From Bdellovibrio sp. KM01 (GTDB taxonomy: Bacteria > Bdellovibrionota > Bdellovibrionia > Bdellovibrionales > Bdellovibrionaceae): a DNA stretch of 64,000 bases. The stretch is taken from contig NZ_CP058348.1 in the NCBI RefSeq assembly GCF_013752535.1, positions 1,426,001 to 1,490,000 of the forward strand. Reading direction: 5' to 3'. The stretch's first letter is position 1; every line of letters starts with the position of its first letter. The notes under the pieces were generated by a model. The model did not search any database and was not told the origin of the DNA. It saw only the letters and a list, made by a program, of their open reading frames with translations. A program made the position numbers and the translations under genes. This document shows positions 1 through 64,000 of the stretch, in pieces.

Positions 1-1429
1 TTTCAGCCAAGCAAATGCCTAAGCCTAAGCTGTCCTCTTTTTCCAAAAGTGTTTTGCACGTAAGTCCCTGGGCGCATGTCCAACCACTGAAGGATGGATC
101 TTTACCTGTCGAACAATGTGCACCCCAACCGTTCATTAAGCCCGTGCCGATAAGTTTTTGAGAACGGCGCTCCTGAGGGCGGGCGGCAAAGCCGCGGGAG
201 TAGTCGATCTTTTCGTTTCGCGCAAAAGCATCGACGATTTCGCGACGACGAGCCAAGTCCCCCATAAAATGGGCTGAACCGGGAAGGAAGACCGAGTTGC
301 CAGCATATTTTCCTTGAGGGTCACGGCCGGTGAAATGAAAGCCACCAATGGCCCGTGTTTGATGGCAGCCCACGCAAGTGGATTCATTTAGACGGCGTAA
401 AAGTGCGGTGCTGGATTTGATGTTCTCAAGATTTTGCGAATGAATTGAATCTGTTGCTGCAGATGGGAGCAAGCCATAGAACAGACGGTTGCCGGAACGG
501 TTGATGCCACCTGGGGCAATGGAAATAGCGCTTTTTGCGAGGAATTTTTTAGGCAGAATCATCGTGCCGTCATCAATCGTTTTTAGATTTTGTGGGTCCT
601 TGATCCAGGCCACAAGTTCGCTCATAAGGGAGGGCTCAGCTTGCAAACGAGCGCGGTCGATTTGGTTTTCCAAAGTCGTTTCTGCGAAACCTTTGCCAGT
701 CCATTCGTAAGCTTTAAGCAGGTATTCTGCATGGCCACCAAAATCGGGACGCTCAGAAGCGGCCATTCGAGAGATCTGCATATTGATCTCTAGATCTTTT
801 AACTGGGCAGGATTGAATACGGCCGGATTCAATGGGCCAGACGTCAAAATATCCTGAGCCGTGGATTCAGAAGTCACAGTCTGCCAACGTTGAGCGATAC
901 CCAAGCAACCTTGCTGAGAATTTCTGCTGCCTTGGTGAAGAAGCAAATTGATGGTGATCGGCAGACGAGAAGCGACGTTCACGCCTTGGCTTTCCACCAT
1001 ATAGGCCAAGCGATAGATGAAACGAATTTCGCCACAGTAGTTTGGATTTTTATAACCCACATCCATGCGATTGATCACGCCGACCAAAGCAAAACGGGCG
1101 CGAGCATGGGTGAGATAATTTAAATCAAAAAGTCTTTGTCCAAACGCCAAACCCACACCAGAGGTGGGGTTGTTTTTTTGATAGATATCCATTTCAGTTC
1201 TTAAACTATCCAAAATCACTTTGAAGTTGGTTTTAGAAAGAACTGAATTATCGACCACGCCTAATTTTTGACCTGGATTGACCAAATCAGCCAAAGCGAA
1301 TCCTTGGGACTCGAGAGATTTTAAAACCTCGGGCTTAGAAATGCTGAGTGCATTTTCTAAATTTTCGGCGGCCTGAACCGTTGCCGAAAATAAAAGGATC
1401 GTAAAAAGGCGAAGAAGTGAGTGAGTCAT
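1..1429 (-). CDS. Exported CxxCH-motif protein, 3' end cut by window edge
   Basis: An open frame of at least 476 codons runs leftward from ATG 1429-1427 off the window. The first 20 residues form a Sec-type signal (hydrophobic LLRLFTILLFSA, then VQA before AENLEN), so the product should be periplasmic or surface-exposed. Residues 352-356 read CVGCH, a c-type haem attachment motif, followed by QTRAIGGFHF. Only one such motif is visible, and several other Cys residues near the truncated end could form disulfides. I recognise no named family. The start lies one base from the stop of the upstream peptidase-like gene, so the two should be cotranscribed and probably translationally coupled. The CxxCH could instead be a metal or disulfide site; haem attachment is inference. 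Confidence 0.8.
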   Translation of the reverse strand, partial: MTHSLLRLFTILLFSATVQAAENLENALSISKPEVLKSLESQGFALADLVNPGQKLGVVDNSVLSKTNFKVILDSLRTEMDIYQKNNPTSGVGLAFGQRLFDLNYLTHARARFALVGVINRMDVGYKNPNYCGEIRFIYRLAYMVESQGVNVASRLPITINLLLHQGSRNSQQGCLGIAQRWQTVTSESTAQDILTSGPLNPAVFNPAQLKDLEINMQISRMAASERPDFGGHAEYLLKAYEWTGKGFAETTLENQIDRARLQAEPSLMSELVAWIKDPQNLKTIDDGTMILPKKFLAKSAISIAPGGINRSGNRLFYGLLPSAATDSIHSQNLENIKSSTALLRRLNESTCVGCHQTRAIGGFHFTGRDPQGKYAGNSVFLPGSAHFMGDLARRREIVDAFARNEKIDYSRGFAARPQERRSQKLIGTGLMNGWGAHCSTGKDPSFSGWTCAQGLTCKTLLEKEDSLGLGICLAE

Positions 1430-1430
1430 A

Positions 1431-2609
1431 TTACAAACCATCCGCTTGCAGGGCTCTGAATCCATTTAAAAGGTGCAAGTATTCCTGTGCCAACGTGCTG
1501 GAGTTTTTAGATACCCGGTTCGTCACTTGGCACGTGTGATCATCACAAGTCATCACCGACTGACAAGACTTCATGGAACAGCTTAACTGAGCATCGTTTA
1601 CCACGAAGGAAATCAGCATATTGCCACGGCCCGCTTCGATTTCATCAAGGGCTTTGTAACACTCGTCCACAGTTTTTCTGGTTTTATAAACGGGGCACAA
1701 CCACTCTTTGGCTACTTGGCTAAATTCAGCTGCACTGGAGTTGCGTTGCAGAGATCTTTCTGCCAGGAAACCGTAAAGGGATGCTGCCATCGCTTTTTGA
1801 CAGTCTCTTTCGTTCAATTGGCAGAAGAATTTGTAATGGCTAAGCAGAGGGCCCTGGAAATTGCCCCATTTGCCAGCATAGTGTGAAAACATCGTCCGCA
1901 TACGAAGGCAGCCACCTTCGGAACATTTCACATTAAAATCAGGATTGAAAGTGGCCCAGTCTTGATTGGGGGCGCGGTTTTCCTCGTCGACATAAAAATG
2001 ACCGTCGCTGTGCAGGCGTTCAAAGCGAGTCCCGGTGAAAGACCCCGCGACGGCGATGTTCCATTTGTGTGAAAGATTCTGCGCATTCAGCCAACCGCTG
2101 TTGCAACCATGAATGATGGCAAAAGCATCAGGAGCAAAGTGGCTGGCAATGGATGCCACGATTGGCTCACGGAAATCAAAACGGAATCCCAAACCATCCG
2201 CTTGAGTGCCCAGTGAAGGGGAGTTGTGACCAAAGAATTCCAAGGAACGGATGTTATTGAACTTAAGAATCTCTTTCGAGCCTGATTGTGTTTCAAGTTT
2301 TACGTCATTGCTGATTACAAACGTCCAACCACTTTTTGAAAGGGCCGCGGCGTTGTAAGCATTTTCCAGAACTGAAATCAAAACGATTTGATCTTGCGGG
2401 AAGTTTCGTTTGTAAAGCTGGGCGCGTCCCAAAGCTGTTAATTGGGGCTGAATCCCTAAATCAGTTCCACGACCCGATAACAAAATTCTGACGCTTTTAT
2501 TATAGTCGATGGAACCTTGCTGTGTCGGCACCGCTATAAAGTACGCTTGAGCCTGGGAAAGCGTCGTCAAAGAAATAATGAATGCGAAAAAAGCGAAGAT
2601 GGTTTTCAT
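1431..2609 (-). CDS. Secreted clan CD-like cysteine peptidase candidate (CHAT/DUF4347-like)
   Basis: A 392-residue protein with a clear signal peptide (MKTIFAFFAFIISLTTLSQA, cut near residue 20-22). The middle contains FFGHNSP with His128 and, 41 residues later, IIHGCNSGW with Cys169, followed by IAVAGSFTGT. This order (beta strand, G-H, beta strand, G-C, then a V-A-x-S...TG strand) resembles caspase-fold clan CD peptidases and the DUF4347 family. The C-terminal half is Cys-rich (about a dozen), fitting disulfide bonding outside the cytoplasm. The start overlaps the stop of the upstream Tat-type gene by four bases (ATGA), and one base separates its stop from the CxxCH gene. Proteolytic activity is inference; the protein could be a non-catalytic relative. 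Confidence 0.8.
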   Translation of the reverse strand: MKTIFAFFAFIISLTTLSQAQAYFIAVPTQQGSIDYNKSVRILLSGRGTDLGIQPQLTALGRAQLYKRNFPQDQIVLISVLENAYNAAALSKSGWTFVISNDVKLETQSGSKEILKFNNIRSLEFFGHNSPSLGTQADGLGFRFDFREPIVASIASHFAPDAFAIIHGCNSGWLNAQNLSHKWNIAVAGSFTGTRFERLHSDGHFYVDEENRAPNQDWATFNPDFNVKCSEGGCLRMRTMFSHYAGKWGNFQGPLLSHYKFFCQLNERDCQKAMAASLYGFLAERSLQRNSSAAEFSQVAKEWLCPVYKTRKTVDECYKALDEIEAGRGNMLISFVVNDAQLSCSMKSCQSVMTCDDHTCQVTNRVSKNSSTLAQEYLHLLNGFRALQADGL

Positions 2610-3070
2610 ATATGTTCCTTTGCCGCTTGTTTGCGAAGAGTTGCCAAAGTCATAGGGGAGGCCGAGATTATAAAGTTGTGCACGTAGTTTCCGCTCGCTG
2701 AGATCACGCGGATTTCGACATTTTTTTCACCAGCCGCAATAGCCAAAAGTTTGGCTTGGCTGATTTTGACATTGTGGGAATGAGTGCTCAGGGCTTTGGG
2801 ATCCAAACGGGTTTGTTCAATAAAGGCTTTAAAGCCTTCAGCGTCATATGAATCCTGATCCACTGGAGTTGTCTTTAAAATGATTCCTTCAGCAGGTGGC
2901 TGGAGCAGTGTCTTGATCGGGATCGTCAAGGAATGGAAATGTTCAAAAAACGGGGAGTCTTGAGTCTCAAAAGAGAACTCACCCAAGTGAGCAACGCAAA
3001 GAGAACCCAATTCAGCCGAAAGGGCTGTGAAGTTGTTCCAACTAAGGAAGTCGCGACGTGAAAGACCCAT
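2606..3070 (-). CDS. Tat-type exported protein of unknown function, paralogue 2
   Basis: 154 residues starting at ATG 3070 (MGLSRRDFLSW). The frame extends further upstream, but only into the neighbouring gene. SRRDFL resembles a twin-arginine export motif, though the following hydrophobic stretch is weak. The mature part aligns with the adjacent upstream gene: shared features are FHxLxIP, a PP pair, DQxSxD, FI..T.LD, an HSH triad, GEK.V.I.V, and GN..H.F near the end. I do not recognise the family. Conserved His residues could bind a metal or cofactor, which would suit Tat export of a folded protein. It ends in a four-base overlap with the peptidase-like gene, so it belongs to the same operon. 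Confidence 0.8.
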   Translation of the reverse strand: MGLSRRDFLSWNNFTALSAELGSLCVAHLGEFSFETQDSPFFEHFHSLTIPIKTLLQPPAEGIILKTTPVDQDSYDAEGFKAFIEQTRLDPKALSTHSHNVKISQAKLLAIAAGEKNVEIRVISASGNYVHNFIISASPMTLATLRKQAAKEHI

Positions 3071-3071
3071 A

Positions 3072-3560
3072 TTATTTTCCTGCGCGACCGCGTTGGATTT
3101 TAACTTGGGCAGAGCGCGAGGCCGTAAAGTAGAAGTAGTGGGCAATATTGCCCTTCGGGGTCATGACGGTGATTTTGACTTCTTTTTCGCCGCTGGCGAT
3201 GCGCTCAAGTTCATCCTTTGTGAAAATAACTGCGTGGGAGTGAACTCGAAGGCTGGCACCATCAAGCCCGGTTTCTTTGATAAATTCATTAAAGGCTTTT
3301 TCATCTAATGAAGCCTGATCAAGTACACTTGTACGTGTCGTGTAGCCATTTTCTGGCGGTGCAATCAAAACAGAAACCGGAATTGCCAGGATATGAAAAT
3401 GTTCATAACGGGCAAAGTAAGTTGCTTCGGCCGTTACCTGGTCCATGCGAACGAGGCACGTGTCATCGGCTTTTGCTGCTTCCAACGCAAGTGACTTATT
3501 GGACAAGGCTAAGGCTGCGCCCGCCACTGTGGTATTTTTTAAAAAGTTACGTCTGTTCAT
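3072..3560 (-). CDS. Tat-type exported protein of unknown function, paralogue 1
   Basis: First gene of the four-gene cassette. ATG 3560 is preferred, giving MNRRNFLKNTTVAGAALALS, a good Tat signal with a twin Arg, FLK and a hydrophobic Ala/Leu-rich stretch; an in-frame GTG at 3581 would add seven residues. The protein is about 162 residues with a mature region paralogous to the next gene (FHILAIP, PPENG, DQASLDEKAF, HSH, GEKEVKITV). A tandem duplication best explains the pair. Its stop is one base from the start of paralogue 2. Function unknown; the Tat signal suggests export in a folded, possibly metal-bound state. Confidence 0.8.
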   Translation of the reverse strand: MNRRNFLKNTTVAGAALALSNKSLALEAAKADDTCLVRMDQVTAEATYFARYEHFHILAIPVSVLIAPPENGYTTRTSVLDQASLDEKAFNEFIKETGLDGASLRVHSHAVIFTKDELERIASGEKEVKITVMTPKGNIAHYFYFTASRSAQVKIQRGRAGK

Positions 3561-3669
3561 AGGAAGGTTTTTACCAGACACCCTAGGAATCAGATAATTG
3601 TTTCAGTTTATAGTGGTGCCCAATGGTTACCACGAAAGAAGTACAAGGTGGTGACTAAGACTTTAACAC

Positions 3670-4332
3670 TTAGATTTCGCGCTTTATCTGCGCCAGGTAC
3701 GATTTGATAAAGGCCACCCGATGTTCGGCTTCTTTTTTTGCGGTGTCAGTGTTCAGGTGGTCCATCAGTTTAAATAGTTTTTGATAGAAGTGGTCGATGC
3801 CATAGTTCTTGTCATCCAGATCACGTTTTTCAGCCCAAGGGTCCTCTTCAGAATAGAAAGGGCGACTCATCAGGGAGCTCGTCGCAAAACAACGGGCAAT
3901 TCCAATTGCTCCCAAGGAGTCCAGGCGGTCGGCATCTTGAACGATTTTAGCCTCGAGTGTTGTGGGCTTAATGTTAGCACTATAGCTGTGGGCTTCAATC
4001 GCATGACGAATGTCTTCGAGATACTGTTCAGGATATTCCACAGACTTTAGGTATTCGACAGTTGCTTCGGCGGAAAGGGCTGAGGCATAGGGTCTGCGCG
4101 GATCGCCTTTGGGCACATTGATAAAGTCATGAAAGAAAGCTGCCGGCATGACTATTTCCCAGCGACCTTTCTCGGCGTCGCACAAAGTTTTTGCGGTATT
4201 TACGACACGTTGAATGTGCAGGAAGTCGTGTGCAGGATCGGAATGGGGGTAAAGCACTCGGGCCTTATTTTTAAAGAGATGGAACCATTTATTTTCGTCA
4301 AAGTCTGAATGCTTTTGATTCATGATTTCCAT
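3670..4332 (-). CDS. HD-domain phosphohydrolase (YedJ/YpgQ-like)
   Basis: 220 residues with the full HD-superfamily signature: H in DPAHDFLHIQRV (about residue 40), the HD pair in AAFFHDFINVP, a third His in IEAHSYSA, and a late Asp in VQDADRLDSLGAIG. That last motif is typical of the YedJ/YpgQ/PF01966 group of soluble metal-dependent phosphohydrolases, usually about 200-220 residues. The natural substrate is not deducible from sequence. ATG 4332 is followed by an in-frame ATG at 4323 that may be the true start. It lies 15 bases downstream of the papain-like gene on the same strand and is probably cotranscribed. Confidence 0.9.
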   Translation of the reverse strand: MEIMNQKHSDFDENKWFHLFKNKARVLYPHSDPAHDFLHIQRVVNTAKTLCDAEKGRWEIVMPAAFFHDFINVPKGDPRRPYASALSAEATVEYLKSVEYPEQYLEDIRHAIEAHSYSANIKPTTLEAKIVQDADRLDSLGAIGIARCFATSSLMSRPFYSEEDPWAEKRDLDDKNYGIDHFYQKLFKLMDHLNTDTAKKEAEHRVAFIKSYLAQIKREI

Positions 4333-4346
4333 CTCTTAAGTTTGAA

Positions 4347-5177
4347 TTACGGATTCACACGTTTCACGGAAGGAGAGGTAAACTTGTCAAAATACGCGTA
4401 CAGAGGTTGATCTGAGAACTCGTCGACATGGTCAAAAGTCACGTATCCGTAACCTCGGTCACCCCATTTTGGTCCCCACGAGTTTTTGAACATAAATGCG
4501 CGTCTTTCCGTGTTGTATCCAACTAGCAAGACAGCGTGACCCGCGCAAGCAATTTGGCCACTGGCGCATTGCTCAGCGATTTCTTTATTCATCGTGAATG
4601 TACCTTTGGTATCGTTGATATGAGGGATGGCAACGTTCAAAGTAATGACCACAGAACGGTTTTGTTTAATTTGTTCCATCGCCAGTTCGGACCATGAACG
4701 CGATGAGTGTCTTTTGGAAATTTCTTTGAACTTCAAACTTCGGTAACTGACCTTTGGAATTTTCTTTTGGCGCAAATCATAGAAGGACATTTGACCGGCA
4801 CTGAATGGCTGGGTGAAATTCAGACTTTCTTTTTGATATGGCAATTGGTCTTCTTCATAAAGGTAAAGATCGTTTTGCAAGCTCGCCATAATGTCGTAAG
4901 TGTTTCCAAATTCAACTTCCGGGCGCCAGGCATTGATGATTTTATGACGGAAGATTTCGAACTCTTCGGAAATGTCATAGTCCTCACCCGTTAATGTTTT
5001 AAATGCACTTTCCACGGCCGCAGAGACAGCAAAGTAAGCGCAAGTATTACGTCTTTCCTGGTCCTTAACGGGAGTCTGCAAGTGAGTCAGAATAGTTTCT
5101 TCGGCTTTGGCGTCTTTGACATAAACCGAACACAGCAAAGCTGCCGTAAAAAAGAGAGTGCGAATCACAAATGTCAT
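4347..5177 (-). CDS. Secreted C1 (papain-family) cysteine peptidase
   Basis: 276 residues with an N-terminal signal (VIRTLFFTAALLCSVYVKDAKA). The papain triad is complete: KDQERRNTCAYFAVSAA supplies the oxyanion Gln and catalytic Cys, CAGHAVLLVGYN the His, and FKNSWGPKWGDRGYGYV the Asn with the classical NSWG...GYG block. No long inhibitory propeptide is evident; only about 25 residues separate the signal from the Cys region. Expected role: periplasmic or extracellular endopeptidase. It sits in a run of secreted hydrolases (subtilisin at 6411-7346, peptidase-like gene at 1431-2609), which fits a predatory life style, but that role is inference. Confidence 0.92.
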   Translation of the reverse strand: MTFVIRTLFFTAALLCSVYVKDAKAEETILTHLQTPVKDQERRNTCAYFAVSAAVESAFKTLTGEDYDISEEFEIFRHKIINAWRPEVEFGNTYDIMASLQNDLYLYEEDQLPYQKESLNFTQPFSAGQMSFYDLRQKKIPKVSYRSLKFKEISKRHSSRSWSELAMEQIKQNRSVVITLNVAIPHINDTKGTFTMNKEIAEQCASGQIACAGHAVLLVGYNTERRAFMFKNSWGPKWGDRGYGYVTFDHVDEFSDQPLYAYFDKFTSPSVKRVNP

Positions 5178-5322
5178 TTTAATTCCTTCGTATTAAATAA
5201 TCGCCGAGTGATTTTGCAAACTTGCTGCCAGATGAAGGCGAATTGAGAGGGCTCTGACAAAGGAAATCACATTTGTGAAGATAATTATTACCTGTGTGTT
5301 TAAGGTTTCACCACGAGGGAAA

Positions 5323-5646
5323 TTATTCGGCCTCCGGTAGATTGACCAGGCTTTGCGACTCATCCCATGGCTGCCACAGAGCGACTTTGTGTCCATCCGG
5401 ATCATAAATCCACGCGAATTTTCCGCGTTCATTTTCGTCGACGTAGTCAATGATGCGAACACCAGCCTCTGCCAGGGAGCCGATCAGGGGAGCCAGGTTT
5501 TGAATGCGAAATATTGTAGTTTCGGGTAGGTCTTCATTCTCCTGAAAATGTTCTTCCATAAATCCGCCATTGAGATCACGATGAAGATGAAGTTTTTCTT
5601 CGTACCAACGATTCAATGCTTCGGGTCTTTGAATGAAGTTTTCCAT
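5323..5646 (-). CDS. Short VOC (glyoxalase/bleomycin-resistance) family protein
   Basis: 107 residues matching one VOC module: RPEALNRWYEEKLHL is the first helix, and FAWIYDPDGHKVALWQPW is the hallmark last strand with metal-ligand-like DPDG...W. The first beta strand usually found before PEALxxWY is almost absent. Three codons upstream of the ATG lies an in-frame TAG (5653-5655), with coding-like residues beyond it. The gene is therefore either naturally short or has lost its first strand to a nonsense mutation. Substrate unknown. Its stop is about 145 bases downstream-facing of the papain-like gene start on the same strand. Confidence 0.75.
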   Translation of the reverse strand: MENFIQRPEALNRWYEEKLHLHRDLNGGFMEEHFQENEDLPETTIFRIQNLAPLIGSLAEAGVRIIDYVDENERGKFAWIYDPDGHKVALWQPWDESQSLVNLPEAE

Positions 5647-5715
5647 ATGGATCTATTTTCCGTCACGGATTTGTGGTGAACAAGACCAGTCTTTGCTGCA
5701 TGCTTAGTGGCAAGA

Positions 5716-6402
5716 TTAAGACCTAAAAATTGTGAAATGATCAAAGACTTGAGGCTCGTTTATTTCAGAAAGCCAAGGATGAGATTGAAAAATGCGGTGG
5801 CGAATATAACGTCCTCGTGCCACCACTTGAATGCTGCGTTTTTTAGCGATTTGCTTCAGATCTTCCAAAGTTTTGTCGACTGCTGGAGCGCTGCCAAAAT
5901 CGAAAATAAAATAATAGTCTGCAAGGACCGGTACAAACTGGGGATCCGTCAGATCTTGGGTTTTAATAGCCGCGAGAGGGTAATTGAATTTTTTTAAGAT
6001 TCGATTGCCTTCATCCACACGCTCGGCCACCAGTTCGTACCCGGTGAATTTTACGCCGGGATAATGTTTGCCCACCACAAAAGCCATGCGACCATACCCA
6101 CATCCAAGATCCACGATGTGCTGGCCGTCTTGAGGTTTCAATAGTTCTAAAATCGTTCGTATTTCAGTGTAAGGTGTCTGCAGAGCCTGAACCGGAAGTC
6201 CTCGCCAAAAATTCACCGGGATGTTTTCATCCGCTTGAACATTGTAGTCCTGAGATTTCAGCAAAGCTTGTTCAATTTCTGCGGTTTTAAATCCCAACCA
6301 CTCATCAACGACGACTGAATGTTCCTGAGCTTCTTGATAAGTGTGCTCGTCATCGGTGATCAGTGGGTAGGGCCCGTCAGGGTTGAAATCAATCTTGCTC
6401 AA
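5716..6402 (-). CDS. Class I SAM-dependent methyltransferase
   Basis: 228 residues. Motif I is clear at IVDLGCGYGRMAFVVG (about residues 95-110), followed by the acidic-loop motif TGYELVAERVDEG, in a Rossmann-like methyltransferase fold. The N-terminal 80 residues, with GPYPLITDDEHTYQ and NFWRGLPVQALQTPY, are not a domain I know. Downstream DYYFIFDFGSAPAVDKTLEDL fits motif II/III. Substrate cannot be named. It starts eight bases after the subtilisin gene stop on the same strand, so the two probably share a transcript. Confidence 0.85.
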   Translation of the reverse strand: MSKIDFNPDGPYPLITDDEHTYQEAQEHSVVVDEWLGFKTAEIEQALLKSQDYNVQADENIPVNFWRGLPVQALQTPYTEIRTILELLKPQDGQHIVDLGCGYGRMAFVVGKHYPGVKFTGYELVAERVDEGNRILKKFNYPLAAIKTQDLTDPQFVPVLADYYFIFDFGSAPAVDKTLEDLKQIAKKRSIQVVARGRYIRHRIFQSHPWLSEINEPQVFDHFTIFRS

Positions 6403-6410
6403 TAACTCCG

Positions 6411-7346
6411 TTATAGGCTTGAGATATCATTCTGTAAAGCGGTAATCCTGACGTTGGATTTCAGCTTGCCTGCCAAGGACCGATCGCGAATACCTTCTGT
6501 TTCTAATTTCAATTTAATCAATTCAGGATCGCGCAAAGTTGGGTTTTGCAACATGAGGGCGGCAGCAAGTCCGGTCACCCAAGCCGTCGCCTGCGAAGTT
6601 CCTGTCATCATCCCAAATTGGCCACCGGGCAGGGAAGAGTATACGTTCTTGCCCGGGGCCGCGATATCTACACTTTGCGAACCATAATTACTGCTGTCGA
6701 TAAGATGACGATCCGAATCCATGGCTGCGACAGAGATAATATTTTTAAGCTTATAGCCAGCAGGATAGTAACCCAATTTATCGGTATCACGACCGTCATT
6801 ACCGGCGGCAGCGACAAAGAGAATTCCTTTCTCTTGAGCTTCACGGATAGCCTGCTCTTCCAGAGCACTGCGTGTGTCCCCGCCGCCGGAGTAGTTGATA
6901 ATATCGGCCTTCATTTTGATCGCATACCGAATTGCACGAACGGTATTGAGCAAGTTGACTCGGCCACTTTGTTCTGGATCGTAATATTTTAAGACCATGA
7001 ATTTCACTCGCGAAGACAGGGTCCTTTGGCGAATAATACCCGCGATATGCGTGCCATGCCCGTGACTGTCACTGACATCGCTATTTTCAGAAACAAAATT
7101 CCATCCATGGAGGTCCCCGGCATATCCGTTGCCATCGTTATCTAAGCCATTGGTTTTTTCTTTGGGATTCACCCACAAGTTGTCTTTAATAAGTGGGTGA
7201 TTGACATCGATTCCGGTGTCGATGATTGCGATGACGATGTCTTTATCAGGGTCGGTCGTGCGGGGTTGAGCAACGGAAGACCATAAAAATGGTGTTGCTG
7301 AGAGAATTCCAAAAAATGATTTCTGAAGTAAGTTAAGTGATCTCAT
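6411..7346 (-). CDS. Secreted S8 (subtilisin-family) serine peptidase
   Basis: The subtilisin triad is complete: Asp in IAIIDTGIDVNHP, His in DSHGHGTHIAGI, Ser in MMTGTSQATAWVTGL, with the oxyanion Asn in FVAAAGNDGRD. ATG 7346 is chosen over upstream in-frame starts (7370, 7397) because it gives a signal peptide (MRSLNLLQKSFFGILSATPF) and follows a GGGGG ribosome-binding run. There is no room for a long I9 propeptide between signal and catalytic domain (the Asp lies about 40 residues in), so maturation may differ from classical subtilisins. About 311 residues. The region upstream (7347-7576) shows no gene and presumably holds its promoter. Confidence 0.92.
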   Translation of the reverse strand: MRSLNLLQKSFFGILSATPFLWSSVAQPRTTDPDKDIVIAIIDTGIDVNHPLIKDNLWVNPKEKTNGLDNDGNGYAGDLHGWNFVSENSDVSDSHGHGTHIAGIIRQRTLSSRVKFMVLKYYDPEQSGRVNLLNTVRAIRYAIKMKADIINYSGGGDTRSALEEQAIREAQEKGILFVAAAGNDGRDTDKLGYYPAGYKLKNIISVAAMDSDRHLIDSSNYGSQSVDIAAPGKNVYSSLPGGQFGMMTGTSQATAWVTGLAAALMLQNPTLRDPELIKLKLETEGIRDRSLAGKLKSNVRITALQNDISSL

Positions 7347-7576
7347 GTCTGCCCCCGTGAATAGGGACATTGCATTTGGCGGGCCAGGTATAAGCAAATC
7401 TAATGCGGTCTCATCCGGAGATTTGTCACTTGTGTTTAGAAATCGCTATACAGGGTCTGAGGGCGTTTCAGGTGTCTAAAAGGCGACATACATAGACAAC
7501 TTTTATACAGGGGTTCATAAGTTCGTCTTTTTCGACCCCTAGAATTGCTTATGATGGAACAGTCTTTATCGCGGGG

Positions 7577-7760
7577 ATTGAAGTCCCCCTTGGATCTGTC
7601 TTAGTCCCATCCGCCTGGGGATGCTCACTTCGCGACACGCCATCCGGGCTCAGCCGTGGCCCGCCAGCGGCGGGTGCGCGCCATCGTGGCGCCCACGGAG
7701 GTCGCTTCGTGGGCATCCCCAGTCGGCTGTGCCTAAGCCAGCTCCAAGGGGGCCTTCAAT
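7577..7760. repeat. Long palindromic element, copy 1 (core shared with 35169-35354)
   Basis: A 184-base imperfect inverted repeat. The left arm from ATTGAAGTCCCCCTTGGA (7577) pairs with the right arm ending at 7760; roughly four of five positions match over about 60 bases. The centre (7631-7705) contains smaller hairpins, CCCGCC-AGC-GGCGGG and GCGCCA-TCG-TGGCGC. The central core recurs inverted at 35225-35296. It lies between the divergent subtilisin and msrC genes, ending about 50 bases before msrC. A transcript would fold into a long rod. I see no transposase or tRNA nearby. A non-autonomous mobile element or structured RNA are both possible. Confidence 0.8.
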
Positions 7761-7810
7761 TTCGTAATTGCGTTGTTCATTCTCTTGGAGATTGTGGTAG
7801 AACGGCTGGT

Positions 7811-8311
7811 ATGGAAGCATCTACTGTTCGTATTTCTTATCAGGATAAAGTTAAGTTTTATAAAGAATTGAATTCTGAAGCTGCGGGTATTGCGGAGCGG
7901 GAGTGGTTTGTTAATTTGGCTAATTTTTCTGCGCTTTTGAATCAGCATTTGCCGGAGATTAATTGGGTTGGTTTTTACCTGAACCATAATGGGGAGCTTT
8001 TGCTTTCGTCATTTCAAGGCCTGCCGGCTTGTACTCGTATTAAGATGGGGAAGGGTGTTTGTGGGACTGCTGCGCAGACTTTACAAAGTCAGCTAGTGCC
8101 GGATGTTCATCAGTTTCCGGGGCATATAGCTTGTGATGCTCGGTCGCGTAGCGAGGTTGTGATTCCACTAGTCTTGGGGGATCGTCTGTTGGGTGTGCTT
8201 GATATTGATTCGCCTCATTTGAATCGTTTTGATTTGGAAGATGTGAAGGGACTTGAGGATTTTGCTCGCATCTTGCTTGAGAAGACGGTGTGGCCGATTT
8301 CGTTTGCTTAA
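7811..8311 (+). CDS. msrC: Free methionine-(R)-sulfoxide reductase, GAF-domain
   Basis: 166 residues forming a single GAF domain with the fRMsr signature: GKGVCGTAA, then VPDVHQFPGHIACDARSRSEVVIP, carrying two of the family's active-site Cys, and NWVGFYL near the start. The enzyme reduces free Met-R-sulfoxide using thioredoxin and protects against oxidants in the cytoplasm. ATG 7811 is chosen because the frame upstream (to 7709) runs into the palindromic repeat and has no family match. Codon use is conspicuously T/G-rich and C-poor compared with neighbours. It converges on the diguanylate cyclase gene across a shared terminator. Confidence 0.93.
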   Translation: MEASTVRISYQDKVKFYKELNSEAAGIAEREWFVNLANFSALLNQHLPEINWVGFYLNHNGELLLSSFQGLPACTRIKMGKGVCGTAAQTLQSQLVPDVHQFPGHIACDARSRSEVVIPLVLGDRLLGVLDIDSPHLNRFDLEDVKGLEDFARILLEKTVWPISFA

Positions 8312-8321
8312 ATGTTGAAAT

Positions 8322-8353
8322 AAAAAAGGCCGGTTTGTACCGGCCTTTTTTTT
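8322..8353. terminator. Bidirectional Rho-independent terminator
   Basis: A perfect stem AAGGCCGGT / ACCGGCCTT with loop TTGT, an A-run before and a T-run after. It lies between the convergent msrC and diguanylate cyclase genes and can serve both. Confidence 0.93.
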
Positions 8354-8356
8354 GAG

Positions 8357-9469
8357 TTATGCGACTCTTTTGATTCCTGGAGGGTTTGCGACAGTGTATT
8401 TGTTGCGGCCCGTTTGTTTCGAGGCATAAAGGGCCTCGTCGACTCTTTTATACCAGCCGTCGGGAGTTTCTCCGGCTTCAAGTTGGGCTATTCCTAAAGA
8501 CACTGTAAAGCGGATTTCTAGGTTTCCGTGAACAAAAACTTCCTTGCGGATTCTTGCCATGCATTCATCGACCATTTTGATCGCTTGTTGGGTGTCACAG
8601 CCAGGAAGGATCACAGCGAATTCTTCACCGCCCAGGCGGGCTACGAAGTCTTCTTCGCGGGCGAAGCTTTCTTGTAGCAGGCGCACGCATTGTTGAAGAA
8701 CGAAGTCTCCGATATCATGGCCATAGGCATCGTTAATTTTTTTAAAGAAGTCGATATCGAATAGCAGCATCGTCACCGGATCGTGGTCCAGCTGATTGAT
8801 CTGGATGTAGCGTTTTACTTGCTCATCGAAACTTTTACGATTGTGGGCTCCTGTTAAATGGTCAGAGCGCATGGTGCGATTTGCTTCCATCAATTGCTTT
8901 TTTACTGTGGAAAGGCTTTTCTTAACCGTTTCCATACGTTTTGAACGGCGTTCGTTCGAAGACGTTTGATGCTTTAAATAAAAATCGATAAATTCGCGGG
9001 ATTTTGCGCGCAAGTCTTCAATAGAATTTGATTCTACGGCCTCACGCAGTTGTGCCAGGCTGTTGTTCACTTGCCCTTCAGATGTGGCTTCGGCAGCGAC
9101 CTCTTCACCAAGATTATCTGCGAAGTCCCAGATGATGCGCTTAAAATCATCAAAGGTGTTTTGCACGTAGGTCGTTTCATCAATACGATAGCTTGAAATG
9201 AACTGACGGAAACGGAAAAGAGCGCTTTCCAGTTCTTCACCTTCCAAAGTCATGAGCTCTTTGGCAACGGTATCCAGCTTCGCGCGCACTTTGCGAATCG
9301 AGTGATTTTGCACTTCGAATAAGTTTTTGTTATAGACATCCAAGATGTACAACAACGTCGCGCGATCTTCGGATAACGTTGGCTTATGGTCACTTTTGGT
9401 TTTAGCGTGACCCTCAGAGCCCCAGTCCATGTCCAACTGATCAACCAGCTTTTTCATCCACTGTTTCAA
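8357..9469 (-). CDS. Diguanylate cyclase (GGDEF) with retained I-site
   Basis: 370 residues. The C-terminal third is a GGDEF domain beginning at DHLTGAHNRKSFDEQ; the active-site GGEEF is at residues 280-284, preceded by the product-inhibition I-site RxxD (REED, 271-274) at the canonical five-residue distance. It should make cyclic di-GMP from two GTP and be feedback inhibited. The N-terminal ~190 residues are predicted helical, without signal or membrane segment, and I do not recognise a sensor domain, so the protein looks cytoplasmic. PilZ-type receivers of the signal occur elsewhere in this window (35407 and 53834). Divergent from the Rieske reductase gene with about 220 bases between. Confidence 0.93.
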   Translation of the reverse strand: MKQWMKKLVDQLDMDWGSEGHAKTKSDHKPTLSEDRATLLYILDVYNKNLFEVQNHSIRKVRAKLDTVAKELMTLEGEELESALFRFRQFISSYRIDETTYVQNTFDDFKRIIWDFADNLGEEVAAEATSEGQVNNSLAQLREAVESNSIEDLRAKSREFIDFYLKHQTSSNERRSKRMETVKKSLSTVKKQLMEANRTMRSDHLTGAHNRKSFDEQVKRYIQINQLDHDPVTMLLFDIDFFKKINDAYGHDIGDFVLQQCVRLLQESFAREEDFVARLGGEEFAVILPGCDTQQAIKMVDECMARIRKEVFVHGNLEIRFTVSLGIAQLEAGETPDGWYKRVDEALYASKQTGRNKYTVANPPGIKRVA

Positions 9470-9692
9470 CTTGCGCCTCCGCTTACACTCCGACTCCCGT
9501 CGGAATAAATATCATCATTTCTATTTCGGAAAATACGAGCCGAATATTAACGATTTCCCGACGCTGGTCCGGCAGATTCTCACAATGATACAGGTCTGGT
9601 TGGTGCTTTTTCGCAACGATGTGAAGCTTTGCTCAAGTCCTTACAACAAGAAGTCTAAAGTAATCTGGAACTGACAAAAAAGGAGTCACTTC

Positions 9693-11297
9693 ATGGGAAC
9701 AAGTGCGCAGGTTTCCGGCCCTGATTTTACCAAAGGTGTTTCAGCTGAAGTTCTGAAAGATGGAGAAACTCTGTTGGGACACGTTGGTGATAAGGCGGTT
9801 CTTTTAGTAAAGGTGGAGGGCGAGGTCTACGCCATCGGTGCTAACTGCACCCATTACGGAGGGCCGTTAAATCAAGGACTCCTTTACGGTCATCATATTC
9901 ACTGTCCCTGGCATCATTCCAGCTTCAATGTGAAAACAGGCGAGGCTGAAAAAGCGCCTGCTCTTGTTCCGCTTTCATGTTGGAGCACGGAAGTCCGTGA
10001 TGACAAGGTTTTTGTGACTGGCAAAAAAACCATTCCTCACCCGGTATTGCGGGGAACTGAAAGTCAGCACATCGTGATCATCGGTGCTGGTGCTGCTGGC
10101 ACGGCTTGCGCAGTGATGCTTCGTCGTCAGGGATTTGCCGGGACCATTCAAATGGTCAGTCATGATGATTCACTTCCTTACGATCGTCCAAATTTATCCA
10201 AAGACTATTTGGCCGGCACGGCCCCTGAAGAGTGGTTGCCGATTATAAAGAGTTCGTTTTTTGATAAAAATAAAATTCAGCTCAATCTCAATGTTTCTGC
10301 CGTTGAGATTGATGTGGATCAAAAGGCGGTGCAGTTGTCAGATGGTCGCACGCTTTACTTTGATAAACTTTTGCTGGCAACAGGAGGGGAGCCTATTGCA
10401 CCACCGATTGTGGGAATAGAAAGCAAGAATGTATTCATGCTTAGAACTTTGAAAGACTGCCGTCGCATTATTGAGAAATGTGGGGAATCAAAATCCGTGG
10501 CGGTGGTGGGAGCAGGATTCATTGGTCTGGAAGTTGCGGCTTCATTAAAGCAGCGGGGTATTGATGTTCATGTTATTGCTCCTGAAGAAATGCCTTTGAT
10601 GAAAACTTTGGGAATTCACGTCGGAAGCTATCTGAAAAAAGCCCATGAATCCCATGGTGTGCATTTTCATTTGGGAAAAACTGTCAAGGAAGTCAAAGAA
10701 GACTCTGTGATATTGGATGATGGTTCGACTATTGCCTGTGATTTTGTTGTCGTGGGAGTGGGGATTAAACCCAATTTATCGTTGGCTCGACAAGCTGGAT
10801 GTGAGATTGAGCAAGGTGTATTGGTGAATGAATATTTAGAAACCAGTGTTCCCGGAATCTATGCCGCCGGAGATATCGCGCGATGGCCGGACCCTCGCAG
10901 TCTGCGTCCCATCCGTGTGGAACATTGGGAGGTCGCTGAACGTCACGGTCAGGTTGTTGCCTCCAATATGCTGGGAGCTCGAAGTAAATATCTGGATGTG
11001 CCGTTTTTCTGGACTCAGCAGTATGACAAAATCGTCTGTTATATTGGTTTTTCTGATCGTTTTGATCGCATGGAACTTTTAGGTGATCCGGGCAAAGACG
11101 ATTTTGCGGTGATTTACTATGAAGATGATCGGGTCGCAGCCTTTATGACCGTGGGGCGTGATTTGGAAAATCTCAAAGTCGAGCAAGCTTTGCAGCGGAT
11201 TGACTATCGCAAGGTGGAAGAGCTTATCGCCGATTACGAACATCACCTGAAAAAACCACAAAAGCCTTTGCCCAACTATTTCGAGCCAAGTCCTTAA
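9693..11297 (+). CDS. AIF-like FAD/NAD(P)H reductase with N-terminal Rieske domain
   Basis: 534 residues. An N-terminal Rieske [2Fe-2S] domain carries both ligand boxes: C52-T-H54 in NCTHYGGPLNQG and C71-PW-H74 in CPWHHSSF. Next is a pyridine nucleotide-disulfide reductase fold with the FAD-binding VIIGAGAAGTACAV (about residue 130), the NAD-binding VAVVGAGFIGLEVAAS, the GIYAAGDIARWPD flavin motif, and a reductase C-terminal domain. This matches AIFM3/ferredoxin-reductase-like proteins that move electrons between NAD(P)H and an iron-sulfur partner; the physiological partner is unknown. AAAGGAG precedes ATG 9693. Convergent with ppk2, with a four-base tail overlap. Confidence 0.93.
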   Translation: MGTSAQVSGPDFTKGVSAEVLKDGETLLGHVGDKAVLLVKVEGEVYAIGANCTHYGGPLNQGLLYGHHIHCPWHHSSFNVKTGEAEKAPALVPLSCWSTEVRDDKVFVTGKKTIPHPVLRGTESQHIVIIGAGAAGTACAVMLRRQGFAGTIQMVSHDDSLPYDRPNLSKDYLAGTAPEEWLPIIKSSFFDKNKIQLNLNVSAVEIDVDQKAVQLSDGRTLYFDKLLLATGGEPIAPPIVGIESKNVFMLRTLKDCRRIIEKCGESKSVAVVGAGFIGLEVAASLKQRGIDVHVIAPEEMPLMKTLGIHVGSYLKKAHESHGVHFHLGKTVKEVKEDSVILDDGSTIACDFVVVGVGIKPNLSLARQAGCEIEQGVLVNEYLETSVPGIYAAGDIARWPDPRSLRPIRVEHWEVAERHGQVVASNMLGARSKYLDVPFFWTQQYDKIVCYIGFSDRFDRMELLGDPGKDDFAVIYYEDDRVAAFMTVGRDLENLKVEQALQRIDYRKVEELIADYEHHLKKPQKPLPNYFEPSP

Positions 11298-12106
11298 AGA
11301 TGTTTCAGTTCCTTTTTAATTTTCGCCAGAGTTTTTCCGTCAAAGACTGGTAAGACCGGATTTAGTTTTTCCAGCCTTTCGAGCAAAATCGAGGAGATAA
11401 TAAGATTTCTTAAATTCTTATCATCTGCCGGTACGATAAACCAGGGGCGGTCGGTGTGGTGAGTGTCCTGAATCACTTCACCGTAGGCTGTTTGATAATC
11501 GCTCCAATGGCGTCTTTCTGTTAAATCGCTCAGTTCAAACTTCCAGTGCTTTTCGGGGTTTTCGATTCGCTCGCGCAGCCGCAATGCCTGTTCCTTGCGG
11601 CTGATATGCAGAAAGAACTTTAAAATGGTGACACCTTCACGAACCAGCATTTTTTCAAAGGCATTCACATCGGAAATGCGATCTTTAACTTGTTTAAGTG
11701 GGATGGTTTTATGAACCAAAGGCACGATCAGGTCTTCGTAATGGCTGCGGTTAAAAATCACCATTTCCCCGCGCTCCGGAGTCTGTTTGTGAACGCGCCA
11801 CAAATAGTCGTGGCGCATTTCGATTTCAGTCGGTCTTTTAAAGGACACAACACGCAATCCTTGAGGATTTGTGGCAGAAAAAACGTGCTTAACGGTGCCA
11901 TCTTTACCCGACGTGTCCAGCCCCTGCAAAATGATCAAAACCTTGTGCTTTGATTCTGCAAAAATCAACTCCTGCACGCGTCCGAGTTTTTCACTGATCA
12001 ATTCAAATTCTGACTTTAAAGCCTTGTTTGAAACTTCCTTGGCTTCCCCAGTCGAGACTTTGGCAAGATTTTTTGATGTCGGGTAAAAATGCTTTTCTTT
12101 TATCAT
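11294..12106 (-). CDS. ppk2: Polyphosphate kinase 2 family (PPK2)
   Basis: 270 residues with the PPK2 Walker A-type motif in LQGLDTSGKDGTVKHV (about 58-72), the SFKRPTEIEMRHDYLWRVHK block, and GEMVIFNRSHYEDLIVP, where the Arg and Asp form the lid/Walker B region. The family transfers phosphate from polyphosphate to nucleotides (NMP or NDP). The sequence pattern matches the PPK2 polyphosphate:nucleotide phosphotransferase group, but class and preferred nucleotide cannot be fixed by eye. It starts four bases after the osmC stop on the same strand, suggesting a two-gene stress operon. Confidence 0.93.
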   Translation of the reverse strand: MIKEKHFYPTSKNLAKVSTGEAKEVSNKALKSEFELISEKLGRVQELIFAESKHKVLIILQGLDTSGKDGTVKHVFSATNPQGLRVVSFKRPTEIEMRHDYLWRVHKQTPERGEMVIFNRSHYEDLIVPLVHKTIPLKQVKDRISDVNAFEKMLVREGVTILKFFLHISRKEQALRLRERIENPEKHWKFELSDLTERRHWSDYQTAYGEVIQDTHHTDRPWFIVPADDKNLRNLIISSILLERLEKLNPVLPVFDGKTLAKIKKELKHL

Positions 12107-12110
12107 TTAT

Positions 12111-12557
12111 CTAGTGTGTGGCGCGCATTTCACCTTCGTCAAGTGTTGCATCTAAAGAGATTTCTGTATCAAGCAAACGGGAAACCGGGCAGTTGTTTTT
12201 GGCATCTTCGGCAATGGTTTTAAATTGGTTTTGATCGATACCCGGAATTTTAGCGCGCAACACTAGGTTGGAATGAGTGATCACCCAGTCGCTGCCATTT
12301 TTTTCGATGCTAACAGCGGCGTTGACGTTGATAGTCTCTGCGTTGAATCCTTTTTGGCCTAAAGCAGCACTAAACGCCATCGCAAAACAGGAGGAATGGG
12401 CGGCGGCGATCAATTCCTCGGGATTTGTCCCTTTTTCGGTTCCGAAACGACGACCGAAGGAATAGGGTGTTTTATTAAGAGCGCCACTTTCAGTGGAGAT
12501 CTCACCCAGTCCCTGTTGAATATTACCCTTCCATTGAACCGATGCTTTTCTTTCCAT
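12111..12557 (-). CDS. osmC: OsmC-family peroxiredoxin
   Basis: 148 residues, the normal length for OsmC/Ohr. The peroxidatic Cys57 is in AHSSCFAMAFS and the resolving Cys123 in NNCPVSRLL; N-terminal KTPYSFGRRFG and GTNPEELIAAA match OsmC rather than Ohr. It reduces organic hydroperoxides in the cytoplasm, usually with dihydrolipoamide-type donors. AGGAGG sits just upstream of ATG 12557. It is followed closely by ppk2 on the same strand. Confidence 0.93.
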   Translation of the reverse strand: MERKASVQWKGNIQQGLGEISTESGALNKTPYSFGRRFGTEKGTNPEELIAAAHSSCFAMAFSAALGQKGFNAETINVNAAVSIEKNGSDWVITHSNLVLRAKIPGIDQNQFKTIAEDAKNNCPVSRLLDTEISLDATLDEGEMRATH

Positions 12558-12644
12558 ATTAAACCTCCTGTTGTGATCCTCAAGAATAAAAGGGAAAGGG
12601 GGAGACGTTGACCGCTGCCTGAACTATTTGTTAAAGATCAATCC

Positions 12645-13190
12645 ATGACAGGAACACCAAGAAAAATTGCAGTGATCGGAAATGCGGGAGCAGGTAAAAC
12701 TGTATTGTCGCGTCGATTAGCACAGCTTTATCACATTCCAATCACGCATGTGGATTCTATCCAGTTTGTGGAGGGAATGAAGATTCGACCTCATAAGGAA
12801 TCTATTGCTCTTTTGTCCGATATTCAAAATCAACTGACCTGGATCATCGATGGATATGGTCCTTTGGATATCATCGAAAAGCGTTTTCAGTTGGCTGATA
12901 AAATTGTTTTGATCGATTTTCCGTTGTGGCGTCATTATTGGTGGGCGACAAAACGCCAAATTCAAAACCTCTGGTCTCCACGTAAAGAATTGCCCCTGGG
13001 ATGTTCAGAGCTTTCCTGGGAACACACCAAGAAACTTTATAAAACCATCGGTAACGTGCACCGCTTAATGCGACCCGAGCTTTTGCGAATTTTGAGTCGC
13101 GAGCAGCATCAAGGAAAAGTCGTGGTGATCCGTAATCTTTCTCAACTAAAACGTATTTCCCAATTCGGTTTTGTTGAGGGTGGCCTTTGA
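12645..13190 (+). CDS. P-loop kinase-like protein (FlaR/topology-modulation type)
   Basis: 181 residues with Walker A GNAGAGKT at 12-19, THVDSIQF as a Walker B-like/substrate position, and WIIDGYGPLDIIEKR and DKIVLIDFPLWRHYWWATKR, the arrangement of small adenylate-kinase-like proteins often annotated FlaR or 'topology modulation protein'. The true substrate is unknown and the FlaR name should not be taken as evidence of DNA topology work. It stands alone between divergent osmC and the downstream histidine kinase. Confidence 0.85.
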   Translation: MTGTPRKIAVIGNAGAGKTVLSRRLAQLYHIPITHVDSIQFVEGMKIRPHKESIALLSDIQNQLTWIIDGYGPLDIIEKRFQLADKIVLIDFPLWRHYWWATKRQIQNLWSPRKELPLGCSELSWEHTKKLYKTIGNVHRLMRPELLRILSREQHQGKVVVIRNLSQLKRISQFGFVEGGL

Positions 13191-13255
13191 CATCACTCCC
13201 TTAAGGAAGTTTGAATTCATTTGGGTAGGGAGTTTCTGACGCGTACACTGGTTGT

Positions 13256-14662
13256 ATGAGCCCAAACTTATACATTGTTGTCCTGGTTTTTTCCGGCACC
13301 ATGCTGGTGAATGTCTTAACCTCTGCCGCCCTCTGGTACATCCATGGGAATCGCATCTTTGGCTATATTACTTTAAGCTGGGTGATCACTTCGATTAACT
13401 TTTTCCTGCAAAGCCAGTTCGTGGGTTACGACTATAAAATGCTTTTAGCATTTAGTTTTTATTTATTGGCTAGTTGGGTCTATTACGAAATCACATCGGC
13501 TCTTTTAGTAAAACCCGATCGGCGCTCCTGGGTTTATACCATACCGGTGACACTGGTGATTCTGGGGCTTGTCACGTTACGCCTTACTCATTCCTTCCGT
13601 TTTGCTTCGATCTTTTCTGCCATTGCGATTGCAATGCCGCTTCTTTGTGCTGCGCTGAAAGCCCGTAACGCCAAGGAGTCCCGTGGGGACACCAAGGGGT
13701 TTAAAATTCTTGCTTTGCTTTTAGTCTTGCTGGCCATTCACTATCTGGACTATCCGTTCCTGCGACAAAGTGAAACCGGCGCGGTCTTTGGATTTACGTT
13801 TGCCTTTCTGTTAACTTTCGCGTTTTCCATCTTTTTTCCCAGTTTCCTTTTATGGCAGTTGGCGGCGGAGTACAGTGGTCGTTTACAAGGGGAAGTGACC
13901 AAGCAAACCAAAGAGCTGGTTGATTTGGATAATCGCAATAAGGCTCTGATTTCCATTTTAATTCACGATCTTGCGACTCCCGTCACCACGGCGATGATGT
14001 CGTTAAATAAAATTGAAGACGGCGATGCCCCGGTGATGCAAAGACTTAGCAAATCCTTGCGCTATATCATGACGACGATTGAAAAAGTTCGTGAACTTCA
14101 AGCGGTCACTTCAGGTAAAAAGAATTTGGATCTGAAAGTGGCAGATCCTGCGATTGCCGCCCACAACGCCGTTCAATATTATGCCGAGCAATTGGCTGCG
14201 CAAAATTTGACGGTGCGCTTTATGGATGAGCGCAAAAATCCACAATCAGCGGTGATGATTGACTCGCAGTTATTGCAGGCTCAGATTATTGGCAACCTGA
14301 TCAGTAATGCGATCAAATTCTCTCCGCGCGGGGAAGAAATTGTCGTCAGATTCAGCGATGATTTTCGCTATGTCTATATCGAAGTTATAGATTTCGGTAT
14401 TGGAATCCCAGCAAACATCGCCCCGAAAATATTCTCTTTCAGTGGGGCTACGACTCGTATTGGGCTTCATAACGAAAAAGGAACGGGTTTTGGCCTTCCT
14501 TTGGTGAAGGCCTATGTGGATATGATGAATGGGCGTATCGAATTTAAAACGAGCTACAAGGACCCATCGTTTTCGCGCACCGTGGGGGTTTGTATGCGTG
14601 TTAGATTTCCTTTGGTCGTGCAGCAACCGCTTCTTTCGGAACGACGGGAGAGGGAGTTGTAA
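13256..14662 (+). CDS. Membrane sensor histidine kinase
   Basis: 468 residues. The first ~205 contain about six or seven hydrophobic segments (e.g. residues 4-28, 37-54, 62-80, 96-110, 150-166, 180-203), a polytopic sensor I cannot match to a named domain. A short linker leads to the phosphoacceptor box ILIHDLATPVT with His237, then the ATPase domain: N box IGNLISNAIKFS, G1 VIDFGIGIP, and G2 GTGFGLPLVKAYV. No receiver is encoded next to it; the nearest lies at 15405. Its 3' end overlaps the convergent gene at 14601 by 62 bases. Confidence 0.9.
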   Translation: MSPNLYIVVLVFSGTMLVNVLTSAALWYIHGNRIFGYITLSWVITSINFFLQSQFVGYDYKMLLAFSFYLLASWVYYEITSALLVKPDRRSWVYTIPVTLVILGLVTLRLTHSFRFASIFSAIAIAMPLLCAALKARNAKESRGDTKGFKILALLLVLLAIHYLDYPFLRQSETGAVFGFTFAFLLTFAFSIFFPSFLLWQLAAEYSGRLQGEVTKQTKELVDLDNRNKALISILIHDLATPVTTAMMSLNKIEDGDAPVMQRLSKSLRYIMTTIEKVRELQAVTSGKKNLDLKVADPAIAAHNAVQYYAEQLAAQNLTVRFMDERKNPQSAVMIDSQLLQAQIIGNLISNAIKFSPRGEEIVVRFSDDFRYVYIEVIDFGIGIPANIAPKIFSFSGATTRIGLHNEKGTGFGLPLVKAYVDMMNGRIEFKTSYKDPSFSRTVGVCMRVRFPLVVQQPLLSERREREL

Positions 14663-15335
14663 AGATCGCGCGCTGTTTGTACCAGGACGTAAACATCAAA
14701 TGGAACCACTCAAAAACCTCCAGCACAATCATGGCTGCAACTTTAGTCTCCTCTGGGGTTAAATCTAATTCATTTAGGTTTAACTGATGTGTCTCATCGA
14801 TCCAGCTGCCTTGAGCATGGCTGGCTTCCTCAAAGAAGTGATGATCACCAAAGTATTTCAGTGCTTCCGGTGAATGTGAATCAGAGGCCCGAACTGCTTC
14901 AATAAATACCGCAAAGGCGAGCTCCAGGCATTCGATCATCAGGAGACGCACACCGGGGCTGGTTTTTTGAAACGTTAGTGACATTAGCTTATAAGTTGCC
15001 TGACGTACACGCCAATTGTCGTTGGACCAAATTTGCCGAAGAGCTGTGGTGGTCTTTGTACCCCAGGCACTTTGGCCGATATTCAAAGTTTCTAAGTCCT
15101 CTAAAAAAAGTTGCCAGTGTTCCAAGTCTTCTTTGCAGTGATGATTGACAGCTTTTTCCAAAGTTGTGGTGGCTTGGGGATATTCCAGATTTAAGAGCAA
15201 ATCCTTGAATCCCAGGACGAAGAAACTCATCGCGGGCGCAAAGGAGAGAGGTGTCTGAGAAGAGCGTATCCAGTGTATCAATACATGCTCATTCAATTTA
15301 CTTTTTTCCGCGAACAGCATTTTGTTAAAATCCAT
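14601..15335 (-). CDS. Haem-oxygenase-like iron-containing redox enzyme family protein
   Basis: 244 residues, almost wholly helical. HCKEDLEHWQLFLEDLETL and HHFFEEASHAQGSW place Glu/His pairs as in the haem-oxygenase-like diiron (HDO/TenA-like) fold, often annotated 'iron-containing redox enzyme'. No signal or membrane segment. Substrate unknown; the diiron role is inference from the E...H spacing. It starts divergently from the receiver gene at 15405, and its 3' end overlaps the convergent histidine kinase gene by 62 bases. Confidence 0.75.
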   Translation of the reverse strand: MDFNKMLFAEKSKLNEHVLIHWIRSSQTPLSFAPAMSFFVLGFKDLLLNLEYPQATTTLEKAVNHHCKEDLEHWQLFLEDLETLNIGQSAWGTKTTTALRQIWSNDNWRVRQATYKLMSLTFQKTSPGVRLLMIECLELAFAVFIEAVRASDSHSPEALKYFGDHHFFEEASHAQGSWIDETHQLNLNELDLTPEETKVAAMIVLEVFEWFHLMFTSWYKQRAIFTTPSPVVPKEAVAARPKEI

Positions 15336-15404
15336 TTGTACTCCGGTTGCAAAGTGAAAGTGTTCAGATCAATCTAGTGTGTAACTCCTTAAAGGATGCA
15401 ACAT

Positions 15405-15830
15405 ATGCCGCAGAAAATGAATCTCCTGGTGGTCGAGGATGATCGGGACCTGGGAGAGATGATCGTCGATTCTTTGAAGGACCTTTTTCAAAGGGTTGAA
15501 TTCACAACGAACTTTGAAAAGGCTTTGGAGATCCTTATAGCCTTACAACCTGACGTCATTGTTACAGATCAAAATATCGAAGGCGGCTTTGGTATTGCCT
15601 TGGTTGCGCATGCGAAAGAAAAAAATATGAACACTGTTGCCATTATACAAACTGGGAACCCGTCTTTGGAATTGCAGTCGGAGGCGGCGCGCTTGGGAGG
15701 GGTTGAAATTATTGAAAAGCCTTTCGATGCGCAACTTTTACATCTGCGCGTTTCGCAATTGATTATGGTCGAAGGCATGCGTCGGGAAATGGAGAAATCT
15801 TCTGACAATGTGATCCGGGGATTTCAATAG
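15405..15830 (+). CDS. Single-domain response regulator (CheY-like)
   Basis: 141 residues. The receiver fold starts at MNLLVVEDDRDLGE with the acidic pair, phosphoacceptor Asp55 in VIVTDQNIEGG, a switch Thr in AIIQTGNP, and Lys in IIEKPFD. ATG 15405 is preferred over 15396, since AAAGGA (15391-15396) sits eight bases upstream of it. No output domain, so it acts by protein interaction or phosphotransfer. It opens the cluster receiver, PAS kinase, receiver, hybrid kinase. Confidence 0.9.
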   Translation: MPQKMNLLVVEDDRDLGEMIVDSLKDLFQRVEFTTNFEKALEILIALQPDVIVTDQNIEGGFGIALVAHAKEKNMNTVAIIQTGNPSLELQSEAARLGGVEIIEKPFDAQLLHLRVSQLIMVEGMRREMEKSSDNVIRGFQ

Positions 15831-15937
15831 AATGTGTAATTAAATTAAATAAGTGATTGTGTATTTTGTTAGGAGCCAGACATTGTAACTGGCGGGCGAA
15901 AAATTCCTCTGTCAATTTATATGACAGGAGACGATTC

Positions 15938-17104
15938 ATGGAAACTAATAGAGAATCTGTTGCTCGCACCGAAAACATCAATTTCAAATCCGACAACACA
16001 AAATTCAATATTATCGTGGATTCGGTTCCTAACGGACTGATCGTTGTCGATATCCGTGGTGAAATTCTGATGTGTAATTCAGAGATGGAAAAAATGTTTG
16101 GTTATGACAATGGTGAATTGATTGGACAAAGCCTTGAGATTCTTGTGCCGCGCGAAGTGAGGACAAATCATGTTGGTTTGCGCAGCGGATTTTTTGAACA
16201 TCCCTCGAAACGTCAAATGGGTGCCGGACGAGACCTTCGTGGCGTGCGCAAGGACGGAAGTGAGATTCCGGTTGAAATTGGTTTAAATCCTCTTGCGACC
16301 GAACAGGGAAATTTCGTCGTTGCGTCTGTCGTAGATATTACGGAACGAAAAAAATTAGATTTGATGTTGATTAAGGCTTACGAAGAGGTGCAGCAAAAAA
16401 ATCTTGAGATGGAGCAATTTGTTTATACGGTTTCCCATGATCTGAAGGCACCTTTGGTCACAAGCAGTTCATATATTTCTTTTTTGCGAGAAGATCTTCA
16501 GGCGGGAAGATATAAAGACTTAATGGATTCATTGGAACGGGTTGAGAAAGCCAATAAAAAGATGCATGAATTGATTTACGACCTTTTACAGCTTTCACGC
16601 ACCTCGCGCATGGAACTACGGGTATCCTCAATTAATTTGTCTCAATTAATCAATGAAATAAAAAAAGATTTGCGTGATCAACTTGCAGAAAGAATAACAG
16701 ATTTAATTGTTCCCGAAAATCTACCAGTGGTTCAAGGGGATCCTAAACGTATTGCCCAGGTTTTTGAAAATCTGATTATTAATGGTTTAAAGTATGCAGC
16801 ACTGAATGATCACAATGTGATCGAGATCCTTTATAAGGAAACGGAGAGTGAATGGCAGGTCGGCGTCAAAGACAATGGCCCCGGAATCCCTGCGCAATAT
16901 CATAAAAAGATTTTTGCCCTCTTTCAGCGTTTAGATAATCAAAAGGAAGGGACGGGGGTTGGTTTGACGATTGTCTCTCGAATAATGGGTTTGCATGGGG
17001 GGCACGCCTGGGTTGAATCCGAACCCGGCCAGGGCGCAACATTTTGGGTGAGTTTTCCAAAAAATCCGACGTTCCCCAAGGAGAACCATGATGGAATCCA
17101 CTGA
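15938..17104 (+). CDS. PAS-domain histidine kinase
   Basis: 388 residues from ATG 15938, preceded by AGGAG (15926-15930); an in-frame ATG at 15857 lacks such a site. One PAS domain spans about 22-135 (IIVDSVPNGLIVVD...MEKMFGYDNGELIGQ...VVDITERK). A short coiled coil leads to the HisKA box VYTVSHDLKAPLV with His167, then ATPase motifs NLIINGLKYA, VKDNGPGIP, FALFQR, and GTGVGLTIV. No membrane segment, so a soluble kinase. The stop overlaps the start of the next receiver gene by 17 bases, indicating coupled expression. Confidence 0.92.
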   Translation: METNRESVARTENINFKSDNTKFNIIVDSVPNGLIVVDIRGEILMCNSEMEKMFGYDNGELIGQSLEILVPREVRTNHVGLRSGFFEHPSKRQMGAGRDLRGVRKDGSEIPVEIGLNPLATEQGNFVVASVVDITERKKLDLMLIKAYEEVQQKNLEMEQFVYTVSHDLKAPLVTSSSYISFLREDLQAGRYKDLMDSLERVEKANKKMHELIYDLLQLSRTSRMELRVSSINLSQLINEIKKDLRDQLAERITDLIVPENLPVVQGDPKRIAQVFENLIINGLKYAALNDHNVIEILYKETESEWQVGVKDNGPGIPAQYHKKIFALFQRLDNQKEGTGVGLTIVSRIMGLHGGHAWVESEPGQGATFWVSFPKNPTFPKENHDGIH

Positions 17105-17591
17105 GCACAATGAACCTAGATCCTTAGCAATTCACTTGATTGAAGATGATGATGATCATGCGGGAATTGTCGTACGCCTGCTGGCGAGGGCAGCTTCGAG
17201 CAGCAAGGTGGAACGTTCAAAAGATGGAGCCGAAGCTATTGAGTACCTGGAACAAAAAAAACAAGAGGAAACAAGAAAACTTCCGGATCTTATTTTGTTG
17301 GATCTAAAGCTTCCCAAAAAAGACGGGCATGAAGTTTTGCAGTATATAAAAGAAGATCCAATTCTGCATTCAATACCCGTGGTGATTTTGTCGACTTCGG
17401 ATGCGGAGTCTGATCGGACCAAAGCTTATGAACTTTACGCCAATAGCTATTTAGTCAAACCGCTAGAGCTCAGCAGCTTTAAGGATTTGACAGATGAAAT
17501 CATCAGATATTGGGGTTTTTGGAATATCCCAGCAACGGAAAAAAAAGATGCGTCTGTTCCGGCCAGGAGGTTGAGTGAGACCAGCCCCTAA
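17088..17591 (+). CDS. Rcp1-type response regulator
   Basis: 167 residues. The receiver carries IHLIEDDDDHAGIVVR, the phosphoacceptor Asp72 in LILLDLKLPKKDGHEVL, switch Ser/Thr in VILSTSDAESD, and Lys in SYLVKPLE. The Lys-rich LPKKDG loop and a C-terminal helix are typical of the phytochrome-associated Rcp1 group, which pairs with soluble PAS/GAF kinases. A good AAGGAG site precedes the tandem ATGs at 17088. It overlaps both neighbours (17 bases each), so it probably works with the PAS kinase and the hybrid kinase. Confidence 0.92.
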   Translation: MMESTEHNEPRSLAIHLIEDDDDHAGIVVRLLARAASSSKVERSKDGAEAIEYLEQKKQEETRKLPDLILLDLKLPKKDGHEVLQYIKEDPILHSIPVVILSTSDAESDRTKAYELYANSYLVKPLELSSFKDLTDEIIRYWGFWNIPATEKKDASVPARRLSETSP

Positions 17592-19611
17592 ACGACTTAG
17601 TATCTTATTGATCGAGGACAATGACGAGCACGCTGAAATAGTTGAGCGTCACTTGCGTCGTATTGATTCAATGAGCATTGTTGTTACGAGAGAGTCATTT
17701 CTTTCGAAGGGGCTAGAACAATTAGGCGAGAGAAAATTCGATGCAGTTTTGTTGGATTTGCATTTGCCGGACAGTAGTTTTATGGAGACCCTGCCACGAG
17801 TCAGTAAGGTCGCCAGTGAAACTCCGGTCATCGTTTTATCCGCTTTAGACGATCGCAGTAGTACCATTAAAGCGGCACAAGATGGGGCCTCTGATTTTTT
17901 GAATAAGGCGCACCTGTCATCTGAGCTTCTTGCGCGCACAATTTTAAGTTCCATAGAGCGCAAAGAGTCCGAAATAAAAATTAAACATCAGTTGCATCAA
18001 ACCGCTTTGCTTTCCGAGCTCAGTCAATTCTCTTTGAAAGAAGTTAATATTGAAAAAGTGAAGCTGCGCTGTCGGGAAGTCCTGATCAATGCTTTGTTGG
18101 TCGATTACGTTCAATTTATGGAACCACCGGAAGGTGGAAAGGAATCGTTGGCGCAGCGACCGCGCGATGGAGTTCCGTTTTTGTTCAGTGAACTTGAATT
18201 TTTGGGCATGGAGAAGCAGAAGGAGAATTTACTTAGATCGGGATTGAAGTCCGGTATAAATGTCGTGATCACCACGAGGGATGTCGACAGTCCGCCCATT
18301 GTTATGATGATCTATGATCACCGCGAGAGAACCTTCAAATTCGATGAGATTGAATTTGTAAAAGCTGTCGCCAATATTTTGTCGTCAGTTGTGACCCACG
18401 CCTATTTGGAAAAGCTTCTTCAGCAGAAAATTGAAAGTTTAAAACAGGCTCACCAAAAGAAAGATGAGTTTTTGGCGACTCTTTCCCATGAGTTACGAAC
18501 TCCATTGAATGTAATAGCGGGATATTTGGAAATACTTCGTGATGCCCAACCGGAGTCTGAAGAATATTTCAATGCATTGCAGATTATTGATGCCAATCTA
18601 AAAATCGAGACGCGGCTGATTGGCGAAATATTAGATATGTCCCGTATTATTACCGGAAAAATGAAATTGGATCTGAACTTTTATGCGTTGGATGAAATGA
18701 TTGACTCAAGTATTGAATCGCTAAGCGTCGCCCTGGCAGCCAAAAAAATTAATTTGGAAATGCATGTGGCACCTCATCTGGGAAGAATGTGGGGCGATCG
18801 AGATCGTATGCGCCAGGTAATCTGGAATCTGGTTTCAAATGCCGTAAAGTTCACTCCTTTGGGTGGGACCATTAAGATTTTCGCAAGCAAAGTAAATGAC
18901 GTCTTTGAATTTTCCATTGAAGACAATGGAGTGGGTATTGTTGCCGAAAATCAAGAGGATGTTTTTAATCGATTCTGGCAGGAAGATTCGGCTATCACGC
19001 GACAGCACATGGGATTGGGGCTGGGATTAGGAATTGTCAGACATATTGTTGAACTCCACGGCGGGACGGTGGAAGTTTTCAGTGCAGGAAGAAATAAAGG
19101 TGCTCGGTTCACGATTCACGTTCCTATTCAACAGGTTCGTGCGGTGGATTCACATCCGGTAGAAAAATCGGTTGAATCCGATAGACCTGTGGCAAATCAA
19201 AACTTGCAAGGAATGCATTTATTAGCAATCGATGACTCGGAAGACTCCCTCAATCTATTAAAACATCTGCTAAAAAAGTCAGGAGCTAACGTTGAAGGGA
19301 CAAGTGACCCACAGCAAGGCTTGGATATGGCAAAAAGAGATGGATACGATGTCATCATTTGCGATATCGGAATGCCGGTTTTAGATGGATATGCCCTGAT
19401 AAGTAAGCTCAGGGAGTGGGAAGAAGAAAAGGGCTTGCCTTTGACTTCTGCTATAGCCTTGACAGCTTATGTTGGCAAAGAAGATGTGGATAAAGCCCTG
19501 TCGGTCGGGTTTCAAGCTCACCTGCCTAAGCCTTTAGATCTGCCCTTATTAAAACAAAAAATAGTGGAATTGGCCCCGTCGGGCGATGAATCCTCCGTCG
19601 CTAGTATTTAA
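17575..19611 (+). CDS. Hybrid histidine kinase, receiver-kinase-receiver
   Basis: 678 residues, GTG start at 17575 inside the end of the previous gene. Order: N-terminal receiver (SILLIEDNDEHAE, Asp61 in VLLDLHLPDSS); a region of about 145-280 that looks GAF-like but is not certain; HisKA box LATLSHELRTPLN with His305; ATPase motifs LVSNAVKFTP, IEDNGVGIV, and GLGLGIVRHI; and a C-terminal receiver with Asp597 in IICDIGMPVLDGY. Soluble. With the three genes before it, this gives a local phosphorelay with multiple Asp acceptors. Confidence 0.92.
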   Translation: MRPAPKRLSILLIEDNDEHAEIVERHLRRIDSMSIVVTRESFLSKGLEQLGERKFDAVLLDLHLPDSSFMETLPRVSKVASETPVIVLSALDDRSSTIKAAQDGASDFLNKAHLSSELLARTILSSIERKESEIKIKHQLHQTALLSELSQFSLKEVNIEKVKLRCREVLINALLVDYVQFMEPPEGGKESLAQRPRDGVPFLFSELEFLGMEKQKENLLRSGLKSGINVVITTRDVDSPPIVMMIYDHRERTFKFDEIEFVKAVANILSSVVTHAYLEKLLQQKIESLKQAHQKKDEFLATLSHELRTPLNVIAGYLEILRDAQPESEEYFNALQIIDANLKIETRLIGEILDMSRIITGKMKLDLNFYALDEMIDSSIESLSVALAAKKINLEMHVAPHLGRMWGDRDRMRQVIWNLVSNAVKFTPLGGTIKIFASKVNDVFEFSIEDNGVGIVAENQEDVFNRFWQEDSAITRQHMGLGLGLGIVRHIVELHGGTVEVFSAGRNKGARFTIHVPIQQVRAVDSHPVEKSVESDRPVANQNLQGMHLLAIDDSEDSLNLLKHLLKKSGANVEGTSDPQQGLDMAKRDGYDVIICDIGMPVLDGYALISKLREWEEEKGLPLTSAIALTAYVGKEDVDKALSVGFQAHLPKPLDLPLLKQKIVELAPSGDESSVASI

Positions 19612-19617
19612 TTGGAT

Positions 19618-19731
19618 CTAAGTACATCCCCTGATCAAATAGAGTATCAAAAGGATCGGAACTGGAATTCCAATCAGCCACAGAAAGATCCATCCCATTT
19701 TACCAGCCGTGTCTTTTATTGATGGTTTCAT
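19618..19731 (-). CDS. 37-residue single-span membrane peptide
   Basis: Too short for usual gene finding, but well supported: ATG 19731 is preceded by a strong AGAGGAGG site, and the frame ends at TAG 19618. The peptide starts MKPSIKDTAGKMGWIF, followed by a Pro-containing hydrophobic span (LIGIPVPILLILYLI) and ends RGCT. It should insert once in the inner membrane. I recall similar short MGW..F..IGIP..L.LY..RGCT peptides in other proteobacteria, but give no function. It is antisense to the flanking kinase genes and sits between their transcripts. Confidence 0.7.
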   Translation of the reverse strand: MKPSIKDTAGKMGWIFLWLIGIPVPILLILYLIRGCT

Positions 19732-19920
19732 GATGTCCTCCTCTTTACATATGATAACTATATGATGATTCTAAAAGCTTATTAGTTTCGAGTGGTCTTT
19801 GGTGTTTCTTTGCAGCCAGCGAGAGTTTTTTCTCTGGAGGAAAGTCGTATTTATTTCAAGTTAAGCAATGTTGGGATCCAGCTTGACCAGTGTAAAACGA
19901 CAGTTGGATAATTTTCGAGG

Positions 19921-21789
19921 ATGGCAAAGTTAGGAAGAGTTTTCATTCTGTGGGTGCTGGTTTTCCTGGCTTTTTCTGCTCGAGCCTCGTCATGGGATTT
20001 AACTTCCAATGTCAGGCTCGGGATGTCTTCTCCCGGCGTCAGCGATTTTTCGACCATCGAGTTTAATACTTTATCAACCGGTACTCTGACTCAGGTTTAT
20101 TCCGATAAAGATCCCTGGTTTCAAATTCACATTCAAAATTCCAGTGACGAACCTTTACAAAAGATTTTGTATTTTGATTCACCTCAAATAGGACGCCTGA
20201 CTTTGTGGCAAGATGGGAAGTATCGCCCCATTTATTCAGGACCGGGATATCCTTTGGAAGAAAGAGCTTATCCCTCACGCCTTGGAGCATTTCTAATTCA
20301 ATTGGCACCTCAGGAAAATGGAGTCTTTTATATTAAGCGCGACATTCACCATGCGTTGAACTCCAAAGTCTTTTTGACAGATGAAAGTGATTTTTTAAAG
20401 CAGGAAAACTCCGCACGGATGATTTTCTTTTTCTATATAGGTGGAATTGTCGCCCTGGTTCTTTATAATTTTCTGCTGGGTGTGTTCACGACCGAAAAGG
20501 ATTATCTGCTTTACTCCTTGTTTGCGGGAAGTTTTGGTGCCACAGCCTTGGTTCTGCACGGTGTGGTGGACACCTATCTTTTACCAAATCGTTTCATCGT
20601 TTTTTCGAATTATTTGATGTTCTTTTCCTCTCTGACACTGCTATCCGCCTGTTTTTTTGTCGAACGGTTTTTAGGAATCACCCGTGAGTTCAAACTGGGT
20701 TTTAATGGCATTCGGATTTTTAAATGTCTGGCTGCAGTTCCGCTGATCGGGAGTTTTGTGGTCCCCGAGCACCGCGAGCTGTTTTTCCTGGGATTCTGGA
20801 TTGATATTGCCATTGCTGCGGCGATTTTATTTTTCATTTTTTGCGGCTTTTATATGTTGCTGCGGCACGCTCATCAATTGGCGACATATTTCCTATTTAG
20901 CTGGGTGGTGGTTTTGCTTGGAACCTTCGTTTGGCTTGCGGCATTCTATGGCATTATTCCCAACAGTACTTTCACGCAGTATTCGCTGCTATTTGCGAAC
21001 CTTGGTGAAATGGTGGTGCTATCCCTGGGGCTTGCCTATAAAATTCGTGTCTTAGACGAGCAAAAGCGCCGTGCCTTGCGCGCGGCAGAGGATAAGGACC
21101 GATATCATCGCTTGGTTCGAGTGTTATCCCATGATGTGGCAAATACTGTATCGGGTCTTCTGTATCACTCAGAAATGCTAAAGTCCCACGTCGAATCAGG
21201 ACCTGCTGATATTCATCTGGACCGTATTCATAATTCAACAGGACAGTTGATTCAGATTTTAAAAGCGGTTCGTCACGAAGAAGTCTTTCACATCTTCCGT
21301 GAGCATGCCGAGATGGAGTTGGTGGATCTTAAATCCGTCTGTGAAGAGTTGGTGAATCACTATTCTTGGCAGTTGCGTGAAAAGCATTTAACGGCGGAAG
21401 TGAATATTTCTGCCAATCTGAAGGTTCGCGCGGATCGTTCGGCGTTGTTGAATCAGGTGCTTTCAAATATATTCTCGAATGCCATTAAGTTCAGTGACGA
21501 ACATAAAAAAGTGTCATTCGAGGTGTTGGAGGAAGGCGCCTTCCGCATCTTGCAGATCACTGACGAGGGTGTGGGCATTTTGCCAGAAGAAATTGATTTG
21601 ATTTTCTTCAGTAAAAAAATTGTCAGCCATCGTGGTACAGTCAATGAATCGGGTACCGGTCTGGGAACTTCATTGATTTCAGAGTATATGAAACTATTTG
21701 GCGGCCGTATTGAAGTTCAATCTCGGCACCACAGTAAACACGACGTTTCTGGAACCACGGTGCGATTGCTTTTCCCAAATATTGAGTGA
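19921..21789 (+). CDS. 7TMR-DISM sensor histidine kinase
   Basis: 622 residues. Signal peptide (MAKLGRVFILWVLVFLAFSA, cut after RAS), then an extracytoplasmic sandwich domain of about 170 residues with PWFQIHIQNSSDEP and GVFYIKRDIH, as in 7TMR-DISMED2. Seven hydrophobic spans follow (about 185-385, e.g. MIFFFYIGGIVALVLYNF). The kinase part has a divergent H box, VRVLSHDVANTVSG with His404, and ATPase motifs IFSNAIKFS, TDEGVGILP, and GTGLGTSLISEY. Such receptors are thought to sense carbohydrate or other envelope ligands; the ligand here is unknown. Confidence 0.9.
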   Translation: MAKLGRVFILWVLVFLAFSARASSWDLTSNVRLGMSSPGVSDFSTIEFNTLSTGTLTQVYSDKDPWFQIHIQNSSDEPLQKILYFDSPQIGRLTLWQDGKYRPIYSGPGYPLEERAYPSRLGAFLIQLAPQENGVFYIKRDIHHALNSKVFLTDESDFLKQENSARMIFFFYIGGIVALVLYNFLLGVFTTEKDYLLYSLFAGSFGATALVLHGVVDTYLLPNRFIVFSNYLMFFSSLTLLSACFFVERFLGITREFKLGFNGIRIFKCLAAVPLIGSFVVPEHRELFFLGFWIDIAIAAAILFFIFCGFYMLLRHAHQLATYFLFSWVVVLLGTFVWLAAFYGIIPNSTFTQYSLLFANLGEMVVLSLGLAYKIRVLDEQKRRALRAAEDKDRYHRLVRVLSHDVANTVSGLLYHSEMLKSHVESGPADIHLDRIHNSTGQLIQILKAVRHEEVFHIFREHAEMELVDLKSVCEELVNHYSWQLREKHLTAEVNISANLKVRADRSALLNQVLSNIFSNAIKFSDEHKKVSFEVLEEGAFRILQITDEGVGILPEEIDLIFFSKKIVSHRGTVNESGTGLGTSLISEYMKLFGGRIEVQSRHHSKHDVSGTTVRLLFPNIE

Positions 21790-21834
21790 CGCTGAGACTT
21801 GCGGGCGCTTCAGAATTACGATAACGTTTGTTCA

Positions 21835-22521
21835 ATGAATTCTATTTCTATTGCTTCCTTCTATCATTATGTTTTCGTTTGTCTGGTGGCTTTGTTTCCA
21901 CCGGTGAATCCCTTCGGTACTGCTTTTATCGTTGGACCCTTTCTAAAAGGACTTTCCACCAGGCGCCGTATGCAATCGGCGGCAGCCATTGCGATTTATT
22001 GCCTGGGAATTTGCATTACCTTTACCTTGCTGGGTGGGTTTTTCTTTAAGCTTTTCGGAATCTCGGTGCCTGTGGTGCAGATTGCCGGGGGCATGTTGAT
22101 TGCGCGCATGGGTTTTTCAATTTTGTCAGCGACCGATCCCCAGGAGGATCAAGAAAAAGTCGTGGACAATGACAATGCCGCTCGTAATAAATCTTTGAAG
22201 TCAATGCTGTTTTATCCGCTGGCATTTCCAACGACTACGGGTGGTGGGACGATCTCTGTTCTGATGGCGTTAAGTGCGAATAGTTATCATGAAAATCACG
22301 CCATCCATATGTTCAACCTTCTTGCGACTTCCGTCGCGTGCGTGATTTTGGCTCTGATCATTTTTGCCTGTTATTCACTGACTCCAACTATTCTGGACCG
22401 TTTAAATCTGCAGGCACTTCAGGTGGCAAACAAATTCAGCGGATTTTTGACGTTTTGTGTGGGAATCCAGATTATGGTGGATGGCGTCTTGGGAGTCGCA
22501 AAAATTCTTATCAAAGGCTGA
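21835..22521 (+). CDS. MarC-family integral membrane protein
   Basis: 228 residues with about six membrane spans. Family blocks include ALFPPVNPFGTAFIVGPFLKG near the N terminus, IAGGMLIARMGFSIL, and PLAFPTTTGGGTISVL with conserved Pro and Gly-rich motif of the UPF0056/MarC family. Function of the family is unsettled; an antibiotic-resistance role was claimed and later doubted. ATG 21835 is preferred to an upstream TTG because the family begins at this hydrophobic segment. Confidence 0.88.
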   Translation: MNSISIASFYHYVFVCLVALFPPVNPFGTAFIVGPFLKGLSTRRRMQSAAAIAIYCLGICITFTLLGGFFFKLFGISVPVVQIAGGMLIARMGFSILSATDPQEDQEKVVDNDNAARNKSLKSMLFYPLAFPTTTGGGTISVLMALSANSYHENHAIHMFNLLATSVACVILALIIFACYSLTPTILDRLNLQALQVANKFSGFLTFCVGIQIMVDGVLGVAKILIKG

Positions 22522-22543
22522 AATTAGGGCTATCGTTTTTCTT

Positions 22544-24085
22544 ATGAAAAAAAGAACAACGACCCAGATTCTAGTAAGCACATTATTAACGGGAACTTTG
22601 CTTGGCTGCGCAGGGGGTGGTTCCACTTCGACTTCTTCCAATGCGCCCCAAAAAAAAATCCACGAAAGTATCGTTCTTAAAGGTGTGACCATCGTCAACA
22701 CACAAAATGGTCAGTTGCTGCCGAATATGGCGGTGATGATTGACTCGGGAAAAATCTCAAAAATTATTTCTGTCGAAGCCGTGGGGGAACAGGGTAGCAA
22801 GCGTATCATCGATGCGACGGGAAAATATCTGGTTCCGGGATATTTGGATATGCATGCACATATCCTGGATGATTCCTCATCTGCCGAGATGGGGGCCATT
22901 ATGCTCGCACACGGCATCACGGGTTATCGTCAGATGTCCGGAACTGACGAAATGCTTTTGCAACGTAAAGACGGTAAGTTGAAATTCTCCGAAGACTCTC
23001 CGGAGCTTTTAGGAATGCCAGGTCCGGTCCTTTTACGTTCGAATGCAAGCTCTCCAGATACGGCTGTGGAACTTGTTCGAAAACAGCGCTCTGAAGGTGC
23101 CGACTTTATTAAAGTTGTCGATGTGGCTCCAAATGTATTTTTTGCGGCTTTGGCGGAAGCTAAAAAAGAGGGGGAGTATTTCGCAGGTCATATCCCGGCA
23201 GGGGTTGATGCGGTTCAAGCATCGAAAGCAGGAATGCTTTCGATCGAGCATCTAGGGCCTGTTGATTCGGTGTTGATCAGTTGCTCCACTAATGAAGCCA
23301 GTGTTCGTAAAGCCATTGGTTCTGAAGCGACAGTGAACATGTCAGCAGAAGTCGGTAAGCTCACGGTCGCAAATCCCTTGTTGGTGCGTTTGATGGCCAA
23401 TCAAAATGCCTTTTTGAAAACCCGCACGATCATTGATACCTATAGTGATTCAAAATGTAAAAAAGTTGCCGAGACATTTGCGAATTTCAAAACTTGGCAT
23501 GTGCCGACGTTGATTCGTAACGTCACTATGCAACAGGCCGATAAAGCCGAATACACGAACTCTGCAAACCTTCAGTACGTATCCCGCGGGATGCGCGAAT
23601 ACTGGGATGGAGTTTCTAAGCAGTTTACTAAAACTGTAAAACCGGTGGCTCGCGAAACTCTTCGTCAGTTGGGTGCGATGGACATGAAGCTGGTAAAACT
23701 ATTTGATCAGCAGGGTGTGAAAATGATGACGGGAACTGATGTGGGTGGCATGTGGGTCGTGCCTGGAGTTTCTTTGCATCAAGAGTTCGATCTTTTAGCG
23801 AAAGCCGGATTGTCGCCATTAAAAGTTTTGCAGATGACAACTTTAAATGGAGCAGAATTCTTGGGTAAGCGCTCCACAATGGGAACTGTGGAAGTCGGCA
23901 AAGATGCGAATTTGGTTTTGCTTGATGCAAACCCAATTGTCAGCGTTACGAATCTTCATAAAATCAACGCTGTTATCAGAGACGGGAAATACTATTCTGA
24001 AGCGATGCTAAATTCCCTTAAGCAAGAAGCGGCAAAAAAGCTTTCGACAGCTGAAAAGTCCAGCGATAGCGCCCACGTGTATTAA
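22544..24085 (+). CDS. Lipoprotein amidohydrolase
   Basis: 513 residues starting at ATG 22544. A lipobox LLGC with Cys22 follows a 21-residue signal, so the protein is anchored in the envelope. The rest is an amidohydrolase-superfamily fold: YLVPGYLDMHAHILDD gives the metal-binding HxH, FIKVVDVAPN lies near the carboxylated Lys position, GHIPAGVDAV and SIEHLG carry later His residues, and MMTGTDVGG the catalytic Asp. The C-terminal LGKRSTMGTVEVGKDANLVLLD is the typical second beta-sandwich. Related enzymes cleave amides or dipeptides such as prolyl or imidazolone substrates; specificity cannot be read here. Confidence 0.9.
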   Translation: MKKRTTTQILVSTLLTGTLLGCAGGGSTSTSSNAPQKKIHESIVLKGVTIVNTQNGQLLPNMAVMIDSGKISKIISVEAVGEQGSKRIIDATGKYLVPGYLDMHAHILDDSSSAEMGAIMLAHGITGYRQMSGTDEMLLQRKDGKLKFSEDSPELLGMPGPVLLRSNASSPDTAVELVRKQRSEGADFIKVVDVAPNVFFAALAEAKKEGEYFAGHIPAGVDAVQASKAGMLSIEHLGPVDSVLISCSTNEASVRKAIGSEATVNMSAEVGKLTVANPLLVRLMANQNAFLKTRTIIDTYSDSKCKKVAETFANFKTWHVPTLIRNVTMQQADKAEYTNSANLQYVSRGMREYWDGVSKQFTKTVKPVARETLRQLGAMDMKLVKLFDQQGVKMMTGTDVGGMWVVPGVSLHQEFDLLAKAGLSPLKVLQMTTLNGAEFLGKRSTMGTVEVGKDANLVLLDANPIVSVTNLHKINAVIRDGKYYSEAMLNSLKQEAAKKLSTAEKSSDSAHVY

Positions 24086-24148
24086 TAATGTTCGAGGGAA
24101 AATGATTCTTAATTTGTCAGCAGCGATGGTTGCTGGCAAACTTTCGCT

Positions 24149-24556
24149 ATGAATGAGCTTTTTCGCCAGGTTTCAAATAAAATTGCACATTGGGTAGGGA
24201 CGCCCGGAGCGTTTGCTATCGCGGTTCTTGGTATTGTTGTGTGGGCGATGTGTGGACCGCTCTTTCATTTTTCAGACACCTGGCAGCTGGTGATAAACAC
24301 GACAACCACGATCATCACTTTTCTTATGGTATTCTTAATTCAAAATACCCAAAATCGGGATGCTCGGGCCATTCACTTAAAGTTGGATGAATTGATTCGC
24401 GCCACAACGGGGGCTCGTAATTCCTTGATTGATTTGGAAGAAATGTCGGATGAGCTGTTAGATCAAGTACACGAAGACTTTAAAGCCTCGCACGAACACA
24501 TTACATCTATTATTGAAGAAATCGAAAAGCAGAAGGAAAAACGGGCCCAGGATTAA
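24149..24556 (+). CDS. Low-affinity iron permease family protein
   Basis: 135 residues. Two membrane spans (AFAIAVLGIVVWAMCGP and LVINTTTTIITFLMVFLIQ) are joined by FHFSDTWQ, and followed by NTQNRDARAIHLKLDELI, the diagnostic block of the low-affinity iron permease (FTR-like) family of small inner-membrane proteins. A charged C-terminal helix extends into the cytoplasm. Iron transport by bacterial members is mostly presumed from fungal Fet4. Its end overlaps by four bases the convergent YiiX-like gene. Confidence 0.88.
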   Translation: MNELFRQVSNKIAHWVGTPGAFAIAVLGIVVWAMCGPLFHFSDTWQLVINTTTTIITFLMVFLIQNTQNRDARAIHLKLDELIRATTGARNSLIDLEEMSDELLDQVHEDFKASHEHITSIIEEIEKQKEKRAQD

Positions 24557-25077
24557 TTTTCATCGGAGACTTTTTGATGATCCAAAGCCCAACGATATAA
24601 AGAGTCCGGCGACAATCCCGGCGTCCCATCAAGGTCCCAATAATTTTTTGGCCAAACTTTTTTATTAAAGATCATCGGGTGAGTGGGGACATTTAAAAGT
24701 TTACCGATGATTTCAGAGCAATACATCGCGCTGTCATCCCAGGAATACCAAAAATCAAAAGGCAAACCCAAGTACTGCGTGATCTGCGTGGCATTCAATT
24801 CAGGTGTGACTTCGACGATCGCGGTGATCGTGCCGTGCTGATTTAAGCGCTCTTCGCTAATCACCGCGACGCCTTCGCCAGGATAAGCATTCAGCCAAAG
24901 GGGAGCTATATCATCAAATTGAATGGCCGTATGAGAGAAACGAGCGCCGGGCTCGTATTCAACTCGCTCACCGCGGGAGTTAAAAGTTTCCAGAAATGCG
25001 ATGCGCGTAACTGCCTCAGCAGGAGGCTGCGATAAAAGAGAGATGAATAGTAAGGTTAAACTGAATCCCAAGCGCAT
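24553..25077 (-). CDS. Secreted YiiX/NlpC-P60-like permuted papain-fold hydrolase
   Basis: 174 residues from ATG 25077, preceded by AGGAGG. Signal peptide MRLGFSLTLLFISLLSQPPA ends near EA. His49 in RFSHTAIQFDD and Cys120 in DSAMYCSEIIGKLL are in the His-before-Cys order of permuted NlpC/P60 proteins such as YiiX/YaeF. These act on peptidoglycan stems, lipids or amides; substrate is unknown here. Two upstream in-frame starts would add 49 residues with no signal-like character and were set aside. Divergent from the alpha/beta hydrolase gene. Confidence 0.85.
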   Translation of the reverse strand: MRLGFSLTLLFISLLSQPPAEAVTRIAFLETFNSRGERVEYEPGARFSHTAIQFDDIAPLWLNAYPGEGVAVISEERLNQHGTITAIVEVTPELNATQITQYLGLPFDFWYSWDDSAMYCSEIIGKLLNVPTHPMIFNKKVWPKNYWDLDGTPGLSPDSLYRWALDHQKVSDEN

Positions 25078-25202
25078 GGTAGGGGTTGTCCTCCTTTGAG
25101 ATGTGCCAGTCAAAATATTTCTGTTTGAAAAGTGACCGTGATCATTGTGTAGACTCCGGGGCCTTGCTATTTTTAATTGAGAATGCCGCATGGAGGCCGT
25201 TA

Positions 25203-25910
25203 GTGAATAAAAATCAATCAACACCCCTGGTATGCCTGCATGGGTTCCTATGTGATCCCAGACTGTGGCAAGATGTTATGGCCATTCATTCCTTTGCTGG
25301 TCCGGTGCATCTCATTGATTTTAAATTCTGCAAAACCCTGGAAGACATGCTCGGGCAAATTGAAAAATTGGCAGATTCTCGCTTCCATCTGGTGGGCTTT
25401 TCCATGGGCGGGTATATTGCCGAACTTTTTGCGACCAGATTTCCAGAGCGTATCGAGTCTCTGACTTTGATTGCCGCAAACGTGGGGGCGTTAAGTCAAA
25501 GAGACATCACCACGCGCATGAAAATGGCCGAGATGCTTTTAAATGTGCAGTACAAAGGCATGTCGGAAAAAGAAGTCGCCAAATTCATTCATCCCGAGTC
25601 AGCAAAAAATCTCCATGTTGTGGAGGCGATCATCGAAATGAGTCGCGCTTATACATCCGAGATGTATGTGAACCAAATGCGTGCGACCTTGCACCGCGAA
25701 GATCTAACTGAGGCTTTGGATGCTCTTGAATTTCCCATCTCCATTATTGCCGGCAGGGAAGATCGTGTGGTCTCTTATGACTCTCTTAAGACCTTTCACG
25801 AAGCGATCTCCCGCTCGGACTTTCAGGTGATAGAGGAGAGTGGACATTACCTTCCACTGGAGAAACCCGATGATGTTAGTCGAGCTATTTTGCGAGTAAT
25901 TTCTAGATAA
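25203..25910 (+). CDS. Alpha/beta-fold hydrolase
   Basis: 235 residues from GTG 25203, with GGAGG about six bases upstream; an in-frame start at 25086 lies before the fold. Strand and oxyanion motif LVCLHGFLCDPRLWQDV, nucleophile elbow GFSMGGYIAELFA with Ser67, Asp in IIAGREDRVVSYD, and His in EESGHYLPLEKP complete the catalytic triad. It looks like a cytoplasmic esterase or C-C hydrolase of the MhpC/MenH type, but the substrate is open. Confidence 0.9.
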   Translation: MNKNQSTPLVCLHGFLCDPRLWQDVMAIHSFAGPVHLIDFKFCKTLEDMLGQIEKLADSRFHLVGFSMGGYIAELFATRFPERIESLTLIAANVGALSQRDITTRMKMAEMLLNVQYKGMSEKEVAKFIHPESAKNLHVVEAIIEMSRAYTSEMYVNQMRATLHREDLTEALDALEFPISIIAGREDRVVSYDSLKTFHEAISRSDFQVIEESGHYLPLEKPDDVSRAILRVISR

Positions 25911-26000
25911 CTCTTTTCGAAACGCAATAAATCGGGACTAAGGAAGGCATCGTATTTAGGACATTTGAATATCTGACAAAGAACATTTAGCATTTTTTGT

Positions 26001-26678
26001 ATGACAACAATCAAATCTATGTTCGCGCTCGCTATCCTTTTGCTTTCTGCAAACCTCTCATTTGCTGCTAATGAAATACCTGTGAACGGAAGGCTGTTCA
26101 TCGGTTCCACGGCAGTGTCACCTTCAGATTTAAATACCTCGCTTGAATCGCAAAACATGAAGAAAGTTGAAAACATCACTCAGTATGGTGTCGAAATAGT
26201 CTATCCAGCATTTCGTTATCTGGATGTGGGGATTCGCTATACTCACAGAACATTGAGTAACGATGAAAATCCATCGAACACAAGCACAGATTATTGGGCA
26301 AAGCTTGATCAGGACACGTACATGTTTCTGGCAAGATTCCCTTTCCTAAAAACCGATATTGTCAGACTTGATGCTTTTGCGGGGGCCGGAGGGAGTAACA
26401 CCACTTACACCATTAAGTCCGCGACTGAAGATGGTTCTTTAACGAAAAAAGCCAGTGGGTCCTTCTTTGCCACGCCATACGCGGCCGCGGGAGCCTCGGT
26501 GGCTGTGGGTTTCAAGTGGATTTACTTTGTGATGGAGTTGGGTATGGAGAGCAATAAGCCTGATTCTTTCGATCGCGCTGGAACTGTCAGCAGCAATATC
26601 AATAATATCGATCTTTCTGGTTCCTATTTGACGATCGGAATTCTATTCACCGGAGTTCCCGGCACTCTTGGAAAATAA
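26001..26678 (+). CDS. Small outer-membrane beta-barrel protein
   Basis: 225 residues. Signal peptide with hydrophobic FALAILLLSANLSFA cut before AN. The mature part alternates polar and hydrophobic residues in amphipathic strands (VEIVYPAFRYLDVGIRYTH, YAAAGASVAVGFKWIYFVM) and ends with LTIGILFTGVPGTLGK, as in OmpW/OmpA-like eight-stranded barrels. No peptidoglycan-binding domain. Function unknown. Confidence 0.8.
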   Translation: MTTIKSMFALAILLLSANLSFAANEIPVNGRLFIGSTAVSPSDLNTSLESQNMKKVENITQYGVEIVYPAFRYLDVGIRYTHRTLSNDENPSNTSTDYWAKLDQDTYMFLARFPFLKTDIVRLDAFAGAGGSNTTYTIKSATEDGSLTKKASGSFFATPYAAAGASVAVGFKWIYFVMELGMESNKPDSFDRAGTVSSNINNIDLSGSYLTIGILFTGVPGTLGK

Positions 26679-26694
26679 TTCGGCTAAATTTAGG

Positions 26695-26751
26695 GCTCGC
26701 AGTGAAAACATTGCCTAAAAATTCATCTTTTTAGGGAGTGATATTGCGAGC
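26695..26751. repeat. Bulged inverted repeat upstream of tRNA genes
   Basis: Outer arms GCTCGCA / TGCGAGC and inner arms CCTAAAAA / TTTTTAGG form a nested hairpin with an asymmetric bulge. It follows the barrel gene by about 16 bases and could be its terminator or an RNA structure; no classic T-run follows the outer stem. The rest of 26679-26900 shows no gene. Confidence 0.4.
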
Positions 26752-26849
26752 TTAGCTATATTCCGCGCGGCTTTGCTGAGATCTTGTGCAAACTCTCGCC
26801 GCACCCCAAAAAACTCTTAAATATTTTTAAAATACTGCAAGATTTCGTA

Positions 26850-26879
26850 TTGACTTTAACCCCCGCTTAGAACAAATTA
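26850..26879 (+). promoter_or_regulatory. Putative promoter of the tRNA pair
   Basis: TTGACT at 26850 is followed 17-18 bases later by AAATTA/CAAATT, with the tRNA-Lys beginning about 22 bases on. The -35 box is good, the -10 weak. Confidence 0.4.
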
Positions 26880-26900
26880 GCACTTCCTCAAACGGACAGT

Positions 26901-26976
26901 GGTTCGCTAGCTCAGCTGGTAGAGCACTTCACTTTTAATGAAGGGGTCGATGGTTCGAATCCATCGCGAGCCACCA
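26901..26976 (+). tRNA. tRNA-Lys (anticodon TTT)
   Basis: Full cloverleaf with encoded CCA. Acceptor GGTTCGC pairs with GCGAGCC; D arm AGCTCAGCTGGTAGAGC; anticodon stem CTTCA/TGAAG with loop CTTTTAA; T arm GATGGTTCGAATCCATC. Confidence 0.97.
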
Positions 26977-27004
26977 TTTTTTGTTCATTTGATTTTCCCT
27001 GTAC

Positions 27005-27080
27005 GTTCCCATCGTCTAGGGGCCTAGGACACCTCCCTTTCACGGAGGATACAGGGGTTCAAATCCCCTTGGGAACGCCA
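27005..27080 (+). tRNA. tRNA-Glu (anticodon TTC)
   Basis: Full cloverleaf with encoded CCA. Acceptor GTTCCCA pairs with TGGGAAC; anticodon stem CCTCC/GGAGG with loop CTTTCAC; T arm AGGGGTTCAAATCCCCT. It follows tRNA-Lys by 28 bases and is likely in the same primary transcript. Confidence 0.97.
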
Positions 27081-27140
27081 ACTTTTCTCACTGATCATGC
27101 TTCGCTTTCGCTTCGCCTGATTTCGAAAAGTTCCTGATTC

Positions 27141-27159
27141 ACTTCGGCTCCGCCGAAGT
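27141..27159 (+). repeat. Perfect hairpin after tRNA-Glu
   Basis: ACTTCGGC-TCC-GCCGAAGT, an eight-pair stem with a three-base loop. It stands just before the terminator hairpin and after a looser AACTTTTC / GAAAAGTT repeat, making a stack of hairpins behind the tRNA pair. Confidence 0.7.
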
Positions 27160-27165
27160 AGTATT

Positions 27166-27192
27166 AAAACCGATCTGACGATCGGTTTTTTT
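27166..27192 (+). terminator. Rho-independent terminator of tRNA-Lys/tRNA-Glu transcript
   Basis: Stem AAAACCGATC / GATCGGTTTT with loop TGAC and a run of T residues. It lies about 85 bases after tRNA-Glu. Confidence 0.9.
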
Positions 27193-27276
27193 ATTTTCTG
27201 CATCTGCTTTTTAAAGCATCAAACCTAGACAAAAAAACATCTGCAAATAAACTGTCCTCTTAGCAAAGGACATAAA

Positions 27277-27750
27277 ATGAAACTACTTTCTCAAATCATC
27301 ATCCTTATCGCCATTGCGGTTCCGGCTTTTGCATTAACTACGGGTGAAACGCTGCCTGCGTTCCAAATCCAAAATCAATTTGAAGAACCGGCGGAATTAA
27401 ATAAAGAAACCAAATGGATTCTTTTTAGTAGTGATATGAACGCTGCTAAGATGCTATCAGAGTACTTAAATGAAAATGCATCAAAGCTCGATCTGACGAA
27501 AACCCTCATTATCTCTGACATTTCTAAAATGCCGGGGCTTGTTTCTAAGATGTTCGCGATTCCGAAAATGAAAAAGTATAATTTCAAATTAGCTTTAGAC
27601 AAAACCGGGGAGACAACTAAAGAATGGCCTCGTAAAGAAGGCCATCTGGTCATCATCAAAATGTCGGAGTTGAAAATTGAATCAATAGAAGAGCTCAATT
27701 CCAAAGAAGCCATCGCCACTTTCTTCAAAGAAAAGATCCCTGCAAGGTAG
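27277..27750 (+). CDS. Periplasmic thioredoxin-fold-like protein without visible CxxC
   Basis: 157 residues with signal peptide MKLLSQIIILIAIAVPAFA. GETLPAFQIQNQFEE followed by KWILFSSDMNAAKML copies the start of AhpC/TSA- or YtfJ-like thioredoxin-fold proteins, yet there is no Cys where a peroxidatic or CxxC site would be. TLIISDISKMPGLVSKMF and LDKTGETTKEWP continue the same fold. Possibly a non-redox carrier. AAAGGA precedes the ATG. Confidence 0.75.
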   Translation: MKLLSQIIILIAIAVPAFALTTGETLPAFQIQNQFEEPAELNKETKWILFSSDMNAAKMLSEYLNENASKLDLTKTLIISDISKMPGLVSKMFAIPKMKKYNFKLALDKTGETTKEWPRKEGHLVIIKMSELKIESIEELNSKEAIATFFKEKIPAR

Positions 27751-27797
27751 CCTTAACAACTAGATTAAAAAAAACCTGTGATGAGCAGGGGAATTCT

Positions 27798-28097
27798 TTA
27801 GTTCTTTTCGCAAGACATCCGCGCGACTTTACAAAACGATATGACAGTCTGATCCTGACAGCGGGCGATTGCTTCCTCACGGGCCTCGGCTTCGCTCTTA
27901 GCTGTCGCATACACTCTCTTGCCATTTGAGCCCACCATCGTGCATGTATAGGTGCCCACAAGCTTCGGAGTGTCTCCGGACCAGTCTACCGCCAAAGTGC
28001 CTTTTGTATCTGGCTTGTTGGGATCGATGACCTTCATGCCTGCGCAACCCATAAGTAAATTAGACAGAATAAAAACAACCAGCGACGCTTTCACCAT
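27798..28097 (-). CDS. Small lipoprotein of unknown function
   Basis: 99 residues from ATG 28097. The lipobox LLMGC follows a short hydrophobic signal (LVVFILSN). The mature part has four further Cys (YTCTMV, IARCQDQ, ISFCKVA, MSCEKN), probably forming two disulfides, and the pattern AKSEAEAREEAIARC seen in small DUF-type envelope proteins. No known function. It is convergent with the preceding gene. Confidence 0.8.
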   Translation of the reverse strand: MVKASLVVFILSNLLMGCAGMKVIDPNKPDTKGTLAVDWSGDTPKLVGTYTCTMVGSNGKRVYATAKSEAEAREEAIARCQDQTVISFCKVARMSCEKN

Positions 28098-28212
28098 TCC
28101 GTGCCCCTTAATCCGTTGTTGGCGTGAAGTCCTAAGTATAGGGGAGTCTTGTGTGCTTCTCAAATGAAACGGCCCTGGATCCAGGGGGGGAAATTTAATG
28201 AGACGGTTATAT

Positions 28213-28243
28213 AAAAAAAGCCCACGTTTAGGGTGGGCTTTTT
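28213..28243. terminator. Terminator behind purA (bidirectional form)
   Basis: AAAAAGCCCAC pairs with GTGGGCTTTTT around a seven-base loop. Flanking A and T runs allow function on both strands; on the minus strand it follows purA, which ends at 28266. Confidence 0.88.
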
Positions 28244-28265
28244 GATTTAGATTTTTAAATAAACT

Positions 28266-29576
<1,311 letters not shown>

Positions 29577-29639
29577 TCAAAAGCGCGATGAGCGCCCGGG
29601 ACATGACGATAGGAAGCCGGGGTTTAAATGTCAAATTTT

Positions 29640-30623
29640 CTATTTGTCAAAAGGCGTAGCCCCGTACCAAGGCGCTCTTGGCGGGAGAGTGTCAGAGGTG
29701 CTGCCGTCCACAAAAAAGGCCATGAGCTTATTTGCTGCAACCTGACTCGCTTTAAAGAACGCATCTTCCGTATTTGCTCCAATGTGCGGAGTCACCACCA
29801 CTTTCGGGTAACCAAGCAAATTGGACGTCTTAGAAAGAGGCTCCTTCTCGAAGACATCCAAGCCTACCGAGCGCAACCAGCCGTTTCCTAAAGCCTCACA
29901 CAGGTCATTCTCATTAATAACCGATCCGCGAGACGTGTTTACCAGAACAATGCCGCGGTGAATGTATTCAAAGTGTGAACGGTCCAGCATATGCTCAGTT
30001 TCCAAAGTTTTTGGAACGTGAAAGCTTATAACATCTGCTGACTTCAAAACTTCTTCATAGCTTAAACGCGGGATGTTCAAGCGCTCAAAATTTTCATCCG
30101 CAGCGTAAGGATCGAAAGCCACGACATTCATGCCGAAAGCTTGAGCAAACTCTGCAACGCGGGAGCCAATTCTTCCTAAGCCGATAATTCCATAGGTGCG
30201 ACCAGAAAGTTCTATTCCTGTGATGAGATCGCGTTTCCATTCGCCATCTTTGACCATTTTTTGAGCAGGAATAAGGTTGTTCACACAAGCAAGCACCAAA
30301 CCCCAAGTCAGTTGCGCTGCAGATTGAACGTTCGCAGTGGGAGTGTGCATCACGGTGATGCCCCATTTTTCGGTGGCAGCCAGATCGATATGATCAAAGC
30401 CGCTGGTGCAAGTGATGATCAGTTGCAGTTGACGGGCTTTTTGTAAAAGCTCGTCGTTAATAACAGTGCGACTGCGGATGATTAAAGCGTGGGCAGAAAC
30501 CAAATGCTCCAAAGGCAGATGAATATGACTGTCGCTGCGAATGACTTCGAAGTTTTCATTCTGTTGTAAGTAAAGGAAGCTATCTTGAGCGAAGCGATCT
30601 GTGATTAAGATTTTTTTCTTCAT
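29640..30623 (-). CDS. D-2-hydroxyacid dehydrogenase, SerA-type
   Basis: 327 residues from ATG 30623, which overlaps the aminotransferase stop as ATGA. NAD-binding YGIIGLGRIGSRVAEFA (GxGxxG), catalytic Arg in LVNTSRGSVINE, Glu in VFEKEPL, and His in VTPHIGANTEDAF mark a D-isomer 2-hydroxyacid dehydrogenase. There is no C-terminal ACT domain, so if it is phosphoglycerate dehydrogenase it is the short, serine-insensitive kind. Coupling to a class V aminotransferase supports the serine pathway: 3-phosphoglycerate to 3-phosphohydroxypyruvate. Glyoxylate or hydroxypyruvate reduction are alternatives. Confidence 0.9.
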   Translation of the reverse strand: MKKKILITDRFAQDSFLYLQQNENFEVIRSDSHIHLPLEHLVSAHALIIRSRTVINDELLQKARQLQLIITCTSGFDHIDLAATEKWGITVMHTPTANVQSAAQLTWGLVLACVNNLIPAQKMVKDGEWKRDLITGIELSGRTYGIIGLGRIGSRVAEFAQAFGMNVVAFDPYAADENFERLNIPRLSYEEVLKSADVISFHVPKTLETEHMLDRSHFEYIHRGIVLVNTSRGSVINENDLCEALGNGWLRSVGLDVFEKEPLSKTSNLLGYPKVVVTPHIGANTEDAFFKASQVAANKLMAFFVDGSTSDTLPPRAPWYGATPFDK

Positions 30624-31786
30624 GGATTTTGCTCCAACCACTGTTTGCCTTCATCCACCACGACGGAAATTTGTTCCAGAGTCAAAGAGCCTGGATCGAA
30701 CTTACGTAAAACCTGTCCCAAATTGTCGATCAGCTTTAAAAGCTCGTGATCTTGAATATATCCCATGTGACCCACGCGAATAATTTTACCCTTCGCTTGA
30801 TCTTGGCCACCCATGATCGTGATGTTGTGGGATTGCTCAAGCTCCAAGCGAATTTTTTGGCCATCCATGGATTGCGGAACGACCAGGGCCGTCACTGAAT
30901 CACTTGGAGATTTTGCATACAGAGTGAAACCCAATTTCTGAGCGAAAATACGGGTAAATTCAGCTCTGCGGTGAATGGTGTGGAACAAACTTTCCAAGCC
31001 TTGCTTGTTGATCAAATTTAAAACCACATCCAAGGCACGAGTGATCGCCACATTCGAAGAAAAGAAAGTTTCGCCAGCCGCATTGGCCTTTTTTTCTTTG
31101 CGTACGTCATAGTAAAATCTGGGGCATTTTGCCGAATCAAAATAGCCTTGAGCTTTTTTAGAAAAAGAAATGAAAGCCATGCCTGTTGGAAGCATAAAGG
31201 CTTTTTGTGAGCCCGCGACCAAACCGTCAATTTTCCACGCATCCATCGGCAGGGGATAGGCTCCCAAAGCCGTGATCGCATCCACCAGGAACAGCGTTTG
31301 AGAATGCTGGGAAACGATTTCAGAAATTTCCTTGATCGGGTGAGCGACCGCTGTCGAGGTTTCGCAGGCCTGGCACAGAACCGCACGAGTCTCTGGGAAA
31401 CGTTTCAAGTGATCGGCGACGGATTCAGGCTTTACAGCCTCGCCCCAGGGAACATTGATGATAGAAACTTCGGCGCCAAATGTTTTCGCCATTTCTGCCC
31501 AACGCTCACCAAATTTTCCAGACACGATTGCCAATACTTTATCACCCGGAGAGATCACGTTGACGAGCAGTGCTTCCATACCGCCAGAACCTGTGCAGCT
31601 TAAAAGATAAACATCTTCTTTCGTTTGGAAAATCTGGCGAATGCCCTCTAAAACGCGTTTCAAAATCACGTCAAATTCAGGAGTGCGATGATGAATCATC
31701 GGCAATGCCAAGGCTTTACGCACCTCAGGATGAAGGTTTACGGGACCCGGCGCCAACAAGCTGTATTCATCATTGAAAGTAGTCAT
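30620..31786 (-). CDS. Class V aminotransferase (serine-pathway, SerC/AGAT-like)
   Basis: 388 residues. Starts near SLLAPGPVNLHPEV and IHHRTPEFD, the class V signature of alanine-glyoxylate/serine-pyruvate/phosphoserine aminotransferases. LLSCTGSGGMEALL holds the phosphate-binding part; FLVDAITALGAYPLPMD gives the PLP-contacting Asp, and VAGSQKAFMLPTG the PLP Lys. Translation is coupled (ATGA) to the dehydrogenase gene, so I infer the transamination step of serine synthesis. It is not the usual SerC subfamily. Its start is only 44 bases from the divergent lptE start. Confidence 0.9.
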   Translation of the reverse strand: MTTFNDEYSLLAPGPVNLHPEVRKALALPMIHHRTPEFDVILKRVLEGIRQIFQTKEDVYLLSCTGSGGMEALLVNVISPGDKVLAIVSGKFGERWAEMAKTFGAEVSIINVPWGEAVKPESVADHLKRFPETRAVLCQACETSTAVAHPIKEISEIVSQHSQTLFLVDAITALGAYPLPMDAWKIDGLVAGSQKAFMLPTGMAFISFSKKAQGYFDSAKCPRFYYDVRKEKKANAAGETFFSSNVAITRALDVVLNLINKQGLESLFHTIHRRAEFTRIFAQKLGFTLYAKSPSDSVTALVVPQSMDGQKIRLELEQSHNITIMGGQDQAKGKIIRVGHMGYIQDHELLKLIDNLGQVLRKFDPGSLTLEQISVVVDEGKQWLEQNP

Positions 31787-31830
31787 TTTTCTTCCTTGAT
31801 CTCTTCCTTAATTTATACTCAACTGGGTCG

Positions 31831-32421
31831 GTGGACGCAATATTTAAAGGCTCTCGCAGCATTCTGATTCTCTCTCTACTTTGCCTACAGCTTCTTTCGG
31901 GTTGTGCTTATCATTTGGGCGTGGCCAGCAGAACAATTCCGGGCGGGTACAAACAGATTTCTGTTCCAGTTTTCAAAAATAAATCTCAAGAACCGGGACT
32001 TGAAGTCGCGTTTACCAATGGTTTGATTCACGAATTTCAGCGCTCTCGTGTGGCACGTGTTGTGGACAACTCACTTTCAGAAGTGGCTGTGATGGGAACC
32101 ATCGACAATGTCAGTTATTTGCCTGGCGCAAAACGAGTAGCTGGTGACTCTTCGACTTTTCTTCCTAAAGGAACAGTTGTCGCATCAGAGTATCGTATTC
32201 TTCTGACAGTAACTGTCAAAGTTGTGAGACAAGCTGATGGTACGCAGTTGTGGGCGGGAAGCTTCACGGGTGAGCGTACTTATGCAGCACCTCAGGTAAC
32301 GCTTGCTGGCGTAAACTCGGTGGATCCTCTTTACAATCTGTCAGCCCGAAGGCAAAACATTGACCTTATGGCGAACGATCTCATGCTTGAAGCTCACGAT
32401 CGTATTACAGAGAATTTTTAG
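31831..32421 (+). CDS. lptE: LPS-assembly lipoprotein LptE
   Basis: 196 residues, GTG start. Signal and lipobox LLSGC with Cys25, then AYHLGVASRTIPGGYKQISVPVFKN, which is the LptE/RlpB family opening (Y.L......p....I.VP.F.N). Later FQRSRVARVVDNSLSEVAVMGTI and LTVTVKVVRQADG complete the fold. LptE plugs the LptD barrel and helps place LPS in the outer leaflet. The GTG has no good ribosome site, and a TATACT box lies only 11 bases upstream. holA follows after three bases. Confidence 0.88.
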   Translation: MDAIFKGSRSILILSLLCLQLLSGCAYHLGVASRTIPGGYKQISVPVFKNKSQEPGLEVAFTNGLIHEFQRSRVARVVDNSLSEVAVMGTIDNVSYLPGAKRVAGDSSTFLPKGTVVASEYRILLTVTVKVVRQADGTQLWAGSFTGERTYAAPQVTLAGVNSVDPLYNLSARRQNIDLMANDLMLEAHDRITENF

Positions 32422-32424
32422 ACG

Positions 32425-33426
32425 ATGGCATTAATTGATTCACAAAAATTTTATAAGGACTTGGAAAAGGGCAACCTTGCTCCAATGTACTTCTTGTTCG
32501 GTGAAGAACCGTATTTGTTGAATCAAAGTGTCGAACGTTTCAAATACGCTGTGCTGACTGAAGGCGCGATCGATTTCAATTACAGCCTGTTTTACGCAAG
32601 TGACGCTGATATCGTTCAAGTTCGTGACGCTGTTGAAACTCTGCCGATGATGGCGCCACGTCGTTTGGTGATCCTGAAGGAAGCGCAAGAACTCACCGAC
32701 AAAGAATGGTCGCAACTGGAACCCTTGATCGAGGAGCCAGTGGATAGCACGTGCTTTGTGATCTTAGCTTCACGCGTGGATAAGCGTAAAAAACAAATCC
32801 GCCAACTTTTGGACAAAGCCGAATGTGTCGAGTTCAAGAAACCTTACGAAAACCAAGTTCCTTCGTGGATCAACTACATCGCTGAAACTTTGGGTTTGAA
32901 AATCTCCAACGACGCAATTCATTTGCTGCACAAATTGGTCGGACATCACCTGACTGAAATCGAAGCCGAGTTGAAAAAGCTGGGGGAGTTCGTCGAAGGT
33001 GCTCGCCGTATCGAAGTGCAAGATGTCGCGCAAGTGGTGTCTCGCTCTAAAGAAGAAAGTGTTTTTGATTTCACCAAAGCTGTGGGTCTGAATGATCGCG
33101 TGAAGGCACTCGAGTACCTGGTTCATCTTTTGGATCAAGGGCAAAACGAAATCGGTATTATCTCTTTGGTGGCCCGCCATATTCGTATTTTGCTTGCGGT
33201 TAAGAAGGGGATGGAGGAAGGCCTGCACGGAGCAAAGCTTGCTCACTATGCCCAGGTTCCTCCCTATTTCCTTGAGAACTACAGCGAGCAAGCTCGCCTG
33301 TGGACTGCAAAAAAATTAGAGCAAACCATGGTCGTTTTGTCTGAGACTGACAAGGCTCTAAAATCATCACCACTTTCCAGCCACATTTGGCTAGAGAATA
33401 TGGTCCTAAAAACCTGCACGGCTTAA
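32425..33426 (+). CDS. holA: DNA polymerase III delta subunit
   Basis: 333 residues. N-terminal MYFLFGEEPYLLNQSVERFK corresponds to the P-loop-like start of HolA; MAPRRLVILKEAQEL, VILASRVDKRKKQIRQL, LGLKISNDAIHLLHKLVGHHL and ESVFDFTKAVG are all family-typical, and the C-terminal helical domain is complete. Delta opens the beta clamp within the clamp loader. lptE-holA adjacency is common in proteobacteria. Its stop codon TAA is the first three bases of the left arm of a palindrome. Confidence 0.95.
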   Translation: MALIDSQKFYKDLEKGNLAPMYFLFGEEPYLLNQSVERFKYAVLTEGAIDFNYSLFYASDADIVQVRDAVETLPMMAPRRLVILKEAQELTDKEWSQLEPLIEEPVDSTCFVILASRVDKRKKQIRQLLDKAECVEFKKPYENQVPSWINYIAETLGLKISNDAIHLLHKLVGHHLTEIEAELKKLGEFVEGARRIEVQDVAQVVSRSKEESVFDFTKAVGLNDRVKALEYLVHLLDQGQNEIGIISLVARHIRILLAVKKGMEEGLHGAKLAHYAQVPPYFLENYSEQARLWTAKKLEQTMVVLSETDKALKSSPLSSHIWLENMVLKTCTA

Positions 33427-33549
33427 TTTCAGTGAAAAAGGTCCAACTGCTGCGTTGTCGGGCGGCTTTCTCGCTTCAGCGTGCCTGGGGCACGCCTGCG
33501 CGGCGCGTGCCTTCTCCGCCTTGCATTTGGGCCTTTTTGACTGAAATTA
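33424..33549. repeat. 126-base palindromic element directly behind holA
   Basis: End arms TAATTTCAGTGAAAAAGG.. (33424-33446) and the complement at 33527-33549 match at 21 of 23 positions. The inside is GC-rich with a perfect hairpin GCGTGCC-TGG-GGCACGC (33479-33495). The left arm overlaps the holA stop. No T-run follows, so it does not look like a simple terminator. The rest of the gap to 33736 holds the short hairpin at 33567 and no gene. Looks like a REP/MITE-type element. Confidence 0.8.
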
Positions 33550-33566
33550 CCTTTTTAGTTTGTGCG

Positions 33567-33590
33567 GTGTAGACACCGAAGCGGTGTTTT
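33567..33590. repeat. Short hairpin repeat, GTGTAGACACCG-AAG-CGGTGT
   Basis: ACACCG-AAG-CGGTGT hairpin. The twelve bases GTGTAGACACCG recur in reverse complement at 56301-56312, and a close relative lies at 57285-57302 inside the HNH gene. Confidence 0.65.
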
Positions 33591-33736
33591 GATTTATTCT
33601 CATTTTGAGACGTCAAATAACTAGTGGTCGCAGTGACACCTTTTGTTCTTCCATGAAGTTCTTCTGTTTATATTCATTCTGGTTTGATTAGCACGGCATA
33701 GCTCTTGAAATGAAGCCTCACTATATGGAGGCTTCT

Positions 33737-34231
33737 ATGAAACAGGTTATTGCTGCTATCGTTATGGTTTTATCTGTACCGACAATCTCAATGGCAACGG
33801 CGATGTCTCCAGAAAGATCCAGATGCTGGTCGATGGAAACATCGTTAGATAGTTATAAGGCCTGGAGTAAATCCTACAGTAAGTTTAAGGCCGAGGAACT
33901 GAACCTTGATGAGGCGACGCGATTTGATCTAAAGCAAAAGGCCTTAACAAAGGTTGTGATGTTAACTGAAGACTTCGCTAAACAAGCCCAAGTGAAAGCG
34001 CCCGTGAATTTAATTACTCAAGCAAAAGATCTGATCACAGAGACCAAAGCTGGTCACATTCCGCGGGCTTCAGCCGTAAAAATTATGACTTCAGGCTTAG
34101 AGCGATTTGAAGAAAAAATGGGTGAGATGATCAATAGAGCTGAAACTGACAATCAAGAGTGTTTCATGAAAGAAAGAGTCATTTATACCGAAAAAGATTC
34201 TGCTATAAAGTCTTCCAAAGCTGTTAACTAG
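33737..34231 (+). CDS. Exported helical protein of unknown function
   Basis: 164 residues from ATG 33737, preceded by TGGAGG. Signal peptide MKQVIAAIVMVLSVPTISMA. The mature protein is predicted helical and Lys/Glu-rich (SKSYSKFKAEELNLDEATRFDLKQ) with two Cys, one near each end (SRCWSM and QECFMK), perhaps disulfide-bonded. I do not recognise it. It is followed within about 10-40 bases by the retropepsin-like gene and may be cotranscribed with it. Confidence 0.75.
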   Translation: MKQVIAAIVMVLSVPTISMATAMSPERSRCWSMETSLDSYKAWSKSYSKFKAEELNLDEATRFDLKQKALTKVVMLTEDFAKQAQVKAPVNLITQAKDLITETKAGHIPRASAVKIMTSGLERFEEKMGEMINRAETDNQECFMKERVIYTEKDSAIKSSKAVN

Positions 34232-34269
34232 GATTAAAAGTTATTCTTAATTTAAAGTTATTCCTTTTA

Positions 34270-35097
34270 TTGATTACATCAGTAGCGGTTTCCCACTCGG
34301 AAGCCGCAATGCCTATTTTAATAGATCAATCCGGCCTATTTCCCCAAATCGAATGCTCAATCCAAGAGATCCGTGGATTGTGCGCTCTGGATTTAGGAGC
34401 AGAAAACACTTTCATTTCAGCGAGAGCCGCCAAAGGCTTAAAAATCACCGGCGAGCAATCCATGCAAACCCTTGGCGGGATCGAAACATATCCCACAGTA
34501 GAAATTAAATCGTTAAAAATAGGCGGCGAACAGCTAGCCCAAAACTTTAAATCTTTAGTGCAACTAGAAATCCCAACAACCTCAGGCCAAGAACTGATCG
34601 GCACCATTGGAGCCGATGCCATCAAAGACAAAACCCTCATCATCGATAACGTTAGAATCCTGTCAACATCAGCAGCAATTTACATCAACCCAACCCAAGA
34701 ACAATTGAAGCCTTTCAAAACCACAGGCAAATTGATCCCGGCAAAACGTCCCATCATAGAAATCAAAATAGGCAACAAAATCGCTAAAGCCTTAATAGAC
34801 ACCCACGCCCAAAGCGCAGTAACCGGTACCTTCGTAAAAAACAACCCCGAGCTATTCCAACTATTAGGCCGCGAGCAAAAAACCGACATAGCAGGCTTCA
34901 CAAAGTCCTATATGATGGCCCAACCCACAGCACAAATCTGCATCCAAAACCAATGCACAAAAAACCTATGGCCCTACATGGTCATACCACCCCAAGAAAA
35001 CATAGATATCATCCTAGGCATAGACTACATCCAACAATACACCTGGCTCCTATCTCCAAGGAACGCCACCTTTTCCGCAATCATAAAGAAAAAATAG
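34270..35097 (+). CDS. Secreted two-lobed retropepsin-like protein; start uncertain
   Basis: 275 residues from TTG 34270. Two similar halves each contain an aspartic-protease-like turn: ALDLGAENTFIS (Asp41) and ALIDTHAQSAVTG (Asp177), each preceded by a strand of the PIIEIKIG type. Neither is the standard D-T/S-G, so activity is uncertain. A TTG start truncates the signal to ITSVAVSHSEA; extending upstream to an ATT at 34243 gives a full hydrophobic signal (LNLKLFLLLITSVAVSHSEA), with AGGA nine bases before it. Base use is markedly A/C-rich and G-poor on the coding strand, unlike neighbours. It could be a periplasmic peptidase or a binding protein. Confidence 0.75.
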   Translation: MITSVAVSHSEAAMPILIDQSGLFPQIECSIQEIRGLCALDLGAENTFISARAAKGLKITGEQSMQTLGGIETYPTVEIKSLKIGGEQLAQNFKSLVQLEIPTTSGQELIGTIGADAIKDKTLIIDNVRILSTSAAIYINPTQEQLKPFKTTGKLIPAKRPIIEIKIGNKIAKALIDTHAQSAVTGTFVKNNPELFQLLGREQKTDIAGFTKSYMMAQPTAQICIQNQCTKNLWPYMVIPPQENIDIILGIDYIQQYTWLLSPRNATFSAIIKKK

Positions 35098-35168
35098 ATC
35101 CTCTTAATTCATTTCCCAAAAATTGAAATCAGAACTTCGAACCTAGCAAAGCAGCCGAAGTTCATTTC

Positions 35169-35354
35169 CACTTTGAACAAGAATCCTGTTCTTGGGCTTG
35201 GCTGTGGGGAGGGACGCGTGTGCAGCGACCTCCGTCGGCGCAGGATGCGCGAACCCGCCAAAGGCGGGCGACGGTGAGCCCGGATGGCGTGTCGCGGAAC
35301 ACGCGTCCCTCCCCACAGCCAAACCCAAGCACCGCGAACCACCGTCTCAAAGTG
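35169..35354. repeat. Long palindromic element, copy 2 (core shared with 7577-7760)
   Basis: Main arms 35191-35229 and 35291-35329 pair at 36 of 39 positions (GGCTGTGGGGAGGGACGCGT type), with short outer arms CACTTTGA / TCAAAGTG. The core 35225-35296 matches copy 1's core in inverse orientation: CGACACGCCATCCGGGCTCA is identical, and GCGACCTCCGT plus GGCGC also match. The arms outside the core are unrelated between copies. It fills most of the 308-base gap 35098-35406, where no gene is seen. Confidence 0.8.
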
Positions 35355-35406
35355 AGACAAAGAAACAAGACTGCATTGAAAGAGTCAAAATTCCGATAAG
35401 CACTCC

Positions 35407-35799
35407 ATGGCAGCAGACTTTCAGAAAATCAACATTCCAACGATAGAGGACAAAGCCGGTGGCTTCCGCCGTCAGTATCCGCGTCGTGTGATGAAACGCA
35501 AAATAGGCGTCCTGTGTGACGGTTCCTATTTTATCGTGGAATCTGGAGAGATCGGTGAAGGTGGTATGTCGATTATTTCCGATTATCTGCTCAATGAAGG
35601 TGACGAAGTCGTCGTGAGCTTTCAAATCCCTCAGGGGGATTTCGTGTTTCTGCGTGGGGTGGTTCGTTCCACACAAAAAAAGCAGGGTGACGCGACGGTC
35701 ACCCATGGTCTTAGCTTTAGCAATATTAACTTTGCTACTAAAAGACAAATTCGCGCCTTTGTATCAGCGCGAACTCATTCCTCTTCTCAAGCTGCTTAA
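35407..35799 (+). CDS. PilZ-domain protein
   Basis: 130 residues, mostly one PilZ domain. The first c-di-GMP box is present as RRQYPRR (RxxxR type). The second, normally D/N-x-S-x-x-G, reads EIGEGGMS, with Glu and Gly in place of Asp and Ser, so binding may be weakened or lost. The strands VVVSFQIPQGDFVFLRGVV follow. Likely a cytoplasmic c-di-GMP responder or a degenerate relative. Convergent with rpsT. Confidence 0.85.
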   Translation: MAADFQKINIPTIEDKAGGFRRQYPRRVMKRKIGVLCDGSYFIVESGEIGEGGMSIISDYLLNEGDEVVVSFQIPQGDFVFLRGVVRSTQKKQGDATVTHGLSFSNINFATKRQIRAFVSARTHSSSQAA

Positions 35800-35800
35800 A

Positions 35801-35827
35801 TAGAAAAGGGCGACTCAAAGGTCACCC
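35801..35827 (-). terminator. Terminator of rpsT
   Basis: Read on the minus strand: GGGTGAC, loop, GTCGCCC with one G-U pair, then TTTTCTATTT. It lies 30 bases behind the rpsT stop. Confidence 0.7.
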
Positions 35828-35856
35828 AATTTCTAACTCAAAATTTTAAGCCGGAA

Positions 35857-36117
35857 TTACTTCGCAGTTGCGCGAGTAGAAAGACGGCTGATTTTGCGAG
35901 AAGCAGTTTCTTTTTTGATAACGCCAGTTTTAGCAGCTTTCATCACTTGAGAAGTGAAGTTTTTCAACAACTCAGGAAGAGCTTTCACGTCTTTAGCTTC
36001 GATAGCTTTAACTAGTTTTTTTTCAGCTGTTTTTACAGTGCTTTTACGAGCATTGTTTACTGCTGTTTTACGGATAGATTGACGAGCTCTTTTTGCTGCT
36101 GACTTATGATTTGCCAA
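35857..36117 (-). CDS. rpsT: 30S ribosomal protein S20
   Basis: 86 residues, standard length. MANHKSAAKRARQSIRK is the S20 hallmark start, followed by NNARKSTVKTAEKKL and the Lys/Arg-rich helices ending ISRLSTRATAK. Binds 16S rRNA at the bottom of the 30S body. AGTGGAGG precedes the ATG. Divergent from murJ with 51 bases between start codons. Confidence 0.98.
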   Translation of the reverse strand: MANHKSAAKRARQSIRKTAVNNARKSTVKTAEKKLVKAIEAKDVKALPELLKNFTSQVMKAAKTGVIKKETASRKISRLSTRATAK

Positions 36118-36168
36118 GGTATAGCCTCCACTTAATCTTTATAAACGAACCAAAGGGATTAACATAGG

Positions 36169-37752
36169 GTGTCTGTGGAGGCAAGCGGATTAAAAGAAGA
36201 TCGCAAAAAGGTCTTCAAAAGAGCCTTTTTCATGGCGGGCGGGACCCTAACGAGCCGCGTTTTGGGGTTATTCCGCGATATGGCCCTGGCAGCCCTCTTT
36301 GATCGTACGGTCACCGATGCGTGGACCGCGGCGTTTCGCTTGCCCAACCTTTTCCGTCGGCTTTTTGGCGAAGGCTCCCTCTCTGTGAGCTTTATTCCCG
36401 TTTTTATTGAAGCTCAGGCTGAAGATGTCTCCGGCAAAAGATCCCGAAATCTTATAAATGCCATTTACACGTTGTTACTGATCGTTCTGGGGGGACTGAC
36501 CTTGTGGGGGATTATCAGCATGGAGCCGCTGTTAAAGCTGCTTTTAGCGGATAATTATGTGCTCGATGTTCAAAAATGGAATCTGACCGTGCGAATGGCG
36601 CGAATTATGTTTGGTTTCGTGTTCTTCGTTTGCTCCTACGCTTATTTCATGGGCATTTTGAATGCTCTGGGGAGCTTTGCTTTGCCGGCCTTGGCACCCG
36701 CTCTTTTGAATATTTCGATGCTGGTTTTTACCTTTATGCCGGGAACGTGGTTTCGTGACATGGGGGACGGCCTCGCTTGGGGTGTATTTATCGGTGGGTT
36801 GCTGCAAGCGGTGATTTTATGGTGGGCCCTGCGCGAGAAAAACTATCTGCCGCGGTTCACTCGCCAATTGTGGAGTTCGGATGTCCGCCTGGTTTTAAAA
36901 AACATGGTGCCGGGTCTTTTAGGGGCGGGACTGTTGCAACTAGCGACCTTAGTGAACTTGCATTTTGCGAGTGGCTTGGGTGAGGGGGCTCTATCTTATA
37001 TTTACTGGGCCGATCGACTGCTTGAGCTTCCGTTGTCATTGGTGGCGGTGAGTATTGGAACCGCTTTGTTGCCGACATTAAGTGATCTCGCTCAACGAAA
37101 ACAAAAAGAGCAGTTTCAGTCTGTTCTTCAGGAACACTTTTTAATGAATCTGTATTTGGCCTGGCCTGCGGCAGTGGGGTTGTTTTGTCTGGCTCAGCCG
37201 ATTGTGGAAGTGCTTTTTTATCGCGGACATTTCAGTGCCGCTGATGCTGTGGCTACCACGATGGTTCTTAAAATTTATGCGATCAGTTTGATTTTGGTTT
37301 CCTCGGTCCGAGTTTTGGTTCCTGCATTTTATGCTGTGAAAAACACCTGGGTGCCGGCAGTGACTTCTTTGCTGGGCTTGGCTCTGCATATTGGGATGGC
37401 GCCGCTTTGGATTCAGTCTTTGGGACTGCAGGGGTTGGTGGTTTCAAGTTTGGTTGCCGCCGCAGTACAGCTCATCATGATTTTAGGTTTGATGAGGTTG
37501 TATTCAGTCGGGATGAATTGGTGGGCGATGGCTAAAGAGCTTGTGAAAATTCTGGTGGCGGGTTTGATGATGGCGGTCGTTGCTGGAAACCTGGGTGATA
37601 CGGTAACGGCTACTTCATCAAGTTTGCTTAAGACGGTATTTTTGGTGGGTGTTATTTCCGTCTGTGTTCTGGTGTATGGCTACACGTCTATGAAAATGAA
37701 AGTCGAGCAGGGGAGGTTCCTGCTCGACTTTGTGAAATGTAAAAAATCTTAA
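36169..37752 (+). CDS. murJ: Lipid II flippase MurJ
   Basis: 527 residues, GTG start, with about 14 membrane spans. Family blocks: [51 protein letters not shown] with the essential Arg residues, and [24 protein letters not shown] in the middle. MurJ flips lipid II for peptidoglycan synthesis. Its tail converges on the first MCP gene with a four-base overlap. Confidence 0.97.
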
Positions 37753-39227
37753 GCTTCAATCATTGATTTATCGACACCCAATACCAATTTATTCAACTCC
37801 ACAGTCAAACCCTGAGCCGTAGTAGCAAGACCATTGATCTCGGCACCTGTTGCTGCGATTTCTTCAGAAGAAGCGGCATTTGATTGAGAAGCCTGATCCA
37901 ATTGGTTCATCGCTTTGCTGATTTGTTGAATGCCGGTTGTTTGCTCACCGCTGGCGGCGGCGATTTCATTGTTCAAGTCAGAAACCTTTTTGATCGAGTT
38001 TACGATGTTTGCAAGGACGGTTCCGCTTTGGTCAGCAATCTCACTTCCGCGCTCAATCTGAGAAACCGATTCCTTAATCAATGAAGAAATATCTTTTGCA
38101 GAGGAAGCACTTCTTTGCGCCAAAGCCCGAACGGCTTCTGCTACGACCGCAAAGCCTTTGCCTTGTTCGCCGGCACGAGCGGCTTCGACCGCTGCGTTTA
38201 AGGCCAGCAGATTCGTTTGAAAGGCAATATCATCGATAACTGAAATGATCTCTTCGATTTTTCTGGATGATTGGGAGATTTGGGTCATTGCTGTGATCAG
38301 ATTCTTGATGTCCGTTTCGCCTTCTTCAGCGGCCTGTCGTGAAGAGCCGGAAAGACTTGCCGCTTGTTTGGCATTGTCAGAGTTCATTTGCACCATGGAT
38401 GTCAATTCCTCAAGAGCCGCAACTGTTTCTTCAAGGGAAGCCGCAGCTTCTGTCGAGGAATGGGAAAGACTGTTACTGGCTTCGCTGAGTTGCTCGACCG
38501 AAGAAGCCACATTAGAGCTCGCATCTGTTAAGCGGCTCGCAATTGAAGCGACAGCTCCTGACATCCGCGCAGCGAACAGGCAAAGGATTGAAAAGATAGC
38601 GATACCGGCCACGACTGAGGTTGCAATGAGCATGTTCGCGGCTTCTTTTTGAAGAGCTTTAGCCTCGAGTTGCTGTTTTTCAGATGTTTCCTCATAAAGT
38701 TTTGCAACGTCACGATTGAAGTTACGAACGATACCGCCGAATTTCGTGTAGGGACCCTTTAAAAGTTTACGCGCTTCATTTATTTTTTCAGGATCGTTTG
38801 TTTTAACCAGTTCAAGGATAGAGTCCATGGCCTTATAGAAGTCGCCAATGACAACCTTAGCTGGCTCGAACATCTGAGCTTCCGTAGGCAAAAAGGGTGC
38901 TTCTGCGTAAGACTTGTAGTTGGATTTAAATTCTTCAACACCTTCCATCGCTGAAGCAATGGATTTTGCTCGATCTGTGTCGTTATCAGCATCCATCGCT
39001 GCAAGAGCTTGATAAGCGAACTTGTTGCGGGACTGGCGCATTTCGCCAATATACTGAAGATTCGGCACGATCGTGTTGCTATAGACTGTCAGCATGGCAT
39101 TGTAACGGTTGACCGTCACCGTCGACACTCCAAACAAAATGGCAAACCCGATAATGGGGAGGATCGCCGTAAACATCAGACGACCTTTAATACCTCTGAA
39201 CCAACTTGAAATACCCTGTGATTTCAT
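37749..39227 (-). CDS. Methyl-accepting chemotaxis protein, paralogue A (no C-terminal tail)
   Basis: 492 residues. A membrane span near the N terminus ([21 protein letters not shown]), a roughly 150-residue periplasmic four-helix-type sensor, a second span ([24 protein letters not shown]), then the signalling domain. No clear HAMP. The tip [39 protein letters not shown] is the conserved CheA/CheW-binding hairpin. It ends ...[11 protein letters not shown] and lacks the [10 protein letters not shown] tail of the next two. The cytoplasmic part is nearly identical to both neighbours. Confidence 0.95.
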
Positions 39228-39277
39228 ATGAACCCTCTATGGTCTTTCGGGGAGTAGTCCCCACCTTAAGTTACGTA

Positions 39278-40939
39278 TTAAAATCCGTCAGTGGTGCCTA
39301 CTTTGCGATCTGATTCCTCATCAAAGGGGATCATATCAGATGCAGTTGACGGAGCTGGCGCACTCTTTTTGGAAGCGGCCATCGCCGTTGCGGGCTTTTT
39401 GAAAGGAATGACCTTTTTCGAAGCCGTTGCAGTAGTGGACTTTTTCACGGGACTCTCTGTATGAGTCATAACCGGAATGTCGGAATTTCCATAGATCACT
39501 TGGCCCAGTTCCACCGTCAGATTCTGAGTCGTCATTGCAAGATTATTAATCTCACCACTAGTTGCGGCTATTTCCTCTGCAGAAGCGGCATTAGACTGAG
39601 AAGACTGATCCAATTGATTCATGGCTTTACTGATTTGCTGAATTCCGGTTGTTTGCTCGGAACTTGCCGCTGCGATCTCGTTATTCAAATCGGAAACCTT
39701 TTTGATCGAGCTTACGATGTTTGAGAGGACGGCGCCGCTTTCATCAGCGATTCTGCTGCCATTTTCAATTTGCGAAACGGAGTCTTTGATTAATGAAGAG
39801 ATGTCTTTGGCTGAAGAAGCACTTCTTTGTGCCAGAGCACGAACTGCTTCAGCAACTACGGCAAAACCTTTGCCTTGTTCACCGGCACGAGCTGCCTCAA
39901 CCGCTGCATTCAGTGCCAACAAGTTTGTTTGGAAGGCGATGTCATCAATAACAGAGATAATTTCTTCAATTTTACGTGAAGATTGAGAGATCTCTGTCAT
40001 AGCTGTGATCAAGCTCTTAATATCGTTTTCACCGGCTTCAGCATTTTGACGGGAAGTGGCTGAAAGACCGGCCGCTTGCTTCGCATTGTCTGAATTCATT
40101 TGTACCATCGACGTCAATTCTTCAAGAGCCGCAACGGTTTCTTCCAGGGATGCAGCAGCTTCAGTTGAGGATTGGGAAAGGCTGTTGCCGGCTTCATTGA
40201 GTTGTTCAACGGCGGTTGCGACCTGTGCCGAAGACTCTGACAAACTGGACGCAACGTGACCCACAGATTTTGAAAGTCGGATAGCAATGAATAAAAGGAT
40301 TGAGAAAATCGCCAGGCAGGAAACACCTGTTGTCATTAGAATGATAGTACTGGACTTGGCAATAGTGCTTTTGGCTTCAGCAGAGTTTGCTTGCGCTGTT
40401 TTGTCATAGTACTTCATGGCAGAGCCTGCCATTTGATGCATGATTTTTCCAAGCTCCCACAGACGTCCATCCATCAGGTCTTGAACTTGTTTATGGTCTT
40501 CTGGTTTATTGGAGTCTGCTAAGTTTGCGACTTTATCCAAAAGGCCCAGATATTCATCAAGGACTGCATAGGCTTTCTTGTCAGTTTCTTGTAACTCTGG
40601 AGCGGCAGGAGCATTTTTGTAAAGCTCCATGTTCTCTTTAAATTCTTTGATACCCTCGCGGGCAAGCTTGATGCGCTCATGACGCTTTTCTTCAGTCTCC
40701 ATGGCTAAGGCTGCAAAAATCTGATATCCGAATTTATTACGAGCTTGGCGCATTTCACCAACAGCTGTGAGGTTCGGAATTGTATCTCCGTTTGCGATAT
40801 TCAGCAAAGTTCCTAAGCTATTCATGCTCGAGCTAGAAATGACGTAATTGATTGCAAATCCTACCATTGGCAGGCAGGCAGCGAATAACAGTTTACCTTT
40901 GATTCCACGGAACCACGATGACAGTGATGTCTGATTCAT
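39278..40939 (-). CDS. Methyl-accepting chemotaxis protein, paralogue B
   Basis: 553 residues. N-terminal [22 protein letters not shown] span, a four-helix-type periplasmic sensor of about 150 residues, a second span ([21 protein letters not shown]), and a cytoplasmic signalling domain with the conserved hairpin tip. A Lys/Ala/Pro-rich linker leads to a C-terminal [17 protein letters not shown]. The last residues are shared with paralogue C and could tether a methylation enzyme, although they do not match the classical xWxxF. It is 50 bases upstream of paralogue A. Confidence 0.95.
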
Positions 40940-41061
40940 GTCAGCAATCCTTTAATTTTTTATGAAGTTGCACGAGGAGAAGGTGCCTGAGTGAAATTAT
41001 TTTCGGCTTTATTCAAGGAAACTTGAAGTCTAGTTTCGCATGCCGAAGTAGATTTAATAAA

Positions 41062-41096
41062 AAAAGAGATGAAACGGGTGAGGTTTCATCTCTTTT
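41062..41096 (-). terminator. Terminator of MCP paralogue C
   Basis: AAAAGAGATGAAAC pairs with GTTTCATCTCTTTT around GGGTGAG. Read on the minus strand it follows the stop at 41121 and ends in T residues. Confidence 0.88.
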
Positions 41097-41120
41097 TAAA
41101 GTTTATTTTAATTTGAATGA

Positions 41121-42785
41121 CTAAAAGCCGTCAGTTGTTCCTACTTTACGGTCGTCTTCGTCGAAGGGAATCAGATCTGCAGAAGTGGAAGGTTGGGCTT
41201 TCGCGGCCGCTTTGGGAGCTGACTTTTTCATTGCGATCACCTTAGCTGACTTTGGCATCGGGGAGCTCTTGACAACTTTCTTGTGTGTCGTTGCTTGCGG
41301 TTCGTGATGGAATTCAGTTGTGCCATTTGATTTACCCATCACAACTTCCGTCAATTCGACAGTCAAAGCCTGAGTCGTTGTTGCCAAATTGTTGATTTCG
41401 CCACTTGTTGCTGCAATTTCTTCAGCAGAAGCAGCATTCGACTGGGACGATTGATCTAATTGATTCATGGCTTTGCTGATCTGCTGGATGCCTGTTGTTT
41501 GCTCGGAGCTTGCTGCCGCGATTTCATTATTTAGATCAGAAACCTTCTTAATTGAGTTCACAATATTCGATAGAACGGCGCCGCTTTGGTCTGCGATTTC
41601 GCTACCGTTTTCGATCTGAGAAACGGAGTCTTTGATAAGTGTGGAGATATCTTTGGCAGAAGCTGCACTTCTTTGTGCCAAGGCCCGAACGGCCTCAGCG
41701 ACGACCGCGAAACCTTTACCTTGCTCACCGGCACGTGCTGCCTCGACGGCAGCGTTTAGTGCCAACAAATTCGTTTGGAAAGCGATATCGTCGATCACAG
41801 AGATAATCTCTTCGATTTTTTTAGAAGATTGGGATATTTCTGTCATTGCGGTGATTAAAGTTTTAATATCATTCTCACCAGCTTCAGCTGATTGACGGGA
41901 AGTTGATGCCAAGCTTGCGGCTTGTTTTGCATTGTCAGAATTCATTTGCACCATGGAAGTTAATTCTTCCAAAGCTGCTACAGTTTCCTCCAAAGAAGCC
42001 GCAGCTTCAGTCGAAGATTGGGAAAGGTTATTGCCGGCGCTGTTCAATTGAACTACAGCCGCAGAAACTTGATGGCTGGATTCAGTCAGACGAGAAGCGA
42101 CCCCACCGATAGTTTTAGAAAGTCGGATGGCGATGAACATCAGCAAAGAAAAAATGATCAAGCAGGTAGCCGTTGTCGTTGCGACGATGATTGTTGTTGC
42201 TTGTGACATTTTTGCTGTAGCAATTTTCGTATCGTTGATAGATTGATTCTCGAAGTATTTTACCGCGGCCGTTGTCATGGCTCTTAGAACTTTGGCATGC
42301 TCTTTCACGGGACCATGAAGTAGAACAATAGCTGCCTTATCAGATTCAGGTGTGTTTTTTTCCAACAGCGCGACGGTCTCTTGCATAGCGGCCTTGAAGA
42401 GAGGAGCTGCTTTGTCACCAGCATCATCGGTTGCTGCGATTTCTTGTGGGCTTGGAAGTTTGGTATAGTTTGTAAAGGCCTCGAAATACTCTGTGATGGA
42501 TTTGCGGGCTTCTTCGATGTCTTCCTGGCGTTCTTTGGCGTCGGCGGAATAGATTGCTGCAAGAACCATATAATTGAATTTATTGCGAGCCTGGCGCATT
42601 TCACCGACTTCAATCAGATTAGGTGTGGTTTCCGTGTTTGCCTTTTTCAACATGCCACCGATGGTATGGAGGCTGCTGAAAGCAATGACAAAGATGATAC
42701 TAAAACCGACAAGGGGCAGAAACGCTGCGAAAAGAAGTTTGCCTTTAATGCCGCGGAACCAAGAGCTCGTAGATGCGTCGTTCAT
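41121..42785 (-). CDS. Methyl-accepting chemotaxis protein, paralogue C
   Basis: 554 residues with the same plan as paralogue [23 protein letters not shown], a distinct periplasmic sensor of about 150 residues ([20 protein letters not shown] start), a second span ([21 protein letters not shown]), a near-identical signalling domain, a basic linker and the [17 protein letters not shown] tail. Sensor regions differ between the three paralogues much more than signalling regions. It ends in its own terminator, so B and A are probably a separate transcript. Confidence 0.95.
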
Positions 42786-42920
42786 AGGAAGTTTCCTGTT
42801 TATTCATTTGCTGACGGGGAGCCAGCGATGTTGTTTGTCTTCTTTTCGGCTGACATGTGTAGGGTATAAAGGACTCTTAACAGGTTATATGAGGCTTAGA
42901 CAAATCTGGACGTAAACAGA

Positions 42921-42956
42921 AATAAAAAGAGATCAAGCCGGGGGACCTGATCTCTT
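42921..42956 (-). terminator. Terminator of the gliding-type operon
   Basis: AAGAGATCA pairs with TGATCTCTT around a G-rich loop; on the minus strand a T-run follows. It stands about 45 bases behind the stop of the last gene (43001). Confidence 0.8.
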
Positions 42957-43000
42957 AATGTTTCTTACGAAACTTTATTTAAATATGAATTAACTCGGAA

Positions 43001-43648
43001 CTACTTCACTTCGGCTAAAGAGTTGTAAGAGTCGCTGATCTTTTGTTGGCGCTCTACTTCCTTAGTCCAGCGATTCACTTCGCCTTTGTATCCTTGCTCT
43101 TTGCCTTTCCATTCTTTTTCTTCGGAAGCAAGCTCACGGATTTTTTTGTTCACACTGTCGTATTGCTCTTTCAGAGTGTCACGACGGGACTGCCATACCT
43201 TTTTCTCTTCGCCCAATTGGGACAATTGGTTTTGGTAGTCTTGAACGTTGTTTTCGCGTTTCTTTTGGTTTTCTTTGATCTTAGCGATCATCGCTTCCAA
43301 TTCAGCGATTTTTTGGTTCTCTGCGGTTGTTTTGGATTGTTCGTCTTTGATCAAGCCTTGCAGCTCCATTTCCTGCTTACCCAGCTTTTGCATAGACTTC
43401 GTGTTTTCTTCAGCTTGGGCAGCTACTTCTTTTTGCTGACTTTCTACTGAAGATTTAGCCTTGGCAACTTCGTTCAAGTTACCTTCCACTGTTTTTAGAT
43501 TCTTTTGGTACTCAGACAAATTTGATTTTGAATTGTTCAAGTTTGTTTTTATGCGCTCCAAGCCGTCTTTCGCTGTATTTTGTGCGAATGCAGCAGTGGA
43601 GAAGCTTAAAAGTACCGTCATTGTTGTTAATTTAAGAGATGTTTTCAT
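43001..43648 (-). CDS. Periplasmic coiled-coil protein, last gene of the Glt-like operon
   Basis: 215 residues with a signal peptide (MKTSLKLTTMTVLLSFSTAAFA cut before QN). The mature part is a single long coiled coil: heptads rich in Lys, Glu, Gln and Asn from about residue 25 to 200, with no Cys. It should be an extended periplasmic dimer or spacer. The start is 14 bases from the stop of the upstream large protein gene. I know no direct homologue name. Confidence 0.85.
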   Translation of the reverse strand: MKTSLKLTTMTVLLSFSTAAFAQNTAKDGLERIKTNLNNSKSNLSEYQKNLKTVEGNLNEVAKAKSSVESQQKEVAAQAEENTKSMQKLGKQEMELQGLIKDEQSKTTAENQKIAELEAMIAKIKENQKKRENNVQDYQNQLSQLGEEKKVWQSRRDTLKEQYDSVNKKIRELASEEKEWKGKEQGYKGEVNRWTKEVERQQKISDSYNSLAEVK

Positions 43649-43662
43649 AAGTATTTCCTTCC

Positions 43663-45786
43663 TTAGTGCTCATTCATGCCAGCAACAGAGTTATCCTGAG
43701 GGCATACGTTTTTCAAAGATGAACGGTAGTGACCAACTTCGTCTTCCCAGATTTCACCTTTAAATTTCCAATTGAGGCTCTTTTCTTTTGCTACTTTCAG
43801 TTCTGGACGTTCTTTTTCGTTCACTTCGCCACCAGCCATTTGATAGCGGATGTGCTCTCCCGCGCCCGAATATAATTCGTATTGAAGAACGTCATTTTGA
43901 TCCAGAACGCGGTTCAAGTTGGCAACCATGTTTTTATAGTTGTCTTGAAGGGCTTTACCCGCATCGACGCGAAGCACGTCTTTTTCTTTCTCAATACGTG
44001 CGATACCTTGAGTACGCAGGTTTTTGATCGAGGTACGGGCTTTGTTAGCAATGTGGTACTGAATCGAATAGCTCAAAAGTTTTTTATCGGCGTCAATCAC
44101 AGCAGATGATGGAGCCGCACCGGGCTTCATTTTAGCTTTCGCTGCCGCTAAAGCTTTGTTGGCTTCATTTTTCTTAGTCAGGAAATCTTTTTCCATCTTG
44201 ATCAAGGTGAAAGAGATCTTGTTGAACTTGGTAATTTCGTCTTCATAGTTATTGATCTGTTTTTGAACAGATACGAAACCAGGGTGACGAGCCAGCTCCA
44301 CGATGAAGGCACGAGGCAAACCATCAACTTCTTTCAAGTCGGAGTTTTTTGCCCAGTTTTTCACAGTGTCATAGTAGTCCAAAGATTTCTTGTGGGAAGT
44401 TTTATACTCTTCCAATTTCTTTTTCCATGGGCCGTATTTGCCACGCATCTCTTCAAGGACTTGAACACCGTCACCATATTGGCAAAGATTCAAGTAGCCC
44501 ACCGTACGAACCACGAAGGATTCTGGGTTGAAAGCATTTTTAAAGAAGTCCGTGTGCAACGAGAACATGTTACCGGCAGCACCTTCATAGTCCTCAGACA
44601 AGATCTGAGTCCAGGCGCTTTCCGTCATAGCTTGCAACCAAAGTGGGCTGGAACGGTCTACCTTCAGGTAAGACTGGAACGCCTCTTTGTACATGCTTTT
44701 TTGGAACTGGATACGAGCCATAGTGATCGCACCCACGTTTCTGATTTGAGATTTTTTGTCGTCTTCAGTCGCTTTCAACAATTTCTCGATGTTGATAACA
44801 GCTTCGTCAACTTTGTTTTGACGATAATTGAATAGACCTGAAAGCAACAAAGCCTCTGGATACTTTTTGGATTTTTCATCGATGTACATCAATGCGTCTT
44901 CCATCAGACCCAGATTACCGATTGAAGAGTAGTACTTCGCACGAGTAATTTGGTACTCATCGTTTTTAGTCACATCGATTTCATATTTAGCAACCAAAGG
45001 ATCGATCAAAGAGATGTCAGTCAGCTCCAGAACCTTGATTCCTTCAACCAGGGCTTTTGTTGCTCTTTCCTGCCATTCTTTGTTCTTAGTCTCCTGGGAA
45101 ACTTTGATCATATAAGTTCTGAACTCTGTATTTAGCCCCATGCCTTTTGCCGTCATCGCATAGTTATAAAGAGCTTCCAAACGGTGCTCTTTATCGTCCA
45201 TCAATTCAGCAAACAGACCCATTGCCAACTCATAGTTCTGTTGGATCTCAAGGAAGATCAAAGCTTGAAGTAATTTATAATCATTTGGACCCATTTCATC
45301 CATTTTCTGCAACGTCACTTGTGGTTCCGTCGTCGATGGATCTTTAACTGGGCTCAACATTTTAACATCCGGGATTTTTGTAAATGCCTCGGGAGTTGTT
45401 AAAATCTTAGGAGGATTGACCACGGCAGTGTAAGGCGGAACCTTAATCTGCATCGGGTCAATGGAAGGAGATTTTTTGATTTCCTTCACGACCAATTCAC
45501 GAGAAGCGGGCAGGCGAAGAGGGCTGAGTGGAATCGCTTCCACCTGGCGCTCCATGCCGATATTCAACTCTGGAATGGCTTTGACTTTGAAAGTTTCCGT
45601 TTTCCCTTTAACTACTTTCTTTTGATAGATTTCGTAGGTCGGAACCAGACTGGATTTCACGCGCAGATTTGCAGCTGCGGGTGCACCCTGATTTTTTACG
45701 TTCAGCGCCTTATGCTGAACTTCCTGTGCGAAAGCGGCACTGCACAGAAAGGGCAGTACCATCATTGCTTTCATTGGCTTTTTCAT
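43663..45786 (-). CDS. Large periplasmic helical-repeat protein, GltE-like by position
   Basis: 707 residues with a signal peptide (MKAMMVLPFLCSAAFAQ). A Pro-rich segment (about 25-155) is followed by TPR-like helix pairs (LLQALIFLEIQQNYELAMGLFAELM, EALYNYAMTAKGMG, EDALMYIDEKSKKYPEALLLSGLFNYRQNK) and a C-terminal region with coiled-coil character (about 520-680). It probably scaffolds periplasmic contacts. The gene order with TolQ/R-like motor genes, a giant TPR and a GltG-like protein resembles Myxococcus glt loci, where GltE is a TPR protein; the assignment is inference. Confidence 0.8.
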   Translation of the reverse strand: MKKPMKAMMVLPFLCSAAFAQEVQHKALNVKNQGAPAAANLRVKSSLVPTYEIYQKKVVKGKTETFKVKAIPELNIGMERQVEAIPLSPLRLPASRELVVKEIKKSPSIDPMQIKVPPYTAVVNPPKILTTPEAFTKIPDVKMLSPVKDPSTTEPQVTLQKMDEMGPNDYKLLQALIFLEIQQNYELAMGLFAELMDDKEHRLEALYNYAMTAKGMGLNTEFRTYMIKVSQETKNKEWQERATKALVEGIKVLELTDISLIDPLVAKYEIDVTKNDEYQITRAKYYSSIGNLGLMEDALMYIDEKSKKYPEALLLSGLFNYRQNKVDEAVINIEKLLKATEDDKKSQIRNVGAITMARIQFQKSMYKEAFQSYLKVDRSSPLWLQAMTESAWTQILSEDYEGAAGNMFSLHTDFFKNAFNPESFVVRTVGYLNLCQYGDGVQVLEEMRGKYGPWKKKLEEYKTSHKKSLDYYDTVKNWAKNSDLKEVDGLPRAFIVELARHPGFVSVQKQINNYEDEITKFNKISFTLIKMEKDFLTKKNEANKALAAAKAKMKPGAAPSSAVIDADKKLLSYSIQYHIANKARTSIKNLRTQGIARIEKEKDVLRVDAGKALQDNYKNMVANLNRVLDQNDVLQYELYSGAGEHIRYQMAGGEVNEKERPELKVAKEKSLNWKFKGEIWEDEVGHYRSSLKNVCPQDNSVAGMNEH

Positions 45787-45821
45787 AAAGACCCCCCGGC
45801 CTTGGAAGACGGTAAACTAAA

Positions 45822-46574
45822 TTAATGCCAATAAGTTAAACCGAACATCAACGACGTATCGTTGACCATTTTATCACCCAATACGCGCGGGCTGTTCGCT
45901 GTGTATGGTTTTTGCGATTCACTAGCCCATGTGTTGATCAAATCTGCGCGCAAGGCAAAGTGCTCAGAGAAAAAGATCTGCTGGAAAACACCCAGTTTGT
46001 AACCGATCGAAGATTTCGCTTCGTTGCCAGTTGATCTTGCAATCTCATAATTTACGTTACCTAGACCTACCGACACACCCATGTCGAAATAGATGATGGC
46101 TTTATCCAGAGCAGACATTTTCGCATAGAACGGAACCCAGATCGCAGAAGCGAAATACGATGATTTCAAAATATTGTGATCGGGCATTGCACCGTTCTGA
46201 GTATGGAACTGCTCAGTACTGTCATTTTCTGAAAGGTTTGCGTTGTTGTAAGAAACTTCCACGCCCCAACGTTCGTTGAAGAAGTAACCTACGTCAGCAC
46301 CCATGATCGTACCTTCACTGAAGGCGTCGTTCACTGGGATACCTGCGCGAGCCGTCAAATAAAAGCGCTCTGCTTTTACGTAACGACGATTTTGTACCAC
46401 GCCAAAGTCTTCGTCCTTAGCGGCCCAGTACTTGTTTTCTAGTTTTTTGATGTCAAGCTTGTCGCTGCCACGTTGTTCTGTTGGTGCAGATGGTGCAGGC
46501 GCTGGCTGTTTTGCTGTTTGTGCAAAAGCTTGAGCTGTCATCAAGATGAAAATTAATAGTGATTTCTTAAACAT
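45822..46574 (-). CDS. Outer-membrane beta-barrel of the Glt-like operon
   Basis: 250 residues. Signal peptide (LLIFILMTAQAFA) and a Pro/Ala-rich linker, then amphipathic strands: RFYLTARAGIPVNDAF, DVGYFFNERWGVEVSYNN, YFASAIWVPFYAKM, and ALRADLINTW, ending in LMFGLTYWH. This is the layout of small OMP beta-barrel domains. In Myxococcus the Glt complex also includes outer-membrane barrels (GltA/B/H); which is equivalent here cannot be told. Confidence 0.85.
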   Translation of the reverse strand: MFKKSLLIFILMTAQAFAQTAKQPAPAPSAPTEQRGSDKLDIKKLENKYWAAKDEDFGVVQNRRYVKAERFYLTARAGIPVNDAFSEGTIMGADVGYFFNERWGVEVSYNNANLSENDSTEQFHTQNGAMPDHNILKSSYFASAIWVPFYAKMSALDKAIIYFDMGVSVGLGNVNYEIARSTGNEAKSSIGYKLGVFQQIFFSEHFALRADLINTWASESQKPYTANSPRVLGDKMVNDTSLMFGLTYWH

Positions 46575-46588
46575 TTCGGTCCCCCGTC

Positions 46589-48043
46589 CTAGTTGGTACT
46601 TTTAAACAAAAATGGATATGTAACTAGCACGCGCGTTCCGCCTTGTGGGGCAGGGAACTTCCATGCGGCTACACGATTCAAAATACAGCCTTCAACAGTT
46701 GAGTTTTTCAAAGTTGTATCGCCAATGATCTGTTGTTCAACTTGACCAGTACCACCGATCGTAAATTTAACAGCGACCTTACCGAACAAATCTGGATTCG
46801 CACTCAACTGTCTTTCATAACAGTAAAGGATCTGACCTAATTTGGATTTGATATACTGAGCGATGACCTCACGGTCTAAACCACCCGTAATTTCAGATTC
46901 CTCTTCGATCAAACCAACACCGGCATTACCAGTGCCACCAGCGGCCATCCCACCCATGCCGGAAGCGTTTTTACCGCCACCTTTACCATTTGTGGAAATC
47001 AACACGCCACTGCCGTTACCTGCAGCACCCCAGTCACGACCAGAGCGTTCGATGTTGCCGACAGCTGCCAAGCCACGACCGGATGGACCGGAACCAGCTT
47101 TTACACCTTGAGCAAACATAACGTTCGCACTTTTCGCGCCTTGCGCTGAGACCTTACCAATCAATTTAGAAATACGACCGTCAGAGATCGATTTCATCAT
47201 GTTGGCAAGTTTGCCTCCGCCACCAGCAGCAGGCGTATCGTTTTTCGGAGTAGCGGCAGCCGGAGCTGCTGCAACTTGCTGCTGTTTAGCTGTTTCGGAT
47301 TTTTTGCGCTTTGGTTTAATCTCTGTTTTAACAATGATCTTTTGCGCGACTTTAGGCTGTTCCGCCGCCATCGAGTGAACATCCGTTTTAGGTCCGAACA
47401 AAGCGGCTGTTACAAACAGGGCCGCAGCACCCAGCATCAAGATCACACCTTTTTTGGAGTCTTCGTCCACCAGGGAAGAAGTGCTGAAGCGGCCCATAGC
47501 CGCGGCATCGTCCATAGAAAGCGTTCTTTGCGATACTTCGACATCACCCAGCAACTGACGGTGCCAATCCTGAGATGGCACGCAGGCCACTTTGGTGTTG
47601 CTGAAATCCGGTTTGAATGCTTTGTTCAAGGGCTGGATTTTAGTCTGTAACACGCGGCCATGTTGTTTTACCATGAACAATTGGAATTTCTTACCAACAG
47701 ATTCATCACGGCCGGCTTTATCCAGGCGGGTGTATAGATCTACTTCTTTTTTGATTGGATCAAATTGCAATGTGCATTCATCCAAAGTCACAGTCGTGTC
47801 TTTGTTCAAGGCGATGGCTGGGGATTGTTTCAATCCGCTGGAGGTAGCCATATCCATATCGACATAGAACCATTGACCGTTACGATATTCAAATACACCT
47901 TGAATACCTTTTGTCTTTGGAGAAATGGAAATAATATCCGCAAGGCGGGAAGAACCAAACGTCTGAGTTTCATTCGTTGGTCTTAATTTCCAGGTTTTTG
48001 CAGTCCCATCTTTTAGAGACTGACGTACAATCAACGTGAGCAT
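46589..48043 (-). CDS. GltG-like protein: FHA-like, one membrane span, TonB/AgmX-type C terminus
   Basis: 484 residues. The first ~100 resemble an FHA fold (TQTFGSSRLADIISISPKTKGIQGVFEYRNGQWFYVDMD). One transmembrane helix follows (about 203-222, VILMLGAAALFVTAALFG), then a Lys/Ala/Pro-rich then Gly-rich flexible periplasmic stretch, and a C-terminal domain like AgmX/PglI and TonB proteins (QILYCYERQLSANPDLFGKVAVKF, then VEGCILNRVAAWKFPAP) with two Cys. Such a protein can link cytoplasm to periplasm. It matches the GltG type of M. xanthus in domain order; gene identity is inference. Confidence 0.88.
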   Translation of the reverse strand: MLTLIVRQSLKDGTAKTWKLRPTNETQTFGSSRLADIISISPKTKGIQGVFEYRNGQWFYVDMDMATSSGLKQSPAIALNKDTTVTLDECTLQFDPIKKEVDLYTRLDKAGRDESVGKKFQLFMVKQHGRVLQTKIQPLNKAFKPDFSNTKVACVPSQDWHRQLLGDVEVSQRTLSMDDAAAMGRFSTSSLVDEDSKKGVILMLGAAALFVTAALFGPKTDVHSMAAEQPKVAQKIIVKTEIKPKRKKSETAKQQQVAAAPAAATPKNDTPAAGGGGKLANMMKSISDGRISKLIGKVSAQGAKSANVMFAQGVKAGSGPSGRGLAAVGNIERSGRDWGAAGNGSGVLISTNGKGGGKNASGMGGMAAGGTGNAGVGLIEEESEITGGLDREVIAQYIKSKLGQILYCYERQLSANPDLFGKVAVKFTIGGTGQVEQQIIGDTTLKNSTVEGCILNRVAAWKFPAPQGGTRVLVTYPFLFKSTN

Positions 48044-48068
48044 AATACACCTCTAAGTAAAAATAATC

Positions 48069-48317
48069 TTAGTTATTCAAATACAGCGCTGATTCCCTGA
48101 TACGGCCGTCCATATCTTTTTGTACGTCATACAACGGCATAAATTTAATACCGCGTTTTTGTACTAGATATGCGCCATCAGGGTTACGAACTGTACCCTT
48201 GAGGTTCATGTCACCGAAATTTACTTCCTGGACTTTACGAACTGTTCTTTGCTTAGCAAAGGCAGTCGATGACCCCAGAAGAAGAAAAACTGTCATCAAT
48301 TGGATGAAAGCTTTCAC
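48069..48317 (-). CDS. Small secreted protein of the Glt-like operon
   Basis: 82 residues from GTG 48317, preceded by GGAGGG. Signal peptide (VKAFIQLMTVFLLLGSSTAFA), then KQRTVRKVQEVNFGDMNLKG and a positively charged mature part. In-frame start at 48407 would lie within the giant TPR gene and lacks a site. I recognise no domain. It sits between the giant TPR gene (stop 48332) and the GltG-like gene, so it is presumably a small envelope partner. Confidence 0.8.
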   Translation of the reverse strand: MKAFIQLMTVFLLLGSSTAFAKQRTVRKVQEVNFGDMNLKGTVRNPDGAYLVQKRGIKFMPLYDVQKDMDGRIRESALYLNN

Positions 48318-48331
48318 TTGTACCCTCCATA

Positions 48332-51300
48332 CTACAAGTCTCCCGAAGTTACGTGCTGACCGACTTTGTTTTGATTTTTGATAAATTGAATTTTCTTGCT
48401 TAACCATTCACGCAAATCTGCTTGCGCGCTGCTGGCTTTGAATGCCTTTTCATAGGAATCCAACGCTAGCGTGGGGCTTCCTTTGAAAGTCTCAAGGATA
48501 TGAGCTTGTTCCAGAAGGTAGTCGATATTGTCTTTTTTGTTCGCAGCGATCAAATCTTTGATCATTGCTAGAGCTTTATCGACCTGACCCTTTTGAGCAT
48601 AAGATTCACTCAAAAGCGTTCCCACGTTTAAAGTATACAACTGATCTTTTTGGAGTGTAGAAAATTTTTCGACAGCGCGAGAGAAATCTCCCTCTGAGAA
48701 AGCTTTCACTCCAGCGAAAGTTTCCATTTCTGTCGAAGGCATTTGCATGTTCAAAACCTTCTCAAAATACTGCATCGCGGATTTGATGCCATCTTCTTTA
48801 TAAGTTAAACGGGCCTTTTGATATACAAAAGGAGACGCTTCAGGTTGAGCCTTCAATGCCGCATCAATTAACCACATCGCTTTGTCGCTATAGCCTTTAC
48901 CTTCGCTTCCTACGCTCGCATAGAAAAGACCAAGGGCTCTTGTTTCTTTGCTCTTAGCGAGTTCCAAGCCCAGTTTTTCCACGATATCGAACTGTCTAGA
49001 ACCATAACAATTTCCAGCAACTTCGAACGTGTTTACTTTTGAAATATCACCAGTCATTACAGCAGTTTTGTTACATGTCTTATTGGGACGAATCTCATAA
49101 CGAGACACTTTACCAATCGTCATGTCCGAAGAAGCCGGCAGGAATACTCCCAGTTTTTCCGGAGCAGGGAATTGAGCAATCGGCGTGATCGTTTTATCAG
49201 CGCCAATGCTTGTGTAAGAGCGTGTCGTCGTCGCAGATTGACCAACTGTTGCTGCCAAAGCTTTTAACTTCGCGTCGTTGTCGTTCTTTTTATCCTGGAT
49301 AGGATTCGTCAGCTTCGCAAGCTCTCCACGCAGTTGTTTTTGGTCATCCGGACTCAAAGAAGCGGGAAGTGGCATAGAAGTTAAGCTATCAATGTAGTTG
49401 CCATAGACACGGTCGATACCGCGCAAAGCATCCAACTGTTGATATGGATCTTTGGACATTTTCAAAGCAGTGACATAAGCCGTTTGCGCTTTATCAAGTT
49501 TCTCCGTCTTGATTGCCAGAACCGTCGCGAATTTTTCTTCACGAGCTTTTACGCTTTGAGCGATGAATTCTCTTTCCAAAACTGCCGCTTGAATCAGGCG
49601 GGCAGCGGCACGAGTTTCAGCAGGGACAGAGCGACCGTTCGCTTTCATTGAAAGATCAAACGCCGCCGTCATTTTACCCGCATCAAGCAAGGCTTGAGCT
49701 TTTTCAATCATCGCTTCAGTTGTGTAAGGTTCGATTCCTTTGGCAGAGATTTGATTTAAAAGCTTATCGTACTCCGGGGACTTCTTGTCATTCTTAAATG
49801 AATCAAGAAGTTTACCGTAAATACGCTCCGTCGTTTTGCTGTCAGCTGCAGACAGAATTCCCATATAAGAGGCGCGAGCGTCTTTCACGCGTTTTTCCAT
49901 CAGATAAATATCAGCTGCCGCTTCCAGATATTGGTTGCGACCTTTTTTATCCAGGTCCGCCACTTTTGCCAATGTATCAGCGGCTTTTGCCGTCTGACCG
50001 ATGTCAGCGTAAGCTTTTGCGGAGTCTTTCAAAGCATCCAGGTTCTTTTTATCGTCTGGATATTTTTGCACGTATTTCAAAGACATCTCAGCGGCATCAT
50101 AGACTTTGCCTTCAGTATAAAGAATACCGATAGCCTGCCACAACGCATCTTGAGAAAGCTTGGAGTTGTCATGCTCCTTTGCGTAAGCAATCAACTTTTG
50201 CGCTGCTTGGTCTTTGTCACCAGTTTTTGCAAACTCCTGAATTTCAGTGAAGTGAGCTTCTTCCTGGATCTTGTTCATGTTTTTCTTACGAGAAGCATCT
50301 GTTGTTGAATTCGCGATTTGTTTCGAAAACTCTTTGATACCCACGAAGTCTTTTTTGATGTTAAGCATATCCAAAACCAGGTCTTCTGATTTTCTGCGGA
50401 TTTCGTCGTTGCCTTTCAACGTCGTCAAAGGCTTCAACCATTTTTCGGCTTCAGGGTAGTTGTTTTCTTCGTAAGCGATGTGACCAATTTTGAATTTAAC
50501 CGCAATAGCGTATTTCCCAGTCGGGTGTTTCGCGAGATAGTTTGCCGCCAATTCTTTACGCTCAGATTCCTTCAAAGGCTCTGATTTTTTCTCGATAGAT
50601 TTTTCTTTCGAGAATAGAGCAGCGTAGTTTGCATCATGGCGAAGGATATCATCAGTGGATTTGTCACCCACGATTTTATACTGCGTCGAGGCCTCATCGA
50701 ATTTACCCAATTGGAAAAGAAGTTCAGCATAAGCAAAACGAGTTTTCAAATCCGGTTTCGCAGGATCCTCGATATCAAGCATCAATTTAAACAGTTGCTG
50801 AGTCAGGTTAGAGAACTCAGTGTTTTGTTTGTTCTTAAGCCAGATCTCCCACCATTTTTTCGCCATATCCAGGCTGGTGCGGCGGAAACCTTCATCACAT
50901 GAAGTGATAACGGCGTCTTTTTTCTGTTCTTTTTTCCAAGACGAATCAGCACGGCAAAGATCCGAAGCAAATTGCATGTGCTTCAAAACCAAATCACGTT
51001 TTTTCAACGTCTCATTGGCTTCAACCAGCAAAAGGTGGGATTTAACCACATCGGGACCGGTTGGATGTTTGTCGATGTATTCTTCCAGGAAAACGTTCAT
51101 TTCTTTTTGACGGCTGTGCGATTCGTAAAGTTTCGCCAGGTTCATCATCGACTCGCCCAACTCTTCAGTTGTCGTGATGTCTTCAAAGAAAGAATAAAGT
51201 TTGTTTGCAGGGTAGGAGTCACCAATAAAGATTGTCAAATCGCGCAAAGCCTCTTTGCGAAGATTGTGGCGGTTTGTTGGAACTTCTCCATCTTGAAGTG

Positions 51301-52042
51301 GAGGATTGTTTTTTACGACCTGCACCAGTTTCTTGATGCCGCATTCGCTATCACGCATGTTATAGCAGGCCCAAGCGGCTTTATACATACCGTAAGAATA
51401 AACACGGCTGTTTGGGAATTTTTCAAGTCTTTCAAACTGCTCTAATGCCGCAGCGAATTTACCTTGGTCATAAAGCAATTCACCCAAAGCCAAAGTTCCA
51501 TCTGGAACCAAAGGTGATTTTGGGAAGTTCGTCAAAAGACGTTGGTAAAGTTCGTTCGAGCCTTTCATTTGACCCACTTGTTGGTGAGCGAAGGCGTTGT
51601 TGAACAGAACTTCGTCCATGAAACGGAATCTTGGAAAGTCCGATTCGATTTTTGAGTAGATCTTCATCGCGCGTTTAACTGACTCAGTTCCTTTTTCATT
51701 TGGAATCGGGAACGGGGAGAGCTTCATCATTGGATTGTCACGGTTCAAGTCAAAGAAACGACCGGACTTAGAACGGCGCATGTAAAGCTCCGCAAGGCGG
51801 TACCATAAGTCCGCCTCGTTTGAAGAGCCTTTTTGTTTTTTGATAACAGCTTGAAGAGAGTCGATCGCTTTATTTTCCGAGCGAGTGATCATCAACTCGG
51901 AACGAAGAGCTTTCTTTTCGTTCTCACCTTCATCGTTAGACATACGGACTTCTGGGATCAGTCCTTTTTCATTCTTTTCTGCAAAGCACAACAACGAGAA
52001 TAAATGTATTGCCAGAATTAGTGTTAGCGTCTGCAGTTTCAT
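48332..52042 (-). CDS. Giant periplasmic TPR protein (GltD/AgmU-like)
   Basis: 1236 residues with a signal peptide (MKLQTLTLILAIHLFSLLCFA). Many TPR units: SNEADLWYRLAELYMRRS, DEVLFNNAFAHQQVGQ, SPLVPDGTLALGELLYDQGKFAAALEQFERL, ALWQAIGILYTEGKVYDAAEMSL, and DKAMWLIDAALKAQP near the end. Length and composition match the GltD/AgmU class of M. xanthus gliding proteins. It should line the periplasm and bind the motor and outer-membrane parts. It starts four bases after the TolR-like gene and is followed by the small secreted gene. Confidence 0.9.
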   Translation of the reverse strand: MKLQTLTLILAIHLFSLLCFAEKNEKGLIPEVRMSNDEGENEKKALRSELMITRSENKAIDSLQAVIKKQKGSSNEADLWYRLAELYMRRSKSGRFFDLNRDNPMMKLSPFPIPNEKGTESVKRAMKIYSKIESDFPRFRFMDEVLFNNAFAHQQVGQMKGSNELYQRLLTNFPKSPLVPDGTLALGELLYDQGKFAAALEQFERLEKFPNSRVYSYGMYKAAWACYNMRDSECGIKKLVQVVKNNPPLQDGEVPTNRHNLRKEALRDLTIFIGDSYPANKLYSFFEDITTTEELGESMMNLAKLYESHSRQKEMNVFLEEYIDKHPTGPDVVKSHLLLVEANETLKKRDLVLKHMQFASDLCRADSSWKKEQKKDAVITSCDEGFRRTSLDMAKKWWEIWLKNKQNTEFSNLTQQLFKLMLDIEDPAKPDLKTRFAYAELLFQLGKFDEASTQYKIVGDKSTDDILRHDANYAALFSKEKSIEKKSEPLKESERKELAANYLAKHPTGKYAIAVKFKIGHIAYEENNYPEAEKWLKPLTTLKGNDEIRRKSEDLVLDMLNIKKDFVGIKEFSKQIANSTTDASRKKNMNKIQEEAHFTEIQEFAKTGDKDQAAQKLIAYAKEHDNSKLSQDALWQAIGILYTEGKVYDAAEMSLKYVQKYPDDKKNLDALKDSAKAYADIGQTAKAADTLAKVADLDKKGRNQYLEAAADIYLMEKRVKDARASYMGILSAADSKTTERIYGKLLDSFKNDKKSPEYDKLLNQISAKGIEPYTTEAMIEKAQALLDAGKMTAAFDLSMKANGRSVPAETRAAARLIQAAVLEREFIAQSVKAREEKFATVLAIKTEKLDKAQTAYVTALKMSKDPYQQLDALRGIDRVYGNYIDSLTSMPLPASLSPDDQKQLRGELAKLTNPIQDKKNDNDAKLKALAATVGQSATTTRSYTSIGADKTITPIAQFPAPEKLGVFLPASSDMTIGKVSRYEIRPNKTCNKTAVMTGDISKVNTFEVAGNCYGSRQFDIVEKLGLELAKSKETRALGLFYASVGSEGKGYSDKAMWLIDAALKAQPEASPFVYQKARLTYKEDGIKSAMQYFEKVLNMQMPSTEMETFAGVKAFSEGDFSRAVEKFSTLQKDQLYTLNVGTLLSESYAQKGQVDKALAMIKDLIAANKKDNIDYLLEQAHILETFKGSPTLALDSYEKAFKASSAQADLREWLSKKIQFIKNQNKVGQHVTSGDL

Positions 52043-52046
52043 AGGG

Positions 52047-52547
52047 CTATTCTCCGACCATTGTCACCAATTTCAACTGAGGAAAGCCTGCCATAGATGC
52101 TGTATACATCACTTTGCGAAGAGTCGCATAAGGAAGGTCTTTGTCAGCCTGTAAAAGAATTTTTCCTTCTTTTACCCACTTTTCCTTTTCGGTTGAATTT
52201 TTGGCCATGTGGTCCAGTTTTTCAAACAGAGGTTTAATAAAGTTCGCATCAGTAGACTCAAGGTCCTGGGCCAGGAAGTCTTCATTTCTAACATCTGCAA
52301 TTTTGTCTTTATCGATTTTTAACGCTTCCTTCGATAATGAAATTTTAACTGCTTCTACGGGATTTGCAGTTGTAGCCGAAGTAGGCAAACGCAAACCGGA
52401 TTCAGGAAGAATTTCAACTTGCGAAGTTGAATAGGATTGAAGCAAGAATACCAGCAGGATCGTGAACATGTCAGTCATGGAAGTAATGTTCAGTGTGAAC
52501 GTGGAATTCTTTTTAATATTAGGATCAAAACGACGACGGCGTGACAT
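52047..52547 (-). CDS. TolR/ExbD-family motor subunit with intramembrane Asp
   Basis: 166 residues. A basic cytoplasmic start (MSRRRRFDPNIKK), then one membrane span NITSMTDMFTILLVFLLQS with the conserved proton-path Asp in the position seen in TolR/ExbD, and a periplasmic domain ending IPQLKLVTMVGE. Belongs with the TolQ-like gene 53152 and the partner 52551. It corresponds to AglS/AglQ-type subunits of the gliding motor by family. It starts three bases after its partner's stop. Confidence 0.92.
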   Translation of the reverse strand: MSRRRRFDPNIKKNSTFTLNITSMTDMFTILLVFLLQSYSTSQVEILPESGLRLPTSATTANPVEAVKISLSKEALKIDKDKIADVRNEDFLAQDLESTDANFIKPLFEKLDHMAKNSTEKEKWVKEGKILLQADKDLPYATLRKVMYTASMAGFPQLKLVTMVGE

Positions 52548-52550
52548 AGT

Positions 52551-53096
52551 CTAGCCCTCCATCATGTTCGAGAAGACAACTTCTGGAAACATATATTTGG
52601 TTTCGACGGTCTTACCTTGTTTTGTATCGAAAACAGGGAAAGTGACCTTCGTATCATGCGCCTGACGAGCTTCATCCATCACTTTGACGATGTCATTGTA
52701 AGGAACTTTCGAATCAGGGCTCAGTTCAATTTTGAAAACTTCCGGGTTGGCCTTTTTCACTTCCACAAGTTTTTGGTGCAGAGATGAAAGGTCAAACTTT
52801 CCATCCTTAAGAGGGATAGTTTCCGAGTTTTCCTTACCGGCTTTGTTAACCACGATCGTGAAGCCTTCTTTCAGGTCCACTTCAAGGTTTACCACCGTCG
52901 GAGTTTTTTCTTGATCGTTACGTTGAATGGCTTCGGAAACCACTTGAGGCAGTTCCGTTTCAATCACCATCATTTGCACGAATGCGGATGATAACAGTAG
53001 TACTGGAACCAGTTTTACCATCACGGCAAGCAGGGGTGCTAAATCCAGCTCGAACTCACTGTTGTGATTGATTTTGATTTTTTTAGCGCGTCTCAT
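52551..53096 (-). CDS. TolR/ExbD-family motor subunit lacking the intramembrane Asp
   Basis: 181 residues from ATG 53096 (a TTG at 53108 is a weaker choice). MRRAKKIKINHNSEFELDLAPLLAVMVKLVPVLLLSS: the pattern N/D-L-A-P-L-L-x-V matches TolR/ExbD, but the Asp normally after PLL is Ala. A periplasmic domain with YNDIVKVMDEARQ follows. The neighbour at 52047 keeps the Asp, so the pair may form an asymmetric stator with one protonatable partner. Loss of the Asp means this subunit cannot carry protons by itself. Confidence 0.9.
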   Translation of the reverse strand: MRRAKKIKINHNSEFELDLAPLLAVMVKLVPVLLLSSAFVQMMVIETELPQVVSEAIQRNDQEKTPTVVNLEVDLKEGFTIVVNKAGKENSETIPLKDGKFDLSSLHQKLVEVKKANPEVFKIELSPDSKVPYNDIVKVMDEARQAHDTKVTFPVFDTKQGKTVETKYMFPEVVFSNMMEG

Positions 53097-53151
53097 ATAC
53101 CCACCCAATAAGAATTAAAGTTCCATCTTGGAAAATGCCCGAAGGCTTCAA

Positions 53152-53859
53152 TTAAGAAGCCTTACCTGGAGCTGATGGAGGAGTTACAGTCGGAGCTGCA
53201 ACGTGATCAGGGAATACATTTTGACGAGAAAGATTTGGAATGTGTGCGCTTGTCAGCAACTCTGCCAATTTACCGCATTTTTCCATCATCTCTTCCATCA
53301 ATTCATTTTGACGGGAAGTCAGGATTGAGAAGAACACCATCGCAGGGATCGCAACCGCAAGACCCAGCGCTGTTGTATACATGGATACTGAGATACCTTG
53401 CGCCAACAATTGTTGTTTCATCGCAGGGTCAGCAGATGCGACCGCTTGGAACGACAAGATAAGACCGTGGATCGTACCCAAAAGACCCATCAACGTAGCA
53501 ACGTTGGCTAGCATTGAAAGATAGTGAAGGCGTTTTGTGTACAAAGGTACGTTTTCAGACAAGGCGATATCGTGTGCTTGGAAGATTGTGTCGTCATCAC
53601 GATCCGCTTTTTCAAGGATCGTTTTGAATGCCGCAGCTAGAGGTTTTTTCTCCAGTTGAGCACAAAGCAACAATGCTTCATCAAGTTTTTTAGCTAATAC
53701 AAGAGTTTGGACTTTGCCCATGAACTCGTCCACATTCATGCCATACTCTTTGTAAAGCATTTTTGCGCGTTCTGCGACAAGTACTAATGAACCGATACCT
53801 GTTAGAAGAATCAACCAGCCTACGACGCCAGATTCATTCATGAACTTTAAGAATGCCAT
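53152..53859 (-). CDS. TolQ/ExbB/MotA-type motor subunit (AglR-like)
   Basis: 235 residues from ATG 53859, preceded by GGGGG (an upstream in-frame ATG at 53883 lies within the GYF-PilZ gene). Three membrane spans: VVGWLILLTGIGSLVLVAE, YLSMLANVATLMGLLGTIHGLILSFQ, and SMYTTALGLAVAIPAMVFFSI, the second carrying the GLLGT motif of ExbB/TolQ/AglR. Forms the proton-channel part of the stator with the two TolR-like subunits. It overlaps by 26 bases the GYF-PilZ gene before it. Confidence 0.95.
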   Translation of the reverse strand: MAFLKFMNESGVVGWLILLTGIGSLVLVAERAKMLYKEYGMNVDEFMGKVQTLVLAKKLDEALLLCAQLEKKPLAAAFKTILEKADRDDDTIFQAHDIALSENVPLYTKRLHYLSMLANVATLMGLLGTIHGLILSFQAVASADPAMKQQLLAQGISVSMYTTALGLAVAIPAMVFFSILTSRQNELMEEMMEKCGKLAELLTSAHIPNLSRQNVFPDHVAAPTVTPPSAPGKAS

Positions 53860-54454
53860 TTGTTTCCCCCTTGGAGCCGCCACCGCGAGCCCATTTAGTT
53901 AATTGAACCGAACCAGCTTCTGGCACTTGGAGGAAACGAACAGCATAGTGCAAGCCGGATTTCACGTTAAGTCTTTGTTTCGAATAATTCTTTCGGACGA
54001 TTTCGCATAGAACATTAAATTCTACAGGATTTACATCCGAACTTCTGAAATGAAGCATAATTTTTTGACCTAAGTAGAGGAGGGGATCGTTCAACAGAAC
54101 TAAAGCCCCGTTCTCACTTACGGACAAGGTGTGACCATCAAAAAATGAATGATCATTGTGTGCGTAGATAGGAGTTTTCAAATCTCTACGCGGAAATTTT
54201 CTTTCAATGAAAGCGCCAGATAAGTGATCCTTCGTTTGGATCAGACGCGCCAAGCGGTCTTTCGAGAATTCTGGAAGCTCGCCAACGAGTGTCCAGTTTT
54301 CAAGATGCGGAGCCCAAGCATAGTTATAATCTTGAAGCTCAGCGTTTTGGATCATTGAGATCATGGATCTGTATTCGTAGGGACCGTATTTCATGTCCCC
54401 GCGAAGTATGTACCATTGCTCAAGATTTGCTGCTGCAGATTGTTCCCCACCCAT
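53834..54454 (-). CDS. GYF-PilZ fusion protein at head of motor cluster
   Basis: 206 residues. The first ~60 residues (EQWYILRGDMKYGPYEYRSMISMIQ, AWAPHLENWTLVGELPEF) match a GYF_2/DUF4339-type domain, a fold that binds Pro-rich peptides and occurs in AgmX/GltJ. Residues about 85-195 form a PilZ-like domain: RKFPRRDLKTPIYA (RxxxR-type box), LSVSENGALVLLND (D/NxSxxG-like), and IMLHFRSSDVNPVEFNVLCEIV. No signal. Its 3' end overlaps the AglR-like gene by 26 bases, so it is expressed with the motor, perhaps letting c-di-GMP set motor state. Confidence 0.85.
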   Translation of the reverse strand: MGGEQSAAANLEQWYILRGDMKYGPYEYRSMISMIQNAELQDYNYAWAPHLENWTLVGELPEFSKDRLARLIQTKDHLSGAFIERKFPRRDLKTPIYAHNDHSFFDGHTLSVSENGALVLLNDPLLYLGQKIMLHFRSSDVNPVEFNVLCEIVRKNYSKQRLNVKSGLHYAVRFLQVPEAGSVQLTKWARGGGSKGETNGILKVHE

Positions 54455-54469
54455 TACACAATCCTTTTC

Positions 54470-55510
54470 TTAGATCTTGATCGATTTCGGATCGAAGTTG
54501 ATTTTCACGTTAGAGTTCGCGTTCGGTACAGAGCTGCCGTGGAAAGTGATTGTCAAAGTTGCGGCATCATAAGTCCAACCGTTAACGGAGTCTTGTGGAA
54601 CCACTGTGCCATCAACTGTCACAACGATCGATTCTGGAATCGGTTCGCGAGTCAGTTTGAAAGAGCTCGACAACTGGATGATTGAATCAGAGATCAACTC
54701 AAGAGTTGTACCGAAGTTTGAGCACAAGGAACCGTTGATACCACCAGTTTTGTTAGTGATTTCATGGTAACGAGTCGGGAACTTGTCAGTTTTCAATTGG
54801 TCGCGGCAAGCTGTGTCTTGGATCGCGATGTTGGAAACAGAATAGTTTCTGCCACCAGCTGTACCACCCGTATAAGTATCCAAGAAGTCGATGTAGTTTT
54901 GTACTGGATACAATTTACTGTTCGTGTAGCTTTCGCTGAAAGTGCTTACTGACTGAGAGAAGTCCTCTTCGTCAGATACGATGATGATTGCAAGTGTTGC
55001 GTCTGGACGACGGAAGCCAGCGTTGAATGGATCTTGAAGAATCTGTTTGATACTTTCAAAAGCGCGTTCGTCACCGTTACCATTGATGCCTTGTTTTACG
55101 TTAGTAATGAAGACATTGCTTAGGTTAGGAGTGTTTTTATCCATAACAAACACACCCGAGTGAGTGGAATCAACACCATCTCTAAGTCTGGCTTTAAGTG
55201 AGTTTGAGTTGAATTGTTTTTCCCAAGCATCAGTCGTACCCACAGCCATGTGGAAGTCACTGTTGTTTTGGTTAAAGCGAGAGATGAAGGACTGGAAGTT
55301 CGCAGCCAAGTTGTCTTGAGATGTTTTCATGGAACCAGAGTTGTCGATCACCCAAAGGATATCGATTTTCTTTGGAACGTAGACAGCTTCCTGCTTATAC
55401 GAATCTGAATCAGCGAGGATCGAGTATGTTCCTCCACTTTTTCCGCAACCAGCTAGCATTGTTAGCGCTGAAGCAACTACTACTGATTTGCGAGCGATTT
55501 GATTGATCAT
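54470..55510 (-). CDS. vWA-domain lipoprotein upstream of the gliding operon
   Basis: 346 residues from ATG 55510, preceded by AGGAGG. Lipobox LAGC, then a von Willebrand A domain: MIDAS DxSxS in ILWVIDNSGSMKTSQDN, Thr region SIKQILQDPFN, and DEE in VSDEEDFSQSV. The C-terminal part (about 270-346) is an immunoglobulin-like/Pro-Thr domain with TVDGTVVPQDSVNGW. Fifteen bases separate it from the GYF-PilZ gene, so it probably opens the same transcript. Role: metal-dependent adhesion or assembly of an envelope complex, inferred. Confidence 0.88.
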   Translation of the reverse strand: MINQIARKSVVVASALTMLAGCGKSGGTYSILADSDSYKQEAVYVPKKIDILWVIDNSGSMKTSQDNLAANFQSFISRFNQNNSDFHMAVGTTDAWEKQFNSNSLKARLRDGVDSTHSGVFVMDKNTPNLSNVFITNVKQGINGNGDERAFESIKQILQDPFNAGFRRPDATLAIIIVSDEEDFSQSVSTFSESYTNSKLYPVQNYIDFLDTYTGGTAGGRNYSVSNIAIQDTACRDQLKTDKFPTRYHEITNKTGGINGSLCSNFGTTLELISDSIIQLSSSFKLTREPIPESIVVTVDGTVVPQDSVNGWTYDAATLTITFHGSSVPNANSNVKINFDPKSIKI

Positions 55511-56542
55511 ACGGTTTGCCCTCCTGAGCCCCACCATGTTCGTGATGGATTCAGTTTCGTTTAATTAGTGACAAAACTGAAATTGACCGCAACCTAGTGA
55601 TTTTATTTTTTTATTCAAAAACGGTTTCAATATGAGACGCGGTAAAGTATTGAAATCATAGATGGTGATCGCGAACACCACGGCAAAAATATTTTTCAGT
55701 CGTCAACATTTTGGACGTTTTGCGGGAAATATTTCTTGAGAACTCGGGGTAAGTCTGTGTTTTTTTAGGAAGTTCCTCGAATATGACGAACTTTTTGACG
55801 AATTTCACTTACATTTTTTGAGGTGGGTTGCGGGTAACGGCGATGTATTTTTGCTGAAAACGGTCGACCTTGTTTTCACTCGTACGGAATGTGGACGTAA
55901 ATTTCCGCGGAAGTGGAAAGTCTTTCTGCATGTGTTCAGTTTGTTGATGTGGAGTTTTTGTGTTCTTCGGACAAAGAGTTCGACAGAAATTGGATTTTGT
56001 TTTTAGTGTCGAATGGGATCATTATATTTCATTTTGTGGGTTTTATTTTTTTGCAGATTGTGAGATGGAGAACTCACTCACTCACTCACCCTATATACTA
56101 TTTTTGAAATAATCGATCTTCGTTCTATTCGGTTGTCTGTCAGTAAGTTCTATTTTCAATTTGTAGTCGTCGCTTGAACGTTCTGATGAGTGCGATCTGC
56201 ATCTTTCTATTTCGTAGCTCTCTTGGCTGTATTTGTTTATGTCTTTATATTTGAAATATTTTTTGTAAGCCGCCGGGGCGGGAGAGGATTAATACCGAAA
56301 CGGTGTCTACACGATGTCATTGAAAAAGTTGTAACATAAATATTGTTGACGGGATTTTCCTCATTCGAGGATTGGCTTGTTCGTTCGATTTCTTTGTTGA
56401 ATTTGAAAAACACAAAATGCCTGTTTATCCCTCTAGGAAAGGCTTTTAACGCTTTTTATGGCCGGTTTAAATTTGATCTCAAGGCCACTGTAAAATTCCT
56501 CCGAAAAACCCGTGCTATAAGAATCTCATCGAAAGGACTTAC
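55511..56542. other. Gene-free AT-rich kilobase
   Basis: No convincing gene on either strand. It contains the promoter region of the vWA/Glt operon (left end), a short tetranucleotide run ACTC repeated about four times (56072-56088), a poor homopolymer-rich stretch, and at 56292-56312 a copy of the CGGTGTCTACAC hairpin. Only short frames with no start-site or family support occur. Loss of an old gene or a long regulatory region are both possible. Confidence 0.6.
56292..56312. repeat. Short hairpin repeat, CGGTGTCTACAC (copy 2)
   Basis: TACCG-AAA-CGGTGT hairpin plus CTACAC. The last twelve bases are the exact reverse complement of those at 33567-33578, 230 bases before the HNH gene. Confidence 0.65.
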
Positions 56543-57544
56543 ATGAACAAACTTTCTAAGATGAATAATGATGAGCTCGAAGCTAGCTTTAAAACATTCG
56601 TAAAGAATGAGCGTAAGATTTTGCACATCATTCTTGAGCACGTAAAAGAAATCGATTCCCGCCGATTGTTCCTTGACCGTGGTTTTGATTCTACATTGAG
56701 CTATCTGATTCACACGCATGGTTACAGTAAAACTGCCGCTGAAAAAAGGCTGTATGCTGCTCGCTTATTAAGAGACGTACCAGAAATGGCGGGAAAGGTC
56801 GAAGAGGGCCGATTGAATCTGTCACAATTGTGCCAGGTCTCAAGCGCTATTAAACAAAAGGAACGGGTTCAGAAAACGGGTGTCTCCATTGAAGAAAAAG
56901 CTTCCTTGCTTGCCTTGGTCGATGGCAAGAATTGTTGGGATACGCAGAAGGAGCTTTCATCTGCATTAGATTTACCTTTAAAGCCAACCGATAAGCAGAT
57001 GGTTCAAAAAGATGAATCGGTTCATTTACAATTAACGCTTTCCAAAGAGCAGTACGAACTGTTGATGAAGTCTCAGCATCTTGGATTTCATTTGCTGCAG
57101 CAGAATCATGATCATTCACTTGCGGGCTTGATCGAAATCCTTTGCACCCAATTCATCAGATTGAAAGAGGTGGGTGTGAAAGGAGCAGCTGAAATGAAGG
57201 ATATTGTCACGAAGAAACAGTATGATGGCTTATCAACTTACAACGAGGGGTTCCGGGATGTTCAGGTAGCGGCGAATCGCAAAAACACCGCAGCGGTGTC
57301 TATGGTGAGTCAAAATACAACGCTAACACCAAAAACGCGTCGATTTGTTTTAATGCGTGATCGCTGTTGCCAGTATGTCGATAAAAAGACGGGTTTGATT
57401 TGTGAAAGCAAAACCGGTTTGCAGGTTGATCATATTATCCCTCGCTGGGCAGGAGGAGATAATTCGGAAGCAAACTTGCAGGTACTCTGCGGTCAGCATA
57501 ATCGACTTCGCTATCGACACCAGGCCGGTGTTGTTGTTAGCTAA
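56543..57544 (+). CDS. HNH endonuclease
   Basis: 333 residues. C-terminal HNH motif LQVDHIIPRWAGGDNSEANLQVLCGQHN, with His297, Asn311 and His319 forming the beta-beta-alpha metal fold, and Cys residues nearby (DRCCQYV, LICES). The N-terminal 250 residues are helical, with SLSYLIHTHGYSKTAAEKR, a DUF222-like region. Cuts DNA in principle; target unknown. Such genes are multicopy in Bdellovibrio as far as I recall. Residues around NRKNTAAVS are encoded by a copy of the CGGTGTCTA hairpin, so the repeat is tolerated inside the coding sequence. AAAGGA precedes the ATG. Confidence 0.9.
   Translation: MNKLSKMNNDELEASFKTFVKNERKILHIILEHVKEIDSRRLFLDRGFDSTLSYLIHTHGYSKTAAEKRLYAARLLRDVPEMAGKVEEGRLNLSQLCQVSSAIKQKERVQKTGVSIEEKASLLALVDGKNCWDTQKELSSALDLPLKPTDKQMVQKDESVHLQLTLSKEQYELLMKSQHLGFHLLQQNHDHSLAGLIEILCTQFIRLKEVGVKGAAEMKDIVTKKQYDGLSTYNEGFRDVQVAANRKNTAAVSMVSQNTTLTPKTRRFVLMRDRCCQYVDKKTGLICESKTGLQVDHIIPRWAGGDNSEANLQVLCGQHNRLRYRHQAGVVVS
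57281..57302. repeat. Hairpin repeat inside the HNH gene
   Basis: ACACCG-CAG-CGGTGT followed by CTA, matching nine of twelve bases of the CGGTGTCTACAC unit and keeping the reading frame. It lies in a loop between the helical domain and the HNH domain. Confidence 0.55.
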
Positions 57545-57716
57545 TATTGGATTCTGCGCTTTTATATGGAGCGCAGAGTCCCGGAGAATTTATACTGTAA
57601 ACGTTAGAGTAGAGATTGCCTTGAATATTGAGGAATGAGAACCGATAAGGGTTGAATTAAGAATAAAGAATTAAGTGATGTGAACGAGAAGCATTTAGAA
57701 AATGCTCTCGATAAAT

Positions 57717-58541
57717 CTACTTTTTAAGAGCCGCCTTAGCTTTCAACCAAAACTGCTCTTTCTCTTCGACATTCAAGGCGCCCCAGTCTTTGCCATCTGC
57801 CGAAGCGAATTTAACCATCTTATTAAAGCGCTCCTCAAAGCGAGCGTTGCCTTTACGAAGAACCTGCTCGGGTTCCATACCCAAATGGCGGCCCAGCTGC
57901 GCTAAAGAGAATAAAACATCCCCGAGCTCGTGCTCGATTTCAGAATCCACGTCATTATCCAAAGCTTCACGCAATTCATCGAATTCTTCTTCGACCTTCA
58001 ACATCACGCCTTCGACATTTTCCCAGTCGAATTTGTATTTCTCAGTGCGTTTGCCTATTTTATAGGCGCGCTGCAAAGCGGGAAGGGGGGGGACTTTTAA
58101 TGCGTAATCCGGTGTTGCGCCGCTAACGCCATCACCGCCAATACCAGATTCCTTCTTTTTAATCTCGTCCCAGTTTTTAACGACCTCAGCGGAATCAGCA
58201 ACCTTCACATCGCCAAACACATGGGGATGGCGGCGCACCAATTTTTCTGCCACATTTTCAATCACGTCAGCCAGAGTAAATGCTCCACGTTCGGAAGCTA
58301 ATTGTGAGTGAAGAACCACTTGGAAAAGCACATCCCCCAATTCATCTTTCATCTTGCGATCGCGCTGGGCAGGAGCACTCTCAATAGCTTCCACCAATTC
58401 AAAAGTTTCCTCGATTGCATACTGGGTCAAAGACTCATGAGTCTGCTCTTTGTCCCAAGGACAGCCGTCGGGGCCGCGAAGACTTGCGACGATCTCGACC
58501 AAGGACTCAATATTACGTAATTCAGCAGGAGTTTTTGCCAT
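57717..58541 (-). CDS. mazG: Nucleoside triphosphate pyrophosphohydrolase MazG
   Basis: 274 residues with two MazG domains. First domain: LRGPDGCPWDKEQTHESL, IEETFELVEAIES, and DELGDVLFQVVLHSQLA with the ExxE...ExxD metal site. Second: WENVEGVMLKVEEEFDELREAL and EHELGDVLFSLAQLGRHLG. It hydrolyses NTP to NMP and pyrophosphate, cleaning aberrant nucleotides. Standard length. Starts 52 bases from the divergent PgpH-type gene frame. Confidence 0.97.
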   Translation of the reverse strand: MAKTPAELRNIESLVEIVASLRGPDGCPWDKEQTHESLTQYAIEETFELVEAIESAPAQRDRKMKDELGDVLFQVVLHSQLASERGAFTLADVIENVAEKLVRRHPHVFGDVKVADSAEVVKNWDEIKKKESGIGGDGVSGATPDYALKVPPLPALQRAYKIGKRTEKYKFDWENVEGVMLKVEEEFDELREALDNDVDSEIEHELGDVLFSLAQLGRHLGMEPEQVLRKGNARFEERFNKMVKFASADGKDWGALNVEEKEQFWLKAKAALKK

Positions 58542-58656
58542 ACAGCGCCTCGACTTTTTGATGGAATCCGCTCTATCTTAGCGCAAACACAGAGTGATTT
58601 CGACAATTAAGTTAATTAGCGATACGCTAATCGGGATAAGGACAACAGTCTGTAAT

Positions 58657-61071
58657 ATGCCTCAGCGTGGTAAAGGTTCAAAAAAAAATGAGAGTCATGC
58701 GACTCGGGTTAATTACGAAGATCACAGTCTAAAGTTTTTGGACTGGGTTGATTCCATTGGCCTCGAAAAAACTTTCTTCGGGCGTGCATTGCATATGCTG
58801 GAAGAAAAGCTTTTCGTGCGCAGAGCGGCCTTTATTTTCCTGTACTGTGTTCTTTTGTCTTACACCATCTTTTATCAATTCGATGTGCCTTATAACTTCA
58901 ATGTCGGGGATGTCGCAAAATACGACGTAACATCTCCTATCGGTTTCGAAATGACCGACGAAGTAACGACAGAAGAAAAGCGCATGAAGGCCGAGTACGC
59001 CGTCCCGGTCGTTTATGATTTTGATACGAGTGTTTTCGAAAGAGTCTCCCTGGGGCTGATTCATTCATTCCGCACCATGCGAAACTATCAGCGCGAAGTG
59101 GTCTGGCCCAAACAGCCCGCAGCCCAAAGAGCCAAAGTAAAAGAATTTTTCCAATACAAAAAAGAATTTGAATCAGAGCTCGGGGTGAGTGTTTCTGATT
59201 TCATGTACGAGTGGCTGATCGATAACAAGTTCAGCGCCCGTATCGAAGCGATCATGATTCGTAATCTGGAAAACTGGTACGAACAAAAAATCGCCGAAGC
59301 CCCAGATCGCTTTATCCCCGCAGGGCAGTCCACAGTGGTGGCTCGCGTCGTTCATCGTAATAATCTGGGCCGTGAATTTAATATCTCTCGTGGCGAAATC
59401 GTGGATATCCAGGATCCCGATCACTTCACTCTGGAAGATCGCAAAGAGCTGGATCGTTTTCAAGAAGGGGATCGCGCAAATATTCTGTATTTTGCAAGAT
59501 CGCTTCTGGTACCAAACCTCACGCTGAACAAACAAGAAACAGCCAGCCGCAAACAAGCCTCCCGCGATGCCGTGATTCCAGTGAATATCACGATCAAAAA
59601 GAATCAAGTGATCGTGGCTCAGGGCTCCGTCGTCCAGCCTTTCCATATGGCGGTTGTTAAGCAAATCGAAAACATCCGTTCTGATAAACGTAAGGATCTG
59701 ACGGCGCTCGCAATGGCGTTGATGCTTTCCATGGCCATCATCGTTTTCTTTTCGTACTTAAAACGTTTCAGCCTCAACAGAGTGAAAGTGGACTTCAAAG
59801 ACCTGATGGTCATGATGCTGATCACTTTCGGCACGATCCTTTTCACCAAAGTCTATCTGTTCGTGATAGACGCGGCCTTCGTTTCAAAACTAGGACATCT
59901 TTTGCCGGCAACATTCTTCCTTTATGCAGCTCCGATTGCGGCGGGGCCCATGCTTGTTGGTCTTCTAATTACATCTGGCGAGATCGTTTGGTTGTACACG
60001 GCTTTCGTGTCCCTGTGTCTGGGAATCATGGTCGATTACAACTATGCCCTGATGCTTTTCAGTATGATCGGCGGTATCGCCGCCGCCCGGGGCGTGTTTA
60101 ATTGTAAAACGAGGAATGATATTTACTTTGCCGGGGTCAGAACCGGGGTCGTGAATGCCTTGGTGATCGCCTTCGTTTTAACGATGACTCGTTTTGATCA
60201 AGAGGGTGCTTTAAGAGAAATTCTTTTCGCCATTCCAGCAGGTTTCATCGGTGGTATCTTAAGTTCTTTGTGCGCGATGATGTTCATTCCGCTTTTGGAG
60301 TCCATCTTCAATTATACGACAGACGTAAAACTCCTGGAGCTTTCAAACCTCAATCATCCTCTTTTAAAAGACATGATCGTAAAAGCACCCGGAACATACC
60401 ACCATTCCATGATGGTGGGTTCCATGGTGGAGGCTGCAGCCGAGGAAATCGGTGCGAACTCGCTCCTGGGTAAAGTTATGTGCTATTACCACGACATCGG
60501 TAAAATGGAGCACGCGAACTACTTTATTGAAAATCAAAAACCAGGCAATAACCCGCACGATCATATCTCGCCATTTATGAGCAAAACACTCCTGATCGCC
60601 CACGTAAAAGACGGGGTGGAGATGGGTGTGGCTTATAAGCTGGGTAAGCCTATTATCGACGGTATTATTCAGCATCACGGAACAACGTTGATCTCTTATT
60701 TCTATAATAAAGCTTTGGATCTTAAAAAAGAAGAAGACCCAGAAATCAGCGATCAAGACTTCCGTTACCCAGGTCCGAAACCGCAATTTCGTGAGGCCGC
60801 CTTGTGTATGTTGGCGGATTCCATCGAGGCGGCGGCAAGATCTTTGGATGAGCCAACTCCAGCGCGCCTGCAAAATATCGTTAGAAATATTGTGCAAAGA
60901 AAATTCTCCGACGGGCAGTTGGATGAGTGTAATTTGACCCTGAAAGATATTTCCAAAGTTGAAGCCGCTTTCATTCGCATTCTTTTGGGTATATACCATC
61001 AGCGTATTGATTACCCACGCTCTGCCGGTGGCCAGTTGGGTGAATCCACGCCAACGACAAAACAAGGATAG
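58657..61071 (+). CDS. 7TM-HD hydrolase (PgpH/YqfF-like c-di-AMP phosphodiesterase)
   Basis: 804 residues. N-terminal membrane helix (AAFIFLYCVLLSYTIFY), a large extracytoplasmic domain with FNVGDVAKYDVTSPIGFEM, seven membrane helices (about 365-560), and a C-terminal HD domain with HHSMMVGSMVEAAAEEIG, YYHDIGKMEHANYFIENQ, ISPFMSK, and GIIQHHG. This matches the PgpH/YqfF family (7TMR-HDED, 7TM, HD), whose members degrade cyclic di-AMP. ATG 58657 is preferred to an upstream GTG at 58594. ybeY begins just after. Confidence 0.93.
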   Translation: MPQRGKGSKKNESHATRVNYEDHSLKFLDWVDSIGLEKTFFGRALHMLEEKLFVRRAAFIFLYCVLLSYTIFYQFDVPYNFNVGDVAKYDVTSPIGFEMTDEVTTEEKRMKAEYAVPVVYDFDTSVFERVSLGLIHSFRTMRNYQREVVWPKQPAAQRAKVKEFFQYKKEFESELGVSVSDFMYEWLIDNKFSARIEAIMIRNLENWYEQKIAEAPDRFIPAGQSTVVARVVHRNNLGREFNISRGEIVDIQDPDHFTLEDRKELDRFQEGDRANILYFARSLLVPNLTLNKQETASRKQASRDAVIPVNITIKKNQVIVAQGSVVQPFHMAVVKQIENIRSDKRKDLTALAMALMLSMAIIVFFSYLKRFSLNRVKVDFKDLMVMMLITFGTILFTKVYLFVIDAAFVSKLGHLLPATFFLYAAPIAAGPMLVGLLITSGEIVWLYTAFVSLCLGIMVDYNYALMLFSMIGGIAAARGVFNCKTRNDIYFAGVRTGVVNALVIAFVLTMTRFDQEGALREILFAIPAGFIGGILSSLCAMMFIPLLESIFNYTTDVKLLELSNLNHPLLKDMIVKAPGTYHHSMMVGSMVEAAAEEIGANSLLGKVMCYYHDIGKMEHANYFIENQKPGNNPHDHISPFMSKTLLIAHVKDGVEMGVAYKLGKPIIDGIIQHHGTTLISYFYNKALDLKKEEDPEISDQDFRYPGPKPQFREAALCMLADSIEAAARSLDEPTPARLQNIVRNIVQRKFSDGQLDECNLTLKDISKVEAAFIRILLGIYHQRIDYPRSAGGQLGESTPTTKQG

Positions 61072-61072
61072 T

Positions 61073-61519
61073 ATGCAGGTTCTGATTATCAATGAGTCGA
61101 AACACACGGTGCCTCGCAAGTTCATTCAGGAATGGATGGATCAAGTGGTGGCGGAGCTTAAAAAGCGTAAAGTACTAAACGCTGAAAAAGCCCGTCGTGA
61201 ATTGACGTTGGTGTTCTTAGATAAAAAACCCGCACAAAAGATCAATAACGAATTCCGTGGGAAAGACTATGCCACGGATGTTTTGTCATTTGACTCGATG
61301 GATCCCTCCAGTTTTGGCGAACTTATTTTGTGCCCTGAAGTGCTGAAAAAACAAGCGAAGGAACACAAGCTGACTTTCCAAAAAGAGCTGGGTTACATGC
61401 TGTTGCACGGAACACTGCATCTCTTGGGGTACGATCACGAGACGAATGAAAAAGACGCGAAAAAGATGTTCGATCTGCAAGATGCGATCTTTGAGCGTTT
61501 GCTGCGTAGCCCCACTTGA
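61073..61519 (+). CDS. ybeY: Endoribonuclease/rRNA maturation factor YbeY
   Basis: 148 residues from ATG 61073, with AAGGA upstream. The UPF0054 zinc motif HGTLHLLGYDHE is intact; TLVFLDKKPAQKINNEFRGKDYATDVLSF precedes it as normal. YbeY takes part in 16S rRNA 3'-end maturation and ribosome quality control. It begins two bases after the PgpH-type stop; the same pairing is found in Firmicutes and many proteobacteria. Confidence 0.96.
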   Translation: MQVLIINESKHTVPRKFIQEWMDQVVAELKKRKVLNAEKARRELTLVFLDKKPAQKINNEFRGKDYATDVLSFDSMDPSSFGELILCPEVLKKQAKEHKLTFQKELGYMLLHGTLHLLGYDHETNEKDAKKMFDLQDAIFERLLRSPT

Positions 61520-61547
61520 CACCCTGACATTTAGAAATAACTATAAT
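61516..61547 (+). promoter_or_regulatory. Putative promoter of prfB
   Basis: Perfect hexamers TTGACA (61516) and TATAAT (61542), but separated by 20 bases, three longer than usual. The -35 overlaps the ybeY stop. A start near 61554 would leave about 30 bases of leader before ATG 61585. Confidence 0.5.
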
Positions 61548-61584
61548 CGGGTCCAGGATCACTGGATCAGAAGTAGGAATATAA

Positions 61585-62716
61585 ATGTCGATTATTACTG
61601 AATCCTCAGACGTTAAAAAACGTATCAACGAACTCGAAAGCTTCGCCAAGGAGCTTCGGGGGTATCTTTGACCTAGATAAAAAGAAAAAGCGCCTTGATG
61701 AGCTGGCAATTCAGGCGGAAAACCCCGCATTGTGGGGGAAGCCCGATGAAATGCAAAAGCTCAATAAGGAAAAAAGCCTGCTGGATAAAGCCGTGGGTGA
61801 GTTTGATTCTTTTACGAGTCGTTTGAGTGATGCTTCAGTCCTACTGGAAATGGCAGCAGAAGCCACCGATGAGGGCAGTTTTACCGAAGTTAAAACTGAA
61901 GTCTCTTCCTTGGAAAAATTAGCTCAAGAATTAGAATTGAAACGAGTTCTTAACGGAGAACTTGATGGCAATAGCACGTACCTTTCCATTAACTCGGGTG
62001 CCGGTGGGACCGAGTCTTGCGATTGGGCGGAAATGCTTTTGCGTATGTACACGCGTTACGCGGATAAACACGGTTATAAAACTCAAGTGATCGAGATGAC
62101 CGAGGGCGAGGGTGCTGGGATTAAATCCTGCACGCTTTTGATTGAAGGCCCGTATGCTTATGGATATTTAAAAGCGGAATCAGGCGTGCATCGTCTGGTG
62201 CGAATTTCTCCATTTGATTCGAATGCTCGTCGTCACACATCGTTTTCGTCTGTGTTTGCGTGGGCGGAAGTTGATGACGATATCAATATCGAAATTCGTC
62301 CAGAAGATTTGAAAGTAGATACCTATCGCTCCAGCGGCGCCGGTGGTCAGCACGTCAATAAAACGGACTCTGCAGTTCGTATGACCCACATCCCGACGGG
62401 TGTGATCGTATCTTGCCAAATTGAACGTTCCCAAGTGCAAAATCGTGAAAAAGCTTTGAAGATGTTGAAAGCAAAACTTTACGAAATTGAACTTGAAAAA
62501 CGCAATGCCGAAAAAGATGCGATGAACTCCTCTAAAAAAGCCAATGAATGGGGCTCGCAAATTCGTTCTTACGTGATGCACCCTTATCAAATGGTGAAAG
62601 ATCACCGTACAGATTATGAAACCAATCAGGTCGATGACGTGATGGACGGTGATTTGGATGGCTTTATCATGGCTTACCTAAAAGAACAGGTGAACCAGGA
62701 AGTGAAGCCCTCGTGA
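61585..62716 (+). CDS. prfB: Peptide chain release factor 2, programmed +1 frameshift
   Basis: 376 residues in two frames: ATG 61585 to in-frame TGA 61669-61671, then +1 shift continuing from 61670. The shift site reads CGG GGG TAT CTT TGA C: an internal GGGGG ribosome-binding run, three-base spacer, CTT slippery codon and the weak TGAC stop, as in E. coli. GGQ is in SSGAGGQHVNKTDSA, and the class II anticodon region follows SGAGGTESCDWAEMLLRMY. RF2 ends translation at UGA and UAA and regulates itself through this frameshift. An intact single reading frame is not present, so this is not a broken gene. Confidence 0.97.
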
Positions 62717-63945
62717 ATAGAAACTCCCTGGTCTGGATTGCCTGGAAATTGCTGAATTCAAAAAGAACCTTGTTCGGGGGGGCTGCTCCCTTGGCATTAT
62801 TTGGTTTGGTTTTGGGTGTGGCATCTTTGGTTGTGTCCATGGCCGTGATGAGTGGTTTTGAAACGACTTTGCAAAAAGCCATGACCGATGTTTCGGGTTA
62901 TGTGCAAGTGGTAAAGCGTTCGCGCTTTCCGGATGACTGGCGTGAACTTGAAGAAAAAATCCGTAAAGCCGATCCCAAATTGGTGAGTGCTGCACGCTTT
63001 GTTTTCGTAGAAGGCATCATGGCCCACAACGGGCAAATTTCCGGTGTGCTTTTAGAGGGAATCGATAAAGACAGAGTGAACGAAACATTGAATCTGGGAA
63101 GCCGGGTGAAAGAGGGCTCTGCTGATTTGTCAGCACCATCCGACGTCCCCCTGGCTTTGATTGGTTCCGGCCTTGCTAAAAAAATGGGTCTTAACATTGG
63201 CGATCAATTTCGCGTGGTTTTACCCATTGCAGATTCCTCTGATCCATCAAGCTTTAACAGAAAAGTCGGGACATTTAAGCTGCAAGGTGTGGTGGAGCTA
63301 GGAAAATACGAGTGGAATGAACGCTTTATTATGATCGATCTGAAGGTCGCTCAGGATGTGGCTGCCATCGGTGATCGTTATACAGGCTTGATGTTGAAAT
63401 TTGATGACGCCGCCTATGCTCGCGAGGCGGGCTTTCGCATTAGTACGGCATTGGGCTCGCCGTATTGGGTTCGCGACTGGCGTGATTCGAATGAAAACCT
63501 TTTCGATGCAGTGGCGGTCGAAAGACCCGTCATTTTCTTTGTCGTTTCCATCATTATTTTCGTGGCAGCCTTTAATATCTCGTCCTCGTTATTTGTGAAT
63601 GTGATGCAAAGATTTAAAGACATCGCGATTTTAAAAACCGTGGGTGTCAGTCGTAAAGACGTGATTAAAATTTTCGCGGCCCAAGGACTTATCCTGGGGG
63701 CTGCGGGCTTGATCCTGGGTTTTATTTTGGGTTTGATATTGTGCGTACTCTTCAATTGGGCTCAAGGTCGCCTGGGTTTGATCTCCGGCGCGGTTTACCG
63801 AGTTGATTCTATCCAAGTTAATATCCGCTTTTTAGATACAATTGCTATTTGTGTCGCAACGATGTTGATTTGTTTTCTGGCGACACTGGCTCCGGCAAAA
63901 CGTGGGGCTGATCTCAATCCTATGGAAGGACTGCGAAATGAATAA
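62713..63945 (+). CDS. LolC/LolE-family lipoprotein-releasing permease
   Basis: 410 residues, GTG start overlapping the prfB stop (GTGA). Membrane spans at about 20-45 (LALFGLVLGVASLVVSMAVM), 270-295 (VIFFVVSIIIFVAAFNISSS), 320-350 (IFAAQGLILGAAGLILGF) and 375-395. The large periplasmic loop between spans 1 and 2 and the FtsX-like core (FKDIAILKTVGVSRKDVI) fit LolC/LolE. With the following LolD-like ATPase it moves lipoproteins from the inner membrane to LolA. One copy only is seen here, so C or E cannot be told apart. Confidence 0.93.
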   Translation: MNRNSLVWIAWKLLNSKRTLFGGAAPLALFGLVLGVASLVVSMAVMSGFETTLQKAMTDVSGYVQVVKRSRFPDDWRELEEKIRKADPKLVSAARFVFVEGIMAHNGQISGVLLEGIDKDRVNETLNLGSRVKEGSADLSAPSDVPLALIGSGLAKKMGLNIGDQFRVVLPIADSSDPSSFNRKVGTFKLQGVVELGKYEWNERFIMIDLKVAQDVAAIGDRYTGLMLKFDDAAYAREAGFRISTALGSPYWVRDWRDSNENLFDAVAVERPVIFFVVSIIIFVAAFNISSSLFVNVMQRFKDIAILKTVGVSRKDVIKIFAAQGLILGAAGLILGFILGLILCVLFNWAQGRLGLISGAVYRVDSIQVNIRFLDTIAICVATMLICFLATLAPAKRGADLNPMEGLRNE

Positions 63946-64000
63946 TCCAACCAGCCATTTTCTTTCCGTTCGCAATATTCACAAGTCATATCCCAGTGGT
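63938..64000 (+). CDS. LolD-like ABC ATPase, 5' end only
   Basis: Frame begins at ATG 63938, overlapping the permease stop by eight bases, and runs out of the window. The 21 visible residues (FLSVRNIHKSYPSG) are the first strand and A-loop Tyr of an ABC ATPase. Context says LolD. Walker A lies beyond the window. Confidence 0.8.
   Translation, partial: MNNPTSHFLSVRNIHKSYPSG

Follow-up and report, generated by a model that had tools for sequence, protein, structure and literature searches.

In terminal hairpins of the parvovirus type, small palindromes sit at the tip of long arms, and these arms are renewed by mutual copying. The attC sites of integrons carry a GTTRRRY core site and lie in a cassette array. 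REPs are 20-40 bp in length, bear a conserved GTAG/CGTC tag and are located near RAYT genes (PMC2817692, PMC8266576, PMC3733652). Precedents for arm-to-arm copying are provided by quasi-palindromes and by the inverted repeats of nematomorph mitochondria (PMC8794818, PMC6649704). By what means long, perfect stems are maintained is a long-standing question, and a compensatory change in a stem is usually read as proof of selection for RNA structure.

The present work concerns two long palindromes of Bdellovibrio sp. KM01, situated in a stretch of 64,000 nucleotides (positions 1,426,001-1,490,000 of NZ_CP058348.1) that is called the window below. They belong to an old repeat family, dispersed and non-coding, that occurs order-wide in Bdellovibrionales.

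Two palindromes and the family they belong to

Both palindromes reported by the first-pass annotation are present, and their arms were recovered by independent repeat finding as 7577-7636/7701-7760 for copy 1 (60 nt, 82% complementary) and 35188-35229/35291-35332 for copy 2 (42 nt, 90% complementary). Their folding energies correspond to z values of -8.2 and -9.7 relative to dinucleotide shuffles, with none of 200 shuffles folding equally well in either case. The common core is genuine and has opposite orientation in the two copies. The features, in window coordinates, are the following:

7577..7631, + strand: copy 1, 5' arm, pairing with 7706-7760
7632..7705, + strand: copy 1, conserved core (match of covariance model R1 at 7627-7710, 101.6 bits; covariation)
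7632-7636/7701-7705, + strand: copy 1 core, P1
7639-7649, + strand: copy 1 core, P2 hairpin
7654-7659/7693-7698, + strand: copy 1 core, P3, enclosing P4 (7660-7674) and P5 (7678-7692)
7706..7760, + strand: copy 1, 3' arm (repeat finding and folding)
35296..35340, - strand: copy 2, 5' arm (the core is oriented along the minus strand)
35225..35295, - strand: copy 2, conserved core (R1 match at 35220-35300, 89.1 bits)
35183..35224, - strand: copy 2, 3' arm (repeat finding and folding)
6411..7397, - strand: gene left of copy 1 (from the ORF list), a putative subtilisin-like serine protease judged by eye
7811..8311, + strand: gene right of copy 1, a putative GAF-domain protein judged by eye (the listed ORF starts earlier, at 7709)
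34270..35097, + strand: gene beside copy 2, its stop codon and the 3' side of the copy 2 core being separated by about 128 nt; the element is antisense to it
35407..35799, + strand: gene that begins on the opposite side of copy 2, putatively PilZ-like (judged by eye); again, the element is antisense

A third palindrome occurs at 33424-33549 of the window (27-nt arms, 89% complementary and 72 nt apart) and does not contain the shared core.

The whole unit measures about 165-185 bp and consists of a branched, multi-hairpin core of about 75 nt within two arms. The core follows a common plan, with the P1 stem, the small P2 hairpin and P3 enclosing the P4 and P5 hairpins. In 40 core sequences, 97.3% of the cells pair and changes on both sides occur at 15 of 25 pairs, values that were reached by none of 500 shuffles. 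In these helices both sides change with hardly any G.U intermediates, and the base of P1 varies in the alignment (GCGAC, GTCGAC, GGGAC, TCGGC).

In the largest group of copies the best ungapped helix of the arms is about 31-36 bp long, and this length is narrowly distributed. Arms pair within their own copy only: the mean helix score is 24.3 for own arm pairs compared with 4.8 for arms exchanged between copies, and 116 of 123 copies lie above the 99th percentile of the swapped pairs (1% for random re-pairing). The refuting condition set by the first-pass annotation, a lack of further copies or of covarying arms, was put to the test and the idea withstood it: copies are numerous and their arms covary strongly, as the double changes between orthologues described below show. 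The description of the arms as unrelated is accurate for most copies, which are unrelated or barely related in the arms, and fails for some pairs such as L002-L005, which share the arm motif CTGCCTTGGTC..., and for many copies of genomes G003 and G006. In the latter, loop motifs are common to the inner and outer arm ends (CGCTTCGG/CCTTCGG inside, GCGACGGATTTG/CAAATCTTTGC outside) and bound a variable stretch. Another class of copies has the arm motif CTGCCTTGG/CCAAGTCAG with a retained C.T mismatch. The base composition of the 5' arm displays a lineage-dependent strand asymmetry, being G+T-rich (64%) in G003/G006 copies and A-poor (15%) in those of G000.

A BLAST search with the core found 22 similar places in the source chromosome, and covariance model R1, built from 40 cores, found 31 copies in this finished genome; therefore, the likeness of the two cores is not due to chance. 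R1 detected copies in 22 of 24 Bdellovibrio genomes (3-31 per genome) and gave a match in 9 of 66 genera of the order. Most of the inspected matches from other genera are built alike, their arms being perfect over roughly 30-47 bp and once more differing from copy to copy, and a few weak ones lack such a hairpin. Chance similarity or an assembly artefact can be dismissed on the strength of the 31 copies in one finished chromosome, the 22 of 24 genomes of the genus and the arm pairs above the swap control. No Rfam family matched the palindromes above the gathering score, and the view that no such family has been described holds for Rfam and for the open-access full-text literature. Nothing convincing was found in viral and plasmid collections, and a pattern scan of all genomes returned outside Bdellovibrio mostly chance 17-mers. 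One diverged member, at L145:1900-2400 (G014), is the orthologue of copy L019 and is missed by the model; it contains a foreign insertion of about 80 nt within the core and an A/T-rich, altered inner arm.

Position relative to genes and transcripts

None of 124 copies overlaps a called gene; the copies are intergenic and lie near gene 3' ends (gene calls were made by a simple codon-score method). The contexts are convergent for 55 copies, tandem sense for 28, tandem antisense for 31 and divergent for 5. The two palindromes of the window are exceptions to the usual placement, copy 1 lying between divergent genes and copy 2 being antisense to both neighbours. At 28 independent loci the stop codon of a sense gene lies within 85 nt of P1, compared with a single locus for the mirror arrangement. 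A canonical terminator is found between stop codon and hairpin in 0 of 38 stop-adjacent copies and within 220 nt beyond the hairpin in 5 of 38, compared with 26 of 86 other genes; of the 29 copies with the stop codon 86-180 nt away, a terminator intervenes in 23. Copies that occur in close pairs, at nine loci of the genus and one related genus, always point inward, as would follow if each were in sense orientation to its own gene of a convergent pair. An intrinsic terminator has a short G+C hairpin followed by a T run; the stem of the family, in contrast, is far longer and branched and has no consistent T run, since among stop-adjacent copies 5 of 24 and 6 of 13 carry such a run on the right-hand side of the arm.

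A transcript containing the element has been reported in B. bacteriovorus HD100, namely the attack-phase transcript APsRNA6 (1,338,787-1,339,441, plus strand; PMC3627812). The published coordinates apply to genome G001, because the published position of merRNA holds a c-di-GMP-I riboswitch there. APsRNA6 contains a sense-oriented copy at 1,339,154-1,339,241 and ends inside a second, inverted and partial copy. As it extends for about 200 nt beyond the sense-oriented core, the sense element does not end it. Directly before the repeat there is an ORF of about 89 codons (MNTELGAFALRQV...; L325:788-1442; G001:C1:1338787-1339441), so that APsRNA6, rather than being non-coding, may be an mRNA whose 3' UTR contains the element.

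Evolution of the arms and its possible causes

In 45 comparisons of orthologues, 223 compensated double changes were counted in the arms; for pairs in helix context only, the counts are 161 double changes, 50 single changes and 19 two-site mismatches. When each pair is taken once and up to 45 nt from the core, 28 doubles occur between G003 and G006 and 73 between G000 and G014, compared with 0.34 and 1.8 expected if sites were independent. Many of the tests reuse orthologous copies, and counts of independent loci are given where relevant. The doubles amount to 0.085 and 0.129 per pair, respectively, compared with 0.056 and 0.098 differences per flanking site, that is 1.3-1.5 times the per-site divergence of flanks that are only a proxy for neutrality. 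The ratio of transitions to transversions among doubles is similar to that of the flanks in both comparisons (17:11 vs 112:74, p = 1.0, for G003/G006; 39:34 vs 240:269, p = 0.32, for G000/G014). If compensation took the classical path, by way of an intermediate that is harmful or G.U, the rate should be slower and transitions in excess (theory cited in PMC8794818); copying from arm to arm predicts the pattern observed. New arm mismatches comprise 12 G.T and 13 A.C, and thus show no RNA wobble preference, which argues against a leading role of RNA pairing.

The doubles are bursty, with 15 and 9 at two G003/G006 loci and 0-2 at seven others, and bear no relation to flank divergence. Orthologues L108 and L116 differ by 15 doubles, yet have three core differences and flanks that are about 96% identical. 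An indel is matched in both arms of L104-/L117-, and in L109/L121 the left arms are identical and a perfectly complementary right arm is present only in L121. The bursts, the matched indel and the one-arm case all point to copying between arms; import of diverged alleles by recombination could also cause the bursts and the L109 case. Isolated, long-lived mismatches are strand-asymmetric (C.T 52, A.C 34, G.T 12, G.A 4) in all gene contexts, and no effect of transcription direction on the type of mismatch was seen.

By a narrow balance of probability, the complementarity of the arms is maintained chiefly through DNA-level copying between the two arms of a copy, with a constrained core and a unit that is tolerated or useful. 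Replication or repair would encounter the hairpin, and the nascent strand would switch template and copy the opposite arm, as in quasi-palindrome correction; a mutation in either arm would thus be erased or mirrored. The core would be held by sequence constraint, and the whole unit may be tolerated or may serve, when in sense orientation, as a folded structure of the 3' UTR. Copying is favoured over base-by-base RNA compensation as the way in which the arms stay complementary because of the rate and spectrum of the paired changes, which occur at or above the flank rate, have the transition-transversion mix of the flanks and do not favour G.T over A.C. Paired arm changes beyond independent mutation, with a neutral-like spectrum and rate, are also what characterizes quasi-palindromes. 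Against copying, parts of the arms resist it, namely the internal loops at both arm ends and the C.T mismatch kept in one class; simple copying does not predict the strand asymmetry of isolated mismatches, and arm length is narrowly distributed. The conserved core and loops, the kept arm mismatch, the near-constant arm length and the orientation rule support the conclusion that the structure is constrained as well. Of the two origins proposed at first for the pairing arms, selection of the rod and a copying mechanism, both were thus retained in part, copying for the upkeep of complementarity and selection for the structure; the further idea that copying creates the arms at insertion gains no support from the presence/absence cases, which are deletions at short repeats, half elements or ambiguous.

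Selection on the folded RNA, in which a sense 3'-UTR structure (protecting the mRNA 3' end, offering an RNase III site or signalling the end of transcription) is restored by a second mutation compensating each arm mutation, is a rather unlikely explanation of the arms, even if the most substantial of the alternatives. It agrees with the sense orientation next to stop codons, the distribution of terminators around the hairpin, the inward pairs, the narrow arm length with conserved loops and mismatches, and the published transcript that spans one copy. It is contradicted by the lack of a G.U excess over A.C on the core strand among both new (12 vs 13) and isolated (12 vs 34) mismatches, by tandem contexts in which sense copies are only as many as antisense ones, by paired changes at or above the flank rate without the transition bias expected via G.U, and by the continuation of APsRNA6 beyond the sense element. 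Selection could act instead on DNA, on a cruciform or single-stranded hairpin bound by a protein of the nucleoid, of the replication terminus or of transposition, with pairing being important on either strand and sequence only in core and loops. The near equality of G.T and A.C among new mismatches, the conservation of core and loops and the occurrence of copies in both orientations are in line with this proposal; nevertheless we consider it improbable, as no candidate protein was found, stepwise compensation should be slower than neutral change although the paired changes run at or above the flank rate, and the orientation rule at stop codons is left unexplained. It is doubtful to a similar degree that the branched core actively promotes hairpin-primed copying of the arms, perhaps outward into the host flank, which would let the palindrome rewrite itself and spread or persist without a transposase in the manner of hairpin-ended replicons.

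A non-autonomous mobile element of the REP/RAYT or MITE type, which on insertion would duplicate the host flank in inverted form and whose arms would differ as the sites differ, would account for the copy number and dispersal of the family, and RAYT-type genes were detected in 21 of 24 genomes. However, a search for the RAYT domain found none in G002, G012 and G015, which hold 17, 7 and 10 copies, and the nearest RAYT-type gene of the source genome is about 12 kb from any listed copy, which bears out the earlier remark that no transposase is nearby. As far as tested, RAYT transposases do not explain the repeat family. Genome G000 encodes 12 RAYT-type (Y1 transposase) genes, the highest count in the genus. 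The presence/absence pair L115/L153 has a 6-nt junction overlap (TATTTT) that insertion with a target-site duplication could have left; a deletion in the other strain is equally possible, and the pair is counted with L143 and L092/L156 as ambiguous. The remaining cases comprise half elements (L144, L146) and deletions between short repeats of the palindrome itself (L009/L154, L095/L157), and the losses are therefore typical palindrome deletions; no clean empty site or clean recent insertion was caught among them. Near-identical copies at two places of one MAG also speak for mobility. In this case (L030 on contig C71 of G016 and L049 on C188) the element and the right flank are nearly the same and the left flanks differ, a pattern of either recent rearrangement or strain mixture. 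There are no conserved terminal repeats common to all copies, for most of the arms examined the only matches are the locus itself and its orthologues, and non-orthologous copies display no similarity of flanks beyond the hairpin. Overall, mobility of this kind is very unlikely.

Several more specific proposals were discarded. Copying of the arms from the host flank at insertion had been suggested by an apparent empty site in G010, which in fact consists of the left arm plus half a core, that is a half-deleted element. In a search for arm sources elsewhere, 20 concatenated arms matched mostly their own loci and orthologues, and phages gave nothing. The sole candidates for core inversion between orthologues were inverted copy pairs, and the apparent conserved tail of a longer mobile unit was the core of the partner copy. 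The pairs do not form a cargo-carrying unit either: their inner sequences are unrelated, one having a bidirectional-looking terminator, and convergent genes explain the inward orientation.

Comparison with known systems

The family is a previously unrecognised Bdellovibrio repeat at gene 3' ends, one copy of which lies inside a reported attack-phase transcript. With its many natural replicates, it suggests that copying, not selection, can produce a covariation signal, a warning against taking covariation alone as function, and the question of what maintains long, perfect stems becomes directly testable. With regard to attC sites, which were considered for their conservation of structure over sequence, the copies of the family occur singly or in pairs at dispersed sites and do not form arrays. 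Its likeness to parvovirus-type hairpins would be an analogy of shape only, given that the family consists of isolated, intergenic chromosomal units for which no replication gene was found. MITEs and other small bacterial mobile sequences (PMC2229807) are likewise short, non-coding, dispersed and structured; unlike MITEs, the family lacks terminal repeats common to all its copies, an established target duplication and a cognate transposase. It resembles REP/BIME elements in being composed of dispersed intergenic palindromes, often 3' of genes and sometimes in inverted pairs, and differs from them by a unit of about 165-185 bp in which free arms surround a branched core of 75 nt, by the lack of a GTAG/CGTC-type tag in the alignment, by its occurrence in genomes without a detected RAYT domain and by not adjoining RAYT genes in the source genome. 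With quasi-palindromes under replication template switching (PMC8794818) and the mitochondrial inverted repeats of nematomorphs (PMC6649704) it shares arms that change together, perfect stems and multi-base paired changes; unlike in those systems, the process acts here in parallel on the many copies of one bacterial family whose core is fixed, and in which the arms of related copies have diverged and each remains complementary to its partner.
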